The notes under the pieces were generated by a model. The model did no database searches. It saw nothing but the letters and a program-made list of their open reading frames with translations, and was not told the DNA's origin. Positions 1-64,000 of a DNA stretch of 64,000 bases are shown here, piece after piece (position 1 is the first letter of the stretch; the number at the start of each line of letters is the position of its first letter). The position numbers and the translations under genes are program-made. The stretch spans positions 1,674,001 to 1,738,000 of the forward strand of contig JAHBBC010000006.1 in the NCBI GenBank assembly GCA_019915015.1, read 5' to 3'. The DNA is from Auriscalpium vulgare. Taxonomy: Eukaryota > Basidiomycota > Agaricomycetes > Russulales > Auriscalpiaceae.

Positions 1-1268
1 AAAACTACTCGCCCGTCACATACAAAACGGGGCCTGAGCTACGCCAGGCCATCAAGGTGCGCTGTGTGCCCTCGTGCGTACGATCACAACGTGCTGATGC
101 CACCGATGTCCAGGCGATCGACAAGAACAACCGGAGGCTCAAGGGCAACACCGACACCGCGCTAGCGTCGCGGCGCCTGGTGTTCGAACGCGTCCGCTCC
201 CTCTGGGCGGAGAAGCGCGGCGTGTGGTGTGCTCTCGACTTCGAGGCATGGGACCGTGACCACACCTTGCTGACCGAATTTGGGTGGAGCCTCGTGCGCT
301 GGGAGAACGGGGAGGAGGTCGAGGAGATGGGCCACCTCCTCGTGAAGGAGCACCAGAACTACACGAGCACATATGTTCAGCAGTATCCCAAGGTGCGCGC
401 GGAGACCGCGGTTGCAGCATACAGCCCGTGCTAACGCCAGTTGCGGGCCGCAGAACTTCAACTTCGGGACGTCGGAAATCCTAACCAAGAACCAGTTCAA
501 GACACGCATCAACGGTCTCCTCTCGCGTATCGCTGAGCTTGGGCCCGTCTTCCTCGTTTTCCACGACAAGAACGAAGACATCCGGTACGCTGTTCACCTG
601 TTTCAGCGGCAGTATGGGTGTTTAAGTGCTGAGTTCGTCAGATACCTGCAGAACCCGATGGTCGGCGCAGAGTTGAACATCTCGTACTTCCTGCCCGACT
701 CCTGCGGCGCGGCGCTTCAGGTCAATGAGCCCACGACGTATGTCGTCGACACGTCAGACCTCTTTGCGGCGCTTGAGGGCGACTCCGGGTCGCAGAAGCG
801 CTCCCTCGAGCGCGTGTGTCGCCACCTCCAAATCCCAACGCAGTTCCTGCACAACGCCGGGAACGACGCCCGCGTATGTATCTTCGGCCCATGAAATGGA
901 ACACCTCGTTGACGCCCGCGCAGTACACGCACCTCGCCCTCAAATCCATGGCTGCGGGCGACCCGCTCGACATGCAGCGTGAGAAGCGCTGGCCAAACCA
1001 TACGCAGGCTCCCGCAGGCAGTGCCGCGCCACCGACGCGCTCGGGTGTGCGCGTGCACTTCTCCAAGCTCGAGGAGGACTCGGACGCGAGCGACGATGAC
1101 GGCGGTGACGGCGGTGACGGGCCTTACGACTTGCGCACAGGCCAGTTGAACCCTGACTGGCTCGAGCGCGAGCGCGAGAAGGCGGCGGCGGCCGGTGATG
1201 TAGATGGTGGGAAGGGCATCGCGGTTGAAGTGGATGTCGGTGAGGGCAAGGAGAAAGTTGACGGTTAA
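1..1268 (+). CDS. Gfd2/YDR514C-like DEDDh-fold protein (3' part)
   Basis: The start lies upstream of the window. I place exons at about 3-56, 114-392, 454-584, 642-873 and 924-1268, separated by 50-61 nt GT-AG introns. The protein matches the RNase H-like C-terminal domain of fungal Gfd2/YDR514C relatives. The first acidic motif is ALDFEAWDRDH followed by LTEFGWS, and the closing motif is LHNAGNDA, interrupted by the last intron just before YTHLALKSM. These supply the D, E, H and D expected of a DEDDh exonuclease fold. The tail is acidic, with a DDDGGDGGDG stretch, and ends in charged low-complexity sequence. In yeast GFD2 is genetically linked to mRNA export through Dbp5; whether this protein has nuclease activity is not known. 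Its 3' end faces the ceramide synthase gene. Confidence 0.72.
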
Positions 1269-1584
1269 GGTGCAAAAGTGGAGGTGAAGAGTATCAATGG
1301 GAAGGGAGTGCGCGCGGCGAGTGAGCATTGAAGAGACCAGAACTGAAGATTGTACAATCCCGGTGTATCAAAAATCTGCGCTTCTTCTGTTGTTGTATAC
1401 CTTACCTGTTGGCCACCGTTGCAGTCCCTGTACTGACTCCATCCGTCATATCCAAACATCGTTGTATTGCCCGTGCCTCCCAGCATTACAAATATTCTAA
1501 GTTAGATCTTATACGCTGCCCGTCCGCTGTGTATGCGTGTACACGTGAGTCGTCGGAAACACCGGGTATCATTTGGAGGTAATT
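1269..1584. other. Convergent 3' intergenic gap
   Basis: This holds the 3' ends of the flanking convergent genes. I see no coding pattern or RNA gene in it; the small open frames have no splice-compatible extension. Confidence 0.5.
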
Positions 1585-3255
1585 CTAATCAGCCTTTCCG
1601 GCCTTCGATCTCGACTTGGCTTTCGCGTCTTCGGAGTCGGAATCCTCGTCGTCGGAGCGCTCATCGGCAAGGGCATTTTGAGTCGCCGCGCTGCGTGAGA
1701 GTCCGTCAGCGATAATAATATGAGTCGGGAGGGCGACAATGTACCGATATGCAATGCGCAAAATGAGGAAGTACCAGAAGATGTTGAGACACTGGAGCAG
1801 GAGGATGGGCGCGAATATTTGCCACTTCATCCACCAGACCATCCAGACACCTTCCGAAGGTTTCCAAAATTTGGCCGCTTGTCTGGGAAAAAGTCAGTGG
1901 GAATGTAGCAGTTGCAGAGGAGACAGCGGTGCATACGGCATCAAGTCGAAGTCCTTGTACACAGAATAGAGCATGACCAGATTGAGGTAGTGCCGGAAGT
2001 ACCTATGCAATGGTCGAGGGTCAAAGAACTGGTTTGAGACAACTCAAAAGTCACGTACGTCCAGATGCAGAGGAAGATGGCGAAGGCGAACATTTGTGTG
2101 CGTTCCATGCGCAAGTAATGCAGGAGAAAGCTGAGCGCGAGCCATGTGTCTGGGATGTCCATGGACGTGTACACAGCATTTCCGATGAGCGTGAGGTTGA
2201 TAAGGTAACTCCATCTGTGCGCGGGCGGTTCGCAAGGCATGAAAACAGGCGCCAGTGAGGACATACGCACCCGACCAGCCAAAGCGTGACAAAGTGATGC
2301 GCGACGAGCTCATAATAGTCCTTGCGCGGCTTTTCAAGCCTGAAGAGAAGCACGATGAGCTGCTGACACCAGTAGGCGGCCTGCATGAGATAATAACGCT
2401 TTAGTTCAGGCTTCATCTGCCAGTGCGGGTAGTCTGTATCGCGTATGGGTCAGGCACGCACGGTGCATGAAGCGAACACAGGGCGCACCAATCCAGAAAT
2501 ACTGGGGCTGGTACCACCAGGTCGGGAGCTGAGACATGATGCGCATGCCCCACAAGCCAAAGAACGCGAAATAAATCATGGCATATCCCTGCTCGCCGAA
2601 ACGTGCGAGCTTGGACTCCTTGACGCCAAAATAGTGCGCGATGGGCCGGCAAATGTGGATGATGACGAGCTGGCGCACGAAGCTCCAGAGGACGATGTGG
2701 TACGCGAGAAACACGAGGTCGAGATAGCCCTTGCGGTAACGCGGGTCGTTGACGTCGTCGCCAATCGGGGACGGCGTGGGGTGTGAGATGAAGAGCAGAG
2801 GCGCGAAAGGGGATGTCGGCGCGTCGGGGAAAACGAGCGGAGTGATGAATATCCATTGGAGGTGCAGAACCACCGGGATGAGGAGGAGCTTGAGGGACGA
2901 GGAGGGCACAACAACCCAACGCCAAGTGCGGAGGTCGCGGAGGAGGCCCTCAGAGGTAGTGCTGCCGATCTCTGCCGCGAAGAGTGGCTTGGGCCAAGGG
3001 GAAGCAGGCGCGTCCACGGGGGACTCGAGCGGGCTGGTATCGCAGGGCAGCGGCGTCAGTGGGGGCGGGGAAGAGTGACGAGAGAGACCGACGTCTGAGG
3101 CATGAAGAGGCCCGCGATGTGGTGGGAGGAGTTCGTCCTGCACAGGGATGAACGTGAGCGGACGCTGGGGTGAGCAGAGGGCGTCGGACGCACTCTATTC
3201 TGCTGATGGTGCCCGCGCGGGGCCTGCGCGACATAATGGCGGAATTGGCAGCCAT
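1585..3255 (-). CDS. LAG1: Ceramide synthase (LAG1/LAC1 family), copy A
   Basis: A multi-pass ER membrane enzyme of the TLC/Lag1 family that N-acylates sphingoid bases to make ceramide. Evidence is the Lag1 motif with the paired histidines (ELVAHHFVTLW), the downstream [14 protein letters not shown] segment and several hydrophobic helices. The acidic-serine C-terminal tail ends SKAGKAD. Introns lie at 1691-1744, 1883-1936, 2003-2058, 2215-2270 and 2434-2488. All five match the intron positions in copy B. The first exon is uncertain. The start MAANSAIMSRRPRAG fits copy B by homology, but a clean in-frame splice into the exon at 3137 needs an unusual GTCCGA donor. Predicted length is about 447 aa, normal for the family. 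It lies in tandem with copy B (3663-5349). Confidence 0.88.
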
Positions 3256-3662
3256 GGCGCGTGTATAAGTACAAGCTGGCCAGCAAGCGAAAGTGAAGGA
3301 GACTGGAGGGAGTGTTGCACGCGCTGCGCTTCGCTCGGACGCGGACGGTTTTTGACAGTCGGGGCTACTCTCGTGCCAAGCGCTCGCCGGGCCGACACGC
3401 TTCAAGTGCTCTTCCGACACGCGACGACGCGACTTCGACCCTCGCTCTCAACTCCGCGACGACAGACGACGACAAGCGCATACTAGCGATCCCCGCCGTA
3501 TGTCATCGCGAGGACGCGGTACTGAGCTCATCTGACATGTCAAACCTCGCCGTGCCTCGACATTAAAACTGATAGTATGCGCAGTAAAAACATGCCTGCC
3601 GTAGATCCGCTCATCCTCCAAACAATCAAACTACAGGGTATCAGTTGCGCATGGGCATGTTT
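3256..3662 (-). promoter_or_regulatory. Upstream region of ceramide synthase copy A
   Basis: A 407-bp spacer between the tandem ceramide synthase genes. It must hold the 3' UTR of copy B and the promoter of copy A. A TATA-like stretch (ACTTATAC on the minus strand) lies about 10 bp upstream of the proposed ATG, close enough to be leader rather than a working TATA box. I see no other gene here. Confidence 0.35.
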
Positions 3663-5349
3663 TTAATCAGTTTTGACGGCCTTGCCGGCCTTCGATTTGG
3701 GTTTCGCTTTCGCGTCTTCGGAGTCGGAGTCGTCGTCGTCAGAGCGCTCATCGGCGAGGTCATTTTGAGTCGCCGCGCTGCGTGAGATTCCGTCAGTGAC
3801 GGCGATACGAGTCGGGAAATGCGACAACGTACCGGTAGGCAATGCGCAAAATGAGGAAGTACCAGAAGAGGTTGAGACACTGGAGCAGCAGAATGGGCAT
3901 GAAAATCTGCCACCTCATCCACCAGAGCATCCAGACGCCCTCAGAGGGTGTCCAAAACCTGGCTGTTTCACTGGGAACGCATTCAGTTAGACTGTAAAAT
4001 GCAGCACGTAAGGATGCATACGGAATCAAGTCAAAGTCCTTGTACACGGAATACAGCATGACAAGGTTGAGGTAATGCCGGAAGTACCTGTACAGTGGCG
4101 GACGGTCAGGATGCCGCCCTTTGAGGCGATGAAGAAGCCACGTACGTCCAGATGGTGAGGAAGATAGCGAAAATAACCATTTGTGTGCGTTGCATGCGCA
4201 GGTAATTTAGGAGCTTGGTGAGCGCCAGCCATGTGTCCGGGATGTCCATGGACGTATACACGGCGTTTCCGATGAGCGTGAGGTTGATGAGGTAACTCCA
4301 CCTGTGCACAGATGATATTCACAAGACAGACATACGCACAGGAGAGATACGCACCCGACCAGCCAGAGCGTGACTAAGTGATGCGCGACGAGCTCATTGT
4401 AGTCCTTGCGCGGCTTTTCAAGCCTGAAGAGAAGCACGATGAGCTGCTGACACCAGTAGGCGGCCTGCATGAGATAGTATCGCTTTAGTTCAGGCTTCAT
4501 CTGCCAGTGCGGGTAGTCTGTGTCGCGAATGGGTCAGGCACGCACGGTGCATGAAGCGAACACAGGGCGCACCAATCCAGAAATACTGGGGCTGGTACCA
4601 CCAGGTGGGGAGCTGGGCCATGATGCGCATGCCCCACAAGCCAAAGAACGCGAAATATATCATGGCATATCCCTGCTCGCCGAAGCGCTCGAGCTTGGTT
4701 TCCTTCTTGAGGCCGAAATATTGCGCTACGGGCCGGCAGAGGCGGATAGTGATCAACTGGCGCACGAAGCTCCAGAGGATGATGTGGTACGCGAGAAATA
4801 CGAGGTCGAGATAGCCCTTGCGGTAGCGCGGATCGTTGACGTCGTCGCCGGTCGGGGACGGTGTGGGGTGGGAGATGAAGAGCATGGGCGCGAAGGGTGA
4901 AGGCGGCGCGTCGGGGAGGACGAGCGGGGTGATGAGGATCCATTGTAGATGGAGTACCACGGGGATGAGAAGGAGCTTGAGGGAGGAGGAGGGCACGACA
5001 ACCCAACGCCAAGTGCGGAGGTCGCGGAGGAGGCCCTCGGAGGTGGGGGTGCCGTTCTTGCTGGCGAAAAGCGGCTTGGTGCGCGGCGGAGAGGGGATAC
5101 GTGGGGCGGGGACGTCGAAGGGCGAGTCGAGCGCGTCGAGCGGGCTGTTGGGGAGTGTCAGTCGGTGAAGAGAGAGGGCGGGAGGACTGACGTCTGGGGC
5201 AGAAACGGGCCTGTGAGGTGGTGGGACGGGTCTGTCCTGGAGATGGCTGTGAGCGGGGGCCAGTGCCAGTGCGGCGAGAGAGACGCGTACTCGATTCTGC
5301 TGATGGTGCCCGTGCGGGGTCTGCGCGCCTGGAGAGTTTGTGCAGCCAT
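3663..5349 (-). CDS. LAC1: Ceramide synthase (LAG1/LAC1 family), copy B
   Basis: The second TLC/Lag1 ceramide synthase, with the same fold and motifs as copy A ([22 protein letters not shown], a C-terminal [13 protein letters not shown] run ending KAVKTD). Introns are at 3778-3832, 3971-4021, 4088-4145, 4302-4354, 4518-4572 and about 5232-5290. The summed exons give exactly 452 codons including the stop (451 aa). The N-terminal block [12 protein letters not shown] is shared with copy A (RRPRAGTISRIE), and the adjacent proline-rich linker has diverged. Fungi commonly carry two such genes with different acyl-chain preference, so the LAG1/LAC1 labels for the two copies are interchangeable. It is divergent from the REX3-like gene across only 101 bp. 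Confidence 0.92.
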
Positions 5350-5450
5350 GTCGCGACAGCAGCGCAAGTCAGTGCTCAACGTCAACCCGTGCAGGCGCCC
5401 GCCGCCGCCGCCGCTTTCCTTTTCCGGCACGCGCCTCTCTCGCCGCGACG
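5350..5450. promoter_or_regulatory. Shared promoter, ceramide synthase B / REX3
   Basis: These 101 bp separate two divergent start codons, so both 5' leaders and core promoters must be packed here or extend into the genes. The strand is GC-rich with CCG repeats. No TATA box is visible. Confidence 0.45.
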
Positions 5451-7669
5451 ATGTTCTCGACGCAAGGCCGCTTCCACGACGTCCCCTGCCCAGCGAGGGC
5501 CGCCTGCACGCGCCCGTACTGCCTCTTCTCTCACTCCCCCACCGCCCGACACGCGCCCCTCGTCGTCAGCCATGTGGAGGCGACAGGCTGGGGCGACGGG
5601 ACATCCGCCTCAGGCTCTGCAATCCCTGCAAAGCGGCCAGCAGCACCCTCGCCGTCGCCGTCCTCCTCCTCCAGCGCCACCGTAGAGCCCCCGCGCAAAC
5701 TCCAGAAGCTTGGCACCGCGCGGAAACCGCTCGCCCACCCAACAACCACACATGCACCCGTATGTCCTCCTGTCCGAGCCTGCCGCTTTGGCCACGCTGC
5801 AATGCCGCTGACTTTCTTCTGGCCGCTTGTCCTTCCAGACCGCTACTGCTGGCCCACCCGTGCTCAGGGCGAACGCGGGTGTTTCCAAGATAGCCATCTC
5901 TACGCGCCAGGTGAGCAGCATTGCGTCCACCGCGTGTGCGAGCACTACAACGTGTTGGTCGCCTGCCTCCCCTTTGTCTTCGCTTGGTTGCCGATAATCT
6001 CCACGCTCTGCCCTTGGGAAGAGATGATAAAACCCGTCTCCGAACCCTAGATCCTCTGCCGCCGCCGCCTTTCCTCTCACCTCTATGGCCTCGGAACTCA
6101 TCGTGTTCTACATACAGGCGATGATCAAAGCACTTTACGACCATTTTGTGGTGCTCTACGACGCTGTCTTGCCACAGCAACCTTCGCTAGCTGCGGAGCA
6201 TGCGCTGCGACAAGAGCAGGAGATCTACTCGCGCTCGTCTAAGATTACCTACCGCAATGTACGTCCATATACATCGCCCCTATGGCTCCCCACACATTCA
6301 TGCACTCCGAATGTCATCGTTTGTGAGCATGATCTGACATTTGCCACTCAGGCCGTGATAACGTCCATCGCCACTCTCAAGACGCGACAACCCCCCAACT
6401 CCCTCACACATCCTTCCATCGGTACCAACGATGATCTCAAGTCACGCCCTGCCAATGTGCCGATATCCCCCCCTCCATCGACATCGCCGCCCCGCCCTTA
6501 CGAGCAGCACGGAACCTCTACCCTGCTCGACCGAGTCGGGCTAAGGCCATCATTACTCGCGCCTTTGCAGCTCGCCGCAGGAGAGCTCGTACGGTGGAAC
6601 TACATGGCTTCTATCCCAGAGTCATGGGGGCCCGGCGGTGAGCAGCCGAGCGCGCAAGGGAGCAGGGTCACATGTGAGCGATGCCGGGTCATCTACGTCG
6701 TGGAGAACGGGAGGGAAGGCAAGGAGGACTGCACGTTCCACTGGGGGAAGATGTTCTTCACGACCGTCAATGGTGCGCTATCAAACTTTCTAGCTTCGCT
6801 TGTTTTCTCATGCCTGCCCGAAGGCGAGCGCACTCGTACATATACCTGCTGCTCCCGGCTATCCGACGCACCCGGCTGCACACGGGGCCCGCATGTCTTC
6901 TACGAGACAACACCTGCTATGCTACACGCCCGTCATCCGTTCACCTTCACGCAGCCCGCCAACGAGAAGCAGACGACGCTCGACGTTGCCGCGCTTGACT
7001 GCGAGATGGTTTACACGACGGGAGGTTTCCGCATTGCGCGCGTATCAGTGGTTGACGGGGCCGGTAAGGAAGTGTTCGACGAGTTCGTGAAGATGGACGA
7101 TGGCGTCGAGGTCGTGTGCGTTCTCCTCTTTGCCTTGGCGCGAATGGGGATATTGAACTTGATAGACAGCGACTTCAACACGCGCTTCTCGGGCCTCACG
7201 GCTGAGCTGTATGCATCGCGCGCCGTGCTGCCGCTCGCCGCGGTGAAGAAAGCACTTTCCGCGCTCGTCTCCGCCGAGACGATACTCCTCGGACACGCAC
7301 TGGACAACGACCTGCGCGCGCTGCGCCTCGTCCACCTGCGCTGCGTGGACACCGTCGCGCTGTTCGTGCACCCCCGTGGATGGCCCTACCGGCGTGCGCT
7401 GCGCGACTTGTAAGCACTTGTCCGCGCTGGGCAAGCCGGAGACTGACACTCTATGTTATAGAACCAAGGAGCATCTGGGGCGTTCGATCCAGACGGGCGA
7501 TGGCACAGTGGGCCATTCGTCCGTAGAGGACTCGGTAGCCACGCTCGACCTTGTGAAGTGGTTCGTCGCCAACAAGAAGACCAAGCCCGCCATGGTCGGC
7601 TTGGGTGCACCGGAAGCGTCGCCACAATCCTCACCCGCCAAAGTCGTCAGCGCGCAGGTCACGGCGTGA
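5451..7669 (+). CDS. REX3: REX3/REXO1-type DEDDh RNA exonuclease
   Basis: A 3'-5' exoribonuclease of the REX family, which trims structured RNAs such as RNase MRP RNA and snoRNA or rRNA ends. The N-terminus is a Cys/His zinc-binding segment (HDVPCPARAACTRPYCLFSH), followed by a Ser/Pro-rich linker and LYDHFVVLYDAVLP. A second zinc-binding stretch (CERC ... FHWGK ... CCSRLSDAPGC) precedes the exonuclease domain. The nuclease core shows ALDCEMVYTTGG (ExoI D-E), LGHALDNDLRAL (ExoII D) and HSSVEDSVATLDLV (ExoIII H-x4-D). Exons are 5451-5759, 5839-5910, 6118-6258, 6352-6772, 6824-7115, 7170-7409 and 7462-7669, giving 560 aa in frame. The 207-nt intron 5911-6117 is long for this genome. Confidence 0.9.
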
Positions 7670-7944
7670 TCATGATCCATCATGAAGAAGACATATGTAC
7701 CTACATGTACGATTTGTGTGTTTCTTGCTATGTATTTGCTATCATTTGGTTGTTGTTGCATATCCATATCCTCACGTACATATTCCTTCGCTTTCGCACT
7801 GCACGACGACGCACGCATGTAACATGTAATTAACGACTGCCCATCGCATCTTCAATGGTTTCTTCTGAAGCAGGCATCGAAAGAGAGAGAGTGCGTTGCA
7901 AGGCATAGTCAAATAAATCGTACACATACTGGTGTGGCTAATAA

Positions 7945-8692
7945 CTAAGGGGCCCGTGATCCTAGTCGTGTCATCGTGTCCTCGCTGTTCTCTTGCTCCT
8001 CGACGGTGTCAGACTGCGTGACCTGTCCAGCACATTGAACAGTCAGCGTGGCCAGACATGCATTGTACAGGCGACGTACAACGCGGAGCACAGATTTCTT
8101 AGACGATTCTTGAAGCTCGCCGGCTATGATGAGCTCGTCAAGGATCTATATCGCCGATCACTCAATCAACATGCAAAGCCCACGAGGAGTGAGACATACC
8201 GCGTATGCCTTCTGGAAGTTGAATATCCTGTTATACTGGTGAGACAATGGGCAGAGCGAGCAATACAGCAGACGTACAAGTCCAGCTCGCACACGTTGCC
8301 GAAATACCGATCGAGCACCTCGACGTAGCGGTGGATGATCTCGAGCGTGATGAGCTCATTGTCTGCCTGCCCGATTCCGCACACGAAGAACAGCGATGCA
8401 TAACGCCGGTACACGACCTTTGAGTCTGCCAAGGTGTCAGCTCGCATGCGGTCGCCTATGTGTGTGCAGGAAGGGCGCACCCTTGTACTCGAGGAAGTTG
8501 CACATGCGCGTCCGGCGCGCGAGGACAAGCTGCGTGACGTCCTTGACGATCTTCGCCTTTTGCTTGGGCGGGATCGTGGTGAACCATTTCGCCAGGCGCA
8601 CTTTGCCTGGAGCGACTGGGTTATAACCCATATGATGCACAGCGAGCAAGTAACATGCCTTGGCGCGAGACAAGGAGTATGTAGTTTAACAT
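7945..8692 (-). CDS. APS1: AP-1 clathrin adaptor, sigma subunit
   Basis: The small sigma chain of the AP-1 complex, acting in clathrin-coated vesicle formation at the trans-Golgi network and endosomes. The longin-type fold is recognisable throughout: [55 protein letters not shown] and [21 protein letters not shown]. Introns are at 8023-8079, 8146-8199, 8228-8277, 8426-8480 and 8607-8658, giving 159 aa, the usual family length. The first intron (8607-8658) needs a GC donor (AAG|GCATGT) to keep the invariant [10 protein letters not shown] junction. It is divergent from RBM25 across 351 bp. Confidence 0.93.
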
Positions 8693-9043
8693 GTCTGCGC
8701 ACGCGTTGAATCTGGACGCAGACTTGAAGGTCAAGGAGATGATCGAGTGGGTGGAGAGCGTAAGTGAGTGTGCAGAGTGCCCAGCTGTAGCACGCGCGAC
8801 GCGGATCCGCAGCCTGCCGTTGACCACCATCCCGACTACATTGAGCCTCTTCACAGCGACGCGAATCCGTTATATCCACCGCCGCCGCACATCCAGCCAT
8901 CACCCAGAGAGCTTTTACCAGCCGTTGCGGCTTGAACGCACTCCTGAGATCGCGCCCCATACACCCATACTCAGAGAGTCTGCTCAGTCGCGCGACGGAG
9001 TCTTTGACACCGCCTTTTTGCTTCTCGTTTGCTCGCGGTGAAG
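8693..9043. promoter_or_regulatory. Shared promoter, APS1 / RBM25
   Basis: 351 bp between divergent start codons. I see no convincing TATA box. Open frames reading through this segment have no family resemblance. Confidence 0.45.
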
Positions 9044-11171
9044 ATGTACGGGCAAGGACCGCCATTATCTGCGCTCGCGGCGCGCCAGCATATGCTGCAT
9101 CCGCCCGCCTTCGTGCCCCCGCAAGCCCACAAACAAGTCACCCTTTTTGTCGGCTCAATATCAGGCGGTATCACCGACAACTACCTCAACACGCTCCTCT
9201 CAGTGCGTCGCTTTCCTATTATCCGCCCCATTGGCTGCTGACTGTATGTATCAGGCATGCGGTACGGTTAGGTCTTTCAAGCGCCTCATAACGCCTGCGA
9301 ACAAGCCTCAGGGTTTCGGCTTTGCCGAGTTCGAGGACCCGGATGGTGCTCTGAGGGCCGTGTCCCTGCTCAATGGGATCGATCTACCTGCGTTGGAGGA
9401 CGGGTGTGTAAACAAAAAGCTTCTGGTGCGTCCCGTTCACTTTTTTACACATGTCACGGCGCTACAGCTCCGCAGGTCAAAGCCGACGAGAAGACTAAGA
9501 TGTTCTTGGACGCGTATGGGGCGCAGCGCATGCAGACTAATGTTAGTGATTTTCGCTTGGTTTGCATACCTGTGCTGACCGCGTACTGCAGACCGACGAC
9601 GAAGCGACAAAGGCCGCCAAGATCAGAGTCGATGCCATCGTTGACGAAATCATCCGTACCTCGCAAGCGGCCTCCGACAGCGGCCTGCTCGACAAAGAAA
9701 AGTACGTGATCCCTCCCCACCTCCACGATCTGCAAGAGGCGGACCTTCCGGAGACGCAGCGCGGGCTCGTTATCTCCGAAATCGCGCAGTTCCGAGAGCG
9801 CGCTGCGAAGCGCGAGCGCGAGAAAATGCGCGACGTCAAGGGCAACGTCGCCGCGGTCACGGCGGCCGCGGCGCCCAGCGGTCCAAAGGTGCGTGAGTGG
9901 GGCAAGCCACAGGAGGCGCCGGGGCAGGGAGCGCTGGGGAAGGATGCACAGGGGTACAGCAAGCCGGTGGGGTTCGTGAAGGCGGAGTCGAGAGAAGGAG
10001 AAGATGGGGACGAGCGGCCGCTCGTAGGGCGAATTCGGAAGACAGACGAGGAGCTGGAGAACGAGCGGAAGGAAGTGCGGCGACGAGACGAGGAGAACTC
10101 TTTCCGAGATGTGCGTGCTTTTCCTCTTCTCTTCTCTTCACGCGACTTTACCCTGCTACAGCGTGAACGACGGTACGAGCCTCGAGAACGCGCTCGCATA
10201 TCAGCGCTGGAGCGCTCCATTGCCCGCGAACGCGCGACAAACGAAGCGGAGGAGCGCGACCGTGCGGAGATGCGCGCGCGCCTGGACGTGTGGGACGACG
10301 ACGAGAGCGACGAGACGTTCTACACCGACCGCACACGCTGGCGCTCGCAGCGCGCGCGGAGACTTGCGGCGGAGGAAGCGGCGGACAGCGAGTCGCGCGC
10401 GTTCGAGGAGCGGGAGGCGGAGAACCTGCGGCTAGAGTCGGAGGCCTTCCTTGCGAAACAGATGGACGAGATGCAGGCGCTCGCGGAGGAGCAGCGCAAA
10501 GCCGGCATGCTGCTCGACGACGGCGCGCCCGTCAAGCTCAACGTCTCGCTCACGGCCGCCGCTGCGCCGGCGAAGCCGGACGGGGCCACGGCGAAGGAAA
10601 AGGCGACTGTGTTTGGGCACGACGACGAAGAGGATGAGGGCGTCAGGAAGCGGAAGGTGCCATTGGTCAAGCTGGACTTCAGTGCGTCCAACGATGTGGA
10701 GAAGGCGAAGGAGCGGTTGGAGAGGATCAAAGCATCTGTGCCGAGCGATCGGGAAACGCTGTTCAAGGCAAAAGTCCGGTGGGATGGCGTTACAGAGGCA
10801 AGTGTGGTTTCTTCACCGTCGCTTGGCTTCCTAACCTCTGCGCTCAGAACCTCATCGACCGGAAATTCGAGCCCCTGGTCAAGCACCTAATGGTCAAGTA
10901 TCTAGGCGAACTAGAGGACGACGACCTCGTTCTCTTCGTTGTGGAGCACTTGAAAGATCACAAGAGCCCGAACAAGCTCATCGAGGGCCTGGAACCCGTG
11001 CGTCTGCCCTTTTGCCCAACTGCACCTCATCTGACTGGATCCGTCGGCTTTGCTTTGCAGGTACTGGAGGAAGAGGCCGCAGAGCTTGCAATATTGGTGT
11101 GGAGGCAGGTGATATTTGAGAGCATGGCGTATAACGAGGGCCTGCTCACAGACAGGATGTTGGCCGACTGA
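9044..11171 (+). CDS. RBM25: RBM25-like splicing factor (RRM + PWI)
   Basis: A nuclear pre-mRNA splicing regulator of the RBM25/Snu71 type. In order it has an N-terminal RRM ([13 protein letters not shown] as RNP2, [18 protein letters not shown] as RNP1), a central region rich in Arg, Glu and Asp with long coiled charged runs, and a C-terminal PWI domain ([20 protein letters not shown] through [16 protein letters not shown]). Exons 9044-9202, 9255-9425, 9476-9541, 9592-10110, 10162-10797, 10848-10997 and 11061-11171 sum to 603 aa in frame. The intron at 10798-10847 has a canonical GC-AG donor, GAG|GCAAGT. The ATG chosen opens directly into the conserved Pro/Gln-rich leader before the RRM. Confidence 0.9.
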
Positions 11172-11676
11172 CGACGGGGAGGTGGTGTGCTCCATTACGC
11201 GCAAGGGGTCCTGTTGCGCCTGATTCAGGCTTGGTCGTACGGCGGTAGTATAACTTATGAGATTTTAGTCGCTCACTCTCGAGACTGGTACTTACCAGTA
11301 GCATGCATCCTCGTTCTTGCTGCCGATACATCATCCTGCATTTTCTCTCATTCTCCCTTTTCCGGTGGTCGCGCGCGGCGCCTCGACATCCTCATATGAT
11401 CTTTCATTCCACTCCAAATCTCCGATTGCTGAAACGCAGTAAGATACAAAATGTAAGTAAGCATTGAATGGTAGTTAATCGTCACAATGTCGTCAAAGAA
11501 TATAGGTTTACACCCGAAACCGGTGGCATTATCGTAGAATCCGCATACAATCACAAACTCGCCCGCGTCGTGTCACTGCAAAAACAAGAACAAATACATG
11601 GCCGTGGCGGTCTACCACACCAAGACAATCAAAAAACACGGCTCCGCCGTATAGCTACAGTCGGAAGATCGCTACT
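11172..11676. other. Convergent intergenic gap RBM25 / VID27
   Basis: Contains the two 3' UTRs. It is relatively AT-rich compared with flanking coding sequence. I see no gene in it. Confidence 0.5.
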
Positions 11677-14580
11677 CTAATAAGGAGCGTTGACGATGTT
11701 CGAACGACTCCTAGAACTCCGGGATTCGGGAGCGAGAGAAGTGCGCGTGGGCTTCCGCAGGTTCTTCTTGTTGAGTGCCAGAACGTTGTTCTGAAGCGCA
11801 ACAATCTACAGGAGGTTCCGTAGTCAGCCAGTGGACCTTGTCGCAAATAGCAATGTCGCTCACAATCTCCTTGTCGTCGCCGAAGCGGAAGCTATCCTGG
11901 ACGACCAGGTCCTCGTACCTGCACAAGGTATGTAGTCAGAAATGACGCCATGGATATAAAACATGTGTGGCGCACTTCTTGATATCGTATTTGTCCATCT
12001 GCCCTTTCTTCACCTTGGCGAAATCCCATGCAATGACATATTGGCCAGTGGAGGTCACGATGGCGTTTTCTTCCTGGCCCTGGCCCATGTTGAACCTGCA
12101 AAAGTAATCATCAGCAATCAGCCTCAGACGGGTCAGCGAATCGCATACCTCGCAGGGGTGAAGGTGATGTTGTGATTCATGTACGCGACGTGCTCGGCGC
12201 GGAGCTGGAGCCTCTTCGGCTGCGGCTTCGCGTCTGCAGGGAAGCTGCGATCGAAGCCCAAGCTCCCCGCATATTTGCCTTGCCCGATGAGCGTGTCCAC
12301 GAGTAGCAGGTACGTCTTCGTCGTCGCGACGACCCACCGCCCGTCCGCCGTCGTGTCGACGCCGAGGATCGGGTCACCGAGCGGCGCGAGCGCGGTCTTC
12401 GCGTTCTTGCCGATCGAGTCGAACAGGCGGATGTCGCCCTTCTCGCTCGCGACGGCGAGCTTGCCCGACGCGGTCGTCGCGACGCCCGAAAATTTGTTCT
12501 TCGCCACGTACTGCTTGAACTGGCTGTCGACGAGCTTCATGCCGGACACGCGCGGGTCGATGCGGAAGAGCGCGTTCGAGGAGGTGCCGACGAGCGTCTG
12601 CTCCGGCGTGGTCTGCGCGAACTTGTTCTCGGGTGCGATGTGCTGCACGGGAACGTTCTCGTGGACCTTCCACTCTTCGACGATCTTGCCGCGCTCGATG
12701 TCCATGCTGAACAACGAGCTAGGTGCGGAGGGGTTCATGATGATCATCTTGCTGTCCTGGTCATGTAGCATGACCTGTCCGAGAGCATATATGAGGCGAT
12801 GGTCGCGCGTAAATGAGGTGAAAACGTACGTTGCTGGGTTCGAACTGCTTCCCCTTGGTGTCGGCGACCTTGCTGATTGTCGCGTAGTATTTGACATCGT
12901 CGTTCGTATGGCGGAACACGCCGATGTTGTTGCCGCGAACAACATACGAGCGGTCGCCCTTGTAGCCAACCGTGAGCTGCTTGTTACGACCTTCTCTCAG
13001 ATTCTCCGGCAGCCCATCTGCTTCCTCATCCTCTTCCTCCTCTTCCTCCTCGCTTTGCTCTGCCGGTGGTCATGATTTCTCCGCATCTTTCCCATGGGAC
13101 TTTGAGACTTACCTTCCAGTTCCTCTAGCACCGCCTCCTCCTCGTCTTCGTCTGTCTCTTTCATCTCATAATCTTCGACATTGGCACTAAGCACATACTC
13201 CCTATCGTTATCCTTGACGAAGGAATATTTGCTCAATCCCTGTTTCGACAGAAAGCTGTTGCAGCGCACCTTCACTTTCTCCCATGATGTACGATTCAAG
13301 GTCTCCCACAGGCATTTCGTCAGCTCCACCTGGAAATTCTCAAACGCCGTCTGGGACGTGAATCGCAGACACCAGCTGCTCTGGTTGTTATCATCAGCGA
13401 GGTAGTTCCACGTGAGCGACCACGTCGGCGGAGACCAGCGCGGGCTCAGGTCCGAGGAAAGACGATGCGCGAGGACCTGTCCCTGGCTATCGGAGGCCGT
13501 CAAGAAGAACATGAAGGGGACGTCTGTTCGTTGCTTGACCGTCGCTGTGACCTGCTCTTCGCCCTCTTTCGTGAAGAAGGAATGTTCGCGATTCCAGAGA
13601 TACAGTTCAGCCTGCTCTTGGATGACATCGACTAGCCCAGCATCCGCAGCAGAGCGCGGCGCAGGCGAGCCTTTTGCCGTGGGGCTGACGGGCGGGGACT
13701 GTGGCGCTTTGCCCTTTGACTTGACGGACATGGACTCCATCGCTTCGGTGAGACTCGCATCCCTCGATGTCGCCTTCTTCTTGGCTGGGGCCTTCGCCTT
13801 GCCCTTCGCTGGAGGTGGTCTGCGCAATTAATTCATTTAGCGATCATTCCTATTAACACGTGCAAAATACTGACTGCCAGATGAATTCGGAGAGTTCGTC
13901 ATCAGCAAGACTGTCCGCGCTGGTCTTGTACTTGCGCTCGTACATCGCACGGTACATGCACGTCTCGAAGAAGGCCCGCGTGGGGGCGTTGGTCCCGGGT
14001 GCAACGAACTCGTAGAGCTCGTCCACATCGCCCTGGAGATCGCGCCAGACAAAAGTGGGTTCGCCCTCTGTCTCGCCGGTGTGGAATTCGAGCTCCTCGC
14101 TGATGAGGAACACGCGCTCCTCGTCCGCTGTGTGGCCCGGTCAGTGTAAGCATCGGGCCGATGGGGGGTTACGCACTCTCTTCCTCGTCCTCAAGAAGCT
14201 CCTGATCGCCGTCCTCATACACGCGGGTGACGACGAGTTGGAAGTTGTGCTCGACGGAGGCGACCCGGCGAATGGTGGCCATTGCATCATTGTAACTGCA
14301 AGGGATGTTGGTCGAGTGCTCGGGGGAAAGGGACGGTCAGGACGCACATGCACTCTCTGGATGAGCGGACATTGCCCGGACGGACGAGGTAGAGCTGGCC
14401 GGTCGAGATCTTGACTACTTCAGCGGCATTAGGGTCCTCTGGACGATGAGGTCAGATCTGGAACTGATAACTCGTTCTGGGCAGACTTACGCCAGACCTT
14501 TCCCATGACTTAGCTGGCCCGTCAGCAAGAGGAGCAAGAACATAGAGGAGAAGGGGCTCACGACTGCGGAAGATGTTCAT
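11677..14580 (-). CDS. VID27: VID27 family WD40-like cytoplasmic protein
   Basis: Homolog of yeast Vid27, linked to vacuole import and degradation of gluconeogenic enzymes; the biochemical role is poorly known. Eleven exons are 14562-14580, 14491-14508, 14348-14438, 14177-14295, 13875-14127, 13113-13819, 12830-13059, 12149-12774, 11976-12095, 11864-11918 and 11677-11805. They sum to 788 aa, close to yeast Vid27. Recognisable blocks are KISTGQLYLVRPG (N-terminal PH-like part), LYLWNREHSFF, a long acidic run, SYVVRGNNIGVFRH, and the C-terminal beta-propeller (VMLHDQDSKMIIMNPSAPS ... WKVHENVPVQHIAPENKFAQ ... LGVDTTADGRWVVATTKTYL). Two very small 5' exons (19 and 18 nt) are needed to reach MNIFRSLMGKVW. 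Confidence 0.92.
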
Positions 14581-14707
14581 GGTGAGCGGGGAGATGGGTG
14601 TTGAGTGGAGAGCGGCGCGCCAGGCGAGTCGCGGTGTGACGGCGCGGAACGTCACGCAGGCGCGTCGCCACTTTCGTGTCCGTGGCTGTGCCCTTTGTTC
14701 TACTCTC
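14581..14707. promoter_or_regulatory. Shared promoter, VID27 / 93-aa gene
   Basis: 127 bp between divergent start codons. No recognisable core element. Confidence 0.4.
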
Positions 14708-15097
14708 ATGGCCACGCCGTCCCCCGCCCGTACGTCTCTCCCGGCCGCCCTTGTCCAGCCTCGAGTGACTCTTAGTACGCAGTTTCCCGCCACGGCTCTA
14801 GTCAGCCTGTGAGTCCGGCGGCGTCCACGCTTTCGCAGTCGACCTCGGTCCACATCACGGGAGAGGTCCGTGCTCTGTTCGTCGCCGTTTCCACTCACAC
14901 TCACCCTGCGTGCTGCACAGTACGATGGAACGTACTCGCCCACGTCGACGCTTTCTAGCCTGACCGACCGCAGCAGTCGCGCGCATGGCTTTGGCGGCAC
15001 AGGCACCAAGCTCATCATTCGCGCAGACGCCGCGTTGGTTTCTTGCTTTGACCCCGCGGACAAGGAGCTGTACGATCTGTGGGTTTCCAAGGCGTGA
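14708..15097 (+). CDS. Small conserved-looking protein, 93 aa, function unknown
   Basis: I do not recognise the family. A three-exon model, 14708-14729, 14783-14865 and 14921-15097, gives a clean 93-aa frame with 53- and 55-nt introns. The N-terminal half is Ser/Thr-rich (SRHGSSQPVSPAASTLSQS). The C-terminal half looks folded (RAHGFGGTGTKLIIRADAAL then FDPADKELYDLWVSKA). The strict codon usage, two in-frame introns and the position between VID27 and the RTA1-like gene argue for a real gene. No signal peptide or membrane segment is seen. A small cytosolic adaptor is possible but only a guess. Confidence 0.5.
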
Positions 15098-15351
15098 CGG
15101 GCGGGCATGGCTGTCGTGTAGCACCAGTGCCATCGACGGCACTGGCATGTCAGATGGCGCCGCGAGTAGTAGTACTGGTACTAGGATTCGTACTACGATG
15201 ACCGTCAGCGCGCGCACCAGCCCCGGGCGCGGACATCTCGGGCAGACCCACGCCGCCATCGAGGCACCACCACCAATCTGGATGCAAGTTCCCCCGCGAC
15301 TAAGAACAGATATGCCTGCGCTGGCACGCTCGTCTCCCCCACTCCCCCGCC

Positions 15352-16737
15352 ATGCTCACGACGCTCTCCCCCAAGCTCCGGCGCGCCGCCCTCGCAGCCG
15401 CGCTGCTGGCCCTGTGTCTGGCGCACCCAGCACACGCCCGCGGCCGCGACCCGAACCTTCCGCACCCCGCAGACCCGTACGCGGATCCCAAGAACGACCC
15501 GTACAACCCGCTCGGGTACATCGCCTCGAACACCCTCACAGGCGTCGCACTCGGTGCGTGCGCCATCCACGCCCGCACTGCGCGGGTTGCTGATGCACTG
15601 TGGCAGGCTTGATTCTCTCAGTCGCGCTTGTGCAGACGTTGAGCATGTTCAAGTGGGGTGCCGGGTGGATGTTGGCGATGGTCATTGGCGAATACAGTAC
15701 GTCATCAATATGATTGAAGGTTTCGGTCGCTGACTGGTCTCTGTCAGCCTTCGCCCTGGGCATCGCAAGTCGCTTCGGTCTAAACAAGAACCCAGAGTCG
15801 CAAGGCATCTACATCATAGAGTACCTCTTCGTAGTGCTCTCGGTACGTCTACGCCGTCTGCATCTCACTCTGACCAGGATTTTGAGCCGCTGTCCAGCCG
15901 TGCGCATTCATCGCCGCAGACTACATCTTTCTCGGGCGTCTTGCCCGCCACCTACGGAGCGGAAAGCATCTCTTCATCTCTCCCAACCGCATCACCCTCG
16001 TCTTTGTGCTATCTGACGTCACGACCTTCCTCATCCAAGTGCGTGTCCACCTCGAACCGCAATAATCTCATCTGACCACAAGTTCCGGGATCAGGCTGCA
16101 GGAGGCGGTGTGTCCATCGGATCGACCACGCAGGCGGGCGCGGAAACCGGCTCCCACGTACGTTTTCGTTTCTTGCAGGGAGCGGCGCGCAGTGACGGCA
16201 GCTGGCTTGACAGATCTTCCTCGCCGGCCTGGTCATCCAGCTCGTGTCGTTTGTAGCCTTTACCGGCGTGTTCATCGTCTTCGTCCTGCGCGTGCGCCGC
16301 CATGAGCCGCAGGAGTGGGCCGCTGACGCAGACAAGCCGTGGTACCGCGATTGGAGAGTGCTGATCCCGTGCCTCGCGCTGAGCTGCACCGGCATCATCG
16401 TAAGCCACCTAGTAGTCAGCGCGGTGGGCACAAACTCACGCGAGGGCGGCAGATCCGTTCCCTCTACCGTGTCGTGGAGCTTTCACAAGGTTTCACCGGG
16501 CCGATAGCGCAGAACGAAGCGTTCTTCTACGGATTGGATACGCTTCCATTGTGGGTGGCGTTCAGTGTGTTTGCACCCTTCTGGCCAGGTCGTTTCATCC
16601 CACAATTACCCAAAGGCGGTGAACGGCCGTTGGAGGACGCAGAGACAAAGCAGTCACCCGTGCAGGACCGGCCTTCTGAAGAGAAGGAGAAGGCAGAGGA
16701 CGGCCATGTCCACTCGCAGGAGTCACCTAGTTTATGA
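15352..16737 (+). CDS. RTA1-family seven-helix membrane protein
   Basis: RTA1/RTM1/RSB1-like fungal membrane protein; family members confer resistance to aminocholesterol or export sphingoid bases at the plasma membrane. The N-terminus is signal-peptide-like (ALAAALLALCLAHPAHA). There follow seven hydrophobic helices with RTA1 signatures: YIIEYLFVVLSPCAFIAADY, RITLVFVLSDVTTFLIQAAG, a GGG motif, IIIRSLYRVVELSQG and EAFFYGLDTLPLW. The cytosolic tail is Glu/Lys-rich. Exons are 15352-15553, 15607-15696, 15748-15842, 15898-16038, 16095-16157, 16214-16399 and 16453-16737, giving 353 aa in frame. Transport direction and substrate cannot be read from sequence. Confidence 0.9.
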
Positions 16738-16852
16738 TCGGAGGGACGTGTTTTCATGGACATCATTCATACATGCGATACAGTCTGTGCAATCTTGGGA
16801 ACATGAGATGGCTGATCGAGGGCAAGCAGTGTGCGCACCATACCTCTCAACT

Positions 16853-17467
16853 TCACAACTCGGTCAGAAACCCAGCAAGCCCAGACGATGAGGCATCCTT
16901 GGCCGGGTTACCCTGTTGCCGTTCCCTATTGCGGGCGAGCATTTCCTGCAACCCGCTCTTCTTGGTGCGAGGCTTCTTCGCTTGATGTGAAGGTGGTGTG
17001 CGCGACGCAGGTGGGTGGACCGCCGAAGCCGGTGCCAATGGTGATGAGACACTGCGGGGTGCAAGCCCCTCCGAGGAGTCCGGCAGCGGGGCCTCCGCGT
17101 AGTAGGTGGGCGCCGGCGCGTTGCGTAGGGCTCTGCCTCGCACGCGCGGGTACAAAGAGGCGTTGTCATGTTCTAGCAACATGCTGTCGACATGCGCGCA
17201 CGCAGCACAGGTGCTTTGTAGGCGGCGCGGCGCTCCTGGGCGCGATCTATGAAGGCCCTTGTTCGCGTGGCGGATGGGCCGGACGCGGGCGGCGGGGTGG
17301 TGAAGGGAGCCGCATTTGGGGCAGCGGTCGAGGGGCCGCGCGGGTTGGTCTGTGTGCAGGCTGTGGGCGCGGGCGCGGGCGCGGGCGGCGTGGAAGGCAG
17401 CGAGGGCGGGGGAGACGGCGTGGAGGGCGTCGGGGACGCGGAGGCGGTATGCGGCGGTCGGGTCCAT
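16853..17467 (-). CDS. Rpp21/Snm1-like zinc-ribbon protein (RNase P/MRP subunit?)
   Basis: A single-exon frame of 204 aa from MDPTAAYRLRVPDALHAV. A helical N-terminus leads into a two-knuckle zinc ribbon: CPKCGSLHHPAARVRPIR, then STCAACAHVD about 40 residues later. A short basic C-terminal stretch (SHQAKKPRTKKSGLQEML) could bind RNA. This layout resembles Rpr2/Rpp21/Snm1, the zinc subunit of RNase P and RNase MRP, which processes tRNA and rRNA precursors. The family assignment rests on architecture and is tentative. It is head to head with the BTB gene. Confidence 0.55.
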   Translation of the reverse strand: MDPTAAYRLRVPDALHAVSPALAAFHAARARARAHSLHTDQPARPLDRCPKCGSLHHPAARVRPIRHANKGLHRSRPGAPRRLQSTCAACAHVDSMLLEHDNASLYPRVRGRALRNAPAPTYYAEAPLPDSSEGLAPRSVSSPLAPASAVHPPASRTPPSHQAKKPRTKKSGLQEMLARNRERQQGNPAKDASSSGLAGFLTEL

Positions 17468-17663
17468 GTGCGTGACAGGGTGTGACAAGCCAGTGACAAT
17501 AGGCGTTGTGGCCGGAAAAGGGAACGGGCGGAGTGGCATTGTTCCTCTGCGACTCTTATTGTCTTTGCACTCGCGATGGGCCTCATAAGCATGGCCGCCG
17601 CAGCGTCCACCTTCGCCCTTCCCACCCGCGCCAGCCGCCCGCCACACCCCACGCACACACAGC
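17468..17663. promoter_or_regulatory. Shared promoter, Rpp21-like / BTB gene
   Basis: 196 bp between divergent start codons. No TATA box recognised. Confidence 0.4.
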
Positions 17664-19278
17664 ATGCTCGCCACCCACCGGGCCCAGCACGCGACCCGCA
17701 GCCCTCACCCGCCCATTTCTTACCCCCTCTCCCCCGACGACGCCCTCTTCCAACACAACAACCTCCCATTTTCCCCCGCATCCGCATCCCCAAGCCCAAT
17801 GTCCGTCTCGCAGAAACCAAGCCGCGGCCGCAGGCCCTCCATCGCCAGCCCCATGTCCTGGCTGAGCCGCACCTCCTCGTCCAACTCCAATACTGCCCCG
17901 TATGCAGCCGCCATCAAGCCCATGCGCATCTCCGAGCCCCAGCTGGCCCAGGACTTGGAGGCCAAGCCGTATCAGCGCCATCGCCCGCTTGGCAGCGGCG
18001 CTATGGTCGTCCGCACACCCCAGGAAGCCCTGGCTGGCTCCGGGGTCACTGTGGACTACACATCCGACCCAGAGTCGATACCGGAAGACGTTGAGGAGGA
18101 GGACAAGGAGTCCGTCTATGCCAGTGAGGACGAACACGGGGACCAGCACGAGACTCTGCCAGAGGAGAAACCGCAGGAACTCCCGCGCACCGCCACGCCT
18201 GCCATTCCACCGGCATACTCTCCCCCGCGCCCGACTCTCCCTCTTTCCAAGAGCACCCCTACGCTGCCTCTGAGGGATGGCTCTCTCCGGGCACGCCCAA
18301 CGCGTCCGCCGCCCCCGCCACCGACCGCATCAGAGCCCGTCGTGCACACCACGGTCGTGAAGCCGACGCCGTCGCCTCCCATGTCCTCCTACTTCCCGCC
18401 CGTCCCACCGCTCCCAAGCCACCTCGTGCCACCCGCGCCCGCGCCCCCCTTCGAATGCATCCTCCTATCATCTGTGCCCAACAATGCCATTGACTTGAAC
18501 AAGGTCATTGTCACGCTGGAGACATGCACCGCGACGCACCGTACGACGCTGTCCACGTTGACGTCCCGGCCGTCGCACCTCTCCGACTATCTCCAGTCCC
18601 TCTTCGCATCGCCGCACGATCCGGACGTGGTCCCCCCGCACTCCCCCACAAGCGAGTACTCGCCCTCCGAGAGCACATTCAACTCGATCTTCCACCACCA
18701 CCTGACCGCGTCCGGGCTCCTCCCCGGATCAGCGTCGAATGTGCACATCTTTTTGGACCGTCCTAGTGCTCCGTAAGTACTCCCGTATCCGCTTGAGAGC
18801 CACACAATCTGACACTGCTGTCACCAGATACGAGCACATCCTCACATTCCTGCGCTCCCCGCCGAACACCATCGACCATACCACCGCCCTCCCGCACGCC
18901 GTGCAGCTGCACACCTACTCGACCGCGCGCGTCGAGACGCTCGTCACCCTGCGCGACGAGGCGCGGTACCTCGGGCTCGATGAGCTCGCGCGCCTCTGCA
19001 CGGACGAGCTGCTCACGCGGCACCCGCACGCCACCGCACACGCGCGCGGCGCGAGCGCGGGCTCGCTCCGCAGCATGACCACGCTGCGCGAGGAGGAGGG
19101 CGAGCCGCAGCCCCCGCCGGTGCCCGCGCGCGACTCGGTCGCGTCGTCGGGCAGCACGCGCAGCGGCAGGAGCGGGACCGGGTCGCTGCGCGACCGTCCG
19201 CGCGTGCCGAGCAAAGAGCGCACGGATGTTCCCGTGCAGTCCGCCACGCTGCGCGGGAGGAACGGGACCTGGCTGTGA
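17664..19278 (+). CDS. BTB/POZ (T1-like) domain protein
   Basis: Two exons, 17664-18772 and 18828-19278, give 519 aa. The first 260 residues are Pro/Ser-rich and disordered (PSPPMSSYFPPVPPLPSHL). A BTB/T1-like fold follows, beginning IDLNKVIVTLETCTATHRTT and continuing past HIFLDRPSAPYEHILTFLRS and ARYLGLDELARLCTDELL. The tail is a disordered Ser/Arg/Gly run. BTB domains of this type mediate oligomerisation and often Cullin-3 substrate recruitment; the partner here is unknown. The 3' end faces the RNB gene across 634 bp. Confidence 0.8.
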
Positions 19279-19912
19279 TGCACCACATTACGTTCATGTC
19301 TGCTCATGCTACTGTACATACTCATCGTATTTCATTCACGCCATTCAGACCGGCTTTCGTCCCAGTCTGTCCTCACTCTCGTTATTAACTGTATCAAGTA
19401 GTCTAGCTGTAGCTGTACGAGTATCAACTCTCATTAGTATTTAACCCCATGCATGTTGTCTGCTGTACATTAGCCCAATGCTCACACATTTACCTTTTGC
19501 CGTGGAAACCAATGCAAGTTTTTCTCGCGCCTCAACACCATCGGCGTCGACTGAGTGTCATTCCACTTGGGCCTCTGCACTACACTTACTCCGTATGAGC
19601 TGCGCTCCACTTCAGTGAGGGATGCAGTATCAATCATAGTGCCATTACGAACGTAAAGAGTAGAGCTAATACAACGCCAAGGCCGCTTTGGTTTTCCTGC
19701 TTGTATGATAACGAAGAACGGGTGCGTAGCCATACATGTAGTGAGCAGACATTGTATAACCGTGCGTCGGGCCAGAAGAGGAGCGTACGGGACGGAGCGG
19801 AGCGAAAACATGATGCATGCATAGAAGAGACAGACATTGCCGGACCCGCAGAAGGGAGCAGAAGTTCATGACTAGAAAGTACATTGGAGGGCGCAGGTTC
19901 AAACGTTCAGGC
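19279..19912. other. Convergent intergenic gap
   Basis: AT-richer than neighbouring exons, with the two 3' UTRs. No gene pattern or structured RNA is recognised. Confidence 0.5.
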
Positions 19913-22900
19913 TCACTGCTGGGCGGATTCGCCTTGCCCGGCATAGGGGTTGACGCTGTAAACCTTGATGACAGGCGGGCTCTTGGTGAGATCAGCAGTC
20001 ACGATGACCTGCACGAACACAGAGATGAGTACAACGCCGCACAAGATGCAATTGAAATCAAGAACGCACGGGGACGGTCATCAGCTCCTTGATCTGCTGT
20101 ATTTTGTGGCCGGACGGGGTCGTCCTCAGGCCCTCAAACTGCGGAGGCACCTTGGCCTTCGACCGGAGGCGCTGAGTCGAGCCGCCGTCGTCATCATCCG
20201 CGCCCTTGCTGTCACGGCCAAGTACGATCTCGTCGTCGTCATTGTCGTCTTCGTCGAACAGCGCCTTCTCATCATGGAGGGAGCGAGATGCCACCTCCAT
20301 TTTCACGGCGTGCTGCTCGGCGTTCTGCTTCACCTTCTTGAGGTGCTCGTCGTCGCTATTCTCGGCAAGCCATGTGATGACGTCACGGTCGGACCAGTAT
20401 ATCTCGAGGGAGTGCGAATGCTCGTCGAAAACATGATTCTAGGACGATGTGTGATTTAGATCAAAGCTCCAGACTGATTGACGTGAACACTCACATCGAT
20501 GGGCATCTGGTCGACATGGACACGCTTCTCGATACCGAATTCTGGAACCAGGACGTCGAAAGCGGCATCCAGCACCCCAACAACGGTGGCTTGACGTATG
20601 ACTGGGCCATAGCGAGACGTAAGGTCTGAAATCAAGACACACAGGTACAGATGCGTTGACTGTTCTTGAGCCAGCTGGGCGGAGTCACGTTTGCTATGGA
20701 ATAAATAAGTCACCTGTCCAAACTAGTAGTGAAGAATGTCGCTTACATGTTGCATTGCTGAGTAACTTTAGCGACAGCGTCACGGTCCATGGTAAACTTG
20801 GCATCGCCTGCCATTTTTCGTCAGAAGTTTATTGACGGAAATAATCAAGAAGCACGCACTCGAAGCCTGCAGGATGGATTCAAGCTGACGGTGGACGAGG
20901 ATGTCCGCATAGCGGCGAATCGGCGACGTGAAGTGAGTATACAAAGGAACATTCAGCGCGTAGTGGTGGTACTTGGCAATGTCGAGCATCCCTGCACAGA
21001 AGTACTTGGCGCGATGAGTGGCTTTGTGAGACAGCAGCCCAAGAACGAGGCCCGCGATCGGGTCCTCGATCGCAGTGAATGACTTCATCAAAGCACCAGC
21101 AGACGACACGTCAAGGTTATATCCCAGACGCTCGCCGCGCTCCACCAGCGAGTTCTGCGGACACACAGATCAGAAAGATGCAGGCTAAACACTGATTCGA
21201 ACATACCAGACGGCGCTCGATGGGTATATCGTGTCGCCTGAGCAGGGCTTGCTCAGGGAGTGCCACGGCGATCTGCTGGGCGACAGTCATATTGGTAAGG
21301 AGCATGAGCTAGTTCGGGCAAAGGTTTCGTGAGTATTGGTGTACGCGCGATGCAGAAGCGACTCATACCTCCTCTACCAACTCGTTGGCTTCGGTGCGCT
21401 GATACTGCGAGCAATCCACCGGTTGTCCCGCGTCATTCAATTTAAAGCTGAGACGAGGCGATTCGAGACTAAGAGCACCACTCTGGAAGCGGCGAGCACG
21501 AAGCTGCTTCGCCAAGTCCTGCAGCGCCTTTATATCGTGCTCGATTGCAGCAGCATCATGCTCTGGAGTCACTGAAACGTCGCCTAATGGTTTCCCATCT
21601 AGGACGTCTTGAACGTTGGAATACGAGAGCTTGGCAGCAGATCTGATCGAAGTCGATCAACGGATGGCCATGCATAATCAAAGAAGTGCCTTACTTGATG
21701 ATCGTTTTCCCAAACCACTTCTTGATCACCTTCGCGTCCGTTGACAGCGTCAAGACAACCGAGAATGTCAGGCGCTCCTGTCCGGGATTCAAGCTGCACA
21801 ACTCCTCGCTGAGCGCCGGAGGGAGCATGGGCACGACGCGCTGGATCAAGTAGACACTAGTGGCACGTTTACGCGCGTCCCGGTCCAGCGCCGTGTTGGG
21901 CTTGACGAAGTACGACACGTCGGTGATGTGGACGCCAACATCGTAAGTACCATCATCGTTGAGCTTGATGGATATAGCGTCGTCCAGATCCCTTGCGGTC
22001 TCGGGATCGATTGTGAAAATTCGCTCCTTGCGCAAGTCTGTGCGGAGTTCGTATTCCCGCTCCGGAAGGCTGGTGGCCCATTTGATGAGTACAGATCGCG
22101 CGATGTATAATGCAAGCACGTACGTCCAGGGCATCGGCGGCAGACATTTGAGAACACTGTCACTGAAGTCCTCGGTGGGGAAGTTACAGTCCTTGAGCAA
22201 AGCGCTTGTCTCCACCTCGATGTCACCTATGGGTCCCAGCTCTTCCACCAAGGTCCCAAACGGATGCAGAGAGCTGATCGGCTGCAGCATAATAAGAGTC
22301 AATCAACACTCAAGAAACCCAAGAAGGCAATAACATACGTGACGCTTGATACAAGCTACGAAGAGCTTGTTGGCGTACGACTCCGAGTTCTGCACGAAAT
22401 CAGGAGGTGCCTGCTCCGTGGGGATAGCGATGAGGGGCACCCGCTTGTCCGTCGGTTTGAACCAGACGATCTTTGGGCGGTCGATGGGGCGCCGGGGCTC
22501 GTCGCCGCGGTCACCTTCGCGCTCGCGTCTCTCCGCCTCCTGTTTCTCCTTGGTCGCAGCCGACGAAGGGCGCAAGAGACCAAGGGTGCCCGAAAACAAT
22601 TGACCAGGCATACGCTCGACAACGGCGACGACGTGGCCCGCAAACTGAGGCTTGACTTCGTCGGTGACTCTACAATCAGAGCTCAGTAGTTATGCGACGG
22701 GCTCAATGTCACACGTACTCCTCATCATCGAACAGCATCAAGCCTTGGCCTTCCACTTCGACATCGTCCTTCTTCTTGTCGTTCTTCCGTCCTGCGGCAG
22801 ACTTCACCTCGTACGCAGCATTCTCCTCCTTCTTGCGCTTCTTCTCCTCCTTCTCCTTCTTCGTACCCCAAACCTCATCGACGTCCAGAAGCTCAACGGC

Positions 22901-24995
22901 AACAATGTCACCCTCGAGAGCGCGGTTACGATCCTTCGAGCCGCAGATATAGATGTCAGCGTCTAAGACCTCAGTGGACACATACGCGTCCGAGCGGTTA
23001 CGCTTGTTCACTCTCAGGATGCCGACGACCAGCTTTCCAGTAGCCAGAAGGGGGGGAAGGGACGCCTGAGGCAAGTACGGAGCAAAGAGAGACTTGCGTT
23101 GAGGCTGGTTGGATTGCTGCTGAAGCTGTGACTGGAACTGCTGCTGCTGCTGCAGGAGGTTGATACCGCCGATACCGAGGCCCATCATGTTAGCAGCCAT
23201 CATGTTCGGCAGCATATTGGGAAAGCTGAAGGAAGGCATCTTGTGGTGATGGCCACCAGCGGCCGCACGGAACTGCTGCAAGCTCTGCAACTGTGCCTGC
23301 GCCTGAGCAAGGTCCGCACTGAAAGCGTTCCCAGCTTGAACACCACCAACACCGCCATCTAGCTTTACATCAGCTTTTGACACAGGCACGTTGTTGGGGG
23401 ACGTACTGAGTCGCCAGCTGGCATCCGCCCTGGAAGCTTGACGGGAGTGGCCACCGAAGCCCGGAGGGGGAGCAAATCCATCGTCAAAGCCTTCCGAAGG
23501 TGACTGGTGACCGAAGCCCGGGCCGCTCAGGTTAGGTTGACTGCCAGACTTGTTGACAACGGTGACGCTGTGCCTGCGCCCATGTCCGCGAGGTATTCCC
23601 TGCTGCTGGGGATCCAGTCCAAGATTGACGGTCGCCAACCCTAGCTGACTCATCAGATTCTGCTGACCAAGGGGGTTCAAACCACCCGGAGCTGCCATTC
23701 CCATCGGCACTGTGCTGTGAACCCTCCTGTGCACGTTTGCCCTATTGGGGGCGAGGCCTGGAGTCTGGAAGGACAGAACCTGATTCGAGGCGAGCTGCTG
23801 CTGATACAGCGCTTCCTGTTGGCGCTGCAGGTTCTCAATTTGACTTTGAATGGCAATCTTCGTCAAAACACGTCAAGTGAGCGGGACAAGCCAAAACGAG
23901 CACGACTAATCGTACCTGCTCCGCCATGATACCCCGAATCTCTCCGTTACTTTCTCCTCGCCTGTGCCCGGAGTCTTGGTCGGAGTACGAGGGTACAGAT
24001 TGCTGCTGCGGAAACTGGAAGCCGACATCATCTTCCCCAATGGGCGGTCCCATAGGAGAGTTCGCACTCGGGCGGCGGCGAGCACCAAACATGAATCCTG
24101 GAGCGAGTTGAGGACGACCAGAGGGTCCAACAGCGTCAATCTGCTCCTGCTGGGCGGCGAGAGCGGCGAAACGCGGGGCGGTGAAGTTCTGGGACTGCGA
24201 GCGAGGATGGTGGCCCTGCGGGTTAGTGTTGTAAACGTGCTCTGGAATTTCGCCTTCCTCATAGCCTCCCCCCTCCTCAACGTCCTCCATCATCGATCCA
24301 AGGTGCGGAGAGAAGTTGTTGAAGTTGCTGGAGAGCGCGGAGTTGCCCAGTGAAGCAGCTTTGCGATGCCTCGGAGGAGGCTCAGAGGCGCCTGGAGTTG
24401 GATACATCAGAGCGCCGGGCTGAAAGACGGGCGCGTTGGCGGGAAGGGTGGAATTCGAAACTTGGGGCAGGGGCATGGAGGTCGAGGTTGTGACGGTGTT
24501 ATTACCGGTCAGTGGGGAAGTCTGATTAGGTGGCGAGGTGGTCTTCAGATCTGCGATGACACGCTGCAGCGAGGAGAGAGCATCGCTGGTGTCGGCATTT
24601 GGGGTCGCGGACTGGCCAGGCTGCTTGACCGGAGCCTGATTGGCGTTGTTACCACCCTGTCGTTGTCCTTGGTTTACCGTGGAACCTGCCTTGCGATGGG
24701 TTGTGCGCCCACCACCTCCGGCATTGGGGCCCTTCCCGCGCTGGTCGTTCTTGCGACCGTCATTTACATTTCCCTTCTTCCCGGTCTCGGACCCCGACTC
24801 ATTCGCGCCAGTGCTAGGAGGCTTCTTACTCCCGGTGCGGGACAGAGGTCGCGGGGCACCTTGAGCAGACGCGACACCGCCGGGTGGAGGCTTTGATACG
24901 GATGCGGTTCGGCGAGGGCCGCGGTTGTTGTTTTGTGGGGCAGACCCGTTAGAAGCGGGTTTCTTGTCGTCCTTCTTGGCTGGTTCGTCGGTCAT
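19913..24995 (-). CDS. SSD1: Dis3L2/Ssd1-family RNB protein
   Basis: A large RNase II-family RNA-binding protein, 1,492 aa from 12 exons, with introns at 20009, 20439, 20694, 20808, 21155, 21309, 21643, 22070, 22282, 22670 and 23858 (lower coordinates). The first ~600 residues are disordered: Asn/Gly/Ser-rich, then Gln-rich with HH- and Q-runs. Cold-shock/OB segments follow (GKLVVGILRVNKRNRSDAYV, ALEGDIVAVELLDVDEVWG, TDEVKPQFAGHVVAVVERMP). The RNB domain contains RIFTIDPETARDLDDAIS, VGVHITDVSYFVKP, RATSVYLIQRVVPMLP, LCSLNPGQERLTFS and YTHFTSPIRRYADILVHRQL. The acidic residues of the Dis3L2 active site (D-x5-D-x-D-D) are all present. Yeast Ssd1 is a translational repressor without nuclease activity; this copy looks closer to active Dis3L2. 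Confidence 0.93.
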
Positions 24996-25495
24996 TTCGT
25001 TCGTGAGGCAATATGCGTGTGTGGTGAGTTATGCGTTGTTTTCGTTGATTTTATATATTTTTGATTGAGAATACGCGGGAGGCCTGCACGCGTGGTGGTG
25101 GTGTTGATGTTTGTGAGTCGGATGTACGCGGAACCGGACGGTTACGCACCAGAGTAGCTATGACTTGTATGTGGATTGGATGGCTTTGCCCTGTGGGGCG
25201 AGTGGGGGATAATGGAGTGGTTGCCTGGGGTAGGCGTGGAAGGAGATTTGCAATTGCTTATCGTCGTCAAGAGCGAGGAGACGCAAGTAACACAACTCGT
25301 CTTCCCCAGGGCTGTACTACATTCCCACGCCCTCCTTGCACATCAAATGATACACATCTCCACGCAGCTTTCTTGACACTTCACACCAGTGTCTCGTGTC
25401 CGTCTGAAACGCGGGCGCCGCATCCGAGGACCGGTAAGGTTCGCCTCTGTTCGGCGGACAAGCAGTCTAATACACAAGTCTATCAAGTCTAAGTA
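24996..25495 (-). promoter_or_regulatory. Upstream region of the RNB gene
   Basis: 500 bp holding the IDH2 3' UTR and the SSD1/Dis3L2 promoter and leader, both on the minus strand. An AT-rich stretch (about 25045-25065) lies 50-70 bp upstream of the ATG. No other gene seen. Confidence 0.4.
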
Positions 25496-27293
25496 TCAGA
25501 GCTTCCCGATGATAGCCGCGGTATACTCCTTCGTCGATGCCTTACCCCCAAGGTCACCGGTGATGGCCTTGCCCTCAGCAATAGTCTAGAAGACAAGGTC
25601 AGATTTGACGCCATCGCAGTCCACGTGTGTCATACCGTCAGGATGGCGGACTCAATCTTGTCGGCGTGCTCATTTAGATCCATGTGCCTAGACGAAGCAT
25701 GAGCTCAGCTCCATGTGTAGGAGTGGCAGCACACATACCTCAACATCATGAGCGAAGACAACAGAAGAGCCGTCGGGTTAGCAAGACCCTTGCCTAGATA
25801 ACCAGCATTTAGCACAGGTTGCATGTGTGAAATGACGTCGGGTTGACGTACCAGCGATATCGGGCGCTGACCCGTGGACAGCCTCGAATATGGAGGCGTC
25901 CTTCACATGAACACAGTCAGTACGTACACAGGACAACGAGGAGGCTCAGCTCACACGTCCAATGTTACCAGATGGCGTAAGACCAAGTCCTCCAATGAGG
26001 CCAGCGCACATGTCGGACAAAATGTCACCGTACAAGTTGGGCATCACCATCACGCGGTCGGCGTAAGGTTTGGGATTTTGTGTGATCTGCAGTTCGCGTG
26101 TGAGACAAACAGACAAGCGCACAGTCACATAATTTCGAGATACCTGGAGGCAGACTCGGTCTAGGAGGTCCTCATCGTAGGTGACGTCAGGGAAGTCCTT
26201 CGCAACCTCACGGCACGCTGACAAGAACATGCCGTCGGACATTTTCCTGTCACAAAATTATTGAGGAGAAGAGCAAAGGGAGAAAGCTACTTGCATGATG
26301 TTCGCCTTATGCACCGCGGTAACACGCTTCCGTCCGCTGCTCTGGGCGTAGATGAACGCGTAGCGCGCGACACGCTCAGACGCATCCCAGGTGATGAGCT
26401 TGATGGATTGAACAACGCCATCCACAATCTGGAAGACATTGTGTTACAACAGAACGAGCTGAGAACAACGATGCACATACCTCATGCTCAATTCCAGAGT
26501 ACTCTCCCTCCGTATTTTCACGAATGAGGACAGTGTTGACGTCGTCGTAGGGTGTCTTGTAGCCTTTGATAGAGACGCACGGGCGGACATTGGCGAAGAG
26601 CTTGAATGTGCGGCGCAGGGTCAGGTTGAGCGAGACGTGACCCTTCCCGACTAAATGCAAGGTCAGTATCCGGCGAACGCGACTTGTGAAACTGGGTATG
26701 TACTAGGAGTCGCCAGGGGGCCTGAGGTAGCATCAGTGATGTGTCAAAGTTACTGGCACCGGTTTAGAACGCACCTTTCAGGGCAACGGTGTTCTTGCGG
26801 ACAGATTGAATGGCGACGTCGGGAATGACTGTCTTTCCCCCCTTCAACACTGGGGTCACGCTGACTTCTTCCCATTGAATAGGGACCTAAAAACCTAAGA
26901 ACAAACTCGCTCGGTGTGGGAAGTAGCTCACCTTGGCAGCATCATAGATGGCCTTGACGGAGTCACTGATTTCAGGGCCAATACCTGTAGCAACAATTGT
27001 GCTCAACACCATCAACAACGCACCCACCGTCTCACTCACCGTCTCCTGGGATGAGGGTCACTGTATACTTGCCCTGTGATCAAAGAGGTGAGAACAGAGT
27101 ATGAAACAAGAAGCCGGACACGTACATTGCTTCCTTTTTGACCTGCAAAAGCAGCTGTTGGCGCTGCAGAAGCGTATCGCCGGAAAGGCTGTTCTGAGGC
27201 TGAGCCAGCTGTGCAACAGGGTGGCTAGCTACACACCTGAGAGTAGGAAGCGGCACGATGCGCAACGCCAGCGAAGGACCGAGGAACGAACAT
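25496..27293 (-). CDS. IDH2: NAD-isocitrate dehydrogenase, catalytic subunit (mitochondrial)
   Basis: TCA-cycle enzyme converting isocitrate to 2-oxoglutarate with NAD+. Motifs: [16 protein letters not shown] (N-terminal), [20 protein letters not shown] (substrate-binding Ser/Arg), [53 protein letters not shown] and [15 protein letters not shown]. It ends AAIIGKL. Residues such as [13 protein letters not shown] fit the alpha/Idh2 catalytic subunit better than Idh1. The gene is cut by many ~50-nt introns. The N-terminal splices are tentative: [19 protein letters not shown] is a good mitochondrial presequence, but its join to the KYTVTL exon needs a non-obvious donor. Confidence 0.88.
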
Positions 27294-28700
27294 GACGGGG
27301 GTAGATGTGTAAAGAACGGGCGCAAATATCAAAGACTGATGCAAGGCCCGCATCCGGAGCGAAACGGGCATCACGTGGACGCGGCACCTCAGTGCTTCGC
27401 GTAGTACACCGCCGTTCCGGCCAGAGCTTCGGAGAGTCTTCTGACGTATTCTCCCACAGATGCCAAGGCAACTCTTGCCGCATCTCCGACGAACTCTTGG
27501 AGAATCTCGGCCCCTCTTCTTACTGAAGCTTCACCAAGAGCAAGCTTTGAGAAGAGTTAGCGGGAATCTTCCACGGCTGTCTGCAGGCAGGGCATTATAT
27601 GTAGCATTTATTAGGCATTATTGGGGAGCCATAATCAGACATGTTAAACAGAAAACAATGCTGATTACTGCAAGGACTAGCTATACACACAGTAGCACAT
27701 CTTCGCAGTTATAAATACTACATCTAGGTGCATGAACTACGTGTGCGGCCACAAAGGGGCTCGGACAGGGTTGCGCCAACGGCCAACCTCGTTCGCTCAC
27801 CGTCTCCATACCCTGGCGCTCTCACTGCCTCCGCGCATTGCCGTCCCATCTCCACCTCACGCACTGCCGGTCGTTGGTCCCCGGCTTCGGTGTGTCCCGC
27901 ACCTGAAGAAAAAAGTAGAGCGTGTTAGTTAGAGTTGGCGGCCATGGCCGCTGGAACGAGTACCCAAGAAGGCAGCCAGATCCCAAAAGCCTAGCCTGAA
28001 GCGAACAGCACACAGGAAAGAAAACACTCAAGGAAGCAGCCCAGGGAGAGACCTGACCAGGACCAGACGGAGGACGAGCAGGTAGGACCAGGGTAGGACG
28101 ACGACGTTGAAGGCATAGAAGGCGAAACATGGCAAATCAACTCGCAGTCGACGCGCGTCCTGTTGACTTTCCCACGCACCGAAAATGGTCGCGCACAGAC
28201 CATCTCACAAACGCCTTGCCTTGTGACCGCCTTCTGTTGGGCTTGGGTTTACCGTTACGGCCGCGTTGCACTGTTCAATTGCGCAGCAGATAGCTCATGT
28301 TTCTCAGTTTTATCTTTATCATATGTACATAATGCTCAACAAAATTGCGTGCGCTCCGACTGCACCATCACGAAAGGCGCACCCGTGAAAGAGGAATATT
28401 GGGCACGAACCTTGTGCGGCTCAACTTGCATGTCGCAGGCCCTACGAAATAAGCCGAGACAGCGGCAAAGATGACGGCGACTCGCGCAAACAGGGGGAAC
28501 GGAGGGCGCACAGTATTAGTGCGGAAGGTGAAGGGGGTGACAGGGTGGCGGTGGTTGCGGAGGGCCCCACGGCAGAAGATTGAGAGAATTGTAATCTTGT
28601 CTAGATAGTGGCCGGAATCTTCGCGCAAGAGCTGCAAAAGCTTCAGGCCAGCTGTCGCTGTGAATGACGTGTGGAGCTTGGCCCAATTGTTAGAAGATCT
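27294..28700. other. Long non-coding stretch left of the inverted repeat
   Basis: About 1.4 kb, unusually long for this window. It includes the IDH2 promoter. Short open frames on both strands lack splice continuity or family motifs. I find no tRNA or rRNA signature. It may contain the outer part of the element bounded by the repeat at 28701. Confidence 0.4.
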
Positions 28701-28792
28701 AGTCTCGGAACCAGCCGTGGCGGAGCTGAAAAAAGACACGAAAAGACGCTCCTGAACGTCTGGCGACTTTGAACCGGCGGCACATGGATCGA
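28701..28792 (+). repeat. Left arm of 92-bp inverted repeat
   Basis: Read on the minus strand, this segment aligns without gaps to 44976-45067 on the plus strand: 78 of 92 positions match, including perfect runs at both ends (the outer run holds GGCTGGTTCCGAGACT; the inner run begins TCGATCCATGTGCCGCCGG). The arms bracket exactly the helicase and DUF6589 genes. Most differences would change amino acids if the segment were translated, so it does not look like conserved coding sequence. It could be the terminal or subterminal repeat of a DNA element. Confidence 0.8.
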
Positions 28793-29329
28793 CCCAGGCG
28801 TGACAGCGAGGTTGCGCGAGGGCCCATCAAAATCAATAGATAACGGGAGAGATAAGGCCGCGCCAGATGACTAAGCCTAGCCTTGAGCCGCCCGCTGGTT
28901 TTCACAGAGGTCGGGGCATCTACAGCTAAGACTTGAGAAGTTGGGAATAGGTAGTATAGGTCAAAAAACACATACCTACGAGAAGAAACCATAACAAAAG
29001 GTCGCGGTTTGTCCGTGAGCAATCAACTGGCCGGCGGTAACACGGGCCGGCGTGAGGCCGCTGTTGGTCCGCTCGACGCAAAACCTGCGCAGGGCGCGGG
29101 GAGCAAAGACTGAGGGCAGGGAATTGCATGGACAGTGTATTAGGTCTACAGAACATACTCAATGTATGTAAGGAGCTTGCTTTATGTTCGTACTTGCAAG
29201 AGCTAGGTGTCGCACTCGGTGTTAAGTGTCATGTGACCAGCGCGGAGCGCATAGAGTTGCTGCTGCCAGGGGGATGGGCCGTACCTACCTTTTTCGTGAA
29301 GTCAACAAGCCCCCACCTCTTTCCCTGCC
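28793..29329 (+). promoter_or_regulatory. Upstream region of the helicase gene
   Basis: 537 bp between the left inverted-repeat arm and the helicase ATG. A short block near 29234 (ATGTGACCAGCGCG) resembles one inside the right arm's flank (ATGTGTGACCAAGCGCG on the minus strand). That hints that the symmetry of the two ends runs further inward, interrupted here. No TATA box is obvious. Confidence 0.35.
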
Positions 29330-31202
29330 ATGCCAGCTCTCTCCGAGGCCGAACATCTCGCAGAAGCAGCAAAATACCAGGCCAATCTTGCCTCAGCAAG
29401 AAAGGAGGCCACTACAACTCGCAATTATAATTCTACCACCACTCGTACGCAGATAACGAACCTCTTCGCCTCTCGCTTCGATGGCAAGCAGCCATACCCA
29501 TGGCAGATTGATGTTACTGAGGCCATGATTCTTGGCCTCGACTGCACTGTGATAGCGAGCACGGGCGCCGGGAAGACGATGCCATTCGTCATGCCTAACT
29601 TCGTATACCCGAACAAGATGACGGCCATCATCTCGCCACTGAAGGCGCTGGAGGACGACCAGGCCGCGCGGTTCAAGAAAATGGGCCTCCGCACAGGTGT
29701 TGTGCAGGGAGTGACGTGGAGCGAGGAACTACGCAAGGTCAGCGCACGTGTAACGATCGAGAGCGATTGAACTTACCTCTGGACAGGAGCTGGAGCATCG
29801 TGACTACGACGTTATTCTTGCGTCACCAGAAATGTCCCTTCAACGCGGCGGAAGCTTCCGCAGCCTCTTGAGCTCGCCTTCATTCGCGAAGGACATCGGC
29901 GGCTTCGTTGTGGACGAAGCACACTGCATCTCGCAGTGGGGCCACGATTTTCGGCCGCAGTACGGTGACCTTGGCAAGCTTCGCGCATTTGCCCCTACCC
30001 ATGTCCCGATCCTCGCTGTGTCGGCGACTATGGCGCCACTTGTGCTCGAGGAGGTCCGGTTGAAGCTGGGGATCGACGCGTCGAGCTCGTTCCACGTAAA
30101 CCTAGGCAATGACCGTCCAAATATTACGCAGGAGGTACGCAAGATGAAGTCAGCAACAGACTACGCCGCATTGGACTTCCTTGTCAAAGGCGCAAGACGT
30201 GCGGAAGACTTACCGCAAGCGATCGTGTTTGTGGAAAAGATTTCACAAGCGCACGCAATCTTAAACCGCCTACGCAAGCTCGTGCCTCAGGGTCTGGAGG
30301 ATAGCATTGACCTCCTGCACGCGCGTCGGGCAGACCTGTCAAAGAAGATTTCGGTGCAGGACTACAAGAATGCACGCACAAAGATATATATTGCAACGGA
30401 GGCCGCTGGGATGGTGCGTTGCTCCGCTCGCGTGTTGCTAATGTCTGTCAACTGACGAGCCGAATATGTAGGGAATGGACATACCGGATATTACCATTGT
30501 GGTACAGTTCGGCACTCCGACAAATCTATCTGTCTGGATTCAACGTGCTGGTCGAGCGGCGCGATCCGCACTTGTACAAGGACGTGCCATAATGCTTGTC
30601 GAGGCGTCCGTGTTCCAGGAGGTTGGGGCACGAAAGGATGCAGGAAAAGATGATGAAGACGCGTCCGATGACTATGACAGCGACAACGATGAAGCACCAG
30701 GCTCGCAAGACGAAGACGAGGAAGAGAGGACTTACAAGAAGAAAGTCGAGCCTACCCTCCGGTTGTGGATTGAGACTAGCGGTTGCCGCCGCGATGTCGT
30801 GGACGACTATTTCGGGAATCCGCCACGAAAGCGTGCGTCAGGATGATTCTTTTCTGAATGCTCACATCTTAAAATTTGATCCGTCAGCTGCAACAGGACT
30901 GTGCTGCGACAATTGCGCGCGGGGATGTACAGAGTCGCGTGAAAGCTCACCAACCGATGCAATACCCGACGGTCCACGCACACCGACGCGATCACAGTTC
31001 CCTCCGGTGCCGCGTACTCCAAGAAATGCTCGCATCGTGCAACAGATGCCGCTCACGCCATCGTCACGGGCCAATGTGAACGGGAAACGCACCATGGTCA
31101 CGGGCCTAGACAGCGACAGCGCGGATGAAGGTGGCGAAGATGGAGACGGGTTCACCGATGCTGAGAGCGATTCCGGCCGTCCGTCGGCACCGTCGGCACC
31201 GC
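29330..31202 (+). pseudogene. RecQ-type DEAH helicase, 5' part (split by LTR element)
   Basis: Superfamily 2 helicase related to RecQ. Exons are 29330-29737, 29787-30413, 30472-30832 and 30897-31202. Motifs in order: Walker A STGAGKT (residues ~77-83), SPLKALEDDQ, DEAH box VVDEAHCISQWGHDFRPQY (~179), SATMAP (motif III), then GMDIPDITIVVQFG and WIQRAGRAARS (motif VI, usually QESGRAGRDG). An acidic linker and CCDNCARGC, possibly a Zn-binding element, follow. The reading frame then runs into the LTR and stops at 31342, adding about 46 unrelated residues. The remaining 3' part is at 41004-41977. Without the insertion the gene would encode about 869 aa. No other inactivating change was noticed. 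Confidence 0.85.
31199..31202. repeat. Target-site duplication, left copy
   Basis: The 4 bp ccgc just before the LTR is repeated at 41004-41007 after the other LTR. If the final A of the LTR is counted with the target, the duplication is 5 bp (accgc), the usual Ty3/gypsy size. Confidence 0.7.
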
Positions 31203-32356
31203 TGATACGCCTGCTACGCGTGTGGCTACTGTTTGCGCATTTTCGATGCACTGTGGCACTCGCACAGTGGCTCCGACCGTTGCCATGCATCCCCGACTCT
31301 ATCGTTCTCGCCGAAACACTCGCACAACAGCTAGCTCTGTAGCTGTCCGCGCAATCGTTCGCTGCAGTTCGCCGACGCTCGCTCTCACTCGCACATCATC
31401 CTACGACAGTCGCCGAAGTCACGCCACGTCCCCTGCACCCTAGTCACTCATCAGCAGTCAGACAATGTTCTCCCAAGGTCGCACCGACTCGCTATACGTT
31501 CAGGCGTGCATACACAGCTCGTGCACACTCGCACTCGACATCGCTGCTTCGCCCGAGCATCGCTACACGTTTGCATCGTTCGCCTGAGCCAGCCACGTCA
31601 TCGCCGAGGTCGCCCGACTCGTCCGAGCATCTAGAGCAATCCATCAACTGCATAGTCCGTCGGATCTTGGCCATGTCTCACATCAATTAGCCCACATCAC
31701 CGAAGCCAGAGCCATGAGATAGCAACCCCGTCCACGTCGTCGCAGTCGTTCGCCGGCGCTCGCCTGTACTCAGCGGACACAGCTGCACATGCCCGACCTC
31801 CCAGCGACTCAGAGATGCAGCGCAGACTCGCAGACCATCGAGCTATTGCCCAGTGACATCGGAGACGATCCCCGAGCCCGAGACATCAGCGGACCGGATC
31901 ATCAACCACTTCTGATGCATTGCTGTTGCATCCCGAGCATCCCGGAGGTTTCGCCGAAGATAGCATCATAGTTGCGCCTAGACCGTCGCGATATTGTCCC
32001 CTCATGTCGCAGCCGTTCGCCGACGTTCGCCTATGTTCAGCGAGCTCAGCTACACGTCTAGGGTCTCTCAGCAACTCGCCAACGATACAGTGACTTGCTG
32101 AACATCGAGATATCACTCAGCAACGCAGGAGACAGTGCCCAATCCCGAGCCATCAGTGACCCGGATCAACGACCACTTTTGACGCGGCGCTGATGCGCCC
32201 CGAGTGTCCCGGAGACTTTGCTGGAGATATCTCCGCTTTTGTGTCTAGGCCTTTGATATCTCTTCTCTCTCATTCGCTATAATTCGCCGATGCTTCGCAC
32301 GGCTTCGCTGACTGCATCGCATGACTCGTGTAGCTACTCCGACGCATTTTCCCATG

Positions 32357-32362
32357 TATAAG
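32357..32362 (+). promoter_or_regulatory. LTR TATA box
   Basis: TATAAG within ATGTATAAGTGTAG is the only good TATA box in the LTR and would put the transcript start near 32385. The 3' LTR carries the same site at 40542-40547. Confidence 0.5.
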
Positions 32363-32439
32363 TGTAGCTAGCAGTGTCTGCATGCAATAGGAACTTCTCC
32401 CCCCAGAGACAGCACCTCAAACCTCGAGAACTATCGTCT

Positions 32440-32513
32440 TTCACCTTCGCAGCGCATCGTTTAGCCTTTTTATCGACATCGACATCGCATTCACCTTCGC
32501 AGCGCATCGTTTA
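32440..32513 (+). repeat. Direct repeat inside the LTR
   Basis: A 24-bp unit beginning TTCACCTTCGCAGCGCATCG occurs at 32440-32463 and again at 32490-32513, with a 50-bp period. The 3' LTR has the same pair at 40625-40648 and 40675-40698. It lies downstream of the TATA box, in the transcribed leader. Confidence 0.85.
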
Positions 32514-32822
32514 CGCACTTGCATATTGAGAACCTTCGCCCTACCGTCGCCCATCGTCACCCAGCGTCGCCTATCGCCCCCGACCTTCGCCCTACCTCCC
32601 CGACTCTCGCTACGCCACCCCAAGCCTTGTATTGCCGCCCACACCTTTGCCGACACTCCCCCTCATCCCCCGTCGCTCGCTACACTTCCCCAGTGACAGC
32701 TGCGACTCTCCGAGCCCTCTGGTAGACCTGGGACACGCCCCCCAACTAAAACAGTACTACTCGACGAGCAGGGTTTGGTTTTGTCATCTGACCGCCTGTC
32801 CGACGAGTTTGGTCATCATTTG

Positions 32823-32840
32823 TGGAGCCCACCGCGAGGG
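32823..32840 (+). other. Probable tRNA primer-binding site
   Basis: TGGAGCCCACCGCGAG starts 4 nt after the LTR end, the expected location and TGG opening for a primer complementary to a tRNA 3' CCA end. The tRNA was not identified. Confidence 0.5.
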
Positions 32841-33283
32841 GCACTACCAGAATTCTTCCAGGACGCTCATCCTCGACTCCTCCCTCTCGTCGACATCGCT
32901 ATCCGACTCGTGTCTCGTCGCTCGCAGAGGAGCTACGTGAATCGTTCGTCGTTTGGCCCCCCAGTCCAGGAGAGCTCTTTTCCTCCGTTCCCAGTCCTTT
33001 TGCAACCCACAACAACCTCTCCGACGTCTCGCACAGCGACAGCGAGGTTCAGCAAATTTTAGGAGACCTTTCACCGTTCCCTGGAGCCGCTACACCATCG
33101 CCTTTGCATCGCTCGCAATCGCATCGCACACCCGATCGCACACCCCCGTCGCCGTCGCCACAGCCGTTATCGCCACCTCGTAATCTCACCGATCGCCTTG
33201 CATCACGTCCGACATCGTCTATCGTCAATCCACTCCCTACAACTGCCCTACCCACTCCAGTCAATCCCCTACCTCGTCGCATC

Positions 33284-35470
33284 ATGGCTACTCCCGCTAT
33301 GCCCGCCCGTGGTGATCGCACCGCTCCAACATTTACGCCCGAGCAGCCCCGATCGATTAGGCGATTTTTCGCCGACCTCGAGATCTTGTTCCTGCGTTGT
33401 GCCGTCGCCGATGGCGAAGCAAAGAAGCAATGGGCGCAGAGCTATGTCCCAATTGAAGTCGCCGACCTTTTCGACGCTATGCCCGAGTTCACCGACGCAA
33501 CCAAGACGTACAAGGACTTCAAGGAAGCCGTTGCAAAGCTCTACCCAGGAGCTAGTGAAGACAAGGCGTACTCTGTCGCCGATCTCGAGCGCTTGGTCGC
33601 TGACCGCCATCGGAGAGGCATCGCGACTATCGAAGAGTTTGCTGCGTTCCATCGAGACTTCCTAGCCATCTCCAGCTACCTCATCCGCCATCGCCGACTC
33701 TCCGACCTGCAGCAACAGCGCGAGTTCGTTCGTGCATTCCCACCCGAGCTCTGGAAGTTCGTCCATGCTCGCTTGCAGATCAAGAAACCAGATCACGAGC
33801 CTGAGGACCCGTATCTCGTCGCAGACGTTAAGGACGCAGCCAATTATGTTCTCCATGACACAGCAGCACCGTCCGTGCACACCGACTCGACCAGCATCGC
33901 CAGTTCGTCGCTAGCGTCCGCTCCAGCAATCAAGACCGAGGAGCTACTCGCTACGCTCGTCCGATCGCTCACGCAAGCAGTCCAGGCGAACGCTATCGCT
34001 CCAGCGACGTCCACCACGAATTCGCCCGCGTCCACCGACGCTCCTCGTCGAGACAATCGCTGCCATTACTGTGGCATCGCCGAGCATCGTATAGTGCAAT
34101 GCCCCACCGTCGACGAAGACATTCGCACAGGATATGTCAAGCGCAATCATGAAGGTCGTGTTATCCTAGCCAGCGGTGCCTTCGTTCCGACCTCGATTGT
34201 CGGCAGCTATCTTCGCGAACGTGTTATGGAATGGCACAGGCGAAATCCAGGCCAGCGCGCCCAAGCGCAGATGATGATCGCAATCGAACCGCTATCGACG
34301 TTCACGCTCTCCACCGACGATCGCATCGCTGCTCTCGAAGCTGAGCTGTCTGCACTGCGAGGCTCACGCGAGTCGTACAAGCTGGTCTTCGACGGCGTTG
34401 AAGTGCCCTCTCGTCGACCTGCGGCCGCAAAGCCTGCGCATAACCCAGCAGCTTCCACCCGAGACGTTCGCGCTCCAGCCACGAGCCATACGCCGCAAGT
34501 TCCCCGAGCACCAGTGCACCCTTTCGCCGAAGCACGCGACGCTACTACAGCCCCAGTCAAGCCTCGTTTCGTCCCAGCGGACCCGCCTAGACCACCGGCA
34601 AACGCTCGCGACGGTGCATACAAGACAAACGCGCCGGTACACAAGGCAGAGATTGCAGACAAAGTCTTCGCCCGCTCGATGAAAGCCAGTTCGATTACGC
34701 TCACACCCGAGGAGCTCCTATCGCTTTCGCCAGAGGTTCGCGCCAAGTACCGCGACGCCGTAACACCTCGCCGATCAGCAAATGAGCAAGTCACGTACAC
34801 TATGTCCACTTTCGACGAAGTCGCAGAAGCTGTCGTCTCGCCCGAGGCAGCTATCGCAGAAGCTGAAGCCAGGACCTTTGCCAACTTTGTCCCCGCTCCT
34901 CGCGTCATCGCACCCGATCGAAGCAACCCTCCGCCTGGTGTTTTAGTCCTCGACGACCCGTACGAATCATATCTAATGGATCTCTCGCCTGAGGAGGAGC
35001 CAAAGACCCTCACAGTCGCCCGAGAATCGGCAGCGCTTCGCTCGATCGACGCGATCATCGACAACAAGGATACAGTCGAATGTTTGCTGGACCCAGGCTC
35101 GCAGATCATATCTATGTCTGAGGAAATTTGCCATCATCTCGGTCTCGCCTACGACCCCTCGATTCGCATTCGCGTTCAAAGTGCCAATACACATTTCGAC
35201 AGCTCTCTTGGTTTAGCTCGCAACGTCCCAGTCAAAATAGCGAACATCACCATCTATTTGCAGATACATGTCATCCGCAACGTCGCCTATGACATCCTAC
35301 TTGGTCGCCCATTCGACGCGTTGACAGAGAGCATCGTGCGCAACTTCAAGAATGAAGATCAGACGATTACCTTGCGTTGCCCAAACTCGACGAGCGTGAC
35401 GACCGTGCCTACGTTCGCCCGAGGGAAGCATCGATTTCGAGTCCCCGCTGAGACAATATTCACTGCTTGA
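33284..35470 (+). CDS. Gag-protease polyprotein of the LTR element
   Basis: First in-frame ATG at 33284 (728 aa); the same frame is open from about 32822, so an earlier non-ATG or undetected start is possible. A Ty3-type capsid region begins near RRFFADLEILFLRCAV and runs past AKLYPGASEDKAYSVADLE. A CCHC zinc knuckle, CHYCGIAEHRIVQC, gives C-x2-C-x4-H-x4-C. The C-terminal retropepsin-like domain has VECLLDPGSQIISMS as active-site loop and DILLGRPFDALTES as the ILGR flap-end motif. DPGS replaces the usual D-T/S-G, a variant common in basidiomycete gypsy elements as far as I recall. The stop is at 35468-35470, inside the open pol frame. Confidence 0.88.
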   Translation: MATPAMPARGDRTAPTFTPEQPRSIRRFFADLEILFLRCAVADGEAKKQWAQSYVPIEVADLFDAMPEFTDATKTYKDFKEAVAKLYPGASEDKAYSVADLERLVADRHRRGIATIEEFAAFHRDFLAISSYLIRHRRLSDLQQQREFVRAFPPELWKFVHARLQIKKPDHEPEDPYLVADVKDAANYVLHDTAAPSVHTDSTSIASSSLASAPAIKTEELLATLVRSLTQAVQANAIAPATSTTNSPASTDAPRRDNRCHYCGIAEHRIVQCPTVDEDIRTGYVKRNHEGRVILASGAFVPTSIVGSYLRERVMEWHRRNPGQRAQAQMMIAIEPLSTFTLSTDDRIAALEAELSALRGSRESYKLVFDGVEVPSRRPAAAKPAHNPAASTRDVRAPATSHTPQVPRAPVHPFAEARDATTAPVKPRFVPADPPRPPANARDGAYKTNAPVHKAEIADKVFARSMKASSITLTPEELLSLSPEVRAKYRDAVTPRRSANEQVTYTMSTFDEVAEAVVSPEAAIAEAEARTFANFVPAPRVIAPDRSNPPPGVLVLDDPYESYLMDLSPEEEPKTLTVARESAALRSIDAIIDNKDTVECLLDPGSQIISMSEEICHHLGLAYDPSIRIRVQSANTHFDSSLGLARNVPVKIANITIYLQIHVIRNVAYDILLGRPFDALTESIVRNFKNEDQTITLRCPNSTSVTTVPTFARGKHRFRVPAETIFTA

Positions 35471-38400
35471 ACATCTCGCCGACGGAGAAGAAGTCGCCCT
35501 CATTCTAGAAGGCGACGATCAAAATGTCCGCGCTATCGCATATACCACACTCGACTCGGCGGACGAGTCTTCGCTTCAATTCGCCTATTTGACCGCTTCC
35601 GACGTTCGCTCTTTACTCCCCGATCATGCTATGCCTTCCTCTTTCACTCTATTATCTCCCGATTCCGCCCCGACTATTGCAGCAACTCGCCCAACGTTCC
35701 CTACCGCTTCTAAGCCAAATATTTGTTCGCACACTTTGCCTGAGTTCTCGCCCGATACCCCCGACCTCCCAACTCGCTCCACGTTCGCCAAGCGCAAGTA
35801 CAAACCTGTCTCGCAGAAGGTCAAGCCGATCCTAGGTTCAGTCGCAGAAGAATTTCGCATCATCCGAGACATCAAAGGAGACCCGCTCGCATCGCTACCT
35901 TATCTCCCGACACATCCGACGCCGTTTACTCCCACAGGACGCTACACACAAGAACGCAAAGGCACTGTTGATCGCCAAGAGTGCTATGCGTTCCTACAGC
36001 CAGCTGAACGCGACCTGCTTCATCATGTAATCGCAGTGCACAACGACGCATTCGCCTGGGACGACACTGAGCGAGGCAGCTTCAAGCGAGAGTTCTTTCC
36101 ACCTGTACAGATCCCTGTCGTACCGCATACACCCTGGGTACAGCGAAATATTCCGATTCCACCTGGCATTTACAAGGAAGTCTGTGCACTCATTCGTCGC
36201 AAGATGGATGCGGGCACCTACGAGCCTTCGAACTCATCCTATCGCTCTCGCTGGTTTTGTGTCGCAAAGAAAGACGGAAAGTCGCTGCGAATCGTACACA
36301 GTCTCGAGCCTCTCAACGCCGTCACAATCGCGCACTCTGGAGTCCCCCCGACGCCGGAGCATCTCGCCGAACAGTTTGGTGGTCGCGCATGCGGAGGAAT
36401 CCTCGATTTATACGTTGGCTACGACGAGCGACTTATCGACGAACGCTCCCGAGATCTCACGACGTTCCAGACGCCCTTTGGAGCCCAACGACTTGTCACC
36501 CTTCCGATGGGTTGGACGAACTCAGTGCCTATTTTCCACGACGATGTCACACATATTCTGCAGCCCGAGATTCCAGCGATTACAGTCCCCTACATCGACG
36601 ACGTACCACTCAAAGGACCTGCGACCGAGTACCCCGACGAAAATGGCAGCGCTGAAGCTATCCCCGAGAACGCAGGGATTCGCCGATTTGTCTGGGAGCA
36701 TTTCCAGAACGTCAATCGCATATTGCAGCGCATGAAGTACGCTGGAGGAACGTTCTCTGGAACCAAGTCGATCCTCATCAGCCGCGAGTTCACCGTTCTA
36801 GGACATCGATGCACACCAGAAGGACGTCGCCCCGACGACTCGACCGTCTCAGTGATCCGCAACTGGGGCCCTTGTAAAGACCTCTCGGACGTTCGCGCAT
36901 TCCTAGGAACCATCGGAGTTTGTCGCATATTCATTGATTCGTTCGCCAAACGCGCACACGTCTTGACGCATCTCACTCGCAAGGGTGTCCCGTTCGAGTT
37001 CGGACCGCAGCACATAGCAGCGCAAGAGGATCTCAAAGCAGCTTTATTAGCATCGCCAGCACTGCGCGCTATTGATTACGAGTCGCCCGACCCTGTTATC
37101 CTCGCTGTTGATTCGTCCTACATCGCTATCGGGTATATCTTAGCTCAAGACGTCGAGACACCCAAAAGGAAGATTCGCTATGTCAATCGTTTCGGGTCGA
37201 TCACGCTGAACGACCGAGAGCGTCGCTTCTCTCAGCCTAAACTCGAGATCTATGGCTTATTTCGCTCTCTGCGCACACTCCGTCTTTATTTAATCGGTGT
37301 CCGCAACCTGATAGTTGAAGTCGACGCGACTGCGATTAAGGGAATGCTCAAGAATCCCGACCTCGTCCCCAGCGCCAGCATCAACCGATGGATTCTCGCT
37401 ATCATTACTTTCCACTTTGTCCTCCGCCACGTACCAGGTATCAGCCATGGCCCCGACGGTCTCTCAAGACATCGCGACGAATCGCCAAAGCAGTCCGAGC
37501 ACGACGACGACTTCGACGACTGGCTAGACAATGTACACGGCTTCCTTCATATAATTTATCCCTCGCCTTCAGCCTTTCGATCGCGCATACTCGCCCCGCC
37601 CACCCACCCTTCGCCGATACTCGCTACGTTCTCGCAGACCGAGGACGGTCCTGAAATCAGTGAGGAGGAGGTGCCCGAGCTCAGCTACGACGACGTCCCT
37701 CGCTCCGACTCGGCGAAAGCCCACGACAAGCGCGTACAAGCAGTCCACGATTGGCACGAGAACCCAGTACGCCCAGCTCAGATGTCCGAGGCAGAATTAG
37801 CAACATTCATCCGCTACGCGACTCGCTTTTTCATCGACGACACTCGCCTATGGCGCCGCAGTCCCGACGGTGCACACAAGCTCGTAATTCAGCCAGCCAG
37901 TCGACTCAGAGTACTCGCAGAATGTCACGATCGAGCTGGACATCGCGGAATCTTCGCTACAAAATCGCTCATACAGGAACGCTTCTGGTGGCCGGCATCC
38001 GAGGCCGACATCATGTGGTACGTTCGCAGCTGCCTCATCTGCCAGCAACGCCAAAAGCGACAAGTTCTTATGCGCCCGACCGTCGCACCGCCTGCCGCAC
38101 TCTTTGCCAAGATCTACGTCGACACTATGCATATGCCGCCCTCAAATGGTTATCGCTACATCGTTCAAGGTCGCTGTTCGCTCACGCACTACCCCGAGTT
38201 TCGCCTATTGCGACGCGAGACAGCCAAAGCCATCGCAGACTGGGTCTTTGAAGATATCCTATGTCGCTGGGGTTCGCTCAGCGAGATTGTTACAGACAAC
38301 GGCGGTCCATTTGTCAAAGCTCTCGACTACCTATCGAAGAAGTACAACGTCCGACATATTCGCATCAGTGGCTACAACTCCCGAGCAAATGGAATCGTAG

Positions 38401-39122
38401 AACGTGCACATTTCGACGTACAACAAGCCCTATACAAGTCCTGCGATGGAGAACAGAATCGCTGGTCGACAGCGGCGCACACCGTTTTCTGGTCCGAGCG
38501 ACTGACGACTCGCCGTCGCATGGGTTGCTCGCCCTACTTCGCTGTTACAGGCTGCCACCCGCTGATTCCACTCGATATCTCGGAGGCGACGTACCTTCTT
38601 CCTGCACCAACATCGATCCTCTCGACCACCGATCTCATCGCGCGCCGCGCTATAGCACTGCAGAAACGACATGAACATGTCGCAGAACTTCGCTCAACAG
38701 TCTATGAACATCGGCTTGCCGCCGCGAAACGTTTTGAGCAAGAACACGCCGCTACCATCCGAGATTTCGACTTCAAGCAAGGAGCGCTAGTGCTTATTCG
38801 TCACACAGCAATCGAGAAGTCGCTGAACCGCAAGATGCGCGCTCGGTACCTTGGTCCGCTCGTAGTCATATCAAGGAACCGTGGAGGTGCCTATCTTGTC
38901 GCCGAGCTCGACGGTTCTGTTTTCGATCGCCCTATAGCAGCATTCCGAGTCATCCCATTCTTTGCACGCAAGGAGATTAAGCTCAGTCTCGACGCTATCG
39001 ACATAGACACAGCCCGACTCCGTGACCTCGAAGCCTCGCAGTCCCTAGGAGATGACGACGATCTTGAAACACTACCAATCGCCGAAAACGACGAGCCCGA
39101 TCATGCACAAGTTGAAGACTAG
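35400..39122 (+). CDS. Pol polyprotein (RT, RNase H, integrase) of the LTR element
   Basis: The frame is open from 35400 with no ATG near its start, in the +1 frame relative to gag, overlapping it by 71 nt. Expression probably needs frameshifting. Reverse transcriptase: LDLYVGYDERLIDE (motif A), PFGAQRLVTLPMGWTNS (motif B), VPYIDDVPLKG (catalytic DD). RNase H: VILAVDSSYIAIGY, SQPKLEIYGLFRSL, VEVDATAIKGM. Integrase: an H-H-C-C zinc domain (ECHDRAGHRG ... SCLICQQRQ), then the DDE triad with D at 38121, D at 38295 and E at 38400. A GPY/F-like C-terminal module (RYLGPLVVISR) follows. No chromodomain is recognised. Confidence 0.92.
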   Translation, partial: RPCLRSPEGSIDFESPLRQYSLLEHLADGEEVALILEGDDQNVRAIAYTTLDSADESSLQFAYLTASDVRSLLPDHAMPSSFTLLSPDSAPTIAATRPTFPTASKPNICSHTLPEFSPDTPDLPTRSTFAKRKYKPVSQKVKPILGSVAEEFRIIRDIKGDPLASLPYLPTHPTPFTPTGRYTQERKGTVDRQECYAFLQPAERDLLHHVIAVHNDAFAWDDTERGSFKREFFPPVQIPVVPHTPWVQRNIPIPPGIYKEVCALIRRKMDAGTYEPSNSSYRSRWFCVAKKDGKSLRIVHSLEPLNAVTIAHSGVPPTPEHLAEQFGGRACGGILDLYVGYDERLIDERSRDLTTFQTPFGAQRLVTLPMGWTNSVPIFHDDVTHILQPEIPAITVPYIDDVPLKGPATEYPDENGSAEAIPENAGIRRFVWEHFQNVNRILQRMKYAGGTFSGTKSILISREFTVLGHRCTPEGRRPDDSTVSVIRNWGPCKDLSDVRAFLGTIGVCRIFIDSFAKRAHVLTHLTRKGVPFEFGPQHIAAQEDLKAALLASPALRAIDYESPDPVILAVDSSYIAIGYILAQDVETPKRKIRYVNRFGSITLNDRERRFSQPKLEIYGLFRSLRTLRLYLIGVRNLIVEVDATAIKGMLKNPDLVPSASINRWILAIITFHFVLRHVPGISHGPDGLSRHRDESPKQSEHDDDFDDWLDNVHGFLHIIYPSPSAFRSRILAPPTHPSPILATFSQTEDGPEISEEEVPELSYDDVPRSDSAKAHDKRVQAVHDWHENPVRPAQMSEAELATFIRYATRFFIDDTRLWRRSPDGAHKLVIQPASRLRVLAECHDRAGHRGIFATKSLIQERFWWPASEADIMWYVRSCLICQQRQKRQVLMRPTVAPPAALFAKIYVDTMHMPPSNGYRYIVQGRCSLTHYPEFRLLRRETAKAIADWVFEDILCRWGSLSEIVTDNGGPFVKALDYLSKKYNVRHIRISGYNSRANGIVERAHFDVQQALYKSCDGEQNRWSTAAHTVFWSERLTTRRRMGCSPYFAVTGCHPLIPLDISEATYLLPAPTSILSTTDLIARRAIALQKRHEHVAELRSTVYEHRLAAAKRFEQEHAATIRDFDFKQGALVLIRHTAIEKSLNRKMRARYLGPLVVISRNRGGAYLVAELDGSVFDRPIAAFRVIPFFARKEIKLSLDAIDIDTARLRDLEASQSLGDDDDLETLPIAENDEPDHAQVED
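37639..37672 (+). repeat. Internal copy of the 3' polypurine-tract segment
   Basis: GACCGAGGACGGTC, a 6-nt spacer, then TCAGTGAGGAGGAG, in pol between RNase H and integrase. The same arrangement lies at the 3' PPT, 39353-39386. About 30 of 34 positions match. A central polypurine tract is one explanation; a copied segment from recombination is another. Confidence 0.6.
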
Positions 39123-39377
39123 GCACCAGTCAAACATCGCCAGGATACCCTTTCGTTTGCCAATGACTTCCCTTTATTTCCCTCTATCTGTTTCACCCTT
39201 TTCCCAGTTCATTTTGTTCATCTCACTATTCCAGAGACCAAGAAGGGACATTTTACCTATGTGATTACTTCTCCTATGCCTTCCCTTTTTGCTCCGTTTC
39301 ATCGCCACACTTCCCCGAGATCTAGGACGCACTCGCCAACGGCATACGCAATGACCGAGGACGGTCAAGACTTCAGT
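39123..39377 (+). other. Untranslated segment between pol and 3' PPT
   Basis: 255 bp, pyrimidine-rich early on (TTTCCCTCTATCTGTTTCACC). No third gene such as an envelope is present. Confidence 0.6.
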
Positions 39378-39387
39378 GAGGAGGAGA
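39378..39387 (+). other. 3' polypurine tract
   Basis: GAGGAGGAGA ends exactly at the 3' LTR start, as needed for plus-strand priming. Confidence 0.75.
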
Positions 39388-41003
39388 TGATACGCCTGCT
39401 ACGCGTGTGGCTACTGTTTGCGCATTTTCGATGCACTGTGGCACTCGCACAGTGGCTCCGACCGTTGCCATGCATCCCCGACTCTATCGTTCTCGCCGAA
39501 ACACTCGCACAACAGCTAGCTCTGTAGCTGTCCGCGCAATCGTTCGCTGCAGTTCGCCGACGCTCGCTCTCACTCGCACATCATCCTACGACAGTCGCCG
39601 AAGTCACGCCACGTCCCCTGCACCCTAGTCACTCATCAGCAGTCAGACAATGTTCTCCCAAGGTCGCACCGACTCGCTATACGTTCAGGCGTGCATACAC
39701 AGCTCGTGCACACTCGCACTCGACATCGCTGCTTCGCCCGAGCATCGCTACACGTTTGCATCGTTCGCCTGAGCCAGCCACGTCATCGCCGAGGTCGCCC
39801 GACTCGTCCGAGCATCTAGAGCAATCCATCAACTGCATAGTCCGTCGGATCTTGGCCATGTCTCACATCAATTAGCCCACATCACCGAAGCCAGAGCCAT
39901 GAGATAGCAACCCCGTCCACGTCGTCGCAGTCGTTCGCCGGCGCTCGCCTGTACTCAGCGGACACAGCTGCACATGCCCGACCTCCCAGCGACTCAGAGA
40001 TGCAGCGCAGACTCGCAGACCATCGAGCTATTGCCCAGTGACATCGGAGACGATCCCCGAGCCCGAGACATCAGCGGACCGGATCATCAACCACTTCTGA
40101 TGCATTGCTGTTGCATCCCGAGCATCCCGGAGGTTTCGCCGAAGATAGCATCATAGTTGCGCCTAGACCGTCGCGATATTGTCCCCTCATGTCGCAGCCG
40201 TTCGCCGACGTTCGCCTATGTTCAGCGAGCTCAGCTACACGTCTAGGGTCTCTCAGCAACTCGCCAACGATACAGTGACTTGCTGAACATCGAGATATCA
40301 CTCAGCAACGCAGGAGACAGTGCCCAATCCCGAGCCATCAGTGACCCGGATCAACGACCACTTTTGACGCGGCGCTGATGCGCCCCGAGTGTCCCGGAGA
40401 CTTTGCTGGAGATATCTCCGCTTTTGTGTCTAGGCCTTTGATATCTCTTCTCTCTCATTCGCTATAATTCGCCGATGCTTCGCACGGCTTCGCTGACTGC
40501 ATCGCATGACTCGTGTAGCTACTCCGACGCATTTTCCCATGTATAAGTGTAGCTAGCAGTGTCTGCATGCAATAGGAACTTCTCCCCCCAGAGACAGCAC
40601 CTCAAACCTCGAGAACTATCGTCTTTCACCTTCGCAGCGCATCGTTTAGCCTTTTTATCGACATCGACATCGCATTCACCTTCGCAGCGCATCGTTTACG
40701 CACTTGCATATTGAGAACCTTCGCCCTACCGTCGCCCATCGTCACCCAGCGTCGCCTATCGCCCCCGACCTTCGCCCTACCTCCCCGACTCTCGCTACGC
40801 CACCCCAAGCCTTGTATTGCCGCCCACACCTTTGCCGACACTCCCCCTCATCCCCCGTCGCTCGCTACACTTCCCCAGTGACAGCTGCGACTCTCCGAGC
40901 CCTCTGGTAGACCTGGGACACGCCCCCCAACTAAAACAGTACTACTCGACGAGCAGGGTTTGGTTTTGTCATCTGACCGCCTGTCCGACGAGTTTGGTCA
41001 TCA
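39388..41003 (+). repeat. 3' LTR (1,616 bp)
   Basis: Same sequence and length as the 5' LTR. It ends in CA and is followed by the second target-site copy. Confidence 0.93.
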
Positions 41004-41007
41004 CCGC
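41004..41007. repeat. Target-site duplication, right copy
   Basis: ccgc, matching 31199-31202. Confidence 0.7.
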
Positions 41008-41977
41008 GCGTGGCCAAACGACGAGCAGGGAAGCACCTAGAGCGTGTTCGCGATGCTGTAATGAGATGGAGCATCCGAACACGACGCACCAAGCACCCGT
41101 ACGCCGTGTTCACAGCTGCAGGCCTGCTTCCCAAGCGCAACCTCACGACAGTCGCCTCTCAGCGGAAGCCGCGCACTGTTGACGAGCTACGCGAAGTCCT
41201 CAACCCGCCGTGGCCATTGTTGGATATGCACGGGGAGTCCGTCCTTGAGTTGACGAAGGGCTTGGATGATGAAGACATTGAACGGCGGCGCATTAAGACT
41301 CTTGCAGCTCGAGAGGCGAAGAAGGCAGTTACAGCAGCGCGGAAGGAACGTGAGAGGGTGGCAAAAGCAGAGAAGGCAGAAGTTGCGCGCGAGAAGAAGA
41401 GGACACGCCAGCAAGAGCAGTACGCAGAGTACGTCCGGGCCAACTGGCCCGGCGTCAATCTACAAGACGCTCGCGCATCAAGCGCCCAATCGAACACTCT
41501 GCCTCACCCGAGCACCTCACAGACGCCAACACTCGCCGGGCCCTCTTACACTTCTCAGCAAACGCCTGGCATCCCACGATTCTCGTTTTCTCAATACGTT
41601 GCTCAAGGCGAGGCGCGACACACAACGCCGGCTGAGCAGCCTGCAGGACCATTCCACACCCCATCTGCGCCATTCGGAACCGCAGCAATCATGTCGCCCT
41701 ACGCTCTGCAGACAATGCCAACGTGGCCTGGATCTCAAGCTCCTTGGCCTTATTATCCAAGTCCGTACATGACACCTGCACCACCACAGGATCACATTGG
41801 CCCGTGGTCACCCGTCATGACGCCTCTTTTGCCGCCCTCATCGCCCACACAAAGCTATGGACATCACCGGAGTGAGAAGGAAAACACAGGTATGTAATTG
41901 TAAGGCTATGACATGTGTCTCTTTCTGTGCTAACACTTTGTTGAATTGTAGGCTCGCCGTCTCGACGAAGCCGATGA
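41004..41977 (+). pseudogene. RecQ-type helicase, 3' part (split by LTR element)
   Basis: Continues the helicase frame exactly once one target-site copy is discounted; the first whole codons read VAKRRAGKHLERVRDAVM. The region is basic, then coiled (EAKKAVTAARKERERVAKAE), then disordered and Pro/Ser/Gln-rich, a tail that probably holds no enzymatic motif. Intron at 41890-41951 (GTATGT...TTGTAG); last exon 41952-41977 ends SPSRRSR and TGA. It has no own promoter evident. The stop codon lies 4 nt from the stop codon of the convergent DUF6589 gene. Confidence 0.8.
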
Positions 41978-41981
41978 CGCG

Positions 41982-44845
41982 TTACCATCCCCCGCTGTCA
42001 ACATCCATCGCATCAATCTCACTGGTCGGACTGCCTGTAGCTTCTCGTGTAGGCTCGTCTCGATCCCCATTGTCACTCCCGTGCACGGATCCCTGCATAG
42101 CCTCGCACCATTGCTCCAGCGACCACATATCGGTTGTTGCGCGGGGGTATTCGCGCCGCTCTTGCCATGCCGGCATCAGCTTTGTATTCACATATGTCCA
42201 CCCCTTCGTTGTGGTATCAATAGCTTTGTCCTTGTCGCTGGTTTTGCGCCTCTTGGTGAAAGCATGAATTTTCGCCTCTGTATAAATCTGCTCCAGTTTG
42301 TCGACATCGGCCTCGCTCTGTGGGCTTGTGTGAGACACGCCTCGCCTCAAGGATGGAAACAAGGTTTCGAAGTGCTGGCGTATAAATCGCACACGAGGAA
42401 TCGCGGGCCCGCGCTTGTACAGCAGATCCCAACCGGCATTCGGGCCTTGGCTGCGGTAAGTCACCTGCTGGCATGTCAGGGATATCTCTTCCTCAGGCTG
42501 CGGCACATCATACTGACCTTCACATCTTTCACATTGTGCTCCTGCGCCATATCGACCGGTAGGAAGCTATCCCGATGCCCCTTCATATTGACTAGCCATG
42601 CTCTTTCGCGCACAAAGGTACTAACAAACATATTATTCAGCGTGCCCACATGTGAAACACCTCAAACGCACCTCAATTCCTTGGGCCACTCGTGGTGCAA
42701 AGACTGCAAGAGCTCAAGTACTTCATTTGCGTACTTGTGGTTGCCGCCGCCAGCAAAACGACACAGCAGGTACGGTAATGTGTCCTCCATACTCCCGGTA
42801 TCGCCAAACTTGATCGAATGTCGCAGCTCGATGTACCTTAAGACGTCACGGTTCCATATTATTGAGTTGCTGAGTACGTCGTCACGTTCTTTGTCGCCCC
42901 ATAACATCATGTTCTCTAGTGCGTGATTTGATGCAAAGTCGTGAACAACTTTCTCCGCAAGCGCCACGAGTTCCGCAGGCGACTTTGAACGGAGCTCAGA
43001 AAGATCGCTGACCTTGCCGACAGTCTTCCACGCTGCGCGGAATCGTGCCTGAGCGCAGTGTAATATGAGCTCGTCAAGGTGATGGTAGAACGGTCCCTTC
43101 GTCTGCACATAGGCTAAACCTTTGCGTTCAAGATTTGTCATTGCATGAAGGAGGCCTTTCCCAGATACGGTCCCAAGGAACTGCTTGTGCAACGAGTTGG
43201 CGAAGGCAATCTGGAGGTGAAACCACCCGAAGACGGGCACGATCCAGTCCAGGCGGTCGAAGCTGTTGTGGTCCCGGCTTCGGTAGCGAATAAGGCCGCG
43301 CAGACGCTCGACTGTCAGCTGGTCGCCGATCCAGATGAAGAGGCGTTCATTTCCGGTACGTTTGCGCTCCTCCTCCGATGCCAGCCCCAACTGTCCGAGC
43401 CACTCTATGATCAGCTTCTCATTGCCTTCATAACTGGCCTCCTCTTGGTGAACGGTGCGCATCACATTTTCGTGGACAACATGCTCGGGGCCGTGCGGAA
43501 GCTGATGAACGGGAGACGGTGGTTGCAGCAGGGGGTCATTACGTCCAGGATACCCGGCGCGGTTGAATGCTGGGGCGTCGAGCAGTACCTCTAGCACATG
43601 ATGGACCTCGGCCTTGTGATAGCGCTCTCCGCCCTTCTCCTGAAGCTCGAGAAGCTCTTCAGCAGTAATCGGCGTCTTGCTTCCTGCCTTGCGCGCAGCC
43701 TGGAAGTCTGCATTCGAGATAGCGGGTTCGCCAGACGGTGCCTTCAGTTTTGAGAACAACGTGCCCGCAGTTCCTGAGTCGAAGTGAGTTTTATTGTGCT
43801 CGCGTTGTTCGAATGCAGTGAAGGCGATGTTGATATTGTCGTGAGAGAAAATGAAGGGCAGGTCTTGCACAATCTGCCTCGCCTCCCGCATAGCCTCCTC
43901 GGAGATCACTTCAAAGGCGCGGACACTCCATCGGTGGCTCATGGTTACCCCAACTGCGTGCAGAAGGTCTAGTCCTTTGGCGGGCAATCCAATCCCCTTG
44001 AGGTAGACTGTGAGCAGCTTTGGCCAATGATTGAGATGCTGATTTTGCGTGAATGCGATCTGCGAGACAAGCATGAACGCGATCTACGTGACCTCAAGGT
44101 AAGAATAATGCTCAACCCAATGAAAAGACAACCAGCGCACCTTTTCGGGGTCTTTCCTGCTTTTAACACCTGAATCGGCGCTGCGATGGCCGAGGACACG
44201 CGTAAGGACGCTCCACAAAGTCGGCACCCCGTCCGCGCTGCGCAGACTCTCGATCTTCTTCTCCAGCGAGAATTCAGCTAGACTCTTCTCCGAAAGCGAG
44301 TCAGGAGGTGAGCGCAGAATATCTTGTGCGCGCTCCAGCTCCTGATCAATTACATCGCCCAGGTGCTCGATGGCAAACTTCTGCATGGGGGCAGAAGCGG
44401 CACCTGCCCGTGCGTCGTGGCTTCCAGAGGTGCGCGGAGGACGGCACCAGCGCGCGATGATGCCTGGGAGCTCTTTACTGACCATCAGCCCCGTTCTTTC
44501 ATAGCGGATTTTGCTGTCCTCTATACAGCCCGCGTCGCCCCAGCTCACGGCATCTAGGAGGAAGGGAAGGTTCATGCCCTTGCTGTCCATATAATTGAGG
44601 ATATCTCGGGCGACCTCAGCAACATTTCCCGTGAAGTTGTCTCTAAGCTGTTGCGTGCGCTTCAACTGTATAGGGTCGACAGGATAGATCGGCGGAGGTG
44701 GAGGTGCGGGAGGTGGAGGAAGGGGAGTCTCGGGCTGCTCGTCGTCGGAAAATTGGTCGCTTTCGTACTGTTCTCCATATAGTTGCTCAAATAAGTCTTC
44801 GTCCTCTTCAGTGAAGATGTCGAGAGCTTCTTCCGTGGAGTCCAT
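41982..44845 (-). CDS. DUF6589-family protein
   Basis: Exons 44141-44845, 42672-44059, 42518-42602 and 41982-42464 give 886 aa in frame. An acidic N-terminus (DIFTEEDEDLFEQLYGEQ) and a Pro run lead into the conserved block I know as DUF6589, found in multicopy agaricomycete proteins of unknown function. Conserved-looking acidic positions are FSHDNINIAF (D~309), HFDSGTAGTLF (~329), FIWIGDQLTVERL (~481) and DRLDWIVPVFGWFHLQ (~506-516). The C-terminal part has WLVNMKGHRDSFLPVDMAQE followed by a basic and then acidic tail. The spaced Asp residues could form a nuclease or transposase active site, but I cannot show that. It is tail to tail with the helicase. Confidence 0.78.
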
Positions 44846-44975
44846 TACTGTGAACAAACGGCAGACGCGGCGCCGGCGCGGCGTGCATATTGATGTGACG
44901 CGCAAACGCGCTTGGTCACACATCATAATCTCCGTGCTATCAGTGACTACTAGTGACTATCAGTGACAATGTCAC

Positions 44976-45067
44976 TCGATCCATGTGCCGCCGGTTCAAA
45001 GTCCCCAGACGTTGAGGAGTCTCTCTTCGCCTTGTTTTTCGACTCCGATGCGGCTGGTTCCGAGACT
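44976..45067 (-). repeat. Right arm of 92-bp inverted repeat
   Basis: Inverted partner of 28701-28792, 131 bp upstream of the DUF6589 start codon. Similarity ends sharply inward at TCGATCC. Outward it persists only as a shared AGATCTT a few bases further on. Just inside lie short direct repeats of AGTGACTA and a small hairpin (AGTGACAATGTCACT at 44961-44975). Confidence 0.8.
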
Positions 45068-45078
45068 ATAGAAGATCT

Positions 45079-45407
45079 TGAGCGAGAATCTTGTCCAACT
45101 GTAGGACTCGAGGATCTCGGAAAGATGCGGTCGGGTTGGCGGTGGTAGTAGTACTACTACCACGGCGCCCGCGCCTTCCCAGACTTGCTTTGTTACTAGT
45201 GCCTCGAACTAGTAAAGTAGCGGCTTTGCGGTGGAAAGAAATCACAGACATAGAGCATCGTACTGGTCTACAGGTCATGATTATAGAATCAAATAGCACA
45301 TCGACATTGCAACATATCTCAAAGCGCGGCGATGGACATATCCAGGCGAATAGGCCGACGTACCGTCAAATCCTCGAGCGGAACGACTGGGACGGAAAGA
45401 AACAGAA
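45079..45407. other. Spacer with palindromes, right flank
   Basis: 329 bp between the inverted-repeat arm and the VPS24 3' end. It holds the 22-bp palindrome at 45142-45163 and a hairpin with 8-bp arms (TTACTAGT / ACTAGTAA) at about 45194-45216. A short plus-strand frame through the repeat ends at 45148 and is not credible as a gene. Confidence 0.6.
45142..45163. repeat. Perfect 22-bp palindrome
   Basis: GTGGTAGTAGT joined to its exact reverse complement ACTACTACCAC, with no spacer. Confidence 0.95.
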
Positions 45408-46270
45408 TTAACCGCTGAGGAGTCCGTTGAGTTGTTCTCGATATTGCTCCATGACTCTCTCCGCCTCCTCATCCTCCAGATTTGCCTGAGGTGTCTGTAA
45501 ATGACGATATGAGCACGTGGCTGGCTCTAGAAAACATCATACGCACAGGTAGTTCAGTCCGTACGGCATCGACTTGACCGAGCTTGCCGTCCGTTAGGTC
45601 AAAGAGGACCTTATCGACCTCTGCGTCCGCTTCCTCCTCGAGCTCCTCATCCTCTTCGACGTCCAGGGTACTGTCCAACATCTCTTCCATAATGCCAGCC
45701 TAGGTACAATATATTATATGTCAGTTAACGGCCGCAGGACGTATGAATGCTTGCCTTCGTCATTTCCATGCTCATTTCCCGCATGGTCGCGCTGATTTGG
45801 GGTAGCTTGATCAGGCTATTTGAGAGTTTCATTATCTCAGTGGATTTCTGCAGCGACCCTGTCACTTTGGCCATGGCTTCAACAGAACTCGCGTTAGCAG
45901 CATGATGTTGAACAGCGGACAAGTGGCGCACCAAGTTGCTGCGAAAGTTGATTGCCTATCGACCCTAGCCTCGCCTTGCTCACGGACAGTCGATCCTTTT
46001 GCTTATCGCTTCGAACGACCTCGCGTGCCAGTATCCGCGCAGACTTGACATCTCCCTTCTTTGCGAGCTGCTTGACAGTCTGTCGGGCCTTGTTCGTTTC
46101 AACATCGAGCTGTGCCATCGTTCAGCTGCGATCCTGCATTTCAGGTCCAGAAGCCCAACCTGCCTCATCTCTCGATCGAGCATGCGGGTTTCTTGACGCA
46201 GCTTTGCCTGCCAGGCGCGAACCTTCTCTTCAGGAGTCGGTCCATACAGAAAGCGGTTGATGGATTGCAT
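45408..46270 (-). CDS. VPS24: ESCRT-III subunit Vps24/CHMP3
   Basis: Snf7-family ESCRT-III protein that polymerises on endosomal membranes during multivesicular body sorting. MQSINRFLYGPTPEEKVRAW opens helix 1, with basic residues for membrane binding; then KQLAKKGDVKSARILAREVV, KVTGSLQKSTEIMKLSN, LPQISATMREMSMEMTKAGI, an acidic stretch and a C-terminal helix (ERVMEQYREQLNGLL) as MIT-interacting motif. Exons 46160-46270, 45932-46109, 45755-45876, 45547-45699 and 45408-45494 give 216 aa. The intron at 45700-45754 uses a GC donor (AAG|GCAAGC), required to preserve MTKAGIMEEM. Confidence 0.93.
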
Positions 46271-46541
46271 GAGAAGAGGAAGATGAGCCTGACTACCTGA
46301 GTGATAGCCTGCTGCGCAAGTGCTAGAATTCTGTATTTGGAATTGGTCGGTCGGTTGCACAGCCACACAATCATCTACTATGTTGGTCTTCACATTCACT
46401 AAACACTACGAAGAAGCACTTCCGGGATGGTATTGAGAGCTTATACAGCACTATAATACAGAGACTTGAGGAGCGACAATTACAGCAATAAAGTTCGGAA
46501 AGCAGATCGACGTATCGTACAATACAACGGTGAGCAAGGAT

Positions 46542-49500
46542 CTAGACAACAGGACCTCCCCGGATTTCGTTCACTAAAGTCTCCCAGTAACTCCAATCAG
46601 CGCCAGTGTCTAACGATGCCACGGGATTCGGTGCTTGATTAGCCGCTGGCTCCGGGGCTCCGGGACCAAACCAGCCTGCCAGGTCTGAACTGCCAAAGCC
46701 TCCCCATGGCATTCCCGCAAGAGTCGAGGAAGATTCAAGGCCGGGACCCGTGGCAACTGCCCCGCTGCTGACAGCATTGTACCAGTGATCCAGCAAGGAC
46801 TGTGCCGCGGACTCGTCATCTGCGCTCGGACTCGCGGCCTTGGAACTGTCCTGGCCGTCGTTGTCATTCTGCTGCAACCGCTGAATCACTGGCGACGTGA
46901 AGACGCTAGTCGATAGAGGAGAGGTAGGCTCTGCGGGGAACGGTGGCGACGTGGGGGTATTGATAGACAACGACGGGAAAACTTGCGTTCTTGAGACTGG
47001 CCGCTGTATGCTCAAGAGCAGTTGCGCATCTGTGGAAGCGCCTGAGTCTCCGTTCTCAGAAGGAGCGCCACCGTTGTCCGAGGTGGCAATTTCGTCAATT
47101 GAGGCCTCCATCTGGGAAGACTTAGTCTTCAAGAACTCGATGATCTTGAGCTCTCGACGGGTAGTCTCGTCCATCTCCCGAACGCCTTCGTGATCCTTCA
47201 GGAATGTGTCCAAGATGGCGTGCATATCTCCTGCGAGACGCCCCTTGGGTTCCAGTACAAGGTAGATGCCACTTATCATGGCGCTTTGGAACTCGCGATA
47301 GGCGCTGTGCAGCGAGTCGCGAGTTTCCTTTGGAATTTTCTCCCGAAAGATTTTCCGAATTTCGAAATCCTTTGTTGCAGACTCGAAGCAAGCCCTCCGC
47401 GAACGGAGGAAACGGTCGGAGCCCAGTCGACGGAGGAGGTAGGGGCGATGGAGGCTTATCCGGACGAACAGCACCTCAGTGATGAGAAGATAGCGATGAG
47501 CAGGGATATATGGCGATTCGTCGTCAAGGGACTCGTCCGGTTTCATAGAAAAATGAGGAGGGAGATTGTGCACGAATTTTAGGAGGTCGTCATCAATGGA
47601 GAGTACTTCAGAGTAGTGGCTTTGTTGTCGGACTTGTTGAAAGTGGTGGACAATGCGGCCAATTATCCCTGCCAGTGTATGACGAAGGATGACATAGGTC
47701 ATGTGGGTAGGCGTGCTTAGCGCGGGAGGGCTGCGGATTTCCGCTAAGCTGACCTCGTCCTCGACATTGAGCGGTGGGTGAGTTGAGGTATAGGCGTCTT
47801 GGATAGCGTTTGGCCGGCCTAGGACGAGTGCATATGAACGGTCCGCATGATAGAGATAGGCCCTGAAAGCTAGATCAGCCGAAGTCGTTGATAGAAAGAA
47901 ACATCTAAATGCGTACCAGACACGCCGCCTGTATTCCACTTGCGCGGGGTCCATGCCCTGAACCTGCGCGTGAGCGATGCACCTACTTCAATCAGATCAA
48001 GAACGAACCATGCTTCCCCCGTCCCTATGAAGGCCGAGCGCCTGCGCAGTGCGAACTGCGGCACCGAGTTGGCTCCAACACTCCGTGATTCTGCGATCGA
48101 AGGTCAAAAACCGAGCGCTCTACAAAGGGTGATTATCAATGAAACAAGCAGAGCAATGACTCTGAGCACCGCCTACCAAAAGACGTGTCAGAACCATATC
48201 TAGCGAATCAGGTTGTATGGCGGCAGCTATGAGCACTGAACGCCGTGCTGCAAATATCATTGGTGGACCGACCAGGCACAAGACTGCGAGGGTACTCACA
48301 CGACCAGTAGTATCGGAGAGACGTCAGTCTCCTGCTCCTGGCATCTCCGGCAATGTGCTCAGGGGCAACTCTCACAGCGATGGCGAGTACGACAAACAAG
48401 AGGGGCAGGAACCTGACATCGTTTGGATGAACGCTGACACCATTGGCGCACACTGATGCATATGACTGGCGGAAATCACGCTCCGATATGGGATACCGGG
48501 TCCAATTACTAAAGGTAGGTGAATGAGTTATGCGCCGTGAGGATCCAATCGTCGGTACAGCTTACACGGCCTTGAAATAGAAGTCAACCAAAACATCAGA
48601 GAGACGTTGTGGTGGAAGTTCCTGGACGAGCTCGGTTATCTTATGGGGCGGCACCCCACAGTCCTGAACAAGCGCCTTGAGATTGTCAGCTGCCGTGGGT
48701 TCAGAGTCCTGCCGGACAGAATCAATGATGGCGTTGGCGGCGACAAAAGTCTTGGTATCGTCGCGTCGTCCAAGGATCAGTCTGTTAATGCCGTTTCTGC
48801 TTGGCCGTAGGTCTTGTAGCTGAGGTGAACATTTAAAGATACAATTAGACTGCAAAGTAGTCTGGACATACCTGCTGGAGTACAGCCGCAGGCGCAACGC
48901 TTCCGGAGGCGCTACTGCCATACCATTTACCACTTTGAAAAGTTCCCCCGCCCAAGTCATCTTCTTCGCCCTGCGACTGTGCGCCTCCGTCGATACTAGG
49001 AGTCAACGAGCGGTGCCGATCCCTCCCTAGGCCATCTCGAGATGATGCTCCGGATCCAGCATATTGGGGCAGGGCCATCTCGACGATGTGCTCCAGCCTG
49101 GCGAGACGCAGGTGTACATCTTGATCAGGTTTCCCAGGGGTGTATGCCTTGCATAGCTCGGGAACCTTGCGAGCGACACACTGAGAACATGCATTCAGAA
49201 ACCTGGAGGCAGCAGCAGAGGGCAATGTGGATGCATACATGAGAGCAGGGGACCTGACGGTCGCACTGAGATACCAGAGCTATTGAGCACAGAGAAGGTC
49301 TGAGACTTAGATGCTCACCTTTTGCTTGCGGCGGTGACATTCACCGCAGGAGTAACTGTGTCGGAATGCTGAGCCAACCTGGCAATAGCGTTTGGCTGTT
49401 GCTCATACCTGACTCGAGTGCGCGCTTTTCTTGAGCCGGCGAGATCGTCGTCGTCTGGCTTCTTGCGCTTCAAGCTCGTCGGCTGCGCAGAGAGCTGGCG

Positions 49501-49542
49501 CAAGGAGCCATCGGGGGACGAGTGGGTTGGGCTCTTGACCAT
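46542..49542 (-). CDS. Zn2Cys6 fungal transcription factor
   Basis: Gal4-type binuclear zinc-cluster regulator. The cluster is assembled over three exons: CGECHRRKQK, then CDRQVPCSH, then CVARKVPELC, giving C-x2-C-x6-C-x5-C-x2-C-x8-C with all six cysteines. A basic nuclear-localisation-like run (SLKRKKPDDDDLAGSRKARTR) precedes it. The heptad region HLRLARLEHIVEMALP probably dimerises. The fungal-specific middle homology region includes EYRRRVWYAFRCF and YALVLGRPNAI. The long C-terminus is acidic/Ser-rich with aromatic residues (SYWETLVNEIRGG), suiting an activation domain. Target genes are unknown. It is divergent from MED17. Confidence 0.88.
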
Positions 49543-49672
49543 GAGATGGAAACGTGAAGGGAAGGAGAGCTTGGCGCTGCAGCGACTCGGACGTGCGAGT
49601 CAAAACGTCGATCGACCGGTTTATGTAACACTTCGCCGGCCCGTGCTACTAGTGCTTTGCTCTCTTCTTCCC
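49543..49672. promoter_or_regulatory. Shared promoter, zinc-cluster factor / MED17
   Basis: 130 bp between divergent start codons. No core element recognised. Confidence 0.4.
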
Positions 49673-51931
49673 ATGGAGGAGCCACTATGGAGGCAGCTCA
49701 AGCTCGCTCTCGAGCCTCTCTACAAAGACGACGACGGGCGCCCCATCCCTGCCGTTGCCGACATTCTTCAGGATGGCGGATATGTTTATGAACCGTGCGA
49801 CTCTCGACTATCGTCCTCGGTGCATATTGACACCATTCCCTCAGAAATCATGGCCCCGGTGCTCGTCTCGAGGAGAACATAAGGCGCATTCTTCACGAGA
49901 GGGGAGCCGACTTCTTTGAGCAGGACGAGGAAGAGCGTCGCCAACGCGTTCCTGCCCACGAGAGCAAAGACGATGTAGATGTCGCCGACGCGGAGGACGT
50001 CGGTGAACCGTCCGCTGCCAAACCCATGACTCAGGATGAGCTGTTCAAGATGCGCACGGACATCATGCCGCAACTGAAGTGAGTCAAGGGTCCCTGCCGC
50101 ATCTTGTAATGATCCTGACAGACTCAGCATCGCTCTGGGAGAGATGAACCTGGCGAAAGATGTCCTATCTCTCTTCATATCATCTACAGCCCACGAACCA
50201 TCCGCGCCTTCATCACAAGAAATCGTCACCTCTTCCTCGTCTGCCCTACCCCCGAATGTCCTGACCGCGTCGTCAGTCTCAAAGACACAACCTATCCCCT
50301 CCGTACAGGCGTTTGACGCTCAACTTATAGCTGGGGGCAAAGACGAAGCTTTGCGAAAAGCTTCTGCTCTATTCAAGGCTGCAGCCGAGAGCGCTGAAAG
50401 GGGCAGACAGTTGGGCGACAGGTATTGGACAGATGCATTGAAGATTCGCCGGAGGAACTGGGCGCTCATACCCTCCCCACTACCGCGAGGGGCACCCACG
50501 GGCAGAGGTGCTGATCGGACGGCGAAAGACTTTCTTGTATCCTTTGGGCTGGCGGAATGTACGCATCTTGTGCCCTTCACCGATGTACAGATAGTCATTA
50601 GAATCCCACAGCATCTGCCGTCTTTCGTCGCAGGGCGCTGGCACACCTGGCCACCTTCGGCGCCGAATCAGAGCCAATCACATTTCCACAAAGGCAGAAA
50701 ACGATTCTCTGTGTAAGCTTGAAGACTACGGACTCCAGCGGCGTCGTGGCTTTGGCGTCCAATCGTTTGACGTCAGATGCCGAGGACGCTGAGCCTCTCA
50801 ACTCTCTTCTCAAGGCATCTCAGCGAGAAGTAATCGAACAAGAGATCTTCAACTCGTTAATTCACGATGCCGGAAATATGGCGACTACGTCCGCAAGGGT
50901 CTCAGAGAGACTTGTAGTTGTGGAGGCTGCCGCCGGTGTCAACGTTATGTTCGAATTGGTAAGGGACATGATTTGCAGCTTCCAGCGAGAGCTTATATGC
51001 ATCTACAGGTAGACAGCGGATCTGTCGCACCACAGCCACCAGGCTCAAAACCTGCACTACAGGCGAAGTGCGACCTCATTTATCATCTTCTGCACGTCCT
51101 CCTTCTCCGAGTGCATGCGTACACCAAGTCCAAGCGGCTCGGAGACGAGGCGAGTACCCACACCGATGGTCAACAGGCTGCCCCCCAGAGTCGCGCCATC
51201 CTGCACCCCGTCATAGACCTCCTACAGTACGAGGTCTTTTGCGACAGAATAAAGTCAGAAATGCAGAAGATTGTCGCCGCCCTTCGACAGGCAGGTGTTG
51301 CCACGATCTTCCGCTTCGATACCGTCGGTGAAAATGGCAGCGACATCGTCAAGCTGCTGAGCTCTGGCGGTCTTGAACGCATTGGCGGAGACGCTGTCAT
51401 TCGGATAGACAACAGGTAGGCTTCCGTGACGTGCATGTGTTATGTTTCGCGATTGTTGAAGCAATATCCGCCTAGCCGCACCCTACGATTCACATTCTAC
51501 GCGCCGTCGCTCCTCACGGCCCACCTTTCCCAAGCTACTCTGCCTATATCTTCTGTCCCGCAGCTCATACAGCTTCTTTACGACGAGACGGAACAATGCC
51601 TCCTGCAAGGAATCTGCGACGTCGGCGCTGGTTTGTCTGAAACGAGGAACGGGACTTGGTTTGTGGACCTCCTGATGGGCAGGAGTGTTGGTAAATGGGA
51701 AGGCTGCGTCGTGTGCGTCACTTCGGGCGCGTCTTTTTGCATCATTAACGGACATGACCCAACAGGACCTTCAGGATTTCCTACGACGAAAGCCCAGCCA
51801 TTCGATGCGTCGCATCTCGACTGCACCGACAGAACGGACAGGCGCAGAGCGTAAGTGACAGCTATGCATCCAACGAGAAAGTAACATTATTCTCCTGGAT
51901 ACGGTCTTTCATAACCACTGCCCTCTCATAA
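49673..51931 (+). CDS. MED17: Mediator head subunit Med17
   Basis: Head-module scaffold of the Mediator complex linking activators to RNA polymerase II. Diagnostic blocks: MEEPLWRQLKLALEPLYKDD at the N-terminus; ARLEENIRRILHERGADFFE after the first intron; the highly conserved RQLGDRYWTDALKIRRRNW followed by LPRGAPTGRGADRTAKDFLV; then EQEIFNSLIHDAG; and a C-terminal part ending FSWIRSFITTALS. Several short introns interrupt it, the first at about 49797-49849 (CC|GTGCGA ... CCTCAG|A). The stop codon chosen is at 51929-51931. Its 3' end faces RPL5 across 148 bp. Confidence 0.87.
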
Positions 51932-52079
51932 AATATCCTTGTAGTGACCTTGATGATCCGATTTGATCTCACATCGACGCGGGACCGAGATAAGAGCATA
52001 GACAGCATGTGCCATGTTTTGACTCGGGGGCATAAGTGCATCAGTGCTAAGGAAACGCATGGCGGTAGAAATATCGATA

Positions 52080-53215
52080 TCACTCGTCGTCCTCATCCTC
52101 GTCCTCCGCGGCACCTTTACCAGCCTTAAAGGCCTCAATCTTGCTTTGAATCCTCTCCTTGCGCTGAGCAAGGTTGAGGCGAGGCGTGGAGTACTTCAGG
52201 CTCTCGGCCTTCCAGTCCTTCGCTTTTTCGGTCGGTTGGAAGGTCGGGTCTTCCCGAATGGCGGCGTACGCGTTCGTGTAGATTTCCTCCATGTCTTCGG
52301 AACCAACACCATCCGCAAGGTAAGTTGAGAATTGCTTCTTGAAGCTTTTATCCTGGTGAGACGAGACAAACTCAGGAACAACAGGCGACGCACCGCTCAT
52401 CATCTTCCTCCTCCAAGCTCTCCATGTACTCCGCTACATGGCCGCCGAAGATGTATTTCTTTAGCACCTCAGCGTCAAGCTCCTTTCCTTCGACATCGTA
52501 GCCTGGGAAACGCTTCTCATTGTGCGGGATGTGAATGCCACCATCACTGGCACCCTTCAACGCCCCGAAAACGCGAGAGCCCGTTGACGTGCGCTTGAGA
52601 CCGACGTCGAGGTAGGCTTTGAAGGGCCGGGGCGCATCGTCGTCCTCAAGAGCCTCCGTCAGGCTGATGGTGCCGTCAGGTTCCTCCACACCCTCGTACT
52701 TATCGGCAAGACCAAGTTTTGTGAGCGCACGGCGCGCGACGAGGAGTCCAGTAGCGTAGGCTACGCCAGAGTAAGATCAGTATGTGATGGGACATCCTGC
52801 TGCAGCAAAACGTACCGGCTGTCCAGTTCGTGAGACCGTGGTTGATGCCATACCGCGGAAGCTCCTTCGAGCGCGCAGCGGCCAGGACGAAGTCGCCCTG
52901 CAAGCGGGCGTAGATGATTTGCGCAATGACCTCGCGATTCGTGAAACGGACGACAAGGCGATATTTTGGCGCGTTACTGGAACCTGGGTTAGCTGCATGA
53001 CCGACTTCTGGAGGACTTGGACTTACTATTTGTTCTTCGCCTGGGATACAAGGCGCTTGCGGGCGTAGTCTAGTCGCGAGAGCCTTCAGTCGGATAGACG
53101 ATGTGCAGTCATTAGTCGACGACTTACAATCAGTCTTCCCTTCTCTCCGGCGGCGGTACTTGACCTGATACCGCGAGAAGTAGGCATCCGACTTGATCTT
53201 TTTGACGAAGGGCAT
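52080..53215 (-). CDS. RPL5: 60S ribosomal protein L5 (uL18)
   Basis: Binds 5S rRNA and forms the central protuberance of the large subunit. [20 protein letters not shown] is the conserved N-terminus; then [96 protein letters not shown] and a basic/acidic C-terminus ending EDEDEDDE. The ATG is directly preceded by TTTGCAG, consistent with a leader intron that ends at the start codon. The several internal ~50-60 nt introns are typical of fungal ribosomal protein genes. Confidence 0.94.
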
Positions 53216-53357
53216 CTGCAAAGGGTGTCAGCCATCGCATCTGCCGGGCAGTCGCTGCATCCATCGTTCATGCGTGGACCTGGAGCTCCTTCAAAGGCCA
53301 CAGCAACACATGTGTGCACCGTGCATCACCTAGACACAATTTCTACAGAAAACTCAC
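53216..53357 (-). other. Probable 5' UTR intron of RPL5
   Basis: CTCAAG|GTGAGT at 53357 and TTTGCAG at 53216 define a 142-nt intron ending at the RPL5 ATG. That is more than twice the typical coding intron here. Upstream of it no in-frame ATG was found. Confidence 0.65.
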
Positions 53358-53517
53358 CTTGAGGGCGGCGGCGGCGGCGACGGCTGTCTTGATGACCTCA
53401 AGATCGGGCCCAAAGCTGAGTGGTCAAAGCGTGAGAATATTACATACACAAGCTGCGCTGACTCGCCCTTTCAATTTCCAGCTCCCACACGTCGACCACT
53501 ACAACGGACCCAGCATC
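53358..53517. promoter_or_regulatory. Shared promoter, RPL5 / RBM42
   Basis: About 160 bp between the RPL5 leader exon and the RBM42 start codon (302 bp between start codons). It includes the GC-rich leader exon of RPL5. Confidence 0.4.
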
Positions 53518-54336
53518 ATGGACCCAAACTACTATCAGCAGTATTACCAACAGCAGGCTTCGTCTTCCTCATCATCAGCTGAAATCAATCCCTACCACCA
53601 GCCATATCAGGGACCCATCTACTCCAATCCTGCCGCGTCGTCCTCCCACAATGCTCCTGTACCCTCAAATGCCTATGAATATGACGTCGGCATTCTTGCA
53701 CAGCAGAGTGTCTATGTCCCTGGCGCGATGATTGACAAGAAGGGTGGGGCTGGTGGGAAACTTGCCAAGGGTGGCAAGCGGGTAACAGTGCTCCGGAAAG
53801 GCGCTGGCAAGACGTGGGAGGACCAGACTTTGTTGGAGTGGAATCCCTGTGAGTGAAGCATTCTTCTTATTGAAAGCCAGCTCATCCTTGCGATCAGCTT
53901 GGTTCCGTTTGTTTGTGGGCGATTTGAGCAATGATGTCTCTGACGACGTGCTCGCTGGCGCATTCAACAAATATCATTCATTCCAGAAGGCACGCGTGAT
54001 ACGTGACCGATTGAGTCAGAAGGTAGGGAAGCCGCGATATCTAGATACTGTCGCATTCGCTTACTTACCTCCTATCGCAGGCGAAGTATGGATTTGTGGC
54101 ATTTGCTGATCCTGAGGACTTCTTGAAGGCTTGGAAGGAGATGGACGGTTCGTTAACCCTTTCTCACTAGATCAAATTAAAATTAAAGAAAAATGACACA
54201 GGGAAGTACGTCGGCAATCGACCCGTCAAGCTCAAGAAAGCCGATCAAACCGCCATTCGGCCTGTCGAGATTGGCCACCGCAAGGCTACCCAACTGGAGA
54301 GAGATTTGAAGAAGAACCGGAAGAAGCCGTATTAGA
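53518..54336 (+). CDS. RBM42: RBM42-like RRM protein
   Basis: RNA-binding protein with a disordered Tyr/Gln/Ser-rich N-terminus (MDPNYYQQYYQQQ), a basic stretch (GGKLAKGGKRVTVLRKGAGK) and a single C-terminal RRM. The RRM has FRLFVGDLSNDVSDD as RNP2 and KYGFVAFADPEDFLKAWKEM as RNP1, and ends KLKKADQTAI followed by a basic tail (LERDLKKNRKKPY). RBM42 relatives associate with hnRNP K and spliceosomal tri-snRNP in animals. Splice junctions checked: CCCT|GTGAGT, CAGAAG|GTAGGG and GACG|GTTCGT, each rejoining the RRM in frame. Confidence 0.88.
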
Positions 54337-55290
54337 TTTTCTCCGACGTCGCCAGTTGGTCGAGCCCTGATAAGTGGGACGCTGACATTCTCGTACGTCT
54401 CTAAGTCATTTGTCCTGTGAAATATTTGTTGGTATGACTAGGGTACAGTGTCCTCGTATTGCGCGGTTCCATAGTGTTGGTCAAGTGAACAACACCTACG
54501 GGCGTAGGTCCCCGTTTTGCCTGCTGGCCCCCTGCTGCCGCAGTCCCATCGTGCACTCGGTGAGTAACATGACAGTTACATGCGGCAGTTACATGCGGCA
54601 TTCTTACATCGCACCGGATGACCCGAGGGAAATCATAAATGCGTGTCTTGTGGCGTGCTTAAGCATGTTTGCCGACGTTGGCTGATGTAGTCAGGCTGAG
54701 TGCAATTCCGCTACGCATGCTTGAATATTTCTTTGCGTACCCTGAACGGTAATGCCACAGTACTTGCATGAAATTTGTGCGGAATCTGCGACAAGCAGAA
54801 GCCAAGCAGAGCGCTCGAGCAATCCAAGATTTGTAGCTGCCGAGCGCAGCGGCGCTTTTCGGGTTACGTGAAATTTGCGCTGCTGGAGGAAATTACATCC
54901 ACAAGTGTACATCCCGTTGTCAAGGGGGCGGCCTGCGGTCTGGAACCACTCTGGACGACGCCGGATCTATGTCCCACGGCGGCAGAGAACGACGCGGCGA
55001 GTTCATGCCCGGGTTCGAGAATCGCGGTTGTTAAGTTTACGCGCGCGGGGCCTTCATGGGCCGCAGACCAGGCAGACCGGCATCGATCCGAGAGCCTCCA
55101 GACTGCCTGCCCAGCCTTCATGCGCGACGGCATATATAAAGACGAGCGCTGGTGAGAATTCTCCAATCCATTTTGGCCCCCACGCAGTATACCAACGGTC
55201 AGTCAACGTCCGAAAGGTACAATCATCCGACTTACACAAAAGCGTTCTTTGCAGGCTTCGTATACCACATCTACTTTGTACGCAGACCGT
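54337..55290. promoter_or_regulatory. Intergenic region upstream of the GMC oxidoreductase
   Basis: 954 bp holding the RBM42 3' UTR and the GMC promoter. A TATA-like GCATATATAAAGAC occurs at about 55130-55143, about 150 bp before the ATG, a good candidate core promoter. A GGGTTCGAG word near 55010 looks like a tRNA T-loop but has no matching stem. No gene seen. Confidence 0.5.
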
Positions 55291-57781
55291 ATGCGTCTCG
55301 TCCGCTCTTTTGATGCTCTTCTACCTTTCCGCCTCCTGATTCTGCTCTCCCTCGTCACCTCTTCTCTCTCTCACCATCCCCGCTCAGGACACCATCCTCG
55401 CAGCATTGTGACCGCAGCTCAACTCCAGAGTAGTTATGACTTCGTGATCGTTGGAGGAGGCACCGCCGGCCTTGTACTTGCATCTCGACTTTCTGAAGAC
55501 GCCAACACTACGGTGCTCGTCCTCGAGGCAGGTGACACGGGCGACGCTGAGATGGGTACTATCAGTGAGCATTTTCTTACATCTTAGTCTTTGTATTCCA
55601 GACTGATTGCACACAGGTGTTCCTGCAAATGCGTACTACAAATCCTTGATGGGTGGCCCCGATGATTGGTCTTACCCCGTCGTACCACAACCCGCGACCA
55701 ACAACCGCGCCATGGTATGGCCTCGCGGGAAAGTCTTAGGCGGTTCTTCCGCCGTGAACGGCATGTACAGCGTCCGACCATCCCAAATCGAGGTCGATGC
55801 ATGGGCTAGTCTCGCCGCTCCCGGAAACGAGACCGTTTGGGGATGGGATACTCTGTTTGCCGGCATGAAGAAGAGCGAAACATTTGTCCCGCCTGGAGAT
55901 GCCGTCCAAGCTGCTGATATTCAGTTCGGCACCGGTAGCCACGGTTCAAGCGGCCCTCTGTATGCGTCGTACCCCAACTTGTGAGTGCTCAAATCTCGGA
56001 CTTGAGACACAGGATCGACCTATCTCTTGTAGTATCCCGCCTCTCGTGGGTAGCTGGGGACCTGCACTCTCGGCTGTGGGTGTCTCTGCCAGCCCAGACG
56101 CGTACGGTGGCCAGAATTGGGGCTCTTATGTCGCCACTTCCAGCATCAACCCAACAAACTGGACGCGGTCATACTCACGCTCTGCCTACATCGACTCTTT
56201 GCCTCCCCGCTCCAATCTTCAAATCCTCACCAACGCGACGGTAACGCGACTCATTTTCAATGGTACCTCTTCGTCTGGCGCCCTCACTGCCTCCGCCGTC
56301 GAGTATGCCAGCGACAGGACGTCGGCCCGGAACACCATCAATGTTGGACAAGAGGTGATACTGTCCAGCGGCGCTGTCGGCAGCCCCCACATACTGCTGC
56401 ACAGTGGTGTTGGACCTAGCGACATGCTCAACACCGCCGGAGTTAAGGTCCTCCATGAGTTGCCCGGCGTGGGACAACACTTGCAAGACCACGTGGTGAG
56501 CAGAAACTCGACGCAGGTTTGGCACCTTCTCAGTGATGATTTTTTTTCACAGAGCACTCAAGTCGTCTTCAACACAACAAGCGAGACAGCGGCGTCCATT
56601 CTAGCTTCTGGTTCAACTGCCTCGGTGAGTCAACACTTCGCGTAGTACGGCCGGAGGCTCAATAGAGAAACAGGTTCCTGGTGGCTTGACAAGCTTCTTG
56701 TCTTTCGTCAACTCTGCCACAGCATACGTCAATGTGACAGCTCTCTTCGGTGACTCTGCAGGCTCTTTCCAGACAGCTGTCAGCGGCGCTATGGAGTCAT
56801 CTGCTGCATCCCTTGTTCCTAGTCAGGATGCCACGGTAGTTGAGGGTTACAGAGCGATCTACAACGTCAGCCAGCAACTGCTCTCGAGCCCTCTGGGGCA
56901 CGTAGAAATTTTGCTCAACCTCATCGAAACACCGGCTGGGCCACAAAGCATAGGAATTCAGATTGCTTTACAACGACCGTTCAGGTATGTTGTCTTCAGA
57001 CACTTTACTACGGACGCCTCTCACCCCGACGGTAGCCAAGGCTATCTCTACATCAACTCAAACAATACTTTCGATTATCCTTTGATTGATCCCAGATACC
57101 TCTCGCATGATGCAGGTAAATCATTAGTCCACAAACCGTACGCAAGTTGCTCACATACATCATGTCTCAGACAAACAGCTGCTCCGCGCAGGGGCTAAGT
57201 TTGCCCGCCAGCTCGGCCAAACGGCTCCGCTCAGCGACACACTGACCGGAGAGGTCACACCTGGCTCCGCGGTCAGCTCAGACGATGATTGGGACAATTG
57301 GGTTGCTCAAACGATCGGCACCGAGTTCCACCCCTCGTCTACCTGTGCAATGCTACCGTTGAGCTTAGGCGGTGTTGTCGACCCCGATCTGAAGGTGTAC
57401 GGACTGGGTGAGTGTTCTCCTATTCACGCCAATGTTCCGACTCTTGACATCTTCGCTTAGCCAATGTTCGCGTCGTTGACGCGTCAATATTTCCAATCCA
57501 GTTCGCTTCACATGTAGGTTGGCACATATATCAACCGTGTATATGGGCTCATCTGTCTTCACCAGCTCATGGCACCAACCTATGGCCTTGCGGAGCAGGC
57601 TGCGAGCATGATCCGCGCAGAACACAATGCGGTGACTTCACCGTCGTCGACTTCGAGCCCCGGTAGCACCTCTTCACCAGCCCGACTGCCAAAGAATGCG
57701 GCGGCGTCAGCCTCGACTTCTAGCATCCCTGCAATTTGCTTATCCCTCGCCATTTATATTGTCATAGGACTTGTCGCATAA
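55291..57781 (+). CDS. Secreted GMC oxidoreductase, probably GPI-anchored
   Basis: FAD-dependent glucose-methanol-choline oxidoreductase; fungal members oxidise aryl alcohols, sugars or methanol, often supplying H2O2 outside the cell. A signal peptide ([18 protein letters not shown]) leads to the dinucleotide fold [18 protein letters not shown]; then the GMC signature [20 protein letters not shown], the second signature [26 protein letters not shown], and the C-terminal catalytic region with [11 protein letters not shown] and [20 protein letters not shown] (two candidate His). About ten sites read N-x-S/T. After the enzyme comes a Ser/Thr/Pro linker and a hydrophobic end ([15 protein letters not shown]) typical of a GPI signal. 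Interrupted by several short introns. The substrate cannot be inferred. Confidence 0.9.
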
Positions 57782-58383
57782 TTATCGTCATCAATCCTGT
57801 GGACGGCATACTTTCTGGATAGCGGACATATCGTACTTTTAGGACCTTACTGTTGTTAAGTTCGGATTCTCATACCACTCATTCGTCAATGGACATTGTG
57901 TACACTCATACCACTAATTGCATTGTATTCTGCTGACTCGAATAGTGCCTAACGCGTGGTGCAAATATGCGCGGGTGGAAAAACAATGACATTGCATGCG
58001 CCGGGGGGGCTCAGGCTCTGATTTAGTACGCGTTTCTTCGCGCATACTGCCGTAGGCGAAAACGACGAACTTGAGTAAGTACTGAGTAAGAGCAACTTGC
58101 AGAAATTTCAGGCTTCGGACCCAGAGCATCCACCCACTGAGGTTTGTATGGCGTCGGGACACCGTTTCGAATTCATCAGGGAAGAGTCAAAGCCGAGTCC
58201 ATTCGGATAGCACACGCGACGCGACGCGTTGCGTCACCTGGTCACGCCGCCTGGGAATCACTTGTCTCCGACGCTCTGCGCACCCTCAGCCTCAGCGCTA
58301 GCACACTGTCTCTGCGTTATTAACGACCCACTCTACTCAGTTTCTGGCCACCCGCAGGTTTACGCGTGGAGAAACTCGTGGCG
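57782..58383. other. Intergenic region upstream of CTNNBL1
   Basis: 602 bp with the GMC 3' UTR and the CTNNBL1 promoter. No gene, RNA or repeat recognised. Confidence 0.5.
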
Positions 58384-60735
58384 ATGGACATCGACAAACT
58401 GTTCAAGGTGAAGGAGGCCCCCGCACTTCGCCAGTCCGTTCAAACGCTCAACTGTCATCTAGATTCCGAAGCTGCCTATGGGCTCCAATAAAAGGCGCAT
58501 GCCCGATGCGCCGACACCTGAGATGTTGAAGAAAATGAAATTCGATACCGGCTCTGCTGCCCCATCCTCGAGCTCGACAAAGCCTGATGAGCCACCACCC
58601 ACCAAGAGAAGAGTGGTCACTGTCAGAGACGACGAAGAGGAAGAGGAAGAGTCAATTGAGGAAGATTTCGCTCCGGGAGGAGACGCGGACTACTTCACAG
58701 AAGAGGATGGGGAGGGCCGGTTCTTTGGTGGAGGGTTGACGAAGGAACAGAAGGACATCTTGAACATATTCGAGAATGCTGGGGATGAAGACGAGCCTGA
58801 TTATGTGCGTACTCAGTCATCCTGCGAGTGCTTGCCAAGTGCGTCACTAACGGGGTCACGAACAGTTACAGGCGTTGTCCATTACTGGCGTTCGGAAGCT
58901 GTTGTTGCGCGTAGAAAGAGCAGCAAGCAAAAACCAGGCTCAACGCTCAAAGTACCCAGACGACCCGACGAAGTGCGTTTGCTGAACAGATCAATGCTTG
59001 CCTTGTTCTCATGGTCACGAAGATTCATAGACTCAGAGGCCGATCTCGACAGTGCCATCAAGGTTCTACTACCTCTAGCTCAGGTTCCGAAGGTCGCGTA
59101 CCCGGAGCTCATACGGTCAGGTCAAGTGGAGGCCTTGGTCGGGCTACTCAGCCACGAGAACACCGACATCGCGCTGGATATCGTCGAGCTCATACATGAA
59201 CTTACCGATGAGGACGTCGGCAACGAGGGTGAGGATGAAGACGACGACCCCGAGGAAAGAGAAGCTGCATTAAAGAGCTTGATTGATGTTTTGGTACCGC
59301 ATCCGTTTCTCGTGCATTCGTGGGTTGATAATCTGGTATAGCTGGAGCACTCCATCCTGGAACTGTTGGTGGAAAACATGAAGCGATTCAACGAAACAGA
59401 GGAAGCAGATCGACAGGGAATTTATCACGTCCTAGGTATTTGGATGTGACTATGGCCCCCTCGTGCCACTGATTTTTGACTTGCAGGGATCTTCGAGAAC
59501 ATCGTTGGTTCCAAACCTGACCTGGCGGAGCGCCTCGTCCTCAAGACCAATTTGCTTCCGTGGCTCCTTGAACGTATTCAGTCAAAAATACACGATGACA
59601 ACCGCGGTTACGCGGGCGAGCTATTATCCATCGTGCTGCAAAACAGTCGCTCAAATCGAATAGAGTTGGGTGACAAGGATGGCGTTGAGACCTTACTCAA
59701 AGTCGCCGCGGTATGGTTGGTCTCCACAATGCGCTCATCCTACGACTGACTTGAACCATCAAAGCAATATCGACGGAGAGATCCTGCCGATGCGGACGAA
59801 GCGGAGTTCATGGAGAATGTATTTGACGCACTATGCTCCGCACTGACCGAACCTGAGATCAAAGAGCTCTTTCTGAAAAGTGAAGGCGTCGACCTCATGG
59901 TGCTCATGATGAAGTGAGCTTGCCCGCCAGCTATGCCATATACACACCTCCTAATGAACCCACAGGGACAAGATGCAAGCTCGCTCAAGGGCCGTAAAGA
60001 CCTTGGACCACGCGATGTCTAGCCAGTCTGGTACGGGAACATGCGAGGTTTTCGTGGAAGCGCAAGGCTTGAAGCACCTATTTAGCGCGCTCATGGGCAA
60101 GGTATACTCTCGTCAGCAATTAAAACATCCGACTTCTGACCTGTCATCAGGCCTCTAAGAAAGCGAAAGGAGTTATTACTCCTACCGCCTCTGAAGATAC
60201 CACACACGTTCTCGGCATCGTATCATCCCTCCTTTCGAACCTTCCGTCCGATTCACCGGCCCGCATCCGGCTTCTGGCCAAGTTTGTCGAAAACAACTAC
60301 GAAAAGACAGACAAGTTGCTGGATATCCGCCAAACAGCGCAGGCACGACTCAACATTGTCGACAATGAAATTGAGGCAGAGAAGCAGGCGTTTCTCCAAG
60401 ACGGCGAAGATGTGACAGAAGAGGAAGACAACTGGTACATCCGACGGCTCAACGGCGGTCTTTACACCCTGCAGACCGTGGATTACATCCAGGCATGGAT
60501 TGTAATGGAAGATGACGGAGTATGCATTTTCTATGGTCAAGATTGTAGCATGCTAACCATTCTTCAGATTCGCGATCATGCTAAGCAGATGCTTGGCCGT
60601 TTCAACAGATCTTTCAAAGATGTTGTGTCGACGTTGCAAATATACCGTGACAACATCACCGAGGACTCCACCGACGCCCCAGGTTCGCAGCGAGAAATTC
60701 TTCGGCAGCTGATCGCTTTCCTGGAGAGCTCCTAG
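58384..60735 (+). CDS. CTNNBL1: Beta-catenin-like protein 1 (spliceosome-associated ARM protein)
   Basis: Armadillo-repeat protein associated with the Prp19/CDC5L complex. Exon 1 (58384-58407) encodes MDIDKLFK and splices to IPKLPMGSNKRRMPDAPTPE. An acidic and basic disordered N-terminus (KRRVVTVRDDEEEEEESIEE) is followed by DLDSAIKVLLPLAQVPKVAY, VEALVGLLSHENTDIALDIV, AERLVLKTNLLPWLLERIQS, GYAGELLSIVLQNSRSNRI, FVEAQGLKHLFSALMGK and DNWYIRRLNGGLYTLQTVDY, all characteristic of the family. The C-terminus ends ILRQLIAFLESS. The stop is 48 bp from the UTP15 stop (convergent). Confidence 0.92.
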
Positions 60736-60783
60736 CATTCGTTATATTATACACATGTCATACTTTTGTCGGGACGGGCCATG

Positions 60784-62585
60784 CTATGATGCCGCTAAGG
60801 CAGTAGATGCTATGATCATGTCGAGGGCGCCCTTCGCTTTGATGAGCTCCCTTTGAAGCAGCAGCTCCACATCCACCTTTTTACGAAGCTGTAAGAACAG
60901 TGAATCGACTATAGGAGACTGGCCGAGGACTGGGGTGTACAAATCTGGGTAGAGTGTGTCAACCCCCGACTACGATCGCGAAGACGATTCTAGGATGCTC
61001 ACCAACGACAAAACCCGTAACATCGCACACTAATCGGCCAAAGCGAGGATCATTTACGTGCTTCAGCAGCAGACGAAGCACTGGTTCTAATAGCACATCA
61101 TCGCGACCGGCCAACGCAGAGCGCAGGCCATCGCGATGAATGAGCTCTTGTATGAGAGCGAAGGTGGTTGTAGGTGGCACTTGCTACGGAGAGACATGAG
61201 CTTGCAGAGTCCCCCGGCAAGGGGGAAAGGCTCACCTTCGTCAAGACTGAGTCTAAGGCGGCGGTGTACTTGAACGCTTTCAGCAATTTGTCATACTGCT
61301 TCAGTCTTCTCCTCCGTTTACTCTCGACTTTGAATTCGTTTGAGTCACCCAATGGCTTAGACTTGGTTTTGTCGCGTATGCGAGGCTGTCCGATCGCAGG
61401 AAGACTTCCGCTTAAGAACGATTCATATGTGCCTGATCGGAGGGAGACCGTAGAAAGTGGGTCGTTTGCCGATCCTTCCGAAGGCTTTGGCTGGCGACGC
61501 CGAACGGAGAGTGTGCCATCTGACATTCCGACCGCTATATGGGTCTCATCCGGCTATATGGCGTAAATGTCAATTCCAGGCTGAGGAACGAAGAAACAGC
61601 CACTTGCCGACACCGCCAGGCAGAGCACGGGAGCTGGATATCGCATGGTATGCACTACGTTATAGTTGCCGACGTCGTATACTTTGACCATGTGGTCCAA
61701 GCCGCCTGTCAGAATCCGCGATGCACTGAAATTGAAGGCGAGGGAGGTAACAGTTTTCTGGTGATTTGACATGGCACGGAGGCAACGTCCACCTGCAACC
61801 AAGTCCCAGACGCGCAGAATTGGCCCAGCGGTGGATAGCGCGATGGTGCCGGAAGGGAACATGGCCGCTTGTTCCACCGGTGTCACGCTACTCTCATGCT
61901 GAGAGGAGCCAGAGCCGGAGCGCATGACCATCTCGCATTGCCCTGTGCGCGAGTCAAAAAGACGGACCGTGCCGTCATACGAGCCAGTGATGATAAGATG
62001 AGGATCAGAGCTAGAAACCTGCCCGGAGCGGACGTAGTCGGTGTGGTCGGTGAAGGTAGTGAGGGTCAATTGTGAGGGGATGTCCCAGAGTCTAACGGTG
62101 GTATCGTCGGAGCAAGACAGGACCTGAGTCTGGTCGAGAGGCGAGAACTTCGTGACATGAACGGGCTGTTTGTGAGCATCGAGCGTTCTCAGAATAGCGC
62201 GAGAGTTGACGTCGAACACCTGTGGGCGAGAGTGAGCCGCATGCAAGTACTGCGAACGCAGTTTGCGCACCTGGATAAGACCACTGTCATCGCCTGCGAC
62301 GAGCAGTTTTCCATCGGCTCGAATAGAGCCACTGCGAGCTACATCCTTGAACCTGGAGATTGTTTTGGTGACTTTCTGCGTACGCGGGGCGTATATTTGG
62401 ACGCGGGTTGCGGCGGTGACTGCGTATCTGTAGGGTTTGGACGGGGCGAAGTGCACCGATGTGACGGGTGCATATTCTTTGACGAAGACAGGGTGTTTGA
62501 ACTGCCTCCAATAGCGGGACTCAGCGCTGTGCTTTGGCTGCGCCGGGCGGGGATGCTTTGGGACAACGACTGGCTGGTAGTCCAT
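60784..62585 (-). CDS. UTP15: U3 snoRNP protein UTP15 (WD40)
   Basis: t-UTP/UtpA subunit of the small-subunit processome, acting in rDNA transcription and 18S rRNA maturation. The N-terminus MDYQPVVVPKHPRPAQPKHS is followed by WD repeats (FKDVARSGSIRADGKLLVAG, HVTKFSPLDQTQVLSCSDDT, IITGSYDGTVRLFDSRTG, SLAFNFSASRILTGGLDHMV). A linker with RRRQPKPSEG follows, and the helical UTP15 C-terminal domain (RLKQYDKLLKAFKYTAALDS, LIQELIHRDGLRSALAGRDD, HVNDPRFGRLVCD). The last exon ends DMIIASTALAAS; reaching it needs an intron with GTTACG donor (52 nt, ending CGTAG). It is head to head with TCTP. Confidence 0.9.
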
Positions 62586-62761
62586 TGACTCTGAGAGGCG
62601 AGATTTTTGCGCGCGCGAGGCTCGGTTCACGTGCGTCGGCGATAAGCAGAGGATCGATCTCCGAGATCACTAGGACTGCTGCACACTTTTTCACGTCTTG
62701 TCCTTCATCTCTCACTTCCCCCTGTATCTTCTACTTATCCCTCCGCTTTGTACATCTAAGA
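62586..62761. promoter_or_regulatory. Shared promoter, UTP15 / TCTP
   Basis: 176 bp between divergent start codons of a ribosome-biogenesis gene and a growth-related gene, consistent with joint control but not shown. It is pyrimidine-rich on the TCTP side (CATCTCTCACTTCCCCCTG). Confidence 0.45.
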
Positions 62762-63525
62762 ATGTTGCTCTACGAGGATATCCTGACCGGCGACGAGATG
62801 TTCTCCGATGCCTTCCCAATGTGCGTACCATTCCCCTGCGCCTGCCGCTCGGTTGCACTCACATCCCCTTGTCAGCAAAATTGTCGATGACATTGTCTTT
62901 GAGGTCGACTGCCAGATGATGACTGTGAGGGAGGGCGAGGTTGACATTGGCGCGTCCTCACTGCACCTCGACTCAGCGTGCAGGGCTTAATGCGAGTCTA
63001 TTCCAGGTGCCAACCCCTCCGCAGAGGAGCAGGAAGAGGGCGTCGAGGACGGCGCTGTCCAAGTCAACAACGTCATCCACTCCTTCCGTCTTCAGCCTAC
63101 GACATTCGACAAGAAAACTTTCCTGACGTACCTCAAGGTGTGCTGCCTTGCTCTGACCGCCGGTCCGCTATATCGACTGTCCCACAGGGATACATGAAGG
63201 CCGTCAAGGCCAAGCTGCCCGAGGATCGTGTCAAGGCGTTCGAGGGGGGTGCTCAGACTTTTGCAAAGAAGGTTGTCGCCAACTTCAAGGACTACGAATT
63301 CGTGCGTCCTTTCCTGCGTTGGCGATCCAAATGGATTGTTGACGGCTTGTGTTGCAGTACACCGGCGAGGGCATGAACCCGGATGGTATGGTCGCCTTGC
63401 TCAACTATCGGGAGGATGGTGTCACCCGTAAGTACTGTGCGGCACCATGCGACCCATCTCTGACCTCGTCGGCGATAGCGTATTTCACCTTCTGGAAGGA
63501 CGGCCTCAAGGAGGTTAAGCTATGA
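62762..63525 (+). CDS. TCTP: Translationally controlled tumour protein homolog
   Basis: Small conserved cytosolic protein with Mss4-like fold, tied to growth and stress (yeast TMA19). [19 protein letters not shown] is the conserved N-terminus, then [99 protein letters not shown] and [11 protein letters not shown]. Exons 62762-62820, 62876-62949, 63007-63137, 63188-63301, 63358-63427 and 63479-63525 give 164 aa. The second intron (62950-63006) needs a GC donor to keep the invariant EVDIGANPS junction; no GT in the right phase is available. Confidence 0.93.
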
Positions 63526-63732
63526 ACTTTATACCTTCCCTACATCATTTTGCTCCTGTATCCTCGCGATAACTTCCATTACGCCGTTGTCAGATAACTG
63601 TCCTGATCTTGTCGCGCATGTGAGTATCAGTGCGCGGTACGAATGCATGAGACCAGTATATGAAACCTTCAAGAAACTGGTTACAGGTAAGGTACACGTG
63701 GTGCGGGTAATCCGATAATATCATAATAGTCA

Positions 63733-64000
63733 TCAAAGCTCATCGTGATGCTGATCCACGAAGCGCGGTATGGACTCGTTCTGAGTTTTGAACGGAACGC
63801 TGGGATCAAGGGGGTTCTTTGCGTTCTCTTCCACGAAAGCAACCAAGCTCTCCAGGGAGCGGTCACCGTCGTAATCGAGGAACTCCTTGGAGCCTGCGGG
63901 CTTGAATTTGAGGGTGGGGAAGCCGGCGACGCGGAACGGTACTGAGGGAGGCAGGTCGTTCTCCGGTGCTTCCATCTTAGCACTGTAGACAAAGTCAGCA
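63733..64000 (-). CDS. PDI1: Protein disulfide isomerase, C-terminal end (partial)
   Basis: Only the last exon is present, with the exon boundary at 63982/63983 (CTACAG|T). It encodes the end of the second catalytic thioredoxin domain: AKMEAPENDLPPSVPFRVAG, with the cis-proline loop GFPTLKFKPAGSKEF, then SLESLVAFVEENAKNPLDPS. It ends in the ER-retention signal HDEL. The active-site CxxC motifs are outside the window. It faces TCTP tail to tail across 207 bp. Confidence 0.88.
   Translation of the reverse strand, partial: ADFVYSAKMEAPENDLPPSVPFRVAGFPTLKFKPAGSKEFLDYDGDRSLESLVAFVEENAKNPLDPSVPFKTQNESIPRFVDQHHDEL

Follow-up and report, generated by a model that had tools for sequence, protein, structure and literature searches.

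A RecQ-family helicase and DUF6589 gene pair in Auriscalpium vulgare lies within a DNA transposon that is most likely AcademH

We find that a RecQ-family helicase gene and a DUF6589 gene in Auriscalpium vulgare lie together within a DNA transposon with terminal inverted repeats (TIRs), a real and well-delimited element. In the window, the 64,000-nt stretch of contig JAHBBC010000006.1 that was analysed, the unit measures 16,369 bp including a nested LTR retrotransposon and about 6.6 kb without it. We observed its ends, its target site duplications (TSDs), its empty sites, its deletion derivatives and the co-divergence of its two genes. We hold with good confidence that the transposon is most likely an AcademH element, with DUF6589 as its DDE transposase and the RecQ helicase as an accessory. 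A sequence-only reading of the window had proposed that the gene pair moves or moved as an undescribed unit. Movement as a unit is borne out by 13 inverted arm pairs, two-gene elements with TSDs and four empty sites, whereas "undescribed" is probably wrong, because the helicase and the 9-bp TSD fit the described AcademH lineage.

Boundaries and empty sites of the element

The inverted arms match at 79 of 93 positions; the 92-bp inverted repeat first noticed in the sequence is thus real, but extends one base further outwards on either side. The best arm match in 100 mononucleotide shuffles of 41004-46000 was 51/93 (mean 40), and the next longest inverted pairs within 28500-45300 are 30 nt at 70%. 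The window holds only two arm matches, these arms themselves, in agreement with the earlier reading (27 in the whole genome). Directly outside both arms stands the same 9-bp TAGAAGATC, which sets the outer ends.

The 700 bp to the left of the element have four other genomic copies, 99-100% identical over all 700 bp, and belong to a dispersed host repeat that stops at about 45144 in the window. At four empty sites (L083-L086), the left flank runs into the right flank with a single TAGAAGATC, and 101/101 positions are identical to the joined window flanks. These sites are paralogous repeat copies within one genome, not allelic ones. The search for empty sites suggested by the earlier reading was positive at four paralogous host-repeat copies of this genome. 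The arms might instead stem from a segmental inversion, or from a non-transposing unit whose flank match is coincidental. Nothing except the bare inverted repeat speaks for such an origin, which is contradicted by the exact TSDs and the four exact empty sites, and shifted-flank controls of a TSD-anchored scan gave 0, 0, 0, 0 and 2 matches. We consider it barely conceivable, and segmental inversion itself is ruled out by the empty sites. Of the flanking genes named beforehand, IDH2 agrees with the isocitrate dehydrogenase (Iso_dh) found as left neighbour, whereas VPS24 is unconfirmed because the single ORF tried on that side (45980-46405) matched no Pfam family at E 0.001.

Table 1 Features of the transposon in the window and TSDs of related elements
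Feature	Position	Strand	Remarks
Left flank, piece of dispersed host repeat	28000-28699	.	right piece 45069-45144
Left TSD	28691-28699	.	TAGAAGATC, identical to 45069-45077
Left TIR	28700-28792	+	93 bp, starts TAGTCTCGGAACCAGCC
RecQ-family helicase, N-terminal part with introns	29309-31202	+	DEAD, Helicase_C; cut by LTR element; intron borders by eye
Gypsy-like LTR retrotransposon inside helicase gene	31203-41003	+	about 9.8 kb
Probable helicase remainder	41004-41897	+	placed by position and strand only; without Pfam or NCBIfam domain
DUF6589 gene, several exons	41982-44956	-	outer limits approximate
DUF6589 main exon	42662-44083	-	473 aa, predicted DDE-transposase-like core
Candidate catalytic acids	D 43838-43840, D 43322-43324, E 42722-42724		adjacent E 42713-42715
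Right TIR	44976-45068	-	93 bp
Right TSD	45069-45077	.	TAGAAGATC
Exact 9-bp TSDs			window TAGAAGATC, 1377-bp group AGCCAGCTA, C19 GGATATGTA, C1 GCGTTGTTC, C9 AATTAGCGG
Exact 9-bp TSDs			C23 GACTTTCTG, C49 GAAGATACC, C20 CGGTAAAGT, C13 CGGGAATCT, C21 CCAATCTTG
Exact 9-bp TSDs			C4 GAGCAAACC, C13 GAGACTACC, C20 CCACGCCGC, C51 GGCTGGCGC, C7 GTCGAGACC
Inexact TSDs			C6 19682-27978 8/9; C73/C5 5/9; C25 3/9

The nested LTR retrotransposon

The Gypsy-like element is a later insert and lies outside the DNA transposon proper. Its LTRs (31203-32818 and 39388-41003) are identical at 1616/1616 positions, it carries aspartyl protease, RT RNase H and integrase zinc-binding domains, and it is multicopy, with 58 genome matches to one LTR. 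Because it splits the helicase gene, the window copy would depend on a helicase supplied from another source, or do without one, in order to move. On contig C37, another pair (C37:273368-282872) has two LTR matches of the same family between its DUF6589 match and its helicase match, the second ending at the latter. It is possible that this LTR family has an insertion preference.

Related copies and their target site duplications

We searched the genome (51.6 Mb, 96 contigs) for further copies. Among the 27 arm matches, 26 form 13 inverted pairs, so that dispersed single arms, the pattern named beforehand as speaking against a mobile unit, are rejected. The 12 pairs other than that of the window are either deletion derivatives or end pairs of 102 bp. 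Eight of them are copies of 1370-1378 bp (L023-L030), 99.2-100% alike in an alignment of 1778 columns that takes in 200 bp of flank, and a ninth copy of this 1377-bp group, on C4, carries an LTR element. The 1377-bp form is an internal-deletion derivative: both ends remain, along with parts of the two genes, and match the window element at 83-86% identity. Since the eight copies and that on C4 have a common flank and TSD (AGCCAGCTA), we counted the group as one insertion spread inside another repeat. The host repeat around this derivative, its copies being so similar, has itself recently spread or been duplicated. A 1720-bp derivative on C19, with a helicase fragment and 87-97% identity to the window element, has its own TSD. 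The 102-bp end pair on C73 and C5, which has the same flanks in both and was counted once, shows a TSD of 5/9 at the motif-defined end.

No second copy with the window's 93-bp arms and both intact genes was found genome-wide. The further copies foreseen in the sequence-only reading do occur, with both genes and exact 9-bp TSDs, at C23, C51, C7, C49 and C20, but they are members of other families, whose short ends are related; TIRs measure 93 bp in the window family and are short in the others. At C51, an initial scan for TIRs and TSDs that used no terminal motif returned nothing but tandem-repeat or chance matches. The motif was noticed only after that scan, so the terminal pattern TAGNCTCGKNMCCAGYC, with 78 genome-wide matches against 2 for a reversed-pattern control, was built from elements already seen. 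We left 26 of the 78 matches out of further analysis. Together with a motif scan that covered 155 kb of scaffolds and the TSD-anchored scan, this pattern search yielded the diverged elements.

An exact 9-bp TSD was present at 15 of 18 distinct sites; because the scan that paired C51 and C7 asked for a near-exact TSD, the unbiased figure is 13/16. The C14 element has the flank of C49, represents the same insertion and was not counted separately. Over 2133 bp the copies on C1 and C9 are identical; their TSDs differ, and blastn found no match between the 640 and 503 bp of flank examined, indicating recent movement. Two local arrangements were also seen. At C4:2217377-2217896, two derivatives of 254 and 257 bp lie head-to-tail, with GAGCAAACC between them and on both sides, and C20:906423 and C20:908250 are tandem left ends, both preceded by an identical TSD and about 23 bp of shared flank.

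Helicase and DUF6589 genes across the genome

Both gene calls of the earlier reading were right. The main exon in the window matches DUF6589 (PF20231) at E 1.3e-98, and four DUF6589 frame pieces span 771/781 positions of the relatives' profile. The helicase has DEAD and Helicase_C domains and is of the RecQ family, with PDB matches to WRN, RecQ and BLM; TIGR00614 (recQ_fam) matched the C49 copy at E 9.9e-32 and the window exon at 4.1e-24, in each case below the curated full-length cut-off.

PF20231 has 43 genome matches, which we grouped into 25 loci. Helicase matches, a set to be taken as a lower bound, lie within 10 kb of 12 of the 25 loci and within 20 kb of 17; three loci are more than 90 kb from one, and five are on contigs without any. 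These five (C35, C8, C4:1036108, C40 and C43) are possibly decayed copies or domesticated genes. Eleven pairs are less than 2.7 kb apart, and a twelfth, C38:48903, lies beyond another DUF6589 locus. The two genes had been expected in a constant orientation, which does not hold, since seven of the eleven close pairs are tail-to-tail and four head-to-head. Relative gene orientation has changed between families. Inside related ends and TSDs, the genes of C49, C14, C20 and C6 (20-28 kb) and those of C23, C51, C7 and the window stand head-to-head and tail-to-tail, respectively.

Pairwise identities of the helicases and of the DUF6589 proteins are closely correlated across ten pairs (Mantel r 0.976; 0/10,000 permutations as high), down to 24% helicase and 17% DUF6589 identity between the least alike families. 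The two genes co-diverge and are co-inherited. For three of the ten pairs (C2:1548343, C38 and C2:1772208), no TSD-bounded ends were found within the flanks examined; C12, C16 and C37, available as separate pieces, were left out of the end search.

It is very unlikely that the helicase and DUF6589 are passengers and that the true transposase is encoded elsewhere. Derivatives without intact genes would suit such an arrangement: their existence means that the machinery is able to work in trans. The resemblance in fold described below for DUF6589 is also modest. Against this, the genes recur jointly and co-diverge in families down to the identities given above, and they fill nearly the whole of two complete elements, C51 with 5722 bp and C7 with 5760 bp. 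In these two and in C23, seven of the remaining larger frames, the only other ones scanned, matched no Pfam family.

DUF6589 as the likely transposase

AlphaFold models of DUF6589 reached pLDDT values of 90 and 87. In a structural search with VIA-align, the top 31 rows for the P0001 model and the top 12 for the window ORF were DDE transposases or RAG. The best matches of these predicted models are the hAT (Hermes), P element, RAG1 and Transib transposases, yet at 5-10% identity. Foldseek with the DUF6589 models returned nothing at E 0.001, and the DUF6589 profile had two matches among PDB sequences at E <= 1 (0.026 and 0.53), both unrelated. The candidate catalytic acids are kept among relatives (D281 in 58/61, D453 in 61/61 and E653 in 58/59). 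Loci of the same genome retain D281 in 15/15, D453 in 19/19 and E653 in 11/16; the third acid varies among paralogues and is kept in 7/7 two-gene elements with ends. Taken from predicted structures and these residues, DUF6589 is likely the transposase of the elements. One DUF6589/helicase family (C2:1552962-1554149 and C38:41690-42839) keeps D453 and has no acid at either third position; no ends were found for it, and it is possibly inactive or co-opted.

DUF6589 is labelled as of unknown function in Pfam. In the literature searched, of which the coverage was partial, no paper names "DUF6589" and no link between DUF6589 and a transposase was found in print. What is added here is DUF6589 as the likely transposase, together with compact two-gene elements. 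Of 7997 candidates scored in our search, 270 were relatives at E <= 0.001, and a second search returned 115; PF20231 matched 0/14 control genomes. Among the 120 relatives listed, most are without a name, and the named ones presumably all belong to Agaricomycetes. None of the named relatives listed falls outside this class; since the search depends on shared 5-residue words, this is not to be taken as absence elsewhere.

Comparison with known transposons

The AcademH lineage was reportedly defined by Kojima in 2020. In published descriptions, TSDs are 9 or 10 bp in AcademH and 3 or 4 bp in AcademX (PMC10045372), a RecQ helicase is present in Academ (PMC3627910), and AcademH elements occur at low copy number in Basidiomycota, Ascomycota and Mucoromycota (PMC10799480); in Marasmius oreades, putative non-autonomous MULE and Academ insertions are widespread (PMC8290104). 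Judged by its RecQ/SF2 helicase gene, 9-bp TSDs, TIRs and fungal hosts including Basidiomycota, the element is most likely AcademH. The placement is by these features; the ends here are TAG[N]CTCG, with two gene orientations.

A separate superfamily that works like AcademH, with a RecQ helicase and 9-bp TSDs, and whose DUF6589 transposase is not homologous to that of Academ, is an unlikely alternative. It would combine a DDE transposase bearing a Hermes/P/RAG-like helical insertion with a RecQ helicase, TAG...CTA ends and 9-bp TSDs, and would extend across Agaricomycetes. It would agree with the Pfam label of DUF6589 and its absence from the papers searched, with our having drawn no sequence link from DUF6589 to an Academ transposase, and with the gain of a RecQ helicase by another superfamily, in KolobokH (PMC9587614). 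TSD length, helicase family and fungal hosts, in contrast, are as printed for AcademH.

Kolobok transposons have TTAA TSDs, whereas the 9-bp TSDs here vary in sequence. Within Kolobok, KolobokH resembles our element, itself a predicted DDD/E transposon, in combining a DDD/E transposase with a RecQ helicase, and is known only from fungi, but in KolobokH the helicase lies downstream of the transposase domain (PMC9587614), and the genes here are on opposite strands. We reject KolobokH on these grounds as highly improbable. To our knowledge, none of the hAT, P element, RAG1 and Transib elements carries a helicase gene. A hAT element was rejected on the 9-bp TSD at 15/18 sites against a usual 8 bp (PMC12730594), and a Helitron, which has neither TIR nor TSD, on the presence of both. 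Fungal subtelomeric RecQ helicase genes are likewise multicopy (PMC4522978); the helicases here differ in adjoining DUF6589 genes, several of them within TSD-bounded elements.

Discussion

Our results support a transposon with TIRs that probably belongs to a family of known kind. On its predicted fold, DUF6589 would bind the TAG...CTA ends, cut the element out and join it to a new site, with 9-bp staggered cuts giving the 9-bp TSDs, by a cut-and-paste rather than a copying route. Transposition by hAT and RAG1 passes through a hairpin step, and a similar step may occur here. The RecQ-family helicase would be a co-inherited accessory that, to judge by its kinship, probably unwinds or processes the ends or helps gap repair.

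On this reading, a family frequent in Agaricomycetes and so far without a role in Pfam acquires a likely function. If the reading is true, many DUF6589 proteins and the adjoining RecQ-like helicases are transposon genes rather than host genes, which would affect gene counts and claims of helicase expansion. With their defined limits, the 5.7-kb two-gene elements are suited to testing what a RecQ helicase contributes to DNA transposition.
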